DNA from: Deltaproteobacteria bacterium
GTDB taxonomy: Bacteria > Myxococcota > XYA12-FULL-58-9 > JABJBS01
Length of the DNA stretch: 39,689 nt
Assembly (NCBI GenBank): GCA_018668695.1
Contig: JABJBS010000217.1
Coordinates: forward strand, 1 to 39,689
Reading direction: 5' to 3'
The position numbers and the translations under genes were made by a program. This document shows positions 1 through 39,689 of this stretch, piece after piece (position 1 is the first letter of the stretch; the number at the start of each line of letters is the position of its first letter). Below the pieces are notes generated by a model, which saw nothing but the letters and a program-made list of their open reading frames with translations, was not told the origin of the DNA and ran no database searches.

Positions 1-1388
1 AGGCTTTCCTCCGCGACGATGTCGAGTTTATCTTCAGATACTAACCCTTCAAGAATCGACCGAGCTTTACTTTGATGACCCAAGTGGCGTGCTTCCAAGC
101 GAGCAAGTTCAAGTTGAGCCATCCGGCCCGTCATGGATTGTTTTTCAGTTGAGAGCACTCTGAGCAGAGTTGCCGCTCGTCCGTAATCTCCAACGGCCCG
201 GTGAATGGTTGCCAACAAGTAGCGTGCCTCGTCGCGTTCTCGCGGGTTTAAGGTTGAGAGCTCGTCACCCGAAAGAAGCGATTCAAGTGCTTCAATAGCC
301 AGGCTATGCTTTTGGTCTCGCCAGAGCGTACGAGCACTGTGGAGAAGCTCCATGGCCGATGCTTTGGCTACTTTCGGCTTGGCCTTCTTGGCTGGGGCAG
401 GTTTCTTAGAGGCGGCCTTGGTTGCGGGTCGAGCTTGCTTTTGAGTGGGGGAGTACTCTGGGGCTTGTTCGGATTCCGCATCCAGGGCCGGGGAGGGTAA
501 AAGTCCGGCTTGCGGGCTTTCGAGGGTAGGGCTTTTCACGGGTGCTTGCGGTTGTGTTCCAAAATGAGAAGTCATCGCAACCTGTAATGGTTTGGTTCCT
601 TCAGCTAAGTTTTGTGGCTCGTCACCGACTTCAACAGATTGACCAGCTAAGAGCATGGTGATGTCACCGCTGTTTGAGCGCACTTCAACTTTACCTCGGT
701 TCACAGCAACCGTTGTTGAGAGAGCTCCGGTATTCACTGCGAATACTGTGCCGCGAATAATAATGGTGGCGTGAGGGGTAATAATCTCCAAAGGATCTTG
801 GTCTTTAGCCCGATTAAATTCTGCGACCATGGCACCGCGACTCAGGTCAATGGTGCGCGCGGTTCCTCTTTGCCGAACGAGGGTTTTAGTTTGTGCGGTT
901 TGAAAGGCAACGACACCGGGTCCAACAGCGAGTACTTTGTCGAGCTGCATTGGGGTTGTCGTTTGCGTCGGGGTTGCAGTCTCTGCTTTCTGAGCAACGA
1001 CCGCGCCGGCAGAGGAGTCGAGTCCTTGTTCCTCAAGTGCAGGGTTAGAAAGCACCATGAGTAATGCAGCGGCACAGGCAAGGCCAGCGGCTGGTAGGGC
1101 GAACCACTTGCGCCAATCAAACCCCGCGCTAAGTTCGAGAACAGGAGCATCTTCTTGGCGAAGAGTACGATGAATATTATTTAATATATTTCTTTTATTA
1201 GCATCGGTGAGGGCGGGTGGCCCCACTCGAGCGGCTTGCTCGAGTTCATGCAACAAATACAATTCATTGTTGCAGCCGGCGCATTTCTTCAGATGCAGTT
1301 CAAGCTTTTGGCGTGCAAGGGGAGTTCCCTCACCCATACGGTAGCCATGCAGCTCTTCTCGCAATTTCTGGCAGTCTGGCCGAGTCAT
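1..1388 (-). CDS. FecR-domain anti-sigma regulator with zinc-finger-like N-terminus and TPR-like C-terminus (partial)
   Basis: The frame is open from an ATG at 1388 to the left edge, so at least 462 residues are present and the C-terminus is missing. Residues 1-50 look like an anti-sigma zinc-finger module, with H32, C36 and C39 in an HxxxCxxC pattern. One membrane segment follows at about 95-113. Residues about 155-255 match a FecR-like domain (a VRQRG-like start, then IITPHATIIIRGT and VNRGKVEV). A Pro/Ala/Lys-rich linker leads to TPR-like helices from about 335. The start is 10 bp after the sigma-factor stop, so the two genes are almost certainly cotranscribed. Inferred role: an inner-membrane protein that holds the neighbouring ECF sigma factor and senses a periplasmic signal. 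Calling the partner is inference; the FecR fold and membrane segment are read from the sequence. Confidence 0.85.
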   Translation of the reverse strand, partial: MTRPDCQKLREELHGYRMGEGTPLARQKLELHLKKCAGCNNELYLLHELEQAARVGPPALTDANKRNILNNIHRTLRQEDAPVLELSAGFDWRKWFALPAAGLACAAALLMVLSNPALEEQGLDSSAGAVVAQKAETATPTQTTTPMQLDKVLAVGPGVVAFQTAQTKTLVRQRGTARTIDLSRGAMVAEFNRAKDQDPLEIITPHATIIIRGTVFAVNTGALSTTVAVNRGKVEVRSNSGDITMLLAGQSVEVGDEPQNLAEGTKPLQVAMTSHFGTQPQAPVKSPTLESPQAGLLPSPALDAESEQAPEYSPTQKQARPATKAASKKPAPAKKAKPKVAKASAMELLHSARTLWRDQKHSLAIEALESLLSGDELSTLNPRERDEARYLLATIHRAVGDYGRAATLLRVLSTEKQSMTGRMAQLELARLEARHLGHQSKARSILEGLVSEDKLDIVAEES

Positions 1389-1398
1389 AACGAATATC

Positions 1399-1980
1399 CT
1401 AAGCGATGTGACGGTTAAGCATTGAGGTGTCCATTCTTTGATGGTGCTCAAGTGCCCGTCTAATTTCTAATCGTGCTGCCCGCAGTCGGCCAGCAACAGT
1501 GTTAACGGAACTTTCAACAATGGTCGCAATCTCTTCTAAGGTGTGACCTTCAATTTCATAGAGAACAAATACGATTCTCTTTTTGGGTTTGAGTTTGTCG
1601 AGTACACTTGCGAGCAGTTCCCGAGTTTCGCTACATTCCACACTTCTCAGGGGAGTAGCTTCACTTTGGTAGGCATCTGCAGGCTCATTACTCACTGCCT
1701 CTCGCAGCTTGAACCAGCGCTTTTTCTTACGTAAGTGGCCAAGTGCCACATTGACGGTGATGCGATGGAGCCAGGTCGCAAAACTTGAGTCACCGCGAAA
1801 ACCATCGAGATTACGGTAGACCTGAACGAAGGTTTGCTGGATGAGATCATCAACATCTGCGCCGGCTCCTACGATTCCATAGAGCTGACGCTGAACCCGG
1901 TCCACGTAGGAAAAGTAAAGCTCGTCAAATGCTCCGGGGTGCCCGTTGCGTGCCTTATCTACGAGTTCCTGGTTACGCAT
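1399..1980 (-). CDS. ECF-type RNA polymerase sigma factor
   Basis: This is a short sigma-70 family protein of 193 residues with the two ECF regions and no region 1 or 3. Sigma region 2 includes DVDDLIQQTFVQVYRNLDGF and SFATWLHRITVNVA. Region 4 near the C-terminus has KPKKRIVFVLYEIEGHTLEE followed by the helix-turn-helix ESSVNTVAGRLRAARLEIRR. Such proteins direct RNA polymerase to a small regulon. It lies 10 bp upstream of a FecR-type anti-sigma gene, the standard arrangement for membrane-controlled sigma factors. I chose the ATG at 1980. An in-frame TTG at 2004 (201 residues) has a better-spaced AGGAG and could be the true start. Target promoters cannot be predicted from this window. Confidence 0.9.
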   Translation of the reverse strand: MRNQELVDKARNGHPGAFDELYFSYVDRVQRQLYGIVGAGADVDDLIQQTFVQVYRNLDGFRGDSSFATWLHRITVNVALGHLRKKKRWFKLREAVSNEPADAYQSEATPLRSVECSETRELLASVLDKLKPKKRIVFVLYEIEGHTLEEIATIVESSVNTVAGRLRAARLEIRRALEHHQRMDTSMLNRHIA

Positions 1981-2111
1981 CGATTCTTCACTCTCTCCGT
2001 GCAAAGCGCCTGTCTCCTCTTAGATGCGTGTACGCAGAGATTTTGTCAGAAAAAATGGGGTCGAGGATACTATTTCTTGAGAGCGGCAATGCCCAGGCTG
2101 ATAAAGTCTAA

Positions 2112-3083
2112 TTAAAACAGTTGGTAACGGCATCCCAGAGCACCAAAAATAGAGATACTGCCGCGATTTAAAAGGTTTTGGTCCTGAAGCGTATAATTGG
2201 GGTGAGATGGTGAGAAATCCATAAAAACAAACGCTAAGATGCTGAATTCATTCGTGATATTGTAATCGAGGCCTGTGCCTACCCGTGTTGTGAAAAAGGT
2301 ATCCATGGCTCTGTAGGTCGGTGATTGCCCGCTGCTCTCTGTGGAAGATTGAGTCAGCGAGATCCCGGCACCGGCTGAGGTGGCAAGGGTGAGATCACCC
2401 CAAGTAAGGTACCAGCTGGCAGCAGCGAGCAGGGTCCACTCCTGCAGTCTAAGTGTCGCAACCGAGCTCTCATTGGATTGTCCACTTCCTAAGAGCCGAT
2501 GGAATCCGAGTTGCAGACCCAAATATAGAGATTTCCAGGTCTGTATTTGCGCGCCTATCTGGGCACCGACGGTGGCTCTTTTGGCCGCAGTTAAGGTTCC
2601 TAGAGTGGTCATTGCATCGAGTTGAAGCCTGTTGGCTGTCGTGCTCGCTTCAGTTCTTGGCTGAGGTTCCGGTTGCGGCTCTGGGATTGGGTCGGGCTTT
2701 TGGGCCTGCAGAATTTCCCGAAGTGCGTCGCCTCGCCTTTTAATGACACCTTCAACCACCAAGGCGATTTGCCGAGCGGTCTCAAGTGAGTCGGCAGACG
2801 GTCCAAGTGAGCGTTTAAAGAGTTTTGTTTGATTGGAATCTTGAAGGATAAAAAGAAGAACAGTTTGTCCCTGGTCGCCTCGTTGCTCCGAGAACTGAAG
2901 GGTGTAGAACTTACCTTGGTTTTGAGTGGGCGTGGTACTGACCAGGAGCTCTGGAAGCCGCGCTTGAAGCTCTTCCAATAAAACAGCTGTTTCTAAATGA
3001 GCACTGCTGACCTGCCCGTCAAGATAGAGCCCGGTCTCTGGAGTCGTGCTCATAATGAGCGTCATGAGAGTAACCGCCAGCAT
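2112..3083 (-). CDS. Predicted outer-membrane beta-barrel-like protein of unknown function
   Basis: This 323-residue protein is not recognised. It begins with a short hydrophobic leader (LAVTLMTLIMS). An alpha/beta-looking region to about residue 125 follows, then a Pro/Glu linker (PDPIPEPQPEPQP). The C-terminal half has alternating hydrophobic and polar strands rich in Gly, Thr and aromatic residues and ends in YQLF. A terminal Phe after amphipathic strands is typical of outer-membrane barrels. The N-terminal half resembles a periplasmic domain. It lies upstream of the ECF sigma and FecR genes on the same strand, 131 bp from the chosen sigma start (107 bp from the alternative TTG start), and may belong to the same regulatory unit. 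It could be the sensor or a target of that system, but this is speculation. Confidence 0.6.
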   Translation of the reverse strand: MLAVTLMTLIMSTTPETGLYLDGQVSSAHLETAVLLEELQARLPELLVSTTPTQNQGKFYTLQFSEQRGDQGQTVLLFILQDSNQTKLFKRSLGPSADSLETARQIALVVEGVIKRRGDALREILQAQKPDPIPEPQPEPQPRTEASTTANRLQLDAMTTLGTLTAAKRATVGAQIGAQIQTWKSLYLGLQLGFHRLLGSGQSNESSVATLRLQEWTLLAAASWYLTWGDLTLATSAGAGISLTQSSTESSGQSPTYRAMDTFFTTRVGTGLDYNITNEFSILAFVFMDFSPSHPNYTLQDQNLLNRGSISIFGALGCRYQLF

Positions 3084-3330
3084 CGTGATGAATAGTCCTT
3101 CCAGTCCTAAGCCTGTCAGTTGATGGCTCTGACTTCAAGACAAGCACATTAGAGAGATTGTACAAAAATTCCAATGAAAAGAAACGGTAATGCCTTAAGC
3201 CGGGGTGGCGTGGAGGGCTTGAGTTCAAAGGGGCACGGGCCTACCTTTAAGCAAGTGCTTAGCGCTTACAGATTGAAGTTCTCCGGTGCATATGGGATTT
3301 GCTCAAGGGGGAATTACGAGGAGTCCAAGA

Positions 3331-4095
3331 ATGTTTGATTTGAGTAATAAAGTTGCCATCGTAACCGGCTCAAGCCGAGGTATCGGAAGAGGGATTGCTC
3401 ACCAGCTTGCCCGTCAGGGTGCCCGGGTTGTGGTCACGAGCCGAAAGCTTGAAGCTTGTGAAACCGTAGTCAAAGAGATTGAAGCAGACGGTGGTCAGGC
3501 AATCGCCGTAGCATCGAACGTTGGCCAAAAAGATGATGTGGCAGCTTTGGTAGAAAAGACAATCGAGACTTATGGTCAATTGGACATTGTCGTTTGTAAT
3601 GCTGCAGCGAACCCAGCCTTTGGCCCGATGCAGACTTTAGAGGACGAAGCGTTTGATAAAATTATGCGGGTCAATCTGCAAAGCAATATCTGGTTATGTA
3701 ATTTCGCAGGTCCCCATATGGCAAAGCGCGGTGGCGGATCGATGATTCTCATTTCAAGCATTACCGCTTTAGACGGAAGCCGCGTGATTGGAGCCTATGC
3801 ATTGTCAAAGGCGGCTCAGATACAGCTTGCTAGAAACTTAGCGGTTGAGTGGGGCCATCAAAATGTGCGCGCCAATTGCATTGCGCCAGGACTTATTCAA
3901 ACCGATTTTGCACGAGCACTTTGGGAAAACGATGAAATTCGCAAGCAAATAGAATCAAGAACCCCTCTCGGGCGTATCGGTGAGCCTGATGATATTGCGG
4001 GTGTCGCCGGCTTTTTAGCATCAGATGCTGCGCGCTACATTACGGGCCAATTGATTGTTGCCGATGGCGGGGCAGTTGTTGGCGGAGAAATGTAG
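3331..4095 (+). CDS. Short-chain dehydrogenase/reductase (SDR), DHRS4/FabG-like
   Basis: This is a classical 254-residue NAD(P)-dependent SDR. The nucleotide-binding TGSSRGIGRG motif is near the N-terminus, VCNAAANP takes the place of the NNAG motif, and the catalytic set is Ser in ISSITA plus YALSK. The C-terminus IVADGGAVVGGEM is typical of FabG-like enzymes. The ATG at 3331 is preceded by GAGGAG at a spacing of 7, so it is preferred over the upstream in-frame start at 3286. The gene is convergent with the RmlD-like gene, with 7 bp between the stops. The substrate cannot be told from the sequence. The overall pattern resembles SDR family members 2/4 that reduce carbonyl compounds. Confidence 0.88.
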   Translation: MFDLSNKVAIVTGSSRGIGRGIAHQLARQGARVVVTSRKLEACETVVKEIEADGGQAIAVASNVGQKDDVAALVEKTIETYGQLDIVVCNAAANPAFGPMQTLEDEAFDKIMRVNLQSNIWLCNFAGPHMAKRGGGSMILISSITALDGSRVIGAYALSKAAQIQLARNLAVEWGHQNVRANCIAPGLIQTDFARALWENDEIRKQIESRTPLGRIGEPDDIAGVAGFLASDAARYITGQLIVADGGAVVGGEM

Positions 4096-4102
4096 AGCGG
4101 CT

Positions 4103-5020
4103 TTAGCTTTCGTCTGCAATCGAGGAGTAAGGCATCTCGCTTCTTAGCCGATTGGCTTCTACGAAGTGTCCAAGTACCTCAGACCAAGCAAGTGGTCGAA
4201 AGTCGAGTTCACGACGCGCTCGGCTTGTATCGAGCGTCGTGTTTTCCGGGCGTGCGACAATTTCCCAGCTCGCGTCGTCAGCAGGAACTGAGCGCACCAA
4301 GCTTGATGAAACGCCAAGCTGTTCCGCAAGTTCAACGGCAACACGGTCAAAAGGGACATCTGTATCACCAGAGAGTTGATAGACTCCCTCTTTACGCTCT
4401 TTCCCAATCAGGATTGCGGCTTGAACAATTTGGTCCGTCGCCACGGGCGCAATGAACATATCGTTTATCGCTTCGATGTTCTCACCGTTTTGCAATGCGT
4501 TGGCCCACTTGCATAAGAGAGGTGAGCGCGGTCCAAGTGCATTCGATAATCGGATGACACTGTACCCGCAATCCAGCTTGCTGAGGTGCTCTTCAACGGC
4601 GACCTTTTGTTCTGCAAACCGGCAATGGGGTCGTTGTCGATGGTCAGGCTTTACATGTGCAATGGTTCCATCAAAAATCAGGTGCGATGAGAAGTAAACA
4701 ATGAAAGTTCCCTGAGCATAAAGTTCACGAATCAGACGAATCTGGCTTTTGACGTTCACTTCCCATGAAAGTCCAGGTTGTGCTTGGCACTCGGCAAGCT
4801 TGGTCATACCCGCACACATATAAGCCACATCAACTTTTTGATTGAGCTGGAATCTCTGTGGGTGCTCTAGGTCGAGTCGCTTCAAATTGGGATTGTTGGG
4901 GTCGAGTTTTTTAGACGTGGTGATGACGGAGGCACCTGAGTCTTCGAGTGCCGTTGCGAGTGCGCCGCCGATTTCACCGTCGCTTCCTAGAATTAAAGCC
5001 GTTAATTCTTCTTGGCTCAC
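4103..5020 (-). CDS. RmlD-like NAD(P)-dependent sugar-nucleotide reductase homologue, catalytic Tyr absent
   Basis: The 305-residue protein is an extended SDR of the dTDP-4-dehydrorhamnose reductase (RmlD) type. The dinucleotide-binding motif GSDGEIGG is at the N-terminus, CAGMTK follows the fourth strand, and YFSSHLIFDGT matches the RmlD SS-x-VFDG segment. At the position of the usual YxxxK catalytic pair the sequence reads FAEQK, so Tyr is replaced by Phe. IRLSNALGPRSP and YQLSGD fit the substrate half. The start is GTG at 5020, with GGGAG upstream. The loss of Tyr suggests altered chemistry or a binding or regulatory role. No rmlABC genes are nearby, so a rhamnose pathway role is not supported. 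Confidence 0.75.
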   Translation of the reverse strand: MSQEELTALILGSDGEIGGALATALEDSGASVITTSKKLDPNNPNLKRLDLEHPQRFQLNQKVDVAYMCAGMTKLAECQAQPGLSWEVNVKSQIRLIRELYAQGTFIVYFSSHLIFDGTIAHVKPDHRQRPHCRFAEQKVAVEEHLSKLDCGYSVIRLSNALGPRSPLLCKWANALQNGENIEAINDMFIAPVATDQIVQAAILIGKERKEGVYQLSGDTDVPFDRVAVELAEQLGVSSSLVRSVPADDASWEIVARPENTTLDTSRARRELDFRPLAWSEVLGHFVEANRLRSEMPYSSIADES

Positions 5021-5310
5021 GCCCCACTCCCTTATTCAATGCTTATATTTCACTTACGCCGCTTGGTCGCGATCAGCATCTATTTACTAACTTATGCGAT
5101 TGCCTAGGGTACTGCCACTCTTGGTGGTTTGTACCCAGTGGTTCATGTTCTCGTTTTCAGTGGTTTCTCAAACCGTAGGGTGTTGAAATCATTCGTCATT
5201 TTTTTGTTTTCACGGTTGTTGATAAGTTTATTCGCACAGATTTTCAAACCTATGGACCAACACCTACCGTTGTGGCAAATCACCCTTAACCTGTTCAAAA
5301 GGAACGCCTC
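5021..5310. other. Divergent intergenic region between RmlD-like and Gfo/Idh genes
   Basis: These 290 bp separate two divergent genes and must hold both promoters. It is AT-rich around 5190-5240. I see no convincing sigma-70 box pair, tRNA or repeat. The small frames crossing it have no ribosome site or recognisable product. Confidence 0.4.
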
Positions 5311-6378
5311 ATGCTTAAGTTTGCTTTGGTTGGCTGTGGAAGAATAGCCAAGCGACATTCAGATCTTCTGGGTCACGGCGAAATAGCCGGTGCACAGCTC
5401 GTAGCAGTATGTGACCTGGATGCCGACCGTGCAAAAGTTATCGCCGGAAAATTTGATGTACCGCATTTCACAGACATGCATGAGATGATGCAGAAAGTAG
5501 AACCTGATGTGGTCAGTGTCCTCACTGATAGCGGGTCTCATGCGGATGTTGTGGTTTCACTTGCGGCTTACGGAAAGCACATTGTGGTTGAGAAACCCAT
5601 CGCGCTTACTTTAGACGATGTTGACCGGATGATTACGACTTGTGATCGCAATGGCGTGAAGCTTTTTGTGGTTCAGCAAAACCGGTTCAACGTACCTGTG
5701 GTAAAATTAAGAGAAGCTCTTGATGAAGGTAGATTCGGAAAGTTGGTGATGGGAACTGTTCGTGTTCGCTGGTGCCGTACTCAAGAGTATTACGACCAAG
5801 ACAAGTGGCGCGGAACCTGGGAGCGGGACGGTGGCGTGATTTCGAACCAGGCGATTCACCATGTTGATCTCTTAAGCTGGATGATGGGTGATGTAGAGAG
5901 TGTTTTTGCAAAAAGCTCTACAGCTCTGGTTGATATTGAAACCGAAGATACGGCAGCCGTTATAGTGCGTTTTCGCAATGGCGCTCTCGGGATTATCGAG
6001 GCCACTACGGCGACAAGACCAAAGGATTTGGAAGGCTCAATTTCTGTTTTGGGAGAAAAAGGAACCGTAGAGATTGGTGGGTTCGCTGTAAACGAAATGA
6101 AGGTTTGGAATTTCACCGAAGCTCAGGACAGTGATGCCGAGACGCTGGAGAAATACTCGGTCAATCCACCGAATGTTTATGGATTTGGGCACAAGGCTTA
6201 CTACGACCACGTCGTTGATTGCGTGGTGAATAAGAAGCAGCAACTGGTTGACGGCCTTGAGGGGCGTAAAGGTCTAGAGTTGATCTCTGCGATTTACGAG
6301 AGTGTGGAAACTGGGCAGGAAGTGTTCTTACGCTTTCAGCCCAAGCGTTGCCGCTTGGGCCTTTCGGCAAACAAGTGA
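5311..6378 (+). CDS. Gfo/Idh/MocA family oxidoreductase, WbpB/WlbA-like sugar-nucleotide dehydrogenase
   Basis: The 355-residue protein has the Gfo/Idh/MocA layout. An N-terminal Rossmann fold carries GCGRIAKRH, the nicotinamide-site EKPIAL follows, and then comes the substrate domain. The segments QNRFNVPV, RWCRTQEYYDQDKWRGTW and DGGVISNQAIHHVDLL are typical of WbpB/WlbA enzymes, which oxidise UDP-GlcNAc uronic acid at C3 for lipopolysaccharide sugars. The family is clear; the exact substrate is inferred from resemblance. The ATG has AAGGA 9 bp upstream. The last codons run through a 9-bp inverted repeat that may be a terminator, and the stop lies immediately before the convergent M16 gene stop. 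Confidence 0.85.
   Translation: MLKFALVGCGRIAKRHSDLLGHGEIAGAQLVAVCDLDADRAKVIAGKFDVPHFTDMHEMMQKVEPDVVSVLTDSGSHADVVVSLAAYGKHIVVEKPIALTLDDVDRMITTCDRNGVKLFVVQQNRFNVPVVKLREALDEGRFGKLVMGTVRVRWCRTQEYYDQDKWRGTWERDGGVISNQAIHHVDLLSWMMGDVESVFAKSSTALVDIETEDTAAVIVRFRNGALGIIEATTATRPKDLEGSISVLGEKGTVEIGGFAVNEMKVWNFTEAQDSDAETLEKYSVNPPNVYGFGHKAYYDHVVDCVVNKKQQLVDGLEGRKGLELISAIYESVETGQEVFLRFQPKRCRLGLSANK
6339..6360 (+). terminator. Candidate terminator hairpin inside the 3' end of the Gfo/Idh gene
   Basis: GCCCAAGCG, loop TTGC, then CGCTTGGGC forms a perfect 9-bp stem. It is followed by CTTTC, so the U tract is weak. It is translated, because the frame stops at 6376-6378. It lies between two convergent genes and could act for the plus-strand gene. 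Confidence 0.45.
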
Positions 6379-7833
6379 TCAAGGTGTAACGGCATTGCCA
6401 TTGTGGTCGAGATAGACCACGGTTCCCAGATTAAGGGCAGCTACATCGCTTCCTGCAATCTTCCAATCTCCCACCACCACAACGATAAGATTTTTCACAT
6501 CTATCAGTGCCTTGAGTTCACTTTGCGCTTGAGTCATAGGAACACCTGAAACACGAGTGTGGTAGTTTTGTAGCCAATCTGCCGGACGTTTGTATGCGTC
6601 CACACTTGCATACCGATTGAGTATTCCCGACGACTTTTCGAAGTAGGCGGGAAATCCTTGAAGCATACTGCTGGTGGCATTCTTAAACTCTTGCTCCGTA
6701 ATAGGCTTCTCACCTGTGATTTGGTTAAGCTCCTTGAGAAACTCAACGATGGAAAGAGCCGTGGTATTGGCTTTTACAGAAGCACTGGCACGGTAGTATC
6801 CAGCAAGTCTCTGATTGGTAACGCCTGAACGTGCACCATAGGTATAGCCTTTGTCTTCACGCAGATTCATATTGATTCGGCTCGTGAACTGACCACCGAG
6901 TACTTTGTTACCAACTTGTGTGGCGGTTGAGTGAGCCGGGTCGAAGGCTGGAGCGGTGTTGCCAATGGATATAACGGATTGGCTGGCCCCATCTTTTTGT
7001 ACCCAGTAGACCTTCACACCCTCATGGGCAGTTTTGGGGGTGAGTGTCAGTTCCGCCAGAGGCGTCGATGTTGATTCCCAAGCCCCCAAGGATTTTTCCA
7101 ATGACGCTTTTATTACATCTTCGCTCATTCCGCTGACGATGGTGATTCCGATGTTCTTGGGCTGCCACACTGCTTGATGCCATTTTTGTAGGTCATCGCG
7201 CGTAATGCCTTCAATACTTTCGTGGGTACCGCGTTGCCATTGGCCTAGGTAAGAGTCTCCAAATAGGACGCTTCGAAAGACCTTGTCAGCAGTTTGTCGA
7301 AGATTGTCTTTCTCTGTGAAAATAGAGTTCTGTAAGTTTTTACGAACACGGTCTACGTCAGCTTGATTGAATGCCGGCTCTTGTAGAACATCCGCGAGGA
7401 TAGCGAGGGTTGCGTCAAGCTTATCGTCCAGTGCATTCAGCGCGGCAGCTGAATACTCTAGGTCCGCATAAACTTGGATACTTGAGGCCAATGTTTGCAA
7501 GGCTTCACTGATCTCAATCCCACTACGCTCTGCGGTACCTTCTAATGGCATGCGCGAAGCAAACATAGCGAGCCCGCGCTTGGTCGCGTCTTCTTGAGCA
7601 TAACCAGAGTAGGCGTTCACCTGAAGATGGGTGATTGGAACTTTGCCTGCCGGAATAAACGTAACAGGTATGCCATTACTGAGTTGAAACTTCACATAGG
7701 ATGGTGGCGAGAACTCTGGTGCAGGACCAGGTTGAGGCATAGGTGGCCAAGCATCCTGGGCGGCATGGGCTTGATGATTAGACATGGTAACTCCGAGGGC
7801 AAGCAAACATAAGGTAAGGCATAAGTTCTTCAT
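6379..7833 (-). CDS. M16 family peptidase-like protein, non-catalytic subunit
   Basis: A 484-residue M16 (pitrilysin/MPP-type) protein with a Sec signal peptide (NLCLTLCLLALGVTMSNHQAHA). The HxxEH zinc motif should lie around residues 88-95, but the sequence there is LAMFASRM, so it is lost. The C-terminal substrate-binding signature LREDKGYTYGA is present. This is the pattern of the non-catalytic partner in two-subunit M16B enzymes. Its ATG overlaps the TAA of the upstream catalytic gene by one base, which implies translational coupling and a heterodimer. It is probably periplasmic. The last residue is followed directly by the convergent Gfo/Idh stop. Confidence 0.88.
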   Translation of the reverse strand: MKNLCLTLCLLALGVTMSNHQAHAAQDAWPPMPQPGPAPEFSPPSYVKFQLSNGIPVTFIPAGKVPITHLQVNAYSGYAQEDATKRGLAMFASRMPLEGTAERSGIEISEALQTLASSIQVYADLEYSAAALNALDDKLDATLAILADVLQEPAFNQADVDRVRKNLQNSIFTEKDNLRQTADKVFRSVLFGDSYLGQWQRGTHESIEGITRDDLQKWHQAVWQPKNIGITIVSGMSEDVIKASLEKSLGAWESTSTPLAELTLTPKTAHEGVKVYWVQKDGASQSVISIGNTAPAFDPAHSTATQVGNKVLGGQFTSRINMNLREDKGYTYGARSGVTNQRLAGYYRASASVKANTTALSIVEFLKELNQITGEKPITEQEFKNATSSMLQGFPAYFEKSSGILNRYASVDAYKRPADWLQNYHTRVSGVPMTQAQSELKALIDVKNLIVVVVGDWKIAGSDVAALNLGTVVYLDHNGNAVTP

Positions 7834-9200
7834 TATTTCGCAGCTCCTGCTTTAGCGGCTGATGCTTCTTTTGCAGCTTGCTGCGGCTTAACAATCACGG
7901 TGACGCGGTGCTTGGCCACAATCGTTGTTCGTGCCCATTTTGAGACCGACTCCTTGGTTATATTCATATAGCGCTTGAGGTCATCGGCAACCCAGTCTGT
8001 TTTGCCTAGGTAGTGGTTGTAGCGGTGAAGCATTCCCGCCTTTCCGGCTACACTTTCAATGCTTTGAAAGAACGACTTCTTCCAAGCGTTCTTTGCGCGT
8101 TCAACTTCCTCGTCTGTTGGCCCATCTCGCAGTAATATGGCGACCTCTTCATCGATTGCTTTTTGGACGTCGGCTATATCTTTCCCAGGCGCAGCAGTTG
8201 CCACAATTCGGTAGGTAGAGCCAAGTTGGCTGCTGTATTGAGCGGCGTAGACATCTTTAGCGATACGGTCATCATAGACGAGCCGTTTGTATAGCCTTGA
8301 GGTTTTACCATTGCTGAGAATGAGACTCAGAACATCAAGGTCAGCATCACCGGTTTGTAGAAACGGGGCACTTTGCCAGGTGTAATAAACACGTGGAAGC
8401 TGAACGTTATCTTCTAACTCAATGGTTTGGGCCTCAGGCAAAGTTGCCTTGGCAGAAGTAATGGCTGCCGGTGCCGCGCCCTTGGCGATGGGGCCAAAGA
8501 ATTTTTGGATCCACTCTTTTGTTTGTACGGGATCAAAATCTCCGGAAACAACCAAAGTAGCATTATTCGGCGCGTACCACGCATTGAAGAAACCGCTCAC
8601 ATCATCGAGATTGGCTGCTTCAATTTCTTCATGACTACCGATGGTCAAACGGTGATAGGGGTGATTTTTATCCCACACGGCTTCAGCAATGACTTGGCGT
8701 GCCTTTGCGTAGGGTGCAATTTCATAATTTTGCCGACGTTCATTACGGACAACATCACGCTGGTTGTCTAGCTTTGCCTGAGTGAGTGCAGGAAGAAGAA
8801 AACCCATTCGGTCAGCCTCCATCCAGAGTGCTCTTTCTAAAACATTGGATGGAACAGTTTCGTAATAGTTGGTTCTATCGGTATTCGTCGTTCCGTTGAT
8901 GCGCGCTCCAAAGGGCTGGAGCGGTGCAAAGTATTCGCCATCGGCATGCTGGGACCCGTTGAACATCAAATGTTCGAATAGGTGAGCAAAACCGCTGCGG
9001 CCCTGGGGCTCGTCCTTGGATCCTACATGATACCAGATCTCGACGTGGGCCAGCGGTGTAGCTGAGTCTCGATGCAGGACAACCTGCAAACCATTGTCGA
9101 GTTTGTATTCCTCGATGGGAATATGCAGTGTGGGAACCGTAGGGGTCATGCAGCCTGAAGCCATAACCATGAGAACTCCAATCATACCAAGTGTACGCAT
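7833..9200 (-). CDS. M16 family zinc metallopeptidase, catalytic subunit (lipoprotein)
   Basis: This 455-residue M16B peptidase keeps the zinc site: H73-L-F-E76-H77, with the third ligand E154 exactly 76 residues after the motif. Its N-terminus MRTLGMIGVLMVMASGC is a lipoprotein signal with a lipobox ending at C17, so it is probably tethered to a membrane facing the periplasm. The ATG at 9200 has AGGAAAG upstream; the frame could extend to 9332, but that would bury the lipobox. The C-terminus is Ala/Lys rich. It forms an operon with the downstream non-catalytic M16 gene (TAATG junction) and should degrade peptides as a heterodimer. Confidence 0.92.
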   Translation of the reverse strand: MRTLGMIGVLMVMASGCMTPTVPTLHIPIEEYKLDNGLQVVLHRDSATPLAHVEIWYHVGSKDEPQGRSGFAHLFEHLMFNGSQHADGEYFAPLQPFGARINGTTNTDRTNYYETVPSNVLERALWMEADRMGFLLPALTQAKLDNQRDVVRNERRQNYEIAPYAKARQVIAEAVWDKNHPYHRLTIGSHEEIEAANLDDVSGFFNAWYAPNNATLVVSGDFDPVQTKEWIQKFFGPIAKGAAPAAITSAKATLPEAQTIELEDNVQLPRVYYTWQSAPFLQTGDADLDVLSLILSNGKTSRLYKRLVYDDRIAKDVYAAQYSSQLGSTYRIVATAAPGKDIADVQKAIDEEVAILLRDGPTDEEVERAKNAWKKSFFQSIESVAGKAGMLHRYNHYLGKTDWVADDLKRYMNITKESVSKWARTTIVAKHRVTVIVKPQQAAKEASAAKAGAAK

Positions 9201-9361
9201 AGATCTTTCCTGTTTCAGCAGCACCTGAGCGCCAGATGATGATACCGGCAACTTAGGCAAATACCGGGGCGAGGGCCACCCCTGAAGCATGGAAATTGAT
9301 AGGTTGAAGCCACTTGGTGTGCAGAGTACCATACTGCCAACCTCGTGAATTGGAGATAAAC

Positions 9362-10441
9362 GTGAACTTCAATGGGATCTTCGTCGGTGCCGTGATTCTA
9401 GCTATGAGCTGTGAAGCTTCAGCACAAGTGGCTGATAATGCAGCAGCTGCAGAAGCCACATCGAGCCCTGGCAGCGTTGCTGAACCTTATAATTTTAAAG
9501 ACCCTGGGGTGTTTGCCAGAGTCTTGGCGGAGCGCGGCATTGAGTTTGTTAGTAAATATGATTTCAAGGGATGCCTGGCCCGGGATAAACAAGATAATTG
9601 CCTGCCCACTGGATACATCGATGCCGTTGAAAAGGGCGAGCCATGGGAGTCTGCTTGGAAAGCAGAGTTGGCGATACGCAACCAAGATTTGATGGGTGCT
9701 GACAAATTACTTCGCAAACTGCGTAAAAGGTATCCAAACAATTCGAAGATCAGATGGTTGATGGCTAAGAGTATTTTCTTCCGCACAGAGGTGATGGACA
9801 AGGATGCTAAGAAGGTCAAAGGCAAGCTCCTGGCTGAGGGTGTTCAATGGGCCAAGGAATGCGTAGATATGGCTCCTAAGGATATAAACTGCCTTTTGCA
9901 TTATGGGACACTCGTCGGCCGGTCATCTACGAACGAAGGTATCTTCAATACGCTTAGTAAGGGCGCGGTCGTGGAGGGTGCTTGGTTGGGAGCAGTGAGC
10001 ACCGGAGAGCATTATAGATTCCCGTCCGCAAACACCTCTCTGGGAGCAACTTATTACGGCCTTGGGATCTATTATCGGTTGGTACCCGATAGCTGGTGGC
10101 TTGATTTATTTTTCGGAATTCGTGGAGATATCGAGCGGGCGATTAAATATTTGGAGCGGGCGCTGGGTACAAAGGCTGATCAGGTCGAACTCTATACTGA
10201 GCTTGCTGCTGCGAATTTTTGTAAATACACCCGCGAGGATTCTGAGACTGCTAAAGAAGCTGCCCACCGCTGGATTTCAAGATGTGAAAAACTTAAGGCC
10301 AAAGACCCTTTAAATGAGATCAGTAAACGCCATTGCTCTATGCTTAAAACCGATCCAGATTTGGGGTGTGGCTACAGCCGCGATGGTCAGCAGGAAACCG
10401 ATATCGAGAACGCTAAGAAAAATAACCCAACGAAGAAGTGA
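9362..10441 (+). CDS. Secreted TPR-like protein, paralogue 1
   Basis: About 359 residues of unknown function. A GTG at 9362 with GGAG upstream gives a clean signal peptide (NFNGIFVGAVILAMSCEASA). The mature protein is helical and TPR-like (ADKLLRKLRKRYPNN, then WLMAKSIFF, and a C-terminal AIKYLERALG...QVELYTELAAA). It is paralogous to the gene at 15292. They share NCLPTGY, YRFPSANTS.GA, RLVPDSWW, LFFG.RG.I, and a C-terminal CGYSRDxQQETDIE. Four to six conserved Cys may form disulphides. It is divergent from the M16 operon. Probably a periplasmic scaffold or assembly protein; no enzyme motif is visible. Confidence 0.7.
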   Translation: MNFNGIFVGAVILAMSCEASAQVADNAAAAEATSSPGSVAEPYNFKDPGVFARVLAERGIEFVSKYDFKGCLARDKQDNCLPTGYIDAVEKGEPWESAWKAELAIRNQDLMGADKLLRKLRKRYPNNSKIRWLMAKSIFFRTEVMDKDAKKVKGKLLAEGVQWAKECVDMAPKDINCLLHYGTLVGRSSTNEGIFNTLSKGAVVEGAWLGAVSTGEHYRFPSANTSLGATYYGLGIYYRLVPDSWWLDLFFGIRGDIERAIKYLERALGTKADQVELYTELAAANFCKYTREDSETAKEAAHRWISRCEKLKAKDPLNEISKRHCSMLKTDPDLGCGYSRDGQQETDIENAKKNNPTKK

Positions 10442-10662
10442 TCGTTAAGATCCATCAGAAGCTCGCGGTGTAGGCAAGTGTAGGACATTTTTGTCTTGCC
10501 AAATGGTTTACATGTCTTGTAAGAGCATTTTCGTGGGTTCAGCCGGCCTCGGTCCCCAAGCGTGTTTTGTTTATAGGCTCATCCGAGCCGCCGCTAATGC
10601 TGTCAGAACTAAGTTTTTTACTGCGAAGTCGCATTGTTGCGTCTGCAGTATGGAGTGAAGTG

Positions 10663-12507
10663 ATGCTAGTACCAGCAAGAGATAGATCCGTCCAAGTAAC
10701 TAAAATTAAAACGTTTTTTGCCATTTTATGCACCATTGCCTTGGTGGCATGTGGCGCTGAGACCACGGGCATTCAAGCAAGTACCCAAGAAGGTCAGACC
10801 AGCTTTGTTGAATTAAGCCACTTAGATGGCGTGACTCCGCTTCGGACCGTGACGCTTACGCTTGAGCCCGGTCGTACCAAGCGGTACCGCATTAAGGCTG
10901 AGCATTTCGAGGCTCATTTGACTCAAACGGGTGCAGTTCCAGCTCGGCTTTCGGCCAAGCACTACGCCATCGATATATATGGGGAAACGAGTACGACGGC
11001 GTGGGTTCGTGCCGAATCTGACGATGTACAGCTGCGTAACTGGACTTTACGGGTTCAGAACTTAGGCAGCGAAACACTACACGCCACCGTTTCCGCGTAT
11101 CATTTAGACGACTTAGTCGTGATTGAAGAAGAAGCACCGTCTACTCGGGAGACTGAAGTCATTTTCAGCCCCATGCCTTATTACCAGAGTCACCTGCATC
11201 GCATCATGGAGCGCATGGCTGAGGCCGAGCATTCTATCGATGTTGCGATGTACAGCATGAGTGACACATCCATTCGTAATGCCTTAGGCGAAGCTGTCGA
11301 GCGCGGCTTATCGGTACGAGTGATTTTCGACCCAGCATCGTCTGAGCGAAAAAATCCCGAAGGTACTCGCTCAGCACACCTAGAGTCGATGGGTATTGAT
11401 GTGCGTTACGTTAATAAAATCATGCACCATAAATTCGCATTGATTGATGGTGTGCAGGATGAGGGCGGCGACGCAGCTTCAACGACAGTCATCACAGGAA
11501 GTGGCAACTGGTCTTATGGCGGTGCAAGTAAGTACGATGAAAATACTGTGATGGTCCGCGGCGATGCCGAACTGGCCACAACATTTCAAAGTGAGTTTAA
11601 CCACATGTGGGCCAACTCACGCGACTTTGAATACAATTTAGACCTGTCCTACTTTGAGACCTTGTATGTAGAGCGACCAGATTTGGAGCAAGTGGATGGT
11701 CTGGATGTCGCGTTTACATCGGATAACTTCACCACTTATGTGTCATCGCGTTACGGGGCCACTTTTCGTGCACGAACTGGCTACAATACAGTGGCCGATC
11801 GAATCGTCAGTCTGATCAATGAGGCACAAGAATCTATATGGATCGCATCAGGACATATGAGAAGTCGTCCTATTGCAGACGCGCTCAAAGCGAAGCGAAT
11901 CAGTCACCCTGAATTAGACATTCGCGTTTACCTCGATGGACAGGAGTATGTCAGTGGCTGGAAGCAGGGCGATCAGGTTCGAAAGCTTCAGGAATGCTTA
12001 GAGGCGGCTGGCGGACGCGCAAATAAAGAGCAGAAGTGCTACGACGTAGGCTATTACTTTGGATACGAACTCGGTGATTCCGGCATGGATGTTCGCTATA
12101 AATTTTATGCTTTTCGCTGGAACTACGGTTACGCGGTTCAAATGCACCACAAGTACATCATCGTGGATGGAAGCAAGGTTGCAAGCGGTAGCTACAATTA
12201 CTCGGACAATGCCGAACATAATACTCTTGAGAACGTAGTGTTCTATTCTGCGAATCGCTACCCGCAAGTTGTAAACGCATTTGTTGAGAATTTCCAGTCC
12301 ATTTGGAACACCGGCGATGGGTTACTCGAAGAGTTGATTAATGTGGTTCAAACCGATGATACATTTCCAATCGTTTTCGATTCGATGGCACTGAGCTGGA
12401 CAGACGTTACACGGCTGAAAAATGTCATTCGCGAGAATTGTCCTGAAATCTACAGCGACGAGTTTCGAAACAATGCAACTGAGCATCTAACTTGCACCCG
12501 TCCTTAG
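10663..12507 (+). CDS. Phospholipase D-superfamily lipoprotein (two HKD motifs)
   Basis: The 614-residue protein has a lipoprotein signal (KIKTFFAILCTIALVAC, lipobox Cys at 30). An N-terminal beta-rich domain (about 45-150) is followed by two PLD catalytic domains. HKD motif 1 is H255-x-K257-x4-D262, followed by GSGNWS. HKD motif 2 is H495-x-K497-x4-D502, followed by ASGSYNYS. Both are intact, so it should be an active phosphodiesterase, either a phospholipase or a nuclease. Surface or periplasmic location is inferred from the lipobox. The ATG at 10663 has GGAG upstream and is preferred over 10567. An imperfect inverted repeat follows the stop. Confidence 0.9.
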   Translation: MLVPARDRSVQVTKIKTFFAILCTIALVACGAETTGIQASTQEGQTSFVELSHLDGVTPLRTVTLTLEPGRTKRYRIKAEHFEAHLTQTGAVPARLSAKHYAIDIYGETSTTAWVRAESDDVQLRNWTLRVQNLGSETLHATVSAYHLDDLVVIEEEAPSTRETEVIFSPMPYYQSHLHRIMERMAEAEHSIDVAMYSMSDTSIRNALGEAVERGLSVRVIFDPASSERKNPEGTRSAHLESMGIDVRYVNKIMHHKFALIDGVQDEGGDAASTTVITGSGNWSYGGASKYDENTVMVRGDAELATTFQSEFNHMWANSRDFEYNLDLSYFETLYVERPDLEQVDGLDVAFTSDNFTTYVSSRYGATFRARTGYNTVADRIVSLINEAQESIWIASGHMRSRPIADALKAKRISHPELDIRVYLDGQEYVSGWKQGDQVRKLQECLEAAGGRANKEQKCYDVGYYFGYELGDSGMDVRYKFYAFRWNYGYAVQMHHKYIIVDGSKVASGSYNYSDNAEHNTLENVVFYSANRYPQVVNAFVENFQSIWNTGDGLLEELINVVQTDDTFPIVFDSMALSWTDVTRLKNVIRENCPEIYSDEFRNNATEHLTCTRP

Positions 12508-12563
12508 ACGCGGGTGACTAAACTAATAATAATATCTAATATTTAATAAAGAGTTCCTCTTCG

Positions 12564-12602
12564 GGCCGGGGTCACTGCTTGCTGCATTAAGTGACTCCGG
12601 CC
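12564..12602. repeat. 13-bp inverted repeat in the intergenic region, possible RNA hairpin
   Basis: GGCCGGGGTCACT at 12564-12576 pairs with AGTGACTCCGGCC at 12590-12602 through one G-U pair, with a 13-nt loop. No T tract follows on either strand, so it is not a classic intrinsic terminator. It sits between the PLD gene and the convergent CBS gene. It could be a factor-dependent stop signal, an mRNA-stabilising stem or a protein site. Confidence 0.5.
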
Positions 12603-12723
12603 AATACTCCCCACGAGCATACGGGTCCCCCAAGATTCGGAAGAATCCAAGCAGATTCAAATTGTTTGGGGGAATCAATAGAGACTTAAAGCTAGGATGA
12701 GCTTAGAAACGTGAAAGCAAGAT

Positions 12724-13161
12724 TTAGCTTTCCGCAGTGATGTCCGAAGTTTTGAGCGCCTTGATCACCAGATTCAAAAAGTCGGCTTCGGTGATAAGAC
12801 CTTGAAGTTCTTCATCTTCAACAACAGGCAAACAGCCAATTTTACGCTCAGCCATAATCGTAGCTGCTTCCAGCGCAGAAGTGGTTGGCTTCACGGTCAT
12901 AACCTGTCGAGTCATGATTTGAGCGACCGGGATGTGGCTATTGATGTCTTTGCTCTCTTCAGCTGTAAGCTCAGTGAGTGAGCTGACCTGAGCGCGCAGT
13001 AGATCACGATGCGTGACGAGCCCGACGAGTCGATTGTTGTTTACCACAGGGAGGTGGCGAATTCTGGCCAGCTTCATGATCTCGTCAGCGAGATCCAGTG
13101 ATTCATGTTCTGCAAGGGTAACGAGCTCTGAGCTCATCAAATCGCCGACAACCACTTCCAT
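12724..13161 (-). CDS. CBS-domain pair protein
   Basis: A 145-residue protein made almost wholly of two CBS domains. The first holds SSELVTLAEHESLDLADEIM followed by RHLPVVNNNRLVGLVTHRDLL. The second holds MTRQVMTVKPTTSALEAATI followed by IGCLPVVEDEELQGLITEADFL. Paired CBS domains (Bateman modules) bind adenosine nucleotides and act as energy sensors. The ATG at 13161 has GAGGAG at 7 bp; an upstream in-frame extension to 13221 lacks support. No effector domain is fused, so it must act in trans on a partner not identifiable here. It is followed on the same strand by nothing close. Confidence 0.9.
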   Translation of the reverse strand: MEVVVGDLMSSELVTLAEHESLDLADEIMKLARIRHLPVVNNNRLVGLVTHRDLLRAQVSSLTELTAEESKDINSHIPVAQIMTRQVMTVKPTTSALEAATIMAERKIGCLPVVEDEELQGLITEADFLNLVIKALKTSDITAES

Positions 13162-13242
13162 AGAAGTACTCCTCATTTGGGTTTCGCTCCGTCTAATAGA
13201 AGCGCACCGAGATGGGAACATCTAAAATGCTCGAAAGCGGCT

Positions 13243-14397
13243 CTAAGATCGGTTTTTTGCCTTCAAAGTAGGTCGATTTGGCTTGGAACCCGTCCAAAGT
13301 ACCGGAATCCAGCCCAAGAGTGGGATGAGGAACACAAGTGAGAAGCGCGTTTGAACGAAGCTCTTCAAAATACAGAAGAATCCGGGCTTGAGCTTGGCCT
13401 CGTGGCCCGGGTTTTTGTAGTAGGCCCGTTCGTGGGCGTGGAATAAAGAGGGCCAGAGTGGGGGAGAAATCCGCCAGATGAGCGATGGTTTCCTGAGGAT
13501 TTTACCGATTAGCTCTTTGATTTTATAGGGCTTTTTACCATACTGGCCCACGGCTTGGTTGAGGTCTTCTTGCATCAGGTCACGCACTTTGTCGGCAATG
13601 GCTCGAAATTCATCCAGTGAAATCTCTTCGAAGGGTTTGCTAACCCATTCGTAGGGCTTGATGCGTCGACCAATGACGTAGGTGAGCTTTGCTGGAAACC
13701 CGAAGTAAAACATCCACGGAAACAAGAGCAGTGGAAGCAAAATAGGCCCGAGCGGTAGAAATGGAATACTGAGCTTATTCATCAGCCGGTTCACGGCATG
13801 AGATGTGTAAGTCCATGGATTGACGTATTCAGCGTTCACGGTGGATATCGGGATAATATCGGTTTGATGCTTAATGGCCATTCGTACGAATGATGATGAA
13901 AAGCGCTGAAGGTCGTACCGGTTGTTGAATCCTTTGGCCATACCCGGAACGCCTTCTGGGTAAATCAGGACGTCTGACTCCCCCGAGGCCATCATGGTCT
14001 CAAAGTTGTCTGTTGTAGCGTCCACGCAACCGCAGCGTTTCCAAAAATTGGGCAGTAAATAGGGTGCAGTTAGCCGCGTGTAGCTCAGCATGGGTGCAGC
14101 CAGCGCCCGTGGCATCCGCTGTAGATTGTAGTCTTGTTTTTTTAAAGTTTGTGACGCGAAAATAATGGCATCCCAAGGAAAGGCCATGCCCGAGTGATTA
14201 CTGGCGTAGATGAGCGGACGTTCAGGTTGAACTCTTTCCTCGTTACCATCAAAACCGATGAATTGGGTACGAAAGTAGTCGTTGGCGATGGTGTCCATCA
14301 AATGCGTATTGGCGCTGCGTACATACTCAGGGTCGAAGTAACGTTTAAGTTCCAGAGCTTTGTCGACCAGTTCTTGGTCTTGTTCGGAAGCAGTCAT
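13243..14397 (-). CDS. PlsC/DAGAT-like acyltransferase
   Basis: The 384-residue protein has the glycerolipid acyltransferase signatures. Block I is SNHSGMAFPWD (H68 and D76, with seven residues between rather than the usual four). Block III is LIYPEGVPG (E148, G149), followed by GFNNRYDLQRF and IIPIST. Hydrophobic stretches near 245-270 and at the C-terminus (about 350-370) suggest membrane attachment. Members of this family esterify lysophospholipid or diacylglycerol. The variant H-to-D spacing resembles the glycerol acyltransferases related to DGAT rather than classic PlsC. It lies 21 bp downstream of the glutamine amidotransferase gene and is likely cotranscribed. The substrate is unknown. 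Confidence 0.82.
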   Translation of the reverse strand: MTASEQDQELVDKALELKRYFDPEYVRSANTHLMDTIANDYFRTQFIGFDGNEERVQPERPLIYASNHSGMAFPWDAIIFASQTLKKQDYNLQRMPRALAAPMLSYTRLTAPYLLPNFWKRCGCVDATTDNFETMMASGESDVLIYPEGVPGMAKGFNNRYDLQRFSSSFVRMAIKHQTDIIPISTVNAEYVNPWTYTSHAVNRLMNKLSIPFLPLGPILLPLLLFPWMFYFGFPAKLTYVIGRRIKPYEWVSKPFEEISLDEFRAIADKVRDLMQEDLNQAVGQYGKKPYKIKELIGKILRKPSLIWRISPPLWPSLFHAHERAYYKNPGHEAKLKPGFFCILKSFVQTRFSLVFLIPLLGWIPVLWTGSKPNRPTLKAKNRS

Positions 14398-14418
14398 CAG
14401 AGGGTAAGCCTTTGTCTT

Positions 14419-15144
14419 CTACTGGAGGACCAGATCTAAAAACGCTTTAAGAACAGTTGATGCTTCAGGGCTTGGGCGAAATGCTGAGAGTTGTTCTTCA
14501 CGTTCAGAATTGCTCATGTTCCCGGCGTAGCCCTCAAGGTAATGAAGGAATCTATCTTTGTTGGTGTCCATGTCGAGTTCTGGATGGAATTGGACAGCCC
14601 AGATGGGCTTATCACTTACGCGAAAGGCCTGGTTGGCTGAAAGGTCGCTCTCTACCAAATTGAGGCAGTTTTCAGGAGGCGCAAGTACATGATCTTTGTG
14701 CCCCATTTGCGCATTGAAAGACGGTGGCAATTTACCAAGCAGTGGATCGTTTTGGGCGTGTTCGGTGAGGCGCATCGTGTAGGTGCCAACTTCTGTACGG
14801 TCAGCATCTTGAATAACCTCAGCACCTTGAGCGCGCGCTAGGCAATGAAAGCCATAGCAAACGCCGAGGGTTGGTTGGCTGGCTTCGCAGAGTTCGCGCA
14901 GTACATCGAGGTAGGAATCAAAGTTGGGTAAGTCCCCTTTGGAGGCGTAATAATTCCCGCTACCGCCCAGGAACACTGCCTGGAACTTTTTAAGATCTTC
15001 AATCTTAACAGGAGCTTGAAGGAGGTTTCGAACTTCGATCTGGGACGCGTCGAGCTCTAATTTTTGCGCGAAGCATTTTAGCTCGTGACTTGCCATCACA
15101 TCATTGGGATTACGGGCCTGTATCAGTACAATCTTTGGCTTCAT
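14419..15144 (-). CDS. Class I glutamine amidotransferase (GMP synthase-like)
   Basis: A 241-residue class I glutaminase domain. The nucleophile C96 sits in GVCYGFHCLA, and the His-Glu pair is H187 and E189 in AVQFHPELD. FLGGSGNYYAS at about 58-68 forms the oxyanion strand. It is a stand-alone domain like YfeJ or GuaA-like amidotransferases, with no synthetase partner next to it. The ATG at 15144 places the first strand (KIVLIQA) at the normal position. A TTG at 15195 would add 17 residues with no family match. No clear Shine-Dalgarno precedes either. It could hydrolyse gamma-glutamyl amides; the acceptor cannot be told. Confidence 0.85.
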   Translation of the reverse strand: MKPKIVLIQARNPNDVMASHELKCFAQKLELDASQIEVRNLLQAPVKIEDLKKFQAVFLGGSGNYYASKGDLPNFDSYLDVLRELCEASQPTLGVCYGFHCLARAQGAEVIQDADRTEVGTYTMRLTEHAQNDPLLGKLPPSFNAQMGHKDHVLAPPENCLNLVESDLSANQAFRVSDKPIWAVQFHPELDMDTNKDRFLHYLEGYAGNMSNSEREEQLSAFRPSPEASTVLKAFLDLVLQ

Positions 15145-15291
15145 CCAAAAGGTATACACCGTATTCGAGCTGAAACAAAAAGGGATAAAGCGCAACTGTG
15201 AGGAAATTATTACCTAACCAATACGTCGAAGACTGGATCGTTGTGTATCCTTGGCGTAGCAGGTTGGCAGAATAAATGTTGAAAAGTTGGA

Positions 15292-16335
15292 ATGATGTAT
15301 AAAAAACTAAAAACCTCCCGCTCTTTTTGGACCCTTGGCGCAATGATAACGGCCCTGCTTTTCGGGCAGATGGCCTCGGCTGCGAAATACGATTACAAGG
15401 CTTCAGGGATTGAGCACCGAATTTTAGAAGAAACCGGCATTGAACTGTTTGATGGCTACCGCGCACGTCGATGTATCTTAGCGAGTAAAGACGACCATTG
15501 TTTGCCCACGGGCTATGTTGAGGCAGTTGAGAATGGCGGCGTTTACATCACGCTTTGGGAAATCGAAGTACTGCTTATGCAAGAGCGGGACGCAGAAGCT
15601 GATCGGATGCTTCGCAAGGTCCAACAAGAGCACCCGAAGATGAGTAAGCCTCTGTGGCTTTTGGCAAAGAATCTTTTCTTCAAAGCTGAGCACTTACCTG
15701 AAGGTGCCGTGGAAGAACGACGACAGGTACTCGAAGAGGGCACGCAATGGGCTAAGAAGTGTGTGGAGCTTGCGCCAGGCGATATCAACTGTCAGCTACA
15801 CCTTGGAGTGACCCTTGCTAGGTGGTCGACCAACAATGGCATTATCAAATCAGTTTTCAATGGCCCAGCGGTGAGTGCTGCGTGGGATAAAGCAATCAAG
15901 TTGAAAACACACTATCGCTTTCCAAGTGCGAACACTTCCTGGGGAGCTGCAAATTACGGTATGGGGATTTTCAACCGTCTGGTCCCCGATAGCTGGTGGT
16001 TCAATCTCTTTTTCGGATTTAGAGGAAGCATCGACCGCTCGATAAATTTTCTGAGAGCAGCAGGTGCTACGAAGGATGACCAGGTCGAACTCTATACGGA
16101 ACTCTCTGCTGCTTATTACTGTAAGTGGAGTCGTGAGGAATCAGAGTGGGCGAGACGAGAGGGTGATAAAGCAGTGAAGGCGTGCCTCTCTATCAAGCCG
16201 CCAGATCGAATCAGCGAAATCAGTCAGGACCATTGTCGCAAATTGAAAGCCAGCCCAAAGATTTCCTGCGGATACAGCAGGGACCGCCAGCAGGAAACCG
16301 ATATTGAGCGTTTTCGTGAAGAAGCTGAGAACTAG
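15292..16335 (+). CDS. Secreted TPR-like protein, paralogue 2
   Basis: A 347-residue protein with a signal peptide (FWTLGAMITALLFGQMASA). It is clearly paralogous to the gene at 9362 along its whole length. Shared features include CLPTGY, the TPR-like segment ADRMLRKVQQEHPK, QWAKKCVELAPGDINC, YRFPSANTSWGAANYGMGIF, RLVPDSWW and the C-terminal CGYSRDRQQETDIE. The Cys positions are also conserved. It sits divergently from the amidotransferase operon and convergently with the M3 peptidase; the tetranucleotide CTAG supplies the stop codons of both this gene and the M3 gene. Function is unknown; probably a periplasmic repeat protein. Confidence 0.7.
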   Translation: MMYKKLKTSRSFWTLGAMITALLFGQMASAAKYDYKASGIEHRILEETGIELFDGYRARRCILASKDDHCLPTGYVEAVENGGVYITLWEIEVLLMQERDAEADRMLRKVQQEHPKMSKPLWLLAKNLFFKAEHLPEGAVEERRQVLEEGTQWAKKCVELAPGDINCQLHLGVTLARWSTNNGIIKSVFNGPAVSAAWDKAIKLKTHYRFPSANTSWGAANYGMGIFNRLVPDSWWFNLFFGFRGSIDRSINFLRAAGATKDDQVELYTELSAAYYCKWSREESEWARREGDKAVKACLSIKPPDRISEISQDHCRKLKASPKISCGYSRDRQQETDIERFREEAEN

Positions 16336-18020
16336 TACTGCTCAGCGAAGAGTTTACGTGCCTTAGCCACCACTTGCTTTAAGCAGCCATCTTCCAACGG
16401 TGAAACGAGATCTGCCGAACGCGCAAGCGTTTGGAAGGCGGCTTTACCACCTCGTTTACATAGCTCTACGTAGCTTGCCATAGCCTCATCACGGTCCTCT
16501 TCAGCTCGCACCCAAAACTGTAACGCGCAGGTTTGTGCCAGCGTGTAGTCGATGTAGTAAAAAGGCATTAGGTAGATGTGGCGTTGAAGCTGCCAGCGGC
16601 GACCTGCTCCAAGAAAATCCAGATCGCCGTAGTCACGCCAAGGCATGTAAAGCTTTTCTACCTCCAACCACATAGCGTGCCGCTCTTCAGGAGTCGCATC
16701 AGGGTTTTCGTAGATGCGGTGCTGAAAGTCATCCACAGCCACACCGTAAGGAATAAAAAAGAGGCTTTCGATGAGATGCAGTTTGCGGAATTCTTCCGCC
16801 GACTCCTTAAAGAAAAGTTCCATGTGCGGCCAGCAAAGAAATTCAAGACTCATCGAATGAATCTCACATGACTCGTAGGTTGGCCAAAGGTAATCTAGAG
16901 GCTGGTGTTTACGACTGCACCAGTTTTGGAATGCGTGACCAATCTCATGAGTAAATACCTCAGCGTCATGCTTGGTTCCGTTGAAGTTGGCGAATACAAA
17001 TGGAACGCCGATGGATGGAAAGCTTGTGCAAAAACCGCCGCCGGCTTTTCCTTCACGAGTTTCTAAATCGAGATAGCCTTTGTCGGCCATCATTGAGAAG
17101 AAATCTCCAAGCTCTGGGTTCATATCGTTGAACATTGTCTTTGCTTGTTCAATCATCCAATCGCCGCCGCCCTTGGGCGTGGGGTTACCAGACTTTGAAT
17201 GAACCGCTTCATCCCAGTACATGAGTTTTTCTACGCCCAGAGCTTCGCGTTGTTTTTCACGTAACTCCACACAAAGTGGTACGAGATCTTCAACGACTTG
17301 CTTCCGAAAGCGCGCGACATCTTCAGCGTTGTAATCAACGCGCTGCATTCGCTCGTAACCCAAGCCAACATAGTCTTTGAAGTTGAGAGCCTTCGCCATT
17401 TTGGTTCTTAAGGCAGTGAGTTCGTTGTAGATACCATCGAATTGCTCTTGATTGTCTTCGAAGAACTTCCAACGTTTGGTGACTGCCTCATAACGGAGCT
17501 CTCGATTTTCGTGAGTAATGTAGGGCTGTATCCCGGGTAGGTTTACGGTTTTGCCATCGATTTCTATTTCGGCAGACGCCATGAGCTGGATGTATTTGGC
17601 TTTCAGCTTTGCTTCTTGAACGAGGTCCTCTTTCACCACAGGATCAAACGTTTTGATATCTGATTCCCATAGTCTAAATGCATGATCCCCAATGGCGCCG
17701 GCCATTTCCTGGCGGTGCTCGCTGCCTAGGAGCATCTGCTTCATACCCACTTCTAGATTCGTAAATCCAGGCAGTACTTCGTCGGCAAAGTCTTGCTCGG
17801 CTTTGTAGTCTGGGTTTTTGGTATCTTGGGCAAAGTTGAGATGGGTTAGGCTGGTCCAGGTTTCGAGGTTTCGGCGCAATGAATCCCATTGCATGATGCA
17901 CTGGTGACGGTCTGCTTGAGAGCCTGCTTTGTGGAATAGCTCCTGAATAGCGGCTAGTTTATTGCTCATTTCTTCTAGGGATGGGCGGTCTGCTTGAACA
18001 TCTTTAAAATCTGGAACCAT
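16332..18020 (-). CDS. M3 family oligoendopeptidase (PepF-like)
   Basis: A 562-residue zinc metallopeptidase of family M3. The zinc motif is H358-E359-x-x-H362 in FTHEIGHAFQNW, and the third ligand is E386 in the ESCEIHSMSLEFL segment. It has no signal peptide, so it is cytoplasmic. It cleaves oligopeptides; peptide recycling is the usual role. The length matches the PepF/oligoendopeptidase F group. The ATG at 18020 has AAGGAG at 7 bp, and 17 residues upstream in frame are not counted. The stop TAG shares the bases CTAG with the stop of the opposite-strand gene. Confidence 0.93.
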   Translation of the reverse strand: MVPDFKDVQADRPSLEEMSNKLAAIQELFHKAGSQADRHQCIMQWDSLRRNLETWTSLTHLNFAQDTKNPDYKAEQDFADEVLPGFTNLEVGMKQMLLGSEHRQEMAGAIGDHAFRLWESDIKTFDPVVKEDLVQEAKLKAKYIQLMASAEIEIDGKTVNLPGIQPYITHENRELRYEAVTKRWKFFEDNQEQFDGIYNELTALRTKMAKALNFKDYVGLGYERMQRVDYNAEDVARFRKQVVEDLVPLCVELREKQREALGVEKLMYWDEAVHSKSGNPTPKGGGDWMIEQAKTMFNDMNPELGDFFSMMADKGYLDLETREGKAGGGFCTSFPSIGVPFVFANFNGTKHDAEVFTHEIGHAFQNWCSRKHQPLDYLWPTYESCEIHSMSLEFLCWPHMELFFKESAEEFRKLHLIESLFFIPYGVAVDDFQHRIYENPDATPEERHAMWLEVEKLYMPWRDYGDLDFLGAGRRWQLQRHIYLMPFYYIDYTLAQTCALQFWVRAEEDRDEAMASYVELCKRGGKAAFQTLARSADLVSPLEDGCLKQVVAKARKLFAEQY

Positions 18021-18108
18021 GGTAATCTCCTTGAATGCGGGAGCAATACCACAGGGGGCCTTAAGGGCCAATGTTCAATGAGCTGTGAAAAGTTGGAGGA
18101 GAGGTGGT

Positions 18109-20205
18109 CTAACCCGCTTGAACGTTAGGTGGGGTGGCTAATTCTCGGTCGATACGGGCCACGGTGCTGGCGACTTCCTCGGCATCCACGGGCCGGGAAT
18201 AGTAGTAACCCTGGATACAGTCACAACCCATCTGTTTGAGTGGTTCAATTTCGGCTTTTTCTTCAACTCCTTCAGCGACAGAGCGGAGGCCAAGGTTTTG
18301 CGCCAGGAGAACGATACTGCGGACCACTTCTTTTTCTTTCGAACAATGATTCATTCTGGAAATAAAGGAGCGGTCGATTTTTAAGGCGCTGATAGGCAGT
18401 TGGGTTAGATAACTAAATGACGAATAACCTGTGCCGAAGTCGTCCACATAGAGTTTGATACCCATATCGTTGAGCTCTGAGAATACCCGCATGCTTATGC
18501 CCGGGTTTTCCATCAGTGCGCTCTCAGTCAACTCGAGGTTGAGGTGCTTCGCGGTGACGGGGCCGTTGCGAATCAGCTGGGCAATCATCGGGACCAAGTC
18601 TGGGTCAACAAGTTGGTGTGTGGCCACATTGGCGTTGACCATGAGGTCATCGGGGACAGTCTTCTGCTCAAGCCATTGGTTGAGGTCTGCGCAACATTTC
18701 TCAAGCACCCAACGCCCAAGCGGCAGCACCAAGCCACTGGATTCAGCGGCTGGGATAAATTGACTAGGCGATACAAGTCCGAGCGTTGGATGAGACCAGC
18801 GAACCAAAGCTTCGAGGCCAACCACCCGTGCTTGTGCAAGGTCCACCACAGGCTGATACTGTAAGAAGAGTTCGTCTCTACCGATGGCCTGAGGTAAGTC
18901 GTTCATGAGCCTGTGGGATCCGAGTACCTCGGTACGCATGGAGCGGTTGAACATCAACACACGGTTATTACTTCGGTTCCCTGATTTAGCTTGGAAGAGG
19001 GCAGTTTGGCCGTCTCTAAGAAGAGCTCCTGCTTCGGTCTCACCCTCTTCACTTAAAGCGATACCAACGGTTGCACTGAGGTTGATGGTTTCTCGCGGCA
19101 GTCTGAATGGGTGACGTGCGAGTTCCTCAACCTCTCGACCGAGAGCCATCATCGCGCCTTCGCCCGGCGAGCCGCTTCGAACAATTGCAAAATCATCGAC
19201 GCCAATGCGCGCGAGAGTATCTGTGGGTTGTAAGCACCTTCGAAGCCTTGTGGCCCAAGTGACAAGAAGTTGATCACCGAATTGATGCCCGAACCTTTCA
19301 TTGATGCTGCGAAATCGATTCACATCGACCAAGAGAATACCGATGTGTTCGTCATGCTGACATGCGAGCAGTGACCTTGTGATTCGATCTAGCAGGAGGG
19401 TTCGGTTTGGCAGCTGCGTGAGCCGGTCGTAGAAAAGTCCAAATGTGAGTTGGTCTTCGAGTCGTTTTCTATCACCAGAATCGGTTACGAGAATATGGGT
19501 TCCTCGGTTGCCATGCAGTTCATAATCGCTCATGTCTAATGTCACGGCGAGATGCTGTCCATCACCGCGAAGCAATACAGATTCTACCTGACTTTTATCG
19601 AGGCCATCGTTAAGAGGCTCAAAGTCTCCGAAGAGCGGTACAAAAGCATCAGGCGCAAAGAAGTTGGCCATGGGGCGCCCAACCATTTGTTGGGGGCTTT
19701 TTAGCGCAAGCATTTTGGCAACAGATTCATTCGCTTCAAATATACTGCCGGCTTCATCAACGAGGAGAATACCGTAAGGCGCATTTTGAAAAATACTCTC
19801 GAATTGCCGTTCGCGTGCAGAGTTGACATGCGTGCGGGTAAGGCTAACAAGACGCGCTGCCAATTCACTGCGGTCGGTATCGGGTCCGAACACATGCGAA
19901 TAGCCTGCCTCAATGGCTGCGATTTTTACTTCGACATTATCGTCTGCGCAGACAATGAGCATCGGGATGTCATTTTCACGGCACAATCCTGCGATTTTAC
20001 TGAGTGTTTCAATGGCTTCACCACGTTGAAGATGAATGCCAACGGCACTGGGTCTGCTATGAACGAGGTGTGCTGAAATGGCTGCCGGACCATCGCAAAT
20101 GATGCCGTGGCATGTGTCAGGAGTTGCCCTTTTCTCAATGTCGTTGATGAGATCCCTGAGTTCTCCAGAGAGTACGACCGTTCGCTCGCTTGGCCTTTCA
20201 TTCAT
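18109..20205 (-). CDS. PAS-GGDEF-EAL protein; degenerate GGDEF, predicted c-di-GMP phosphodiesterase
   Basis: The 698-residue cytoplasmic protein has four parts. Residues 1-125 form a receiver-like domain with no clear phospho-acceptor Asp. A PAS domain spans about 130-245. A GGDEF domain spans about 255-420 and reads GVDDF at 335-339, so the catalytic motif is degenerate. An EAL domain spans about 435-690. The EAL catalytic set is present: EAL at 465-467, LELTES at 557-562, DDFGTGYSS at 588-596, KIDRSF at 609-614 and AEGVE at 644-648. The likely role is c-di-GMP hydrolysis, perhaps controlled by the PAS ligand. The ATG at 20205 follows GGAGG; a TTG at 20223 overlaps that site. Confidence 0.92.
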   Translation of the reverse strand: MNERPSERTVVLSGELRDLINDIEKRATPDTCHGIICDGPAAISAHLVHSRPSAVGIHLQRGEAIETLSKIAGLCRENDIPMLIVCADDNVEVKIAAIEAGYSHVFGPDTDRSELAARLVSLTRTHVNSARERQFESIFQNAPYGILLVDEAGSIFEANESVAKMLALKSPQQMVGRPMANFFAPDAFVPLFGDFEPLNDGLDKSQVESVLLRGDGQHLAVTLDMSDYELHGNRGTHILVTDSGDRKRLEDQLTFGLFYDRLTQLPNRTLLLDRITRSLLACQHDEHIGILLVDVNRFRSINERFGHQFGDQLLVTWATRLRRCLQPTDTLARIGVDDFAIVRSGSPGEGAMMALGREVEELARHPFRLPRETINLSATVGIALSEEGETEAGALLRDGQTALFQAKSGNRSNNRVLMFNRSMRTEVLGSHRLMNDLPQAIGRDELFLQYQPVVDLAQARVVGLEALVRWSHPTLGLVSPSQFIPAAESSGLVLPLGRWVLEKCCADLNQWLEQKTVPDDLMVNANVATHQLVDPDLVPMIAQLIRNGPVTAKHLNLELTESALMENPGISMRVFSELNDMGIKLYVDDFGTGYSSFSYLTQLPISALKIDRSFISRMNHCSKEKEVVRSIVLLAQNLGLRSVAEGVEEKAEIEPLKQMGCDCIQGYYYSRPVDAEEVASTVARIDRELATPPNVQAG

Positions 20206-20516
20206 TGGACTAACAACCTCCAACCATTTATTTTCAATGGCTTCATTGCTTGGTAACCGCCCCTCAAGAGGACAGCCTTCAAGCTGACTGAGGGATTCCC
20301 CACCCTCGTGCCATCGTTATTAGGACACTTTCTCGACCGTGGGCCAAGCTGAATCCGTGGATTAATTTTTCAAGATCTTACCCCAAGCGTCAAGCAGCAC
20401 TTCACAATGCTTGTAGGTAGGTGCGGTCTGGTGGTGATACAATATTCTATGGTTGACAAAACCAGTTCATGACTGAGAAGTAAGGCCATCTACTTACTAC
20501 TGATTGGGGGCTCTAA
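20206..20516. other. Divergent intergenic region (311 bp)
   Basis: This lies between the c-di-GMP gene and the carotenoid oxygenase gene. It holds a possible extended -10 site at 20435-20443 on the plus strand. I see no repeat, small gene or RNA gene. Confidence 0.5.
20435..20443 (+). promoter_or_regulatory. Candidate extended -10 promoter element for the carotenoid oxygenase gene
   Basis: TGATACAAT matches the extended -10 form TGnTAnnnT. A 5' untranslated leader of about 65 bp to the ATG at 20517 would follow. The expected -35 box is poor (TTGTAG lies too far upstream), and a separate TTGACA at 20453 has no good -10. Weak support only. Confidence 0.3.
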
Positions 20517-22022
20517 ATGAATCATAATCTGTTTGGCCTAATGCACACGCCATACCGTCGACGAGATTTTCTCAAGCAATTATCAGCATTTACCCTCACG
20601 ACCGGTTTTTCTGGTTCAATGCTAAGCGGATGTGGTGGTGTAGCAGTAGACGATGCTTCCGGCCTGATTCTACCAAGTGGTGAACCGATAGCGATTCCGT
20701 TCGACTCATCCATACCGTGGTGGCTACAAGGAAACTTTGCGCCCGTTGCTAATGAAACCGAAGCATTTGATCTTCCTGTTCAAGGAGCAATCCCCGACAC
20801 GCTCAACGGACTCTACGTACGTAACGGCTCCAACCCGCAGGCCGCAGATTCATCGCACTGGTTTTTTGGTGATGGAATGCTTCACGGCGTCCGTTTAGAA
20901 AACGGGAAAGCAGTCTCGTATCGCAATCGCTATATTCAAACAGATAAATACCTTGATGGTGACTCTGGGGGACCTCCTACCGGCGGAAACAATTCTTCGA
21001 ATGTGAGCGCAATCTACCACGGAGGTAAACTTCTGACTTCCGGGGAAATTGGATTGCCGTTCGAAATTAATGTGTCGGACTTATCCACCGTTGGCGTGAC
21101 GAATTTTGATAACTCGATTCAAACTTCGTTTACGGCGCATCCAAAGATCCATCCGGCCACCGGCAACCTTCATTTCTTTGGCTATTGGTTTGCAGAGCCT
21201 TACCTAACTTACCATGTGGCAGATCCCACGGGTAAGGTGATTCACACACAACCTATCCCGGTTGGTAAACCTACGATGGTCCATTCATTTGCTATCACTG
21301 AGCAAGATGTCGTGTTTTGGGAATGTCCGGTTGTCTTTGACCTTGCAGCAGCAGCAGCCGGAGCGGATAACCCATTTCAGTGGCAACCTGAATATGGGGC
21401 CCGGGTGGGAATTATGCCTCTAGGAGGTATGGCATCTGAAATTCGTTGGAAAGAAATCGATCCTTGTTTTGTGTTTCACGAAGTGAATGCTTTTAGGCAG
21501 GGCGATGATGTAGTGGTAGACCTTTGCAAGTACAGCACCATGTTCCAGGGTGGAGCGAGTTTGGGCGGGTCGGGCGAAAGTTCACTGTCTCGATGGACGA
21601 TTGGCACGGGGGGCGACGAGTTGTCGTTTTCTGAGCAGATTATCACGAGAGCGTCTTTAGAGCTTCCCGCTCACGACCGTCGTTTTTCCGGAAGAAAGAA
21701 TCAGCATGGTTGGCTTCTCGAAATGAGAGACGACCCAAATACTGTCGATTTCGCAGGTATTACCCATGTTGAGATGGATTCGGGGAATATCTCAACATGG
21801 GACCCAGGTTTAAACAATCACGCAAACGAACCCTTTTTCGTCCCCGATGGAGAGGGTGAGGGTGAGGGTTGGCTGCTCACCTATGTATTTAATCACTCAA
21901 GCAACAAAAGTTACCTAGCGATTCTAAATGCTTTAGATGTGGCGTCGGGCCCGGTCGCGAGTGTTGAACTGCCTCAGCGGGTTCCCTTTGGCTTTCACGG
22001 AGTCTGGGTGCCCAATAGCTAA
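20517..22022 (+). CDS. Carotenoid oxygenase family protein with Tat signal and lipobox
   Basis: A 501-residue member of the carotenoid cleavage oxygenase (RPE65/lignostilbene dioxygenase) family. The four iron-binding His are in the right contexts: H208 (TAHPK), H256 (MVHSF), H321 (FVFHEVNA) and H494 (FGFHGVW). The opening NGLYVRNGSNP and WFFGDGMLHG is the family N-terminus. A twin-arginine motif RRRDFLK at 14-20, then a hydrophobic stretch and MLSGC39, indicate Tat export as a lipoprotein, which is unusual for this family. It would cleave a double bond in a carotenoid, retinoid or stilbene-like compound outside the cytoplasm. The stop is 1 bp from the convergent ABC transporter stop. Confidence 0.9.
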   Translation: MNHNLFGLMHTPYRRRDFLKQLSAFTLTTGFSGSMLSGCGGVAVDDASGLILPSGEPIAIPFDSSIPWWLQGNFAPVANETEAFDLPVQGAIPDTLNGLYVRNGSNPQAADSSHWFFGDGMLHGVRLENGKAVSYRNRYIQTDKYLDGDSGGPPTGGNNSSNVSAIYHGGKLLTSGEIGLPFEINVSDLSTVGVTNFDNSIQTSFTAHPKIHPATGNLHFFGYWFAEPYLTYHVADPTGKVIHTQPIPVGKPTMVHSFAITEQDVVFWECPVVFDLAAAAAGADNPFQWQPEYGARVGIMPLGGMASEIRWKEIDPCFVFHEVNAFRQGDDVVVDLCKYSTMFQGGASLGGSGESSLSRWTIGTGGDELSFSEQIITRASLELPAHDRRFSGRKNQHGWLLEMRDDPNTVDFAGITHVEMDSGNISTWDPGLNNHANEPFFVPDGEGEGEGWLLTYVFNHSSNKSYLAILNALDVASGPVASVELPQRVPFGFHGVWVPNS

Positions 22023-22023
22023 C

Positions 22024-23790
22024 TCATGCGACTTGAACGAGTTGTCGTTCGACGAGCTTGTTGTAGATTCCGCCTTGTTCAAGAAGCTGCGCGTGCGTTC
22101 CTTCTTCTTCTACTCTGCCACGATTAATCACAAGAACCCGGTCAGCGCCCTGCACGGTAGAGAGCCTGTGGGCTATGACCAGCGTTGTTCTATTCTCCAT
22201 CAAACGCTCAAGTGCCTCTTTGACAAGGAATTCGCTTTCCGTATCCAAGGCACTGGTGGCTTCGTCCAGAATGAGAATCTTAGGGTTCTTCAAGACGGCC
22301 CTGGCGATAGCGATGCGCTGTTTTTGTCCGCCACTGAGTTGAACGCCGCGCTCACCCACTTGAGTGTCCATGCCTTCTGGAAAGTCTTCGACGAACTCAA
22401 GAGCGTTGGCGATGCGGGCAGCTTCTTTGATTTCGTCGTCGCTTGCATTTGTTCGAGCGTAACGGATGTTTTGAGAAATGGATGCGCTAAACAAAATAGG
22501 TTCTTGTGCCACAACACCGATTTGTTCACGAAGCCAGCCTGCCTCGAGTTCTAGGAGCGGGGTATCATCGAGAGAGATAGCGCCGGATACAGGGTCATAA
22601 AGCCGCGAAATAAGTGCAGCGATGGTAGACTTACCTGAGCCCGATGGCCCAACCAAAGCGATACGCTCGCCTGGCGATACGCTCAGGTTGATATCATGAA
22701 GTACAGTAATGTCGGGTCGTGTTGGATAAGCAAAAGAGACGTCTCGAAATGATATTTTACCTTCGGGGCTTGGAAGAGTGCGCCCTGAGCCGCGGGGAAT
22801 GCTGGTCACTCTCTCCATAAGGCTAAATACACGTTCACTTGCACCGGCAGCGCGCATAAAGTTGGCATAGATGCTTGCGAGTACACCGAGTGCGCCAGAA
22901 ACAATCAGTGTGTAGAGAATAAAAGAAATAAGCTCGCCAACGCTCATTGAGTTGTCTAGAACAAGCCGGCCGCCATACCAAAGAACAACGGCGATGGAGG
23001 CATATCCCGCGAAGGAAGTTGCACCCATAAAAATAGCTACGGCTTTACTGCGTGTTTTACTCAGTAAGAAGGCATCTTCTACTTGTTCGGAATAGCTATC
23101 TACTTCCCTCGGCTCGCGATTGAATGTGCGTACGGTTCGGATGCCTGAAAAGGTCTCTTCAGCAACTTCGCCGGCTTTAGCCAAGGCATCTTGGCTCTTA
23201 CGTGACAGCTTGCGAACAAGGCGACCGACATAAAGGCCTCCAACGGTAACCGGAGGAACCACAAGAAGCATAATCGAGGTTAACTGCGGAGAGGTATAAA
23301 TGAGAAGCCCAACACCGCCGATAGCGGCGCTACCAAAGCGAAGCGCCATAGAGATATTTACGCTGACAGTATTTTGAAGAATCTGTGTATCAGAGGCGAG
23401 GCGGTTGGTGAGTTCCCCGGTTTTCCTATCGTCGAAGAATCCAATCTCTTGTTCAACAATGGATTCGAAGAGGTGCTTGCGAAGCTGGGTGACAATACGC
23501 TCTCCCGTGACGGTGAAAAGGTAAGAGCGAAAGGCTGTGGCGATTCCCTGGATGGCGAAGACTGCAAGCATTCCGACAGCCGCGATATCGACCATATCGG
23601 TGTTTTTCGAGCCGAGTGCCTCATCCATAATGATCCGGATCCCTTGGGGGTAAGCCAGACCCATGGCACTGCTGATCAGCAAGAAAATGGTGCCAACCAG
23701 GAGCGGTTTCCACTCGGGTTTTGCTAGGCCAAGAATCCTCTTGAGCATCGCTGAGCTGGGCAATTTCTTATCGTTTTCGGATTCTTTCAT
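22024..23790 (-). CDS. ABC transporter, fused permease and ATPase (MsbA/TAP-like half-transporter)
   Basis: A 588-residue half-transporter. The N-terminal six-helix membrane domain (about 30-310) includes the EEIGFFDDRKTGEL-type coupling segment (QEIGFFDDRKTGELTNRLAS). The nucleotide-binding domain has Walker A GPSGSGKST, signature LSGGQKQRIAIARAV, Walker B ILILDEATSALD and the H-loop VIAHRLSTV. It should work as a homodimer and export lipid, peptide or drug. The ATG at 23790 has AGGG upstream; a GTG two codons earlier overlaps it. It is convergent with the carotenoid oxygenase gene and has no obvious accessory gene. Confidence 0.93.
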   Translation of the reverse strand: MKESENDKKLPSSAMLKRILGLAKPEWKPLLVGTIFLLISSAMGLAYPQGIRIIMDEALGSKNTDMVDIAAVGMLAVFAIQGIATAFRSYLFTVTGERIVTQLRKHLFESIVEQEIGFFDDRKTGELTNRLASDTQILQNTVSVNISMALRFGSAAIGGVGLLIYTSPQLTSIMLLVVPPVTVGGLYVGRLVRKLSRKSQDALAKAGEVAEETFSGIRTVRTFNREPREVDSYSEQVEDAFLLSKTRSKAVAIFMGATSFAGYASIAVVLWYGGRLVLDNSMSVGELISFILYTLIVSGALGVLASIYANFMRAAGASERVFSLMERVTSIPRGSGRTLPSPEGKISFRDVSFAYPTRPDITVLHDINLSVSPGERIALVGPSGSGKSTIAALISRLYDPVSGAISLDDTPLLELEAGWLREQIGVVAQEPILFSASISQNIRYARTNASDDEIKEAARIANALEFVEDFPEGMDTQVGERGVQLSGGQKQRIAIARAVLKNPKILILDEATSALDTESEFLVKEALERLMENRTTLVIAHRLSTVQGADRVLVINRGRVEEEGTHAQLLEQGGIYNKLVERQLVQVA

Positions 23791-23996
23791 GGTCACCCTA
23801 AGATGGGCAATTTCGAGAATATTGCAACCTATACACCCTAATTACAGTCAGATAGCTGGAATCATTAGAGATCTGACGCGCTGCACGATGAGGCGAAATT
23901 TTGACGAATGGGGTTGTTGGCAAGGATTTGCCGTTGTAAGGAGGGCCCGCTTTCCACTTACACGTGGTATTTACGAAGTTTTCATAGGAGAGAAAT

Positions 23997-25064
23997 ATGG
24001 CGGCGACTATCGAAAAAGTTCTGGTTATTGGCATGGGCAAAGTAGGCAGCCTAGTTGGCACCTTACTTCACGAGACGGGTTTTCAAGTAACCGGTATGGA
24101 CGCCGCGGAACCTCAGGGACTTGCCTTCAGTGTTATCAAAGGCGATGTAAAAAATCCGGAATCTTTGGGAGCGTCTTTAAAAGAAGTCGACGCCGTTGTT
24201 TCTTGCTTACCCTATGATTTGAATATCAATGTGGCGCATGCAGCTCATGCAGCCGGTATTCACTATTTCGACCTTACCGAAGATGTTCCAACGACCAAGG
24301 CAATTCTTGAGCTTAGTGAAACCTCTAAGGGCTTGATGGCGCCGCAGTGCGGGTTGGCTCCAGGCTTTATCGGTATCGTTGGTTCACACCTCACGAAAGC
24401 ATTCACCAAGATTCGCGCAATCAACCTTCGCGTAGGTGCACTGCCACAAAACCCAACGGGTCTTTTGGGGTATGCGTTTAACTGGTCTCCAGCGGGTGTT
24501 GTTAACGAATACCTTAATGACTGCGAAGTGATTAAAGACGGCAAGATTATGGCTGTCCCTGCGATGGAAGATAACGAAACAATCTTCATCAATGGTTTGC
24601 ACCTTGAAGCTTTCACCACATCTGGTGGACTTGGAACCATGTGCGAAACTTACGAAGGTAAAGTAGACGAGCTAAACTACAAGACCATGCGTTACCCAGG
24701 TCACTGCGACCTCATGCGCTTTTTCTTCCAAGAACTTCACATGAAAAATGACCGTGAAGCATCGGGCCAGATTTTGGTCAATGCCAAGCCTCCGGTAAAT
24801 GACGATGTGGTCTATGTGCATGCAGCTGTTGAAGGCTGGAAAGACGACGAGCTTTGCCGTGACGAATTTGTTGAAGCGTATTACCCAATCGAAGTGGGTG
24901 ATAAAGTATGGCGAGCGATTTCTTGGACAACTGCAGCATCGGTATGCGCAGTGGTAGAAATGGTTAAGAACGGTACTTTGCCATCACAAGGTTTCTTGAA
25001 GCAGGAAGATATTCCGTTTGATAAGTTTCTCGAAACACAAAACGGCGCACTCTACACCGTTTAA
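23997..25064 (+). CDS. Saccharopine dehydrogenase-like NAD(P)-dependent oxidoreductase
   Basis: The 355-residue protein has an N-terminal Rossmann motif (VIGMGKVGSLVG) and the C-terminal domain of the saccharopine dehydrogenase/LYS9-like group (QCGLAPGFIGIVG, TSGGLGTM, then KTMRYPGHCDLM). Members catalyse oxidative deamination or reductive coupling of lysine-type amino acids, but several homologues have other substrates. It starts at an ATG with AGGAGA upstream and ends before a GC-rich hairpin at 25081. No lysine pathway genes are nearby, so the exact reaction is open. Confidence 0.85.
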   Translation: MAATIEKVLVIGMGKVGSLVGTLLHETGFQVTGMDAAEPQGLAFSVIKGDVKNPESLGASLKEVDAVVSCLPYDLNINVAHAAHAAGIHYFDLTEDVPTTKAILELSETSKGLMAPQCGLAPGFIGIVGSHLTKAFTKIRAINLRVGALPQNPTGLLGYAFNWSPAGVVNEYLNDCEVIKDGKIMAVPAMEDNETIFINGLHLEAFTTSGGLGTMCETYEGKVDELNYKTMRYPGHCDLMRFFFQELHMKNDREASGQILVNAKPPVNDDVVYVHAAVEGWKDDELCRDEFVEAYYPIEVGDKVWRAISWTTAASVCAVVEMVKNGTLPSQGFLKQEDIPFDKFLETQNGALYTV

Positions 25065-25080
25065 GTTCTTCTATCGATAA

Positions 25081-25103
25081 GCTCGGGCGGTTCTCGCCCG
25101 GGC
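25081..25103. terminator. Bidirectional terminator-like hairpin between convergent genes
   Basis: GCTCGGGCG, loop GTTCT, CGCCCGGGC forms a 9-bp GC-rich stem with one T-G pair. ATTTCCC follows on the plus strand, so the U tract is weak. It lies between the saccharopine-dehydrogenase-like gene and rlmKL, both ending here, which suits a shared stop. Confidence 0.6.
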
Positions 25104-25116
25104 AACGATTTCCCTA

Positions 25117-27285
25117 TTATGATTGATGTGTGATTTTCCAGGCGCGGTGCACGTGATTGTTGCGTGCAAAGTCTTCTGGCTTGGTCTGGTGCGTGATCTC
25201 TTCGAAGTTGAGATTGGGCAGGGCATCGCTGTCGAGCTTAAAGCCGCGGCGATTGTTTGAGAAAATCAGGGTGCCGCCAGGCTTTAGGTGGTTGGCAGTG
25301 AGTTCCAGAAGATTCACGTGGTCTCTTTGAATATCAAAGGTGGAGTCCATCTTCTTCGAGTTGGAGAATGTAGGTGGATCTAAGAAGATGAGGTCATAGA
25401 GGTCATTGGTTTGATAGAGCCAGTCGATACAATCGGCACGTACAAAGCGGTGGTGACGCCCCAGGAGGTTGTTGACACGTAGGTTGTCTTCGCCCCAGTC
25501 CAAATAGGTATTGGACATATCCACTGTGGTGGTAGACCGCGCTCCGCCAGCTGCTGCGTAAACGGTTGCACTGCCGGTGTAAGCGAAGAGATTTAAGAAA
25601 TCCTTGCCTTGGGCCATATCGCGAATCATCGCGCGTGCGTTGCGGTGGTCTAGGAAAATACCGGTATCCAAATAGTCGGTAAAGTTGACCAGGAAGGTGA
25701 GGTCATTTTCTAGGATACGGTCACGTTGACCATGCTCTGCATTTTTCTCGTACTGATTGGTGCCGCGCTGACGTTCTCTCGTTTTGACATGGAGGTTATC
25801 AGGATCAAGCCCTAAGCTTTCAACCATGAAGCGGCCAGTGCCTTGTACCATTTCAATGCGGCGTTTTTGTGCTTTGTGGTCATCGATAATTGCGGGAGGT
25901 GCATATTCTTGGAGGTGGACATTGTCTCCATAGATATCAATCGCCGCTGCATATTCAGGCAGATCTTTGTCGTAGAGGCGATAGGCTTCAACTTTATTTT
26001 TCTTCGCCCACTTTTTAAGACGCTTAAGGTTTTTGTTGAGACGATTCACAAGCATCTGCGGACCTTCAGCCAGCGGTTGCTCGGTATCTCTTGCCAGCAC
26101 TTCGGGCCGTGTTTCCCGAAGCGTGCGCTTGGCATCAATCTTAAATTGCAAAAGCTCGCACCTGAGTTTGCCGTTGTTTACAACATTGCGACGGTGGGCT
26201 TTGAGGCCTAGGCGCGTGGCGAGTTCTTTGTTGCTGGTAATGATTGATGCGTTCCAGCCAGTGAAGTGGGTCTTCATTTGCTGGCCAAGTTCTGCGTAGA
26301 GGTGCTCAAGCTCTTCGGTGACGCCCAGTCGCTCTCCGTAAGGAGGGTTGACGATAACGAGGCCGGTCTCGGCTTTGTCTTGTAGGCCGCGAAAATCTTG
26401 AAAGCGCTGCTGGGATACTTGAATTTTACCGGACAACCCGGCGCGCTCGATATTACGCTGGGCAACATTCACAGCTCTTCCATCAGAGTCGATACCAAAG
26501 ATGGTTGGGATTTTATCGATGCCTTTGTCGCGGCGGCGCAGTGCTTCTTCTTGAAGCTCTTGCCAAGCTTTTGCATCGTGGCCTTTCCAGCCAATAAAGC
26601 CGAAGTATTTGCGGCCTAAGTTGGGAGCGATGTCGCCGGCCATGAGTGCGCCTTCAATCAGGAAGGTTCCCGAGCCGCACATGGGATCAAAGAGTTGTCC
26701 TTCTTGAAGAAGCTTTCCCCATTCGGCACGCCAGAGCATGGCTGCGGCCAAGGTTTCTTTAAGAGGAGCAAAGCTTCCTTCGATGCGGTAACCGCGGCGG
26801 TGGAGGCTGCGGCCCGCGAGGTCGATGCCAAATGTGACTTCATCGGAAATGAGGCTTGCGTGAATGGATACATCGGGCTCTTCAAGTTCTATCGAGGGGC
26901 GTTCGCCCGCCTCATCTCGAATCTGGTCAACGATGGCGTCTTTGATTTTCAGCGCCGCGAAGTGGCTGTGGTCGATTTTTGACTTTCGAACCATGCAGTG
27001 AACCGCCATGGTTTGAAAAGAGTCCATATGGTCCAGCCAGTTGATGTTTTTGGCTGCGTCATAGAGCTCTTCGCCGGTTGCCGCGGGAAAGGTTCCCAGA
27101 GGCATCCACACCCGATTGGCCAGACGTGACCATAGGCAGACCCGGTATGCATCTTCGAGGGTTCCCTCAAAGGTTACAGAGCCTCCGGTTTGTTTAACGC
27201 CCTGGAGGCCGAGGTCTTCTAGTTCGCTTGCAAGCCAAGCAAGCAGATCTCTTTGGGAGGTGGCATGAAAAGTATGAATCGTCAT
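25117..27285 (-). CDS. rlmKL: Bifunctional 23S rRNA guanine methyltransferase RlmK/RlmL
   Basis: At 722 residues it is close to the E. coli enzyme (about 700). The N-terminal THUMP region is followed by the RlmL N2-methyltransferase with FDPMCGSGTFLIEGAL and the catalytic NPPYGERLG. The C-terminal RlmK module has FLNLFAYTGSATVYAAAGGA and FLDPPTFSNSKKM. These enzymes methylate G2445 (N2) and G2069 (N7) of 23S rRNA during ribosome assembly. The reaction assignment is from the family, not the sequence alone. It is a stand-alone gene, with no cotranscribed neighbour. Confidence 0.95.
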   Translation of the reverse strand: MTIHTFHATSQRDLLAWLASELEDLGLQGVKQTGGSVTFEGTLEDAYRVCLWSRLANRVWMPLGTFPAATGEELYDAAKNINWLDHMDSFQTMAVHCMVRKSKIDHSHFAALKIKDAIVDQIRDEAGERPSIELEEPDVSIHASLISDEVTFGIDLAGRSLHRRGYRIEGSFAPLKETLAAAMLWRAEWGKLLQEGQLFDPMCGSGTFLIEGALMAGDIAPNLGRKYFGFIGWKGHDAKAWQELQEEALRRRDKGIDKIPTIFGIDSDGRAVNVAQRNIERAGLSGKIQVSQQRFQDFRGLQDKAETGLVIVNPPYGERLGVTEELEHLYAELGQQMKTHFTGWNASIITSNKELATRLGLKAHRRNVVNNGKLRCELLQFKIDAKRTLRETRPEVLARDTEQPLAEGPQMLVNRLNKNLKRLKKWAKKNKVEAYRLYDKDLPEYAAAIDIYGDNVHLQEYAPPAIIDDHKAQKRRIEMVQGTGRFMVESLGLDPDNLHVKTRERQRGTNQYEKNAEHGQRDRILENDLTFLVNFTDYLDTGIFLDHRNARAMIRDMAQGKDFLNLFAYTGSATVYAAAGGARSTTTVDMSNTYLDWGEDNLRVNNLLGRHHRFVRADCIDWLYQTNDLYDLIFLDPPTFSNSKKMDSTFDIQRDHVNLLELTANHLKPGGTLIFSNNRRGFKLDSDALPNLNFEEITHQTKPEDFARNNHVHRAWKITHQS

Positions 27286-27329
27286 CGTGCGGCCCCGATA
27301 GCGGCCTAAGCTCCCGTCGTCAATGTACT

Positions 27330-29549
27330 TTAGTCACAACCGGTGGTTTTGTTGTTATTAATTGTTCGGTTGTCTGAGTAGGAGATTTGCCAAGGGTTTT
27401 GGCCGAAAACTTCCTCAACGAGACAGAGGTTTGGGTTGTAAGTGATATCGAGAGTGCCTGCTTGCATAAGGTCTGGAACCCAAAATTTATTCAAACTAGG
27501 ATTGTAGCCAATCTTCAGGGTGTTGGTTACCTGCAAAAGTCTTTCCATCGAGACCTCCAGCAATTCCTCATTTTCATGATATGTACAATCTTGGCCGACG
27601 CAGAACTGATAACGCTCGACTCTGAGGCTCTCTCCTATAACTCTTAAATTATCAAGGTTGAGTCTGCTTAGTCCGTCCACCCATCCCAGCCCTGCTGGAG
27701 ATTGGGGAACAACTGTAACTGACCCAGTCACCTGGTAGATCTGGTCAAAGCTATAATTTGCAACAGCACAGAAATCGCAGCTCCAATAGTAGGCTTGAAT
27801 TGTTAAATTACCGTCGATCACGTTGCAGTTTTCGATATCATTATTAGATCCACTGGTAACTAGAAAGTCACCCTCGCATACAGTGCTCTCGCAATTTGGG
27901 CAGCCGTGAAACAAATCTGTAGTAACCCCGTTGCTGTATGAACCTTCATCGCACTCTTCATAGTCTTCATCGATGGTGTTGTCTCCACAATAATGGGTAA
28001 CTCCATTTTGATTTTGGCAATTTGAATTACAAACAGTGCATGACTGAAGACCATAGGCACAAGCTTCAAGCTGTGTGTTTCCGTCGTCGCAAGTTTCGTA
28101 CGCGTTATCCGTGGCGCCATCACCGCAATAATGGGTAATGCCGTCTTGCTCCTGGCAGGTAGAGTTACACACCCGGCATGACTCCAGGCCATAGTCACAC
28201 TCTTCTGTCTCTGTATCACCTTCATCACAGTTTTCGTGGTTAGAGTCGATCAATGTGTCTCCACAATAGCTGGTTTCACCAGAGACCCATTCACAACTAG
28301 GATTGCATACGCTACAGGATTCAAGTCCATATTCGCAGATCTCAAGCTCTAAGTTTCCATCATCACAAGCTTCGTAGCCGGCGTCTGTATTCCCATCGCC
28401 GCAGTAACTGATCGAGCCCTCAAAGTACTGGCATTGTTCATTGCATAATGAACAGCTTTGTTCTCCATAGGCGCATTCAGTGGTGAAGGTGCCCGACAAT
28501 TCGCACTGTTCCCCATTATCTGTATCAACCCAACCATCTCCACAATAACTGGTTGTCCCTGCTTCTAATATGCATTCTGGTGAACACACTTCACATGACT
28601 GTTCGTTGTAGTTACATGCCAGGCTTAAAGTATTGCCATCATCGCATGCTTCATTGGCGCTTTGATTTGTTAGCGAGTCACCACATTCGGCGGGTGTACA
28701 GTCCACGTCGCATTCGGCACTTTCGCCTGATGCGTCGCAGCTCTCACCAGCAGATTGGTTCGTGTTGCCATCGCCGCAGAAGCTAAACGTGCAGTCATCG
28801 TCACAGGATTCAGACTCTCCTGCATCATCACAAAGTTCAAAAACCGGATCGAATTTACTATTGATTTCTTCGAACCGCTGAAAACCATCTCCGCAAAAAG
28901 CATTTCTACAGTCTGTCAGACATGCGTCGTTATTACTTAGGTTTCCATCATCACACTCTTCCTGACCTCGCTGCACACCGTCGCCGCAAACGTTTTCTCC
29001 GCAAACTCCTAAATTACAAACCAGTTCGCCGCCGCATTCGTAGTCGAAACCGCAGTCATCGCCTTCTTGAAGGTCAAAGCATTCTAAAGCGCCATTGCAT
29101 TGTTGGACGCCGCATTCATCGGCTGGGTCTTCTCCAGCTGGAATGGCTGCACAAACTCCGTTGTCGTTAGAACCGCCAGTTAACGCGGCTGAGCATGCTG
29201 AACAAATACCGTCACAAGCAGACTCACAACACACGCCGTCTACGCAAAAACCACTGGCGCACATTTGTTCATCGGAGCATAGGCTTCCATTGGTTTCTTG
29301 AGGAACACATTCTTCGTCCAGGCAATAAAATCCATCTGCGCAGGGCGTTTCTTCTGAACATGCAGGGTCAATGGTTGAAGGGTCGCTTGAGTCTGCTGCG
29401 TCACTTGCGTCAATTACGTCACTCGCATCTGCCGCATCACTCAAAGTTCCAGGCACGTTTTCATCATCACCGAACACCACACAACCCGAAATGAGTAAAA
29501 CGAGACAAGTGGTGGAACAGAAATTTAAAACGCTATGCATATGTTTCAT
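27330..29549 (-). CDS. Lipoprotein with nine DUF4215 Cys-rich repeats and receptor-L-like C-terminal domain
   Basis: The 739-residue protein starts at the ATG at 29549 (GGAG upstream). A lipobox (LLISGC, C23) marks it as a lipoprotein. A Ser/Asp/Ala linker follows (about 36-60), then Cys-rich segments, then nine repeats (about residues 188-560) built on CGDG...CDDGN...C..C. Four of them carry the long form with YGLESC-VCN and TxYCGD. The last 150 residues (INGNLT-like IDGNLTI, LSRLNLDNLRVIGESLRVE, LDITYNPNLC) resemble receptor L / ECM33-type beta-helix repeats. It is surface exposed and disulphide rich. Its role may be adhesion or ligand recognition; no catalytic residues are seen. Confidence 0.85.
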   Translation of the reverse strand: MKHMHSVLNFCSTTCLVLLISGCVVFGDDENVPGTLSDAADASDVIDASDAADSSDPSTIDPACSEETPCADGFYCLDEECVPQETNGSLCSDEQMCASGFCVDGVCCESACDGICSACSAALTGGSNDNGVCAAIPAGEDPADECGVQQCNGALECFDLQEGDDCGFDYECGGELVCNLGVCGENVCGDGVQRGQEECDDGNLSNNDACLTDCRNAFCGDGFQRFEEINSKFDPVFELCDDAGESESCDDDCTFSFCGDGNTNQSAGESCDASGESAECDVDCTPAECGDSLTNQSANEACDDGNTLSLACNYNEQSCEVCSPECILEAGTTSYCGDGWVDTDNGEQCELSGTFTTECAYGEQSCSLCNEQCQYFEGSISYCGDGNTDAGYEACDDGNLELEICEYGLESCSVCNPSCEWVSGETSYCGDTLIDSNHENCDEGDTETEECDYGLESCRVCNSTCQEQDGITHYCGDGATDNAYETCDDGNTQLEACAYGLQSCTVCNSNCQNQNGVTHYCGDNTIDEDYEECDEGSYSNGVTTDLFHGCPNCESTVCEGDFLVTSGSNNDIENCNVIDGNLTIQAYYWSCDFCAVANYSFDQIYQVTGSVTVVPQSPAGLGWVDGLSRLNLDNLRVIGESLRVERYQFCVGQDCTYHENEELLEVSMERLLQVTNTLKIGYNPSLNKFWVPDLMQAGTLDITYNPNLCLVEEVFGQNPWQISYSDNRTINNNKTTGCD
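27870..28990 (-). repeat. Nine tandem DUF4215-encoding repeat units
   Basis: The units of about 110-150 bp encode one Cys-rich module each. The DNA has drifted, so amino-acid similarity is stronger than nucleotide identity. The protein repeats alternate short units (CGDG-N-C) and longer ones with an added CxxxxQSCxxCNxxC segment. Edges are approximate. Confidence 0.7.
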
Positions 29550-29810
29550 CGTATGATTCTCCAGTAACCAGGTCGATGCGTTTGAATCGGTTGTTGCTTC
29601 ATCCAAAGACGGTGGGTCGCTGGCCTGAGGCCCGAAACCGGGGGAGAGTCGATAATGAGACACTTCGCGATGGGGTCCTGCTTAATCAGTGGCATCCCAT
29701 TGGTCAATGCGCAGGGCACTGATTTGGTGACTCTTTTTGGTTTTTCGAACGCGCGGATGAGCGTGAAAACTCTTAAAGATCTTGGGCACCAAGGACTATC
29801 AACATGCATC

Positions 29811-30803
29811 TTAAAGCCAGCCTTGGTTTCGATACCAGTTTAAGGTCTCAGTAACTCCCTCAATCAGAGAAGTCTTCGCTTGAAACCCCAGTTCTTTTTG
29901 AATGCGCGAAGAGGAACAAATCCAATATGGCTGTTTACCGTCACGCCATTTGTCGCGGGTCACTAAGGTAGAGCGGCCGGTGACCCGTGAACGCAGCTCG
30001 TTCAAGGCACCTCCCCAGTAAATCAGGCCGGAAGGAACCCTTACAGTTAAGAGGCGCTTGCGTTTGGCTCCTCCGTCGATAGCGCTTCGAATGGCATAAC
30101 CAAAATTTTTCCAAGTGTGTTGGTCACCGTCATCCACATAATAAAGACTGCCAGTCGCTTGATTTCCCTCTAGGCAAAGACGGATTGCACGGGCGCAATC
30201 TGGTCCATAGATGATGCTCATGGCCTTTCCAGGCGGTTTCAGGAGTAATCCTTTTTGTATGCCTTGGAAGACTTTAAGCATCTTGGAATCCCGGGGCCCA
30301 TAGACGACAGGGGGGCGAATGATGGTGAGTTGTAGCTGGTTTTCGATGCTTCTACACACCGACTCCGCTTCAAGTTTGCTGCGACCATAATGAGACACTG
30401 GATTGGCAAGGTCGGTTTCGGTCCGAGGAACCGGTTTTTTTAAGGGTCCTGCGGCCGAGATGGAAGAGATGAGAATGAATCTTTTAGGTGCTTGTTTCGT
30501 TTTGCGAATAGATTGAATCAGCTCTTGAGTGGTGTGGGTGTTCTGGTGGTAAAAGTCGGTGGTTCGCTTTACTTTTCCCCCGCCCGCAGCATGAATCACC
30601 GCGTCGATGGTATCCAGATGAGGCATGATACTCTTGTGATCGTGCAGGTCAGCGGTCACGCATTGCGTTCGCTCTAAGCTTGCGAGGTATTGAGTATCTG
30701 AACTTGGTCGCACCAGAGCTCGAATCCGATGGCCGTTGGCAACAAGCTCTTGGGCAATGTGACTGCCTAGAAATCCTGTGGCTCCTGTAATCAAAACGTG
30801 CAC
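29811..30803 (-). CDS. NAD(P)-dependent epimerase/3beta-hydroxysteroid dehydrogenase-like protein
   Basis: A 330-residue extended SDR. GATGFLGSH binds the dinucleotide, ISSISAAGP and YGRSK form the catalytic Ser-Tyr-Lys set, and IRPPVVYGPRD follows. The pattern fits the 3beta-HSD/NSDHL and dihydroflavonol-reductase-like group, which oxidise or reduce hydroxyl/keto groups on sterols and other lipophilic substrates. The start is GTG at 30803 with AAGGGGG upstream at 9 bp. It is divergent from the Rieske oxygenase that opens the large operon at 31089. In bacterial sterol C4-demethylation a Rieske enzyme works with a reductase of this family (SdmA/SdmB), which makes a functional link possible but unproven. 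Confidence 0.85.
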   Translation of the reverse strand: MHVLITGATGFLGSHIAQELVANGHRIRALVRPSSDTQYLASLERTQCVTADLHDHKSIMPHLDTIDAVIHAAGGGKVKRTTDFYHQNTHTTQELIQSIRKTKQAPKRFILISSISAAGPLKKPVPRTETDLANPVSHYGRSKLEAESVCRSIENQLQLTIIRPPVVYGPRDSKMLKVFQGIQKGLLLKPPGKAMSIIYGPDCARAIRLCLEGNQATGSLYYVDDGDQHTWKNFGYAIRSAIDGGAKRKRLLTVRVPSGLIYWGGALNELRSRVTGRSTLVTRDKWRDGKQPYWICSSSRIQKELGFQAKTSLIEGVTETLNWYRNQGWL

Positions 30804-31088
30804 CGTTTAAGCCCCCTTAGATGCGAACGTAGTGAAAGCTTATCTCGTAAAGATGCCGGGCACTTAGATCAATTTGGCTCAGCGGTAGCATTACTTTATG
30901 ACCCATGTGCGCCATTATTTTGGTGCTGAGTCATTGTGGTGGGTGGCCCAAGCCAGCTGTCGTTTCATAAAATCGATATAAAACAGTGGTTTATGAGTTC
31001 ATTTTGGATTTTCGGAACTGGCATAGAATGTGCTGATTTAAGAACACATGGGTTTTCAATGAAAGAAGACTCAACGATCGGAGTGGGT
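30804..31088. other. Divergent control region of the epimerase gene and the oxygenase operon
   Basis: These 285 bp hold the start sites of both transcripts. An open reading frame crosses it in frame with the Rieske gene but lacks a ribosome site. I cannot assign clear -35/-10 boxes or an operator palindrome. Confidence 0.4.
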
Positions 31089-32189
31089 ATGTCAGCGTTG
31101 GTACAAATCGAAAGTGTTCGGGAAAAGCGAAAGAATTCTCTCCAAGAGAGTGAAACTTTTGGCAGTTTCGACCGAATCATCGAAGGCTGGTACTGGCTCA
31201 TCCCTTCGCACAAAGTCAAAAAGGGTAAAATCAAGCCGGTCAACACGATGGGGCGCGAGCTGGTTGTGTTTCGAGGCGATGACGGTGTGGTCCGCATTAT
31301 GGATGCGTACTGCCCTCACATGGGCGCTCATTTGGCAGAAGGTAAAGTCGACGGCAATGGCGTACGCTGCTTTTTTCATCATTGGAAACTCAGCGAAGAA
31401 GGTAAGGTTGTAGATATACCCTGTCAGAAACATCCTGTTCGCGCAGGTGTTCGCACATGGCCAGCCGAAGAGAAATACGGAATGGTCTGGATTTATACGG
31501 GCGAAACTCCCAAGCATCCGGTGCCTTATATTCCTGAGCTTAAAGATGAAGAGGAAGATTTTGCTTTTGGGAATGCATTTGAAAAAGGCTGCCATCCGAA
31601 TATCGTGATGGTCAATGCTATCGATGAGCAGCATTTTCACTCCGTACACCCCATGGCATCGTCTCTGGCAGACGGCCTTCATTTTGATATTTCGTCTTAC
31701 AACGACAATTGCCAAATATTCGACAATAACAAGCCTGTTCCGAAAACGAGCCTGATCAACCGATTTCTGAGTCGATTTTATGAAGGTCCGCTCACTTACC
31801 GTATGGTCTATTGGAATGGTTCAACAGGCTCTGTAACCATTGGTCCGGATATGTTGCACTTTCATATCATCTTTGCGCTGCGCCCATCGGCACGAGGAAC
31901 CGCTGAAGGGCAAACACTCTTAGTAACGAAAAAACGTTCCGGAGTTTTGGGATGGGTAGCCAACCGTATGTTGTTGTGGGTGACAAAAGTAGTTGGCAAT
32001 TACTTTGCAAAAGGGGACACTCAGGTGTTTCAAACAATTCGGTGGAATTTCAAAACACCGATTAAAGCCGACCGACCGATTTTGGCATTCTCGAAGCACT
32101 TAACGGGGCAGAGTACTGTACCGTGGGGCTCGTGGGATGGCGATGTTGACAATAATGCGGTGTTCAACGGCAAAGGAGCTGAGGCATGA
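31089..32189 (+). CDS. Rieske-type non-haem iron oxygenase, first of the operon
   Basis: A 366-residue oxygenase alpha-subunit type protein. The Rieske [2Fe-2S] ligands are C75-x-H77 and C94-x-x-H97, and the mononuclear iron site is D179-x2-H182-x4-H187 in NAIDEQHFHSVHPM. Both centres are complete. It starts at the ATG at 31089, which has GGAG at 6 bp; earlier in-frame ATGs at 31059 and 30936 have poor sites. Such enzymes hydroxylate or demethylate aromatic or sterol-like compounds using electrons from a ferredoxin; one is encoded five genes downstream. Its last 4 bases overlap the next start (ATGA). Opening a ten-gene operon suggests the first oxidative step. Confidence 0.9.
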   Translation: MSALVQIESVREKRKNSLQESETFGSFDRIIEGWYWLIPSHKVKKGKIKPVNTMGRELVVFRGDDGVVRIMDAYCPHMGAHLAEGKVDGNGVRCFFHHWKLSEEGKVVDIPCQKHPVRAGVRTWPAEEKYGMVWIYTGETPKHPVPYIPELKDEEEDFAFGNAFEKGCHPNIVMVNAIDEQHFHSVHPMASSLADGLHFDISSYNDNCQIFDNNKPVPKTSLINRFLSRFYEGPLTYRMVYWNGSTGSVTIGPDMLHFHIIFALRPSARGTAEGQTLLVTKKRSGVLGWVANRMLLWVTKVVGNYFAKGDTQVFQTIRWNFKTPIKADRPILAFSKHLTGQSTVPWGSWDGDVDNNAVFNGKGAEA

Positions 32190-32968
32190 AAGCGATGTTT
32201 GCAAAAACAGTCTCTGCGAAAAGTATTGGTGAATCAGAACGACAGACCATGTACGGACTCATGCAGCAGTATTATGAGTGCATGGCGTGGGACCGGTTCA
32301 ATAAAGACCTCGATGACAAAGATGACGTCATTCTTTTAATGGACAAAGAGACGGGAACCATCAAAGGTTTTTCTACGCTTAAGAATATCGAGATAAAAAT
32401 TGGTAAGAGTAAGGCGTTTGGGGTCTTCAGTGGCGACACGGTTGTTGACCGTGCTTTTTGGGGCCAGCGCGTTTTAGGTAAAGCATTCTTACGCTACCTG
32501 TTTTTACAGAAAGCCCGGCGGCCTTTCACTCCATTTTACTGGATTTTAATCAGCAAGGGTTACAAAACTTACCTTCTTCTCGCCAATAACTTCAGTGAGC
32601 ACTATCCTCGATATGAGCAAGAAACGCCTCGGGATGCGCAATCCCTGATGGACCGTTTTGCCAATAGCCTATTTGGTGATGCGTACAATGGCGACACCGG
32701 CCTGATTCACTTTAAAGAGTCGCTTGGGCAGCTACGTGAAGGTATTGCTGATGTACCGACCGGCACATCTTTTCAGAACCCCCGTATTGCATATTTCGCA
32801 AAACAAAACCCAACCTGGGCAGATGGATCTGAACTCATGTGCATTGCACGCATGACCTGGTCCATGCCGCTGTATTATGTCTGTAAGTCATGGTGGAAAT
32901 TGATGGCACGACCATTCCTTAAGCGTGCCGCATTGAAGTCGAAAAATCTTCCTGAGATTGCGGGATGA
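32186..32968 (+). CDS. GNAT-like acyltransferase homologue of uncertain function
   Basis: A 260-residue protein. Residues about 45-115 have an N-acetyltransferase-like order: a strand with VILLMDKETG, a strand with GFSTLKNIEIKI, then GVFSGDTVVDRAFWGQRVLGKAF at the place of the acetyl-CoA loop. The match is weak and the C-terminal half is unrecognised; short aromatic-rich segments (FTPFYWILISKGYKTYLL) may be membrane-facing. The start overlaps the Rieske stop, and the stop overlaps the SDR start (ATGA both times), so it is translated as part of the pathway. It may be an N-acyltransferase like the FeeM/N-acyl amino acid synthase group, but I am not sure. Confidence 0.6.
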   Translation: MKAMFAKTVSAKSIGESERQTMYGLMQQYYECMAWDRFNKDLDDKDDVILLMDKETGTIKGFSTLKNIEIKIGKSKAFGVFSGDTVVDRAFWGQRVLGKAFLRYLFLQKARRPFTPFYWILISKGYKTYLLLANNFSEHYPRYEQETPRDAQSLMDRFANSLFGDAYNGDTGLIHFKESLGQLREGIADVPTGTSFQNPRIAYFAKQNPTWADGSELMCIARMTWSMPLYYVCKSWWKLMARPFLKRAALKSKNLPEIAG

Positions 32969-33798
32969 AGAAGGTCCTAATTACGGGCTGCTCATCTGGT
33001 GTGGGACGAATGCTGGTTCGCCCATTTCTTGAGAATGGGTGGTCTGTTGTGGCGACGATGCGGCGAGCCGCTGAGCGACAAGACCTTTTTAAACAAGAGT
33101 TAAGTGACTACCCCAAAAGTCTTGTGATTAAGAACTTAGACGTTATCTCACAAGAAGACCGCTCCATGATGGCCTCTTATATTCAAGAAGGCGGAATCGA
33201 TTGCTTGGTTAACAATGCGGGGTTTGCGCTTTTTGGCGCCCTTGAAGACTACAGTGAAGCTCAAATCCGCAATCAATTGGAAGTAAATTTAACGGCTCCG
33301 ATCCTTTTAACGAGGGCCTTTCTGCCGGCTCTGCGTCTTAAAAAAGGACGGGTGATTAACGTCTCGTCCATGATGGCATTTACGAGCTTTCCGCTCTCGT
33401 CCGTCTATTGCGCATCTAAATCTGGTCTAAGCATATGGTCGGAGGCTATGCGCCATGAACTCGCCGAGCTTGGCGTGTCGGTGCATGTGGTAGAACCGGG
33501 CGGTTTTCGTACCAACTTTGGAAGCAATATTGAATGGGGTACCGGTGATGTAAGCGATTATCGCACCTGGACCCAAGGGTACCATCGGTTGCATGATCAA
33601 CTTAGTGAAGGAACAGGTAAGGCACCAGCGCCCGTAGTCAACCGAATTCTAAGTATTGCTAAGGGCGAGAGCAGAGCGCTTCGATACCGAGCAGGTCTTG
33701 ATGCATTCATGACCGCCCTGATGAATTGGCTGATTCCGGAGAACATTCGTCTCTTTGTGATGGGGCGCCTGTTTAAGAAGGTGTTTACTCGGAGTTGA
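32965..33798 (+). CDS. Short-chain dehydrogenase/reductase of the operon
   Basis: A 277-residue classical SDR. TGCSSGVGR binds NAD(P)H, NNAG is present, and Ser in VSSMMAF with YCASK gives the catalytic set. The C-terminus (about 230-277) has a hydrophobic, Arg-rich extension (MNWLIPENIRLFVMGRLF) that could attach to a membrane. Overall it resembles 17beta-HSD-like and retinol-dehydrogenase-like reductases. It overlaps the upstream GNAT-like gene by 4 bp and is 3 bp from the di-iron gene downstream. Its job in the pathway is probably to oxidise or reduce an alcohol made by one of the oxygenases; substrate unknown. Confidence 0.9.
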   Translation: MKKVLITGCSSGVGRMLVRPFLENGWSVVATMRRAAERQDLFKQELSDYPKSLVIKNLDVISQEDRSMMASYIQEGGIDCLVNNAGFALFGALEDYSEAQIRNQLEVNLTAPILLTRAFLPALRLKKGRVINVSSMMAFTSFPLSSVYCASKSGLSIWSEAMRHELAELGVSVHVVEPGGFRTNFGSNIEWGTGDVSDYRTWTQGYHRLHDQLSEGTGKAPAPVVNRILSIAKGESRALRYRAGLDAFMTALMNWLIPENIRLFVMGRLFKKVFTRS

Positions 33799-33801
33799 AC
33801 T

Positions 33802-34713
33802 ATGGGTGATGTAACCCTCGATAGCATCTTAGAGATGCAAAATAGCGATGCTGAGAGTCGTTTACATACGGTGCTGGGAGCTGGTCTAAAAAAGCTTCTC
33901 GGTGACCGTGCGCGTGACCCTGCACCGGTTCCTCTCTGGCTTCCCAACTATTTCAATCTCGACAAGACCAAGGCTTTTAAAAATGCCAGTGAAGAGCAAC
34001 GCGCCCACATTATCAGTGGCTCAAGTCAGGCTCTCTTGGAGGAAGCACTTTACATAGAGCAAAGTGGAATGGCCTATGCCGCGAAGATGTCTATCATGGC
34101 CGACACAATCGAAGAGCGTATGCTCTATGGACTTTTCGCTGCCGACGAGACGACGCACTACCATCAGGTAAGGCAGTTTTTGCCAGAACAGGGACGAAGC
34201 TGCGAGCCAAGTGAATTTCACTCCTTACTGACAAGCTTGATTCAAGAAGGCGATAGGGAAAGTTTGGTCTTCGTGATTCAGGTTGTCCTTGAGGGATGGG
34301 GCCTGACTCACTACCGCTCTTTGGCCCAAGGGTGCCAAAGCGAAGAATTTACCGAAGTTCTAAAAAGCATCCTACGAGATGAGGCCCGCCATCACGGCAG
34401 TGGTGTGATTTTGTGCCGGGAACGCGGTTTGCCTGATGCTAGCCGGGACTACGTGAATCAGATTCTTACAACCTTCCTTTATATGGTTCAGCTCGGTCCG
34501 CAGTCGGTGTTAAGCGCAGTGGAGCAGGCAACAGGCGGACTGACACGAAGCCAAAAGCTCGAACTTTTCAATGAGCTTGATGGTACAGGACAAAGCCAGG
34601 AGCGCTTGAACCTTCTTAAGGGCTTAATGCAAGAAGACGGTTTCACACATGTCGCGGATTATCTGGAATCCAAGGGAAGTTTCAAGGCGATGCGTGCGGA
34701 GGATTGCATATGA
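33802..34713 (+). CDS. Ferritin-like di-iron carboxylate protein, putative oxygenase
   Basis: The 303-residue helical protein has the classic four-helix di-iron pattern: E86, E116-x-x-H119 (DETTH), E164 (VVLEGWG) and E194-x-x-H197 (DEARHH). The spacing fits a ferritin-like oxygenase or desaturase rather than bacterioferritin. No family name is certain. It starts 3 bp after the SDR stop, and its last four bases ATGA contain the ATG of the AurF-like gene, so the two di-iron proteins are translated together. Inferred activity: O2-dependent hydroxylation or desaturation of a pathway intermediate, with electrons from the ferredoxin downstream. Confidence 0.78.
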   Translation: MGDVTLDSILEMQNSDAESRLHTVLGAGLKKLLGDRARDPAPVPLWLPNYFNLDKTKAFKNASEEQRAHIISGSSQALLEEALYIEQSGMAYAAKMSIMADTIEERMLYGLFAADETTHYHQVRQFLPEQGRSCEPSEFHSLLTSLIQEGDRESLVFVIQVVLEGWGLTHYRSLAQGCQSEEFTEVLKSILRDEARHHGSGVILCRERGLPDASRDYVNQILTTFLYMVQLGPQSVLSAVEQATGGLTRSQKLELFNELDGTGQSQERLNLLKGLMQEDGFTHVADYLESKGSFKAMRAEDCI

Positions 34714-35894
34714 GAACTCTTCCCGCGGCCGTTCCTGCGCTAAGCGAGGATAAAAAAACGTCCAAGAAAATCGCTATCAACCACAAACGAAACAAGAAAC
34801 AAGATCATACTGAGCTTTTGGACCAATGCGCGAAAGACTTCAGGTACGAAGACTGTAAAGATGAATATTGGAACCCTGAGGAATTTTCACTTCTTTATGC
34901 AACGCCACTTTGGATTGAGGCAGACGAAGGGCAAAGGGTCCTCTTGAATCAGTTGTTTTGGGTTGCCTACTATTCGCAAATCATCTCGGCCGAGGTTGCC
35001 ACAATCTTCTTTAATCAGACGAGTGCCGCCGGAATGTATGCTCTAGAAGGGTTTCGCGATGTTTGCGATATGCTCGACTTGGAATCGGCTCAGGAGCGGG
35101 CGCACATCAACGCATTTAAAACTGTATCCGACCAGTTCGAAGAGGCCGTGTTCGGTGAGCGAGTATTTTCTTGGGAGATGCGCGGACCTTACGCTCAGAC
35201 TATGATTTTCCCTGATTCGAATAAGCTAAAGGATTGGTGGAAGTCGCTGCAACTGCGAACCTTCGGCTTACTCTCGGCGGGCAATGCCTTTATCGCCTCT
35301 CAATATTTTACTGTTCGAGGCATGCGAACGCTCAATGGGAAAATGGTTCAGCAAAAGCTGAGTCTTTATTATCAACGGCATCCGGACCAAGAAAATGCGC
35401 CCTTGCCGTCGGCAATCAGCTACTACCATTTCATGGATGAGTCGTTCCATTTCAACAGCTCATGTATTTTAGGTCACGATTTAATAGGCTCTCTGCCAAA
35501 GCCAACCGCGTTTGAGCGGATGGTCGGCAATAAAGGTATTCGAGGGTGTCAATTTGACCATCGAAATTTTTCCGCCGTAGTGAAAGGTTTGTTTTGGTAT
35601 GAGCCAGCGACTTTCGAGGCAGTTTATAAAGTATTACGCAGTGATATTTTCAAAATGGAAGATGTTGAAGCTCGTCACATGATGTACCGATGCTTTGGTG
35701 AGGAAAACGATGGAAACACCGCTTCCTTTGACGTGCTTAAAACCGCAGCAGACTCTTACGAGAAGTTCCTCGATCCTCTCGATTACGTTTCGGATCGAAA
35801 CAGAAAAATGCAGGTTATGCGCGACACAACACTGGAAGGTTATCTTTCCACCAACCGAAGGGCTCTATCCCGGTTTAGAGGTATGAACGCATGA
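34710..35894 (+). CDS. AurF-like di-iron N-oxygenase-family protein
   Basis: A 394-residue protein. The ligand pattern follows the AurF (p-aminobenzoate N-oxygenase) family: E95, E129-x-x-H132 (QERAHINAF), and H240-x3-E244-x2-H247 in YYHFMDESFHF. The additional carboxylate found in AurF between these helices is not evident; the region 183-213 contains no Glu or Asp. Family members oxidise aryl amines or related nitrogen groups; others hydroxylate C-H bonds. The ATG at 34710 has GGAGG 7 bp upstream and overlaps the preceding stop (ATGA); a TTG at 34704 is less likely. It is followed by a ferredoxin overlapping by 4 bp, the expected electron donor. Confidence 0.78.
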   Translation: MRTLPAAVPALSEDKKTSKKIAINHKRNKKQDHTELLDQCAKDFRYEDCKDEYWNPEEFSLLYATPLWIEADEGQRVLLNQLFWVAYYSQIISAEVATIFFNQTSAAGMYALEGFRDVCDMLDLESAQERAHINAFKTVSDQFEEAVFGERVFSWEMRGPYAQTMIFPDSNKLKDWWKSLQLRTFGLLSAGNAFIASQYFTVRGMRTLNGKMVQQKLSLYYQRHPDQENAPLPSAISYYHFMDESFHFNSSCILGHDLIGSLPKPTAFERMVGNKGIRGCQFDHRNFSAVVKGLFWYEPATFEAVYKVLRSDIFKMEDVEARHMMYRCFGEENDGNTASFDVLKTAADSYEKFLDPLDYVSDRNRKMQVMRDTTLEGYLSTNRRALSRFRGMNA

Positions 35895-36178
35895 GTGAAC
35901 ATAAAGTCACATTCCAAGATACTTCCTACGAGCCGCAGATGGTCTCGGAGGGAATGAGCTTATCCGAAGAATTAGATGCCTCGAACTCTCCATTGCTCTT
36001 TGGGTGTCGTACTGGAATTTGCGGAACGTGTATTGTTGAAATCGAGGGGGATCTACCGCCCCCAGGTGAAGATGAGCAGGAAATTCTAGAAATATATGCT
36101 GAAGATAACCCGAAGGCACGCTTGGCTTGTCAGGTGGATATGACGTGCTCCGTACATATTCGTCCTTTGGAAGAATAA
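35891..36178 (+). CDS. Plant-type [2Fe-2S] ferredoxin
   Basis: A 95-residue ferredoxin. The cluster ligands are C39, C44, C47 and C80 (GCRTGICGTC ... RLACQ), the plant/cyanobacterial-type spacing. It is small and acidic, so a soluble electron carrier. It overlaps the AurF-like gene by 4 bp and is 17 bp from the second Rieske gene. It is the only electron carrier in the operon and can serve the Rieske and di-iron enzymes; a matching reductase is not present in the window. Confidence 0.95.
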   Translation: MSEHKVTFQDTSYEPQMVSEGMSLSEELDASNSPLLFGCRTGICGTCIVEIEGDLPPPGEDEQEILEIYAEDNPKARLACQVDMTCSVHIRPLEE

Positions 36179-36195
36179 TGCTCTAGGAGGAGCAA

Positions 36196-37218
36196 ATGGA
36201 TTTTCGTGATTTCTGGTATGTGGTTGCCGAGAGCCGAGAATTAAAGCAGGGCGACGTGCTCGCTCGAAAGCTTATGGGTGAATGGCTCGCAGTGTTTCGG
36301 GATGAAGACGGCAAACCAGCCGCGGTTCAAGACAGGTGTAAGCACCGTGCGGCACAGCTCTCGCTTGGCAGTGTTGAAAACGGTTGTTTGCGGTGCCCTT
36401 ATCATGGCTGGACGTACGATAAAGAAGGCGAAGTCGTGGAAGTTCCCTCTGAAGGCGAGAACTTCAAGCGCGCAAAGAGTCGTCGTGTTCAAAAATATTC
36501 CACGATGGAAAAGGACGACTACGTTTATGTTCGCCTGCAAGACGGCGAGCATGCCTGTGATGAACCGTTTAAAATGCGTCATTACGGCGAAGAGGGTTGG
36601 CATACAGTACGGCTTATCAACCGGTTCCAGAATAACGTTACCAACTGTGTTGAGAACTTCATCGATATTCCCCATACCGTTTATGTGCATCCCGGAATTT
36701 TTCGAAATGAGCGTCGCCAAAAAATAGATGTCGAAGTGACTCGAAAAGAAGGCTGGGTGAAGGCCATCTATAAAAACGAAACGGATAACCTCGGCTGGTT
36801 CAGTAAGTTACTCAACCCGGATGGCTCAGAGATTGTTCACACCGATGAATTCTTTATGCCGAATGTTAGCTGCGTGGAGTATATCTTCGGGCCGAAGCGG
36901 CACTTTATTATTACCTCGCAATCTATTCCGTTAGAAGACGACGAAACACTCGTCTACACAGACCTCACCTACAACTATGGTATATGGAATAAACTTGCCG
37001 CACCGATTGTGCGTTGGCAGGGCCAGGCCATTATCAATCAAGACATCGAAGCATTGGCCAATCAGATGGAAGTCATCAAGAAATACGGTTCAAAATTTGC
37101 CAATACGCCAGCAGACACCATTCACGTTTATGTTGAGACCATTCAGCGCGAACTAGAACGTGGTAAAGACCCTCGCAAACTTCCTGAGAAGTGTGTCGAG
37201 GTTACGATGCTAGTTTAG
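36196..37218 (+). CDS. Rieske-type non-haem iron oxygenase, second of the operon
   Basis: A 340-residue oxygenase. The Rieske ligands are C48-x-H50 and C67-x-x-H70 (CPYHGWTYD), and the mononuclear iron site is D157-x2-H160-x4-H165 in ENFIDIPHTVYVHP. This pattern is close to vanillate/pheophorbide a oxygenase-type enzymes. It differs in sequence from the first Rieske gene, so the operon uses two separate Rieske steps. A strong GGAGG precedes the ATG. The substrate is unknown; a cyclic or aromatic compound is likely from family behaviour. A 6-bp gap leads to the sterol-desaturase-like gene. Confidence 0.92.
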   Translation: MDFRDFWYVVAESRELKQGDVLARKLMGEWLAVFRDEDGKPAAVQDRCKHRAAQLSLGSVENGCLRCPYHGWTYDKEGEVVEVPSEGENFKRAKSRRVQKYSTMEKDDYVYVRLQDGEHACDEPFKMRHYGEEGWHTVRLINRFQNNVTNCVENFIDIPHTVYVHPGIFRNERRQKIDVEVTRKEGWVKAIYKNETDNLGWFSKLLNPDGSEIVHTDEFFMPNVSCVEYIFGPKRHFIITSQSIPLEDDETLVYTDLTYNYGIWNKLAAPIVRWQGQAIINQDIEALANQMEVIKKYGSKFANTPADTIHVYVETIQRELERGKDPRKLPEKCVEVTMLV

Positions 37219-37224
37219 GTCCAT

Positions 37225-37983
37225 ATGATGGAGCTCTTAACGACAATAGACCCTGGTACGTGGGCTCTCTTCATCTCATTTTGGGCCCTTGTGATAGCAA
37301 CGGCCGCGGTGTCCGGCGGGGCATCTATCTTTTTTCAGCGCAAAAAAGACGATTGGATTCTCGATGGAATAAGTCTGTTGGTTCAAGGCGCGCTGATTCC
37401 ACTCTTACAAGTTTTTTTGGTCGCCACGTGGTTAACCAAATTCGCTCCAACATCAGCAGGTAGCTTAGAAGTCCAGCCTGTTCTAGCATTTGGACTGTGC
37501 TTTGTGGGTGTGGATTATCTATATTATTGGAATCATCGAATCCTTCATACAAAACCTCTGTGGCCAGTGCATTTGGTGCATCACACTGCGGGACAAATGG
37601 ATGTGCTGACGACCTCTCGCAATACAGTCTGGAGCAGCTTGCTGATTGTCTACCTATGGGTCAACGGCACAGTGGTCTACCTCTTGGCTGATCCCGCCCC
37701 CTATGTGGCTGCAATTACTCTTACCGCCGTTTTGGACTTATGGAGACATTCGCCGTTGCAGCCTAAGGGGCCCGTGGAGAAAATATTAGGCAGTGTTCTT
37801 ATTCTTCCTCGCGACCATGCTTGGCACCACTCTCAAGATATTTTCGATGTTAATTTCGGGGCCAATTTAAACCTTTGGGACAAGCTACACAGGACGTGGC
37901 ACCCGGCGGATACCGCGCCCCAAGAGCTTGGCGTTAAAACAAATATTTCCCTGGTTTCCAGGTTACTGTGGCCATTTCAATGA
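37225..37983 (+). CDS. Sterol desaturase/fatty-acid hydroxylase superfamily membrane protein
   Basis: A 252-residue integral membrane protein with the di-iron histidine boxes of the fatty acid hydroxylase family: H104-x3-H108 (NHRILH), H116-x2-H119-H120 (HLVHH), and H198-x2-H201-H202 (HAWHH). Hydrophobic helices occur at about 12-30, 50-70, 88-101 and 140-172. Family members hydroxylate or desaturate sterols, fatty acids or sphingolipids. Here it would modify a lipophilic product or a lipid part of it. The start follows the Rieske stop by 6 bp and the stop overlaps the next start (ATGA). Confidence 0.9.
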   Translation: MMELLTTIDPGTWALFISFWALVIATAAVSGGASIFFQRKKDDWILDGISLLVQGALIPLLQVFLVATWLTKFAPTSAGSLEVQPVLAFGLCFVGVDYLYYWNHRILHTKPLWPVHLVHHTAGQMDVLTTSRNTVWSSLLIVYLWVNGTVVYLLADPAPYVAAITLTAVLDLWRHSPLQPKGPVEKILGSVLILPRDHAWHHSQDIFDVNFGANLNLWDKLHRTWHPADTAPQELGVKTNISLVSRLLWPFQ

Positions 37984-38600
37984 CATTAGCAGGTAAACTC
38001 ATTACTTTTTTCCCCGGCCTTCACGCACTTTTGGTGCTAGGAGCAGGCGGTTATTTTATTGTGGTTCCCAATTGGTTGAGCGCGCTCTTGATTCCATTGG
38101 CCATCTATATCTTCCCGTTGATTTGCTACCATCTGCATCAAATGGTTGCGCCAATTGTTGAAGGTGAGTCAACTATCATCGGCACGTATTCCCCATGGTA
38201 CGGAAGTCACATGATTCAGCTCGTATTCATAGGTTTCCCATCGTGCGAGAGATTCTTACGCCTCTTTCCTGGCGTATTCTCTGTTTGGCTTAGGCTTTGG
38301 GGAAGTAAGGTGGGTAAATCGGTCTACTACACTCCTCATTTAGAACTCGCGGACCGTGGACTTCTCGAAATCGGACATGGCTGTGTATTCGGTTATAACG
38401 TTAAAATTGCAGGTCACTATATTTCTCCGAGCAAGGAGAAGGGCCTAAAGCTTTACGTGCGAAGAGTGGTTATTGAAGATGGCGGTTTCGTTGGCGCGGC
38501 CAGCCGTTTAGCCCCTGGTGTCGTTGTTAAATCAGGAGCTTTGGTAAAAGCCACGGTGGATGTGTATCCGGATACGGTGGTTGAGAAGAAGTCTTCATGA
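37980..38600 (+). CDS. Left-handed beta-helix acyltransferase-like membrane protein
   Basis: A 206-residue protein. The first third is membrane-embedded (two hydrophobic stretches at about 8-30 and 33-52). The rest has hexapeptide-like repeats typical of the LbH acyltransferase fold, such as LLEIGHGCVFGYNVKIAGHY and VVIEDGGFVGAASRLAPGVVVKSGALVKAT in part. It is short for a complete enzyme, so it may act on a lipid head group or with a partner. The ATG at 37980 overlaps the upstream stop (ATGA); 37968 is an in-frame alternative start. The stop overlaps the GH3-type gene start by 4 bp. The acyl donor and acceptor are unknown. Confidence 0.75.
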   Translation: MTLAGKLITFFPGLHALLVLGAGGYFIVVPNWLSALLIPLAIYIFPLICYHLHQMVAPIVEGESTIIGTYSPWYGSHMIQLVFIGFPSCERFLRLFPGVFSVWLRLWGSKVGKSVYYTPHLELADRGLLEIGHGCVFGYNVKIAGHYISPSKEKGLKLYVRRVVIEDGGFVGAASRLAPGVVVKSGALVKATVDVYPDTVVEKKSS

Positions 38601-39689
38601 GAAGGCTGCTCTTTTATGTACTGCGATGGATGGCTTGGCCTTTTGCCCGGCGGTTTCGCGGCGCTCTTGAAAATCCCCGTGGTGCTCAAGCGAATGTATT
38701 GGCCGCGATTACCGCTGAACTTCGACAAACAGATTATGGGAAACATTTGGGCGTGGAGACGACCGAGGATTTTCGGAAGAAAGTCCCCGTTGTTGACTAT
38801 GATGACTTAGCGCCGTGGATTGAGAAGCAAAAGAAGTTCGAATCAGGCGCACTCATTGCAACCAAGGTTCTCTTCTACGAAAAAACTTCCGGTAGTACAG
38901 GCCCAGCAAAATATATACCTTATACAAAGGCTCTGCGAACAAGCTTTACCAGAATGTTCCTTGTTTGGGCTTATGATGTGGTTGCCCGAGGACCAGGGAT
39001 TGGTTCTGGGAAGTTGTACTTTTCGGTATCGCCATCTTTCGACGAAGAGAAAAGCACCGAAAGCGGTGTGGCTGTTGGTATGGATGATGATGCTGAGTAT
39101 TTAGGCGGAATTTGGCGGCACTTAATGTCGCCTTTTTTTCTTTCGCCGGTGGGTCTTGGACGAGTGCGTGACCCAGAAGTGTTTAAGCGAAAGTTAAGTG
39201 AAGCGCTCTTGTCATGTGAGGACCTTGAGTCGGTTTCGATTTGGAATCCCTCTTTCCTGACGGTTATTTTAGACTTCATCGAAGACAACGCTGTGTGTCT
39301 CGCTGAATCGGTGGGAAGTAAAATGAGCCCTGAGCGACGGGCGGCGCTCGAAAACAAACCGATTGATTGGCAAAAGATTTGGCCGAACCTTAAATTTATT
39401 TCAGCCTGGTCCGATGCGAATGCGAGGCCACTGGCGGAAAAGCTCCAAGAAAAGATGCCCCACGCGCTGGTTCAGGGAAAAGGCTTATTGGCCACAGAGG
39501 CGCCCATGACGATCCCCATGATTGGAGTGCAGGGCGGTGTACCTCTTGTGAACGAGGTCTTTTTGGAGTTTCAAAATGAGGCGGGAGATTTGTTGGCGGT
39601 AGACGAGCTAGAGTTAGGCGAGTCTTACAGTCTTGTTGTCTCACAACGCGGCGGGGTGGTACGGTACCGTATGGGCGATCAGGGTGAGG
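38597..39689 (+). CDS. GH3-type adenylate-forming acyl-amido synthetase (3' end missing)
   Basis: The frame opens at ATG 38597 and runs to the window edge, so 364 residues are seen and the C-terminus is cut off. It matches the GH3/auxin-responsive acyl-adenylating superfamily: the phosphate-binding EKTSGSTGPAKYIPYT, the internal GKGLLATEAPMTIP, and a YRMGDQGE ATP-binding motif close to the cut. GH3 enzymes activate carboxylic acids as adenylates and join them to amines or thiols. In bacteria they occur in small biosynthetic clusters. It overlaps the acyltransferase gene by 4 bp (ATGA). It would activate the oxidised acid and make an amide or thioester. Confidence 0.85.
   Translation, partial: MRRLLFYVLRWMAWPFARRFRGALENPRGAQANVLAAITAELRQTDYGKHLGVETTEDFRKKVPVVDYDDLAPWIEKQKKFESGALIATKVLFYEKTSGSTGPAKYIPYTKALRTSFTRMFLVWAYDVVARGPGIGSGKLYFSVSPSFDEEKSTESGVAVGMDDDAEYLGGIWRHLMSPFFLSPVGLGRVRDPEVFKRKLSEALLSCEDLESVSIWNPSFLTVILDFIEDNAVCLAESVGSKMSPERRAALENKPIDWQKIWPNLKFISAWSDANARPLAEKLQEKMPHALVQGKGLLATEAPMTIPMIGVQGGVPLVNEVFLEFQNEAGDLLAVDELELGESYSLVVSQRGGVVRYRMGDQGE

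Follow-up and report, generated by a model that had tools for sequence, protein, structure and literature searches.

A conserved ten-gene oxygenase operon of the orphan "Rieske-containing" CylC-family class and its possible role in forming an oxidized N-acyl-amide lipid

RESULTS

Organization of the operon

The window analyzed here is an entire contig of 39,689 bp, and positions 31089 to 39689 carry ten open reading frames on the + strand. Recomputing the junctions gave ATGA overlaps at six of the nine (genes 1/2, 2/3, 4/5, 5/6, 8/9, and 9/10; those at 4/5 and 8/9 are counted with ATG starts at 34710 and 37980), and the other junctions have gaps of 3 bp (3/4), 17 bp (6/7), and 6 bp (7/8). The first-pass annotation had described ten same-strand genes with six such overlaps and gaps of 3 to 17 bp; this layout was reproduced, and the families it named agree with Pfam and fold matches. 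Pfam matches above cut-off comprise Rieske, SDR, Fer2, Rieske plus VanA_C, FA_hydroxylase, and GH3, the ferritin-like gene 4 and the left-handed-beta-helix (LbH) gene 9 match below cut-off only, and the Pfam scan gave no family for genes 2 and 5. Acyl-CoA ligase, ACP, and transporter genes are absent from the operon as sequenced; because the contig stops within gene 10, the GH3 protein is cut (364 of ~518 aa) and the operon may continue. The GC content is even along the contig (0.48 to 0.52), which supports neither the presence nor the absence of foreign DNA, and a promoter scan gave fewer matches than in shuffled sequence.

Alignments of related loci show that the iron enzymes keep their catalytic residues in 44 to 56 relatives. 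Rieske oxygenase 1 (gene 1, 31089 to 32189, 366 aa; Pfam Rieske, 1.3e-21) keeps C75, H77, C94, and H97 as well as D179, H182, and H187 across ~55 loci; its nearest PDB entry is 3-ketosteroid 9a-hydroxylase, with SxtDIOX/SxtT matched by the N-terminal half. Rieske oxygenase 2 (gene 7, 36196 to 37218, 340 aa; Pfam Rieske, 2.7e-27, and VanA_C) is nearest to dicamba demethylase DdmC, and its conserved residues are C48, H50, C67, H70, D157, H160, H165, and D283. The window has these two Rieske proteins, and a third is found in locus L003 and in most cyanobacterial loci. The ferritin-like di-iron protein (gene 4, 33802 to 34713, 303 aa), with weak matches to Ferritin_2/DUF455/MiaE below the gathering cut-offs, has E81/E86, DE116xxH119, E164, and E194xxH197 conserved in 49 loci. 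Gene 8 (37225 to 37983, 252 aa) belongs to the membrane fatty-acid-hydroxylase/sterol-desaturase family (Pfam FA_hydroxylase, 2.1e-24) and contains hydrophobic segments and the conserved histidine motifs H104..H108, H116..H119H120, and H198..H201H202; it matches the NCBIfam model OlsE at 3e-17, far below the cut-off. The plant-type [2Fe-2S] ferredoxin (gene 6, 35891 to 36178, 95 aa; Pfam Fer2, 6.6e-10) retains C39, C44, C47, and C80 in its relatives.

Among the remaining genes, gene 2 (32186 to 32968, 260 aa) was assigned as a GNAT-fold acyltransferase from its predicted structure (AlphaFold2 pLDDT, 88.2), for which Foldseek matches GNATs with an E value of 5e-6 and a probability of 1.00; its family alignment has 23 members. 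The short-chain dehydrogenase/reductase (SDR) encoded by gene 3 (32965 to 33798, 277 aa; Pfam adh_short, 7.6e-43) is present in 14 of 59 loci and absent from most cyanobacterial versions. Gene 9 (37968 to 38600, start likely the ATG at 37980) encodes an LbH acyltransferase with two N-terminal hydrophobic segments that are kept in 39 relatives; genes 8 and 9 are both membrane type. Gene 10 (38597 to 39689; Pfam GH3, 1.3e-34) encodes a GH3-type acyl-adenylating amide synthetase in which all three nucleotide-binding motifs (TSGSTGPAK, E301, and YRMGD) are present and conserved. Its relative in L003 is full length (518 aa) and matches plant GH3 structures at 4.7e-19; against the NCBIfam OlsH model, the cut gene 10 scores 18.7 bits and this relative 41.7, neither reaching the equivalog cut-off of 620.

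Conservation of the cluster in five phyla

At least six of the ten genes lie within 13.4 kb in 49 of 59 related loci; when only loci of more than 19 kb are counted (40 in all), 39 hold at least six genes and 34 at least eight. A search for at least six families within 15 kb had been suggested in the first-pass annotation, and these 49 loci display that co-occurrence; the scattering of genes in related genomes, which it had named as a refutation, is not what they show, and conserved co-localization rules out a chance neighborhood. The cluster occurs in Cyanobacteriota, Bdellovibrionota, Myxococcota, Planctomycetota, and Pseudomonadota, being found in many cyanobacteria and sporadically in the other four phyla. 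It is common in Nostocales, and cultured strains that carry it include Nostoc, Calothrix, Tahibacter, and Bacteriovorax. In one genome (G083) the cluster is split, with gene 5 on contig C2 and genes 6-7-8 on contig C32, and genes 5 and 7 still co-occur. Co-localization over five phyla, and co-occurrence even where the cluster is split, uphold the earlier proposal that the genes form one pathway. Among the cluster neighbors in other lineages are hydrolases of the Amidohydro_3 family and dioxygenase domains of the Mpo1-like 2-hydroxy-fatty-acid type, although a neighboring amidohydrolase could be incidental.

Within the host phylum the cluster is sporadic, being present in 3 of 195 genomes, and Rieske oxygenases with a ferredoxin are common in catabolism; both would fit the breakdown of an environmental aromatic compound or lipid. 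However, ring-cleavage dioxygenase, thiolase, and CoA ligase are absent from the ten genes, the GH3 protein and the two acyltransferases are conjugating enzymes, and the hosts include photoautotrophs and obligate predators; we consider a catabolic role improbable.

As the first-pass annotation had stated, the locus holds no PKS, NRPS, or terpene cyclase, and no scaffold-making enzyme was found among families recurring in at least five related loci or among the neighbors scanned. A pathway that tailors a sterol, hopanoid, or carotenoid was considered, since the combination of Rieske, SDR, and sterol-desaturase-family proteins resembles SdmAB/ERG25-type demethylation, and the SdmA 4beta-methylsterol monooxygenase model is the best NCBIfam match of genes 7 and 1, far below cut-off. 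The window's own host has squalene/phytoene synthase (PF00494), but 9 of the 17 genomes that carry the cluster lack it, the isolates Bacteriovorax sp. BSW11_IV and Tahibacter harae among them, so that for the class in general a steroid, hopanoid, or carotenoid scaffold is largely refuted and such tailoring has only the slightest likelihood. The same absence leaves primary metabolites such as acyl chains as candidate scaffolds.

Gene 5 and the essential residues of CylC-type halogenases

Gene 5 (34704 to 35894, 396 aa from a TTG; likely start ATG at 34710) encodes a CylC-family ferritin-like di-iron enzyme with the key residues E97, Q130, E131, H134, Q216, H242, D245, E246, and H249. The AlphaFold2 model (pLDDT, 91.6) has a CmlI/AurF-like fold in Foldseek (E value, 8e-3; probability, 1.00; TM score, ~0.42 by query), and PDB sequence searches, profile search included, gave no match. 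Its best structural matches include both CmlI and AurF, which might suggest an N-oxygenase yielding a nitro, nitroso, or hydroxylamine product, as the N-oxygenase-type chemistry of the first-pass annotation implied. However, the Foldseek E values are weak, sequence searches group the family with CylC-type enzymes and apart from N-oxygenases, and two active-site positions are changed: AurF Asp135 corresponds to Gln130, and Glu196, the seventh ligand in AurF, corresponds to Gln216 (residues were equated by aligning the family with CylC-type proteins and using the correspondence published for AurF and CylC). On these substitutions, an AurF N-oxygenase assignment was rejected for gene 5, and a product of N-oxygenation is highly improbable.

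The relationship to CylC-type halogenases is closer but incomplete. QExxH and HxxDExxH, the signature of these di-iron halogenases, occur in all 56 aligned cluster proteins, and gene 5 agrees with CylC-type enzymes at eight of the nine residues essential in NocO, Gln130 included. The ninth position, E252 in NocO, where replacement by Ala abolishes activity, is Gln in 56 of 56 cluster proteins and Glu in 13 of 13 CylC-type proteins, so that the nine-residue set reads EQEH-Q-HDEH versus EQEH-E-HDEH. In the family tree, midpoint rooted for drawing only, 42 cluster proteins split from 9 CylC-type proteins with 100/100 support, in keeping with the 2021 description of a clade sister to the PKS-associated CylC homologs; 18 positions separate the clades, and the stem between them is very long (1.7 + 2.0 changes per column). 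Plasmid records contained only four remote CylC-type matches and none from the cluster clade.

Because the ninth residue differs in this way, sequence comparison makes the published "halogenase" label of the gene 5 family doubtful. Eusébio et al. 2021 (PMC8406957) place the family among dimetal-carboxylate halogenases, a classification under which gene 5 would be a genuine radical halogenase of the di-iron type, acting without an ACP, and the product would be a halogenated fatty-acyl amide. The eight shared residues favor this reading; against it stand the invariant Gln, the 18 positions with the long stem, and the lack of an ACP in the cluster, and we judge it unlikely.

DISCUSSION

Proposed pathway and significance

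We favor, at roughly even confidence, a pathway in which primary metabolism would supply an ordinary substrate, a fatty acyl chain or a fatty-acyl amine, to be oxidized, acylated, and amidated. In an order that we infer, genes 1, 4, 5, 7, and 8 would hydroxylate, desaturate, or otherwise functionalize C-H bonds, with gene 6 carrying electrons from a host reductase; gene 3 would interconvert hydroxyl and ketone, genes 2 and 9 would place acyl groups on amine and hydroxyl, and gene 10 would adenylate a free carboxylate and join it to an amine. The end product would be a membrane-associated oxidized N-acyl-amide (amino)lipid. The neighborhood conserved over five phyla, the membrane-type genes 8 and 9, and the lack of a scaffold-making enzyme among the recurring families and scanned neighbors are consistent with this pathway. 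So are two matches to ornithine-lipid enzymes, OlsE for gene 8 and OlsH for the GH3 protein, although both score far below the family cut-offs. CylC-type relatives work on acyl chains, the Amidohydro_3 and Mpo1-like neighbors point the same way, and passages of PMC8406957 propose fatty-acid intermediates as substrates of the clusters. Against it, the Rieske enzymes resemble DdmC, SxtT, and 3-ketosteroid hydroxylase, which act on ring or small polar substrates, and the operon lacks an acyl-CoA ligase, an ACP, and a transporter. Of the product proposed in the first-pass annotation, the lipid-linked part is plausible, whereas N-oxygenase-type chemistry is not retained.

A bolder combination is possible but tentative: gene 5 may be the founder of a sister family to the CylC halogenases that does not halogenate and works on acyl chains, whether free or CoA bound, and the product of the cluster may be an oxidized N-acyl-amide membrane lipid of a class not known before, spread over five bacterial phyla. 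Many genes labeled CylC-like halogenases may not be halogenases, and the natural, clade-wide Glu-to-Gln swap at a NocO-essential position offers a direct test of what determines halogenation versus hydroxylation or desaturation in di-iron enzymes. One pathway here brings together five predicted iron oxygenases and an ACP-free amide synthetase, and the cluster, though frequent among Nostocales and carried by cultured strains, is orphan.

Comparison with known systems

The window cluster belongs to the orphan class of "Rieske-containing" CylC-family clusters. The system had first been taken as undescribed, but its cyanobacterial form was catalogued in 2021 under that name, product not known, in passages of PMC8406957, in whose similarity network a few proteobacterial homologs, mostly from deltaproteobacteria, and two from Melainabacteria also appear. 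A match to an already characterized pathway, which the first-pass annotation had named as a refutation, thus extends only to a catalogued cluster class that is functionally uncharacterized, and no later paper on its product was found in the open-access literature. As described in these passages, the class has two to four Rieske proteins, a sterol-desaturase-family protein, a single CylC homolog, acyltransferases, and no carrier protein; the window shares these traits, with two Rieske proteins, but differs in being one tight operon of ten genes that includes an SDR. GH3 is not mentioned in the searched text of that paper, nor GNAT, LbH, or the Gln216 substitution in the passages cited.

Compared with the fatty-acyl halogenases CylC and NocO, gene 5 shares the ferritin-like CmlI/AurF-type fold, both motifs, and eight of nine essential residues; unlike them, it has Gln216 for the essential Glu, is shorter (396 aa versus 455 to 480 aa in most), and lies in a cluster without the FAAL, ACP, and PKS of FAAL-ACP-CylC-PKS clusters. 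With the arylamine N-oxygenases AurF and CmlI it shares the overall fold and most ligand positions but not D135 and E196, both replaced by Gln, and sequence matching to PDB entries does not recover them. A parallel for the proposed lipid is OlsH/OlsI of the Singulisphaera ornithine-lipid pathway (PMC12493201), in which OlsH uses free fatty acids without an ACP; a GH3-like enzyme, an amide lipid, and, presumably, hydroxyl acylation are common to both. In contrast, the O-acyltransferase of the window is of the LbH type rather than an alpha/beta hydrolase, its GH3 relative reaches only 42 bits against the OlsH cut-off of 620, and five iron oxygenases are added.

Gene content of the operon

Recomputation of the open reading frames and junctions of the cluster (window 31089-39689, + strand) recovered all ten genes of the proposed same-strand operon, with 4-bp overlaps at six of nine junctions and gaps of 3 to 17 bp elsewhere, and the family labels of the first-pass annotation hold by Pfam or, for genes 2 and 5, by fold models. 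Matches above the Pfam cut-off were obtained for Rieske (gene 1), SDR (gene 3), Fer2 (gene 6), Rieske/VanA_C (gene 7), FA_hydroxylase (gene 8), and GH3 (gene 10); the ferritin-like (gene 4) and LbH (gene 9) proteins gave weak matches only, and no Pfam family was found for genes 2 and 5. AlphaFold2 models of these two, built from alignments of 23 to 24 relatives, adopt a GNAT fold (gene 2; pLDDT 88, E 5e-6) and a CmlI/AurF-like fold (gene 5; pLDDT 92, best E 8e-3, probability 1.00). Because the window is the entire contig, the GH3 gene is truncated and the downstream sequence is unseen; in the closest related locus, L003, an additional Rieske gene follows GH3.

Elsewhere in the window, an RPE65/carotenoid-cleavage-dioxygenase-family gene (20517-22022, +; Pfam 4e-116) encodes a further iron oxygenase, 9 kb from the operon and with no sign of linkage. 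A large Cys-rich protein with ECDDGN/CGDG repeats (27330-29663, -) is of a type that we take to be associated with myxobacterial surface proteins.

Conserved co-localization and host

With gene 5 as bait, 57 named loci and two from the host phylum were collected, the other nine genes playing no part in the choice. The suggested check for at least six of the ten families within 15 kb found at least six genes inside 13.4 kb in 49 of the 59 loci; of the loci exceeding 19 kb (40 in all), 39 carry six or more and 34 carry eight or more. The cluster occurs in Cyanobacteriota with Melainabacteria/Obscuribacterales, Bdellovibrionota, Myxococcota, one Planctomycetota bin, and Alpha- and Gammaproteobacteria, and mis-binning is less of a worry because cultured isolates are found among the cyanobacteria, Bacteriovorax, and Tahibacter. 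Two modules recur, genes 1 to 4 and genes 5 to 10. They are divergent in Bacteriovoracales, Melainabacteria, and locus L132, whereas the window, L003, and L062 (the last without gene 3) have them joined in line; most cyanobacterial loci also lack the SDR (gene 3). Cyanosarcina radialis keeps both gene 5 and genes 6-7-8, on separate contigs, and this retention of both parts despite separation, together with the co-localization and recurring modules, supports the earlier inference that the ten genes form a single pathway.

An extra Rieske oxygenase stands at varying cluster positions (L003:9485-10513; after gene 5 in cyanobacterial loci), so that lineages differ in how many oxidation steps the cluster provides. 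L062 (genome G027) has a ~5-kb insert between genes 7 and 8 (L062:3978-8960) with a nucleoside-phosphorylase-family protein.

Within the host phylum the cluster is sporadic (3 of 195 genomes, spread over three families). The nearest match of host RpoB is an order mate and, among named genomes, a Myxococcales bin (63%, partial sequence), which makes the host a probable relative of the myxobacteria. Window gene 5 groups with that of L003, from a gammaproteobacterial bin (tree support 100/99), which makes horizontal transfer or repeated loss a likely source of this distribution.

Scaffold and substrate

PKS, NRPS, FAAL, ACP, and cyclase were all absent among the scanned or read families recurring in at least five loci, a set that includes only part of the small recurring families. 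Of the 17 genomes examined that carry the cluster, 9 lack PF00494 (squalene/phytoene synthase); these 9 include incomplete bins but also the isolates Bacteriovorax sp. BSW11_IV and Tahibacter harae. Genes 8 and 9 are membrane-type. Gene 8 remotely resembles OlsE, and the GH3 protein OlsH; Amidohydro_3 hydrolases recur (an 18-locus group, Pfam run on two members), and L046 and L054 have Mpo1-like domains close to the cluster. Together with the acyl substrates of the CylC/NocO halogenase group (CylC-type), these features point to an acyl chain and an amide bond; the acyl-chain reading agrees with Eusebio et al., where central fatty-acid intermediates are suggested as substrates of such enzymes (PMC8406957).

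In L046, from a gammaproteobacterial bin, the Mpo1-like (2-hydroxy-fatty-acid dioxygenase) domain lies next to the cluster as part of a fusion with an Amidohydro_3 hydrolase (L046:6436-8541), whereas in Bacteriovorax it stands alone inside the cluster (L054:16474-16881).

Comparison with CylC/NocO halogenases

In NocO, nine residues (QExxH, HxxDExxH, and two more Glu) are all required for chlorination, and the halogenase Gln stands where AurF has Asp135 (PMC12101540). E97, Q130-E131-H134, and H242-D245-E246-H249 of gene 5 are invariant in 56 aligned proteins, the window's included. Of the 13 CylC-type proteins taken for comparison, nine came from searching whole genomes of cyanobacteria that bear the cluster, and the other four from plasmid records. 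The contexts checked were FAAL, ACP, and PKS next to L098, sulfotransferase/P450 in Stanieria, and, for two plasmid records, FAAL-ACP-PKS/NRPS. The ninth position is Glu in all 13, lying in the CylC-type rows inspected 27 residues ahead of the first His of HxxDExxH, a spacing that matches NocO E252 (reckoned from published E252 and D282, PMC12101540). In contrast, it is Gln (Gln216 of gene 5) in 56/56 cluster proteins, and in the two host-phylum relatives as well. Gln216 is one of 18 positions distinguishing cluster from CylC-type proteins, which split 100/100 on long stems in the tree. Gene 5 is therefore homologous to the halogenases and keeps their cofactor pattern, yet differs at one tested defining residue (Gln216 for Glu). 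Gln216 might still act as a hydrogen-bond partner, and it may alter gene 5 chemistry.

The open literature searched yielded no mention of either the Gln/Glu split or the GH3/GNAT/LbH composition. The system itself, which the first-pass annotation had put forward as a candidate undescribed one, proved to have a precedent: a 2021 paper describes a cyanobacterial class of Rieske-containing CylC clusters with no known product and remarks on deltaproteobacterial and Melainabacterial homologs (PMC8406957). The window cluster is a new member of this class, in a probable myxobacterial host.
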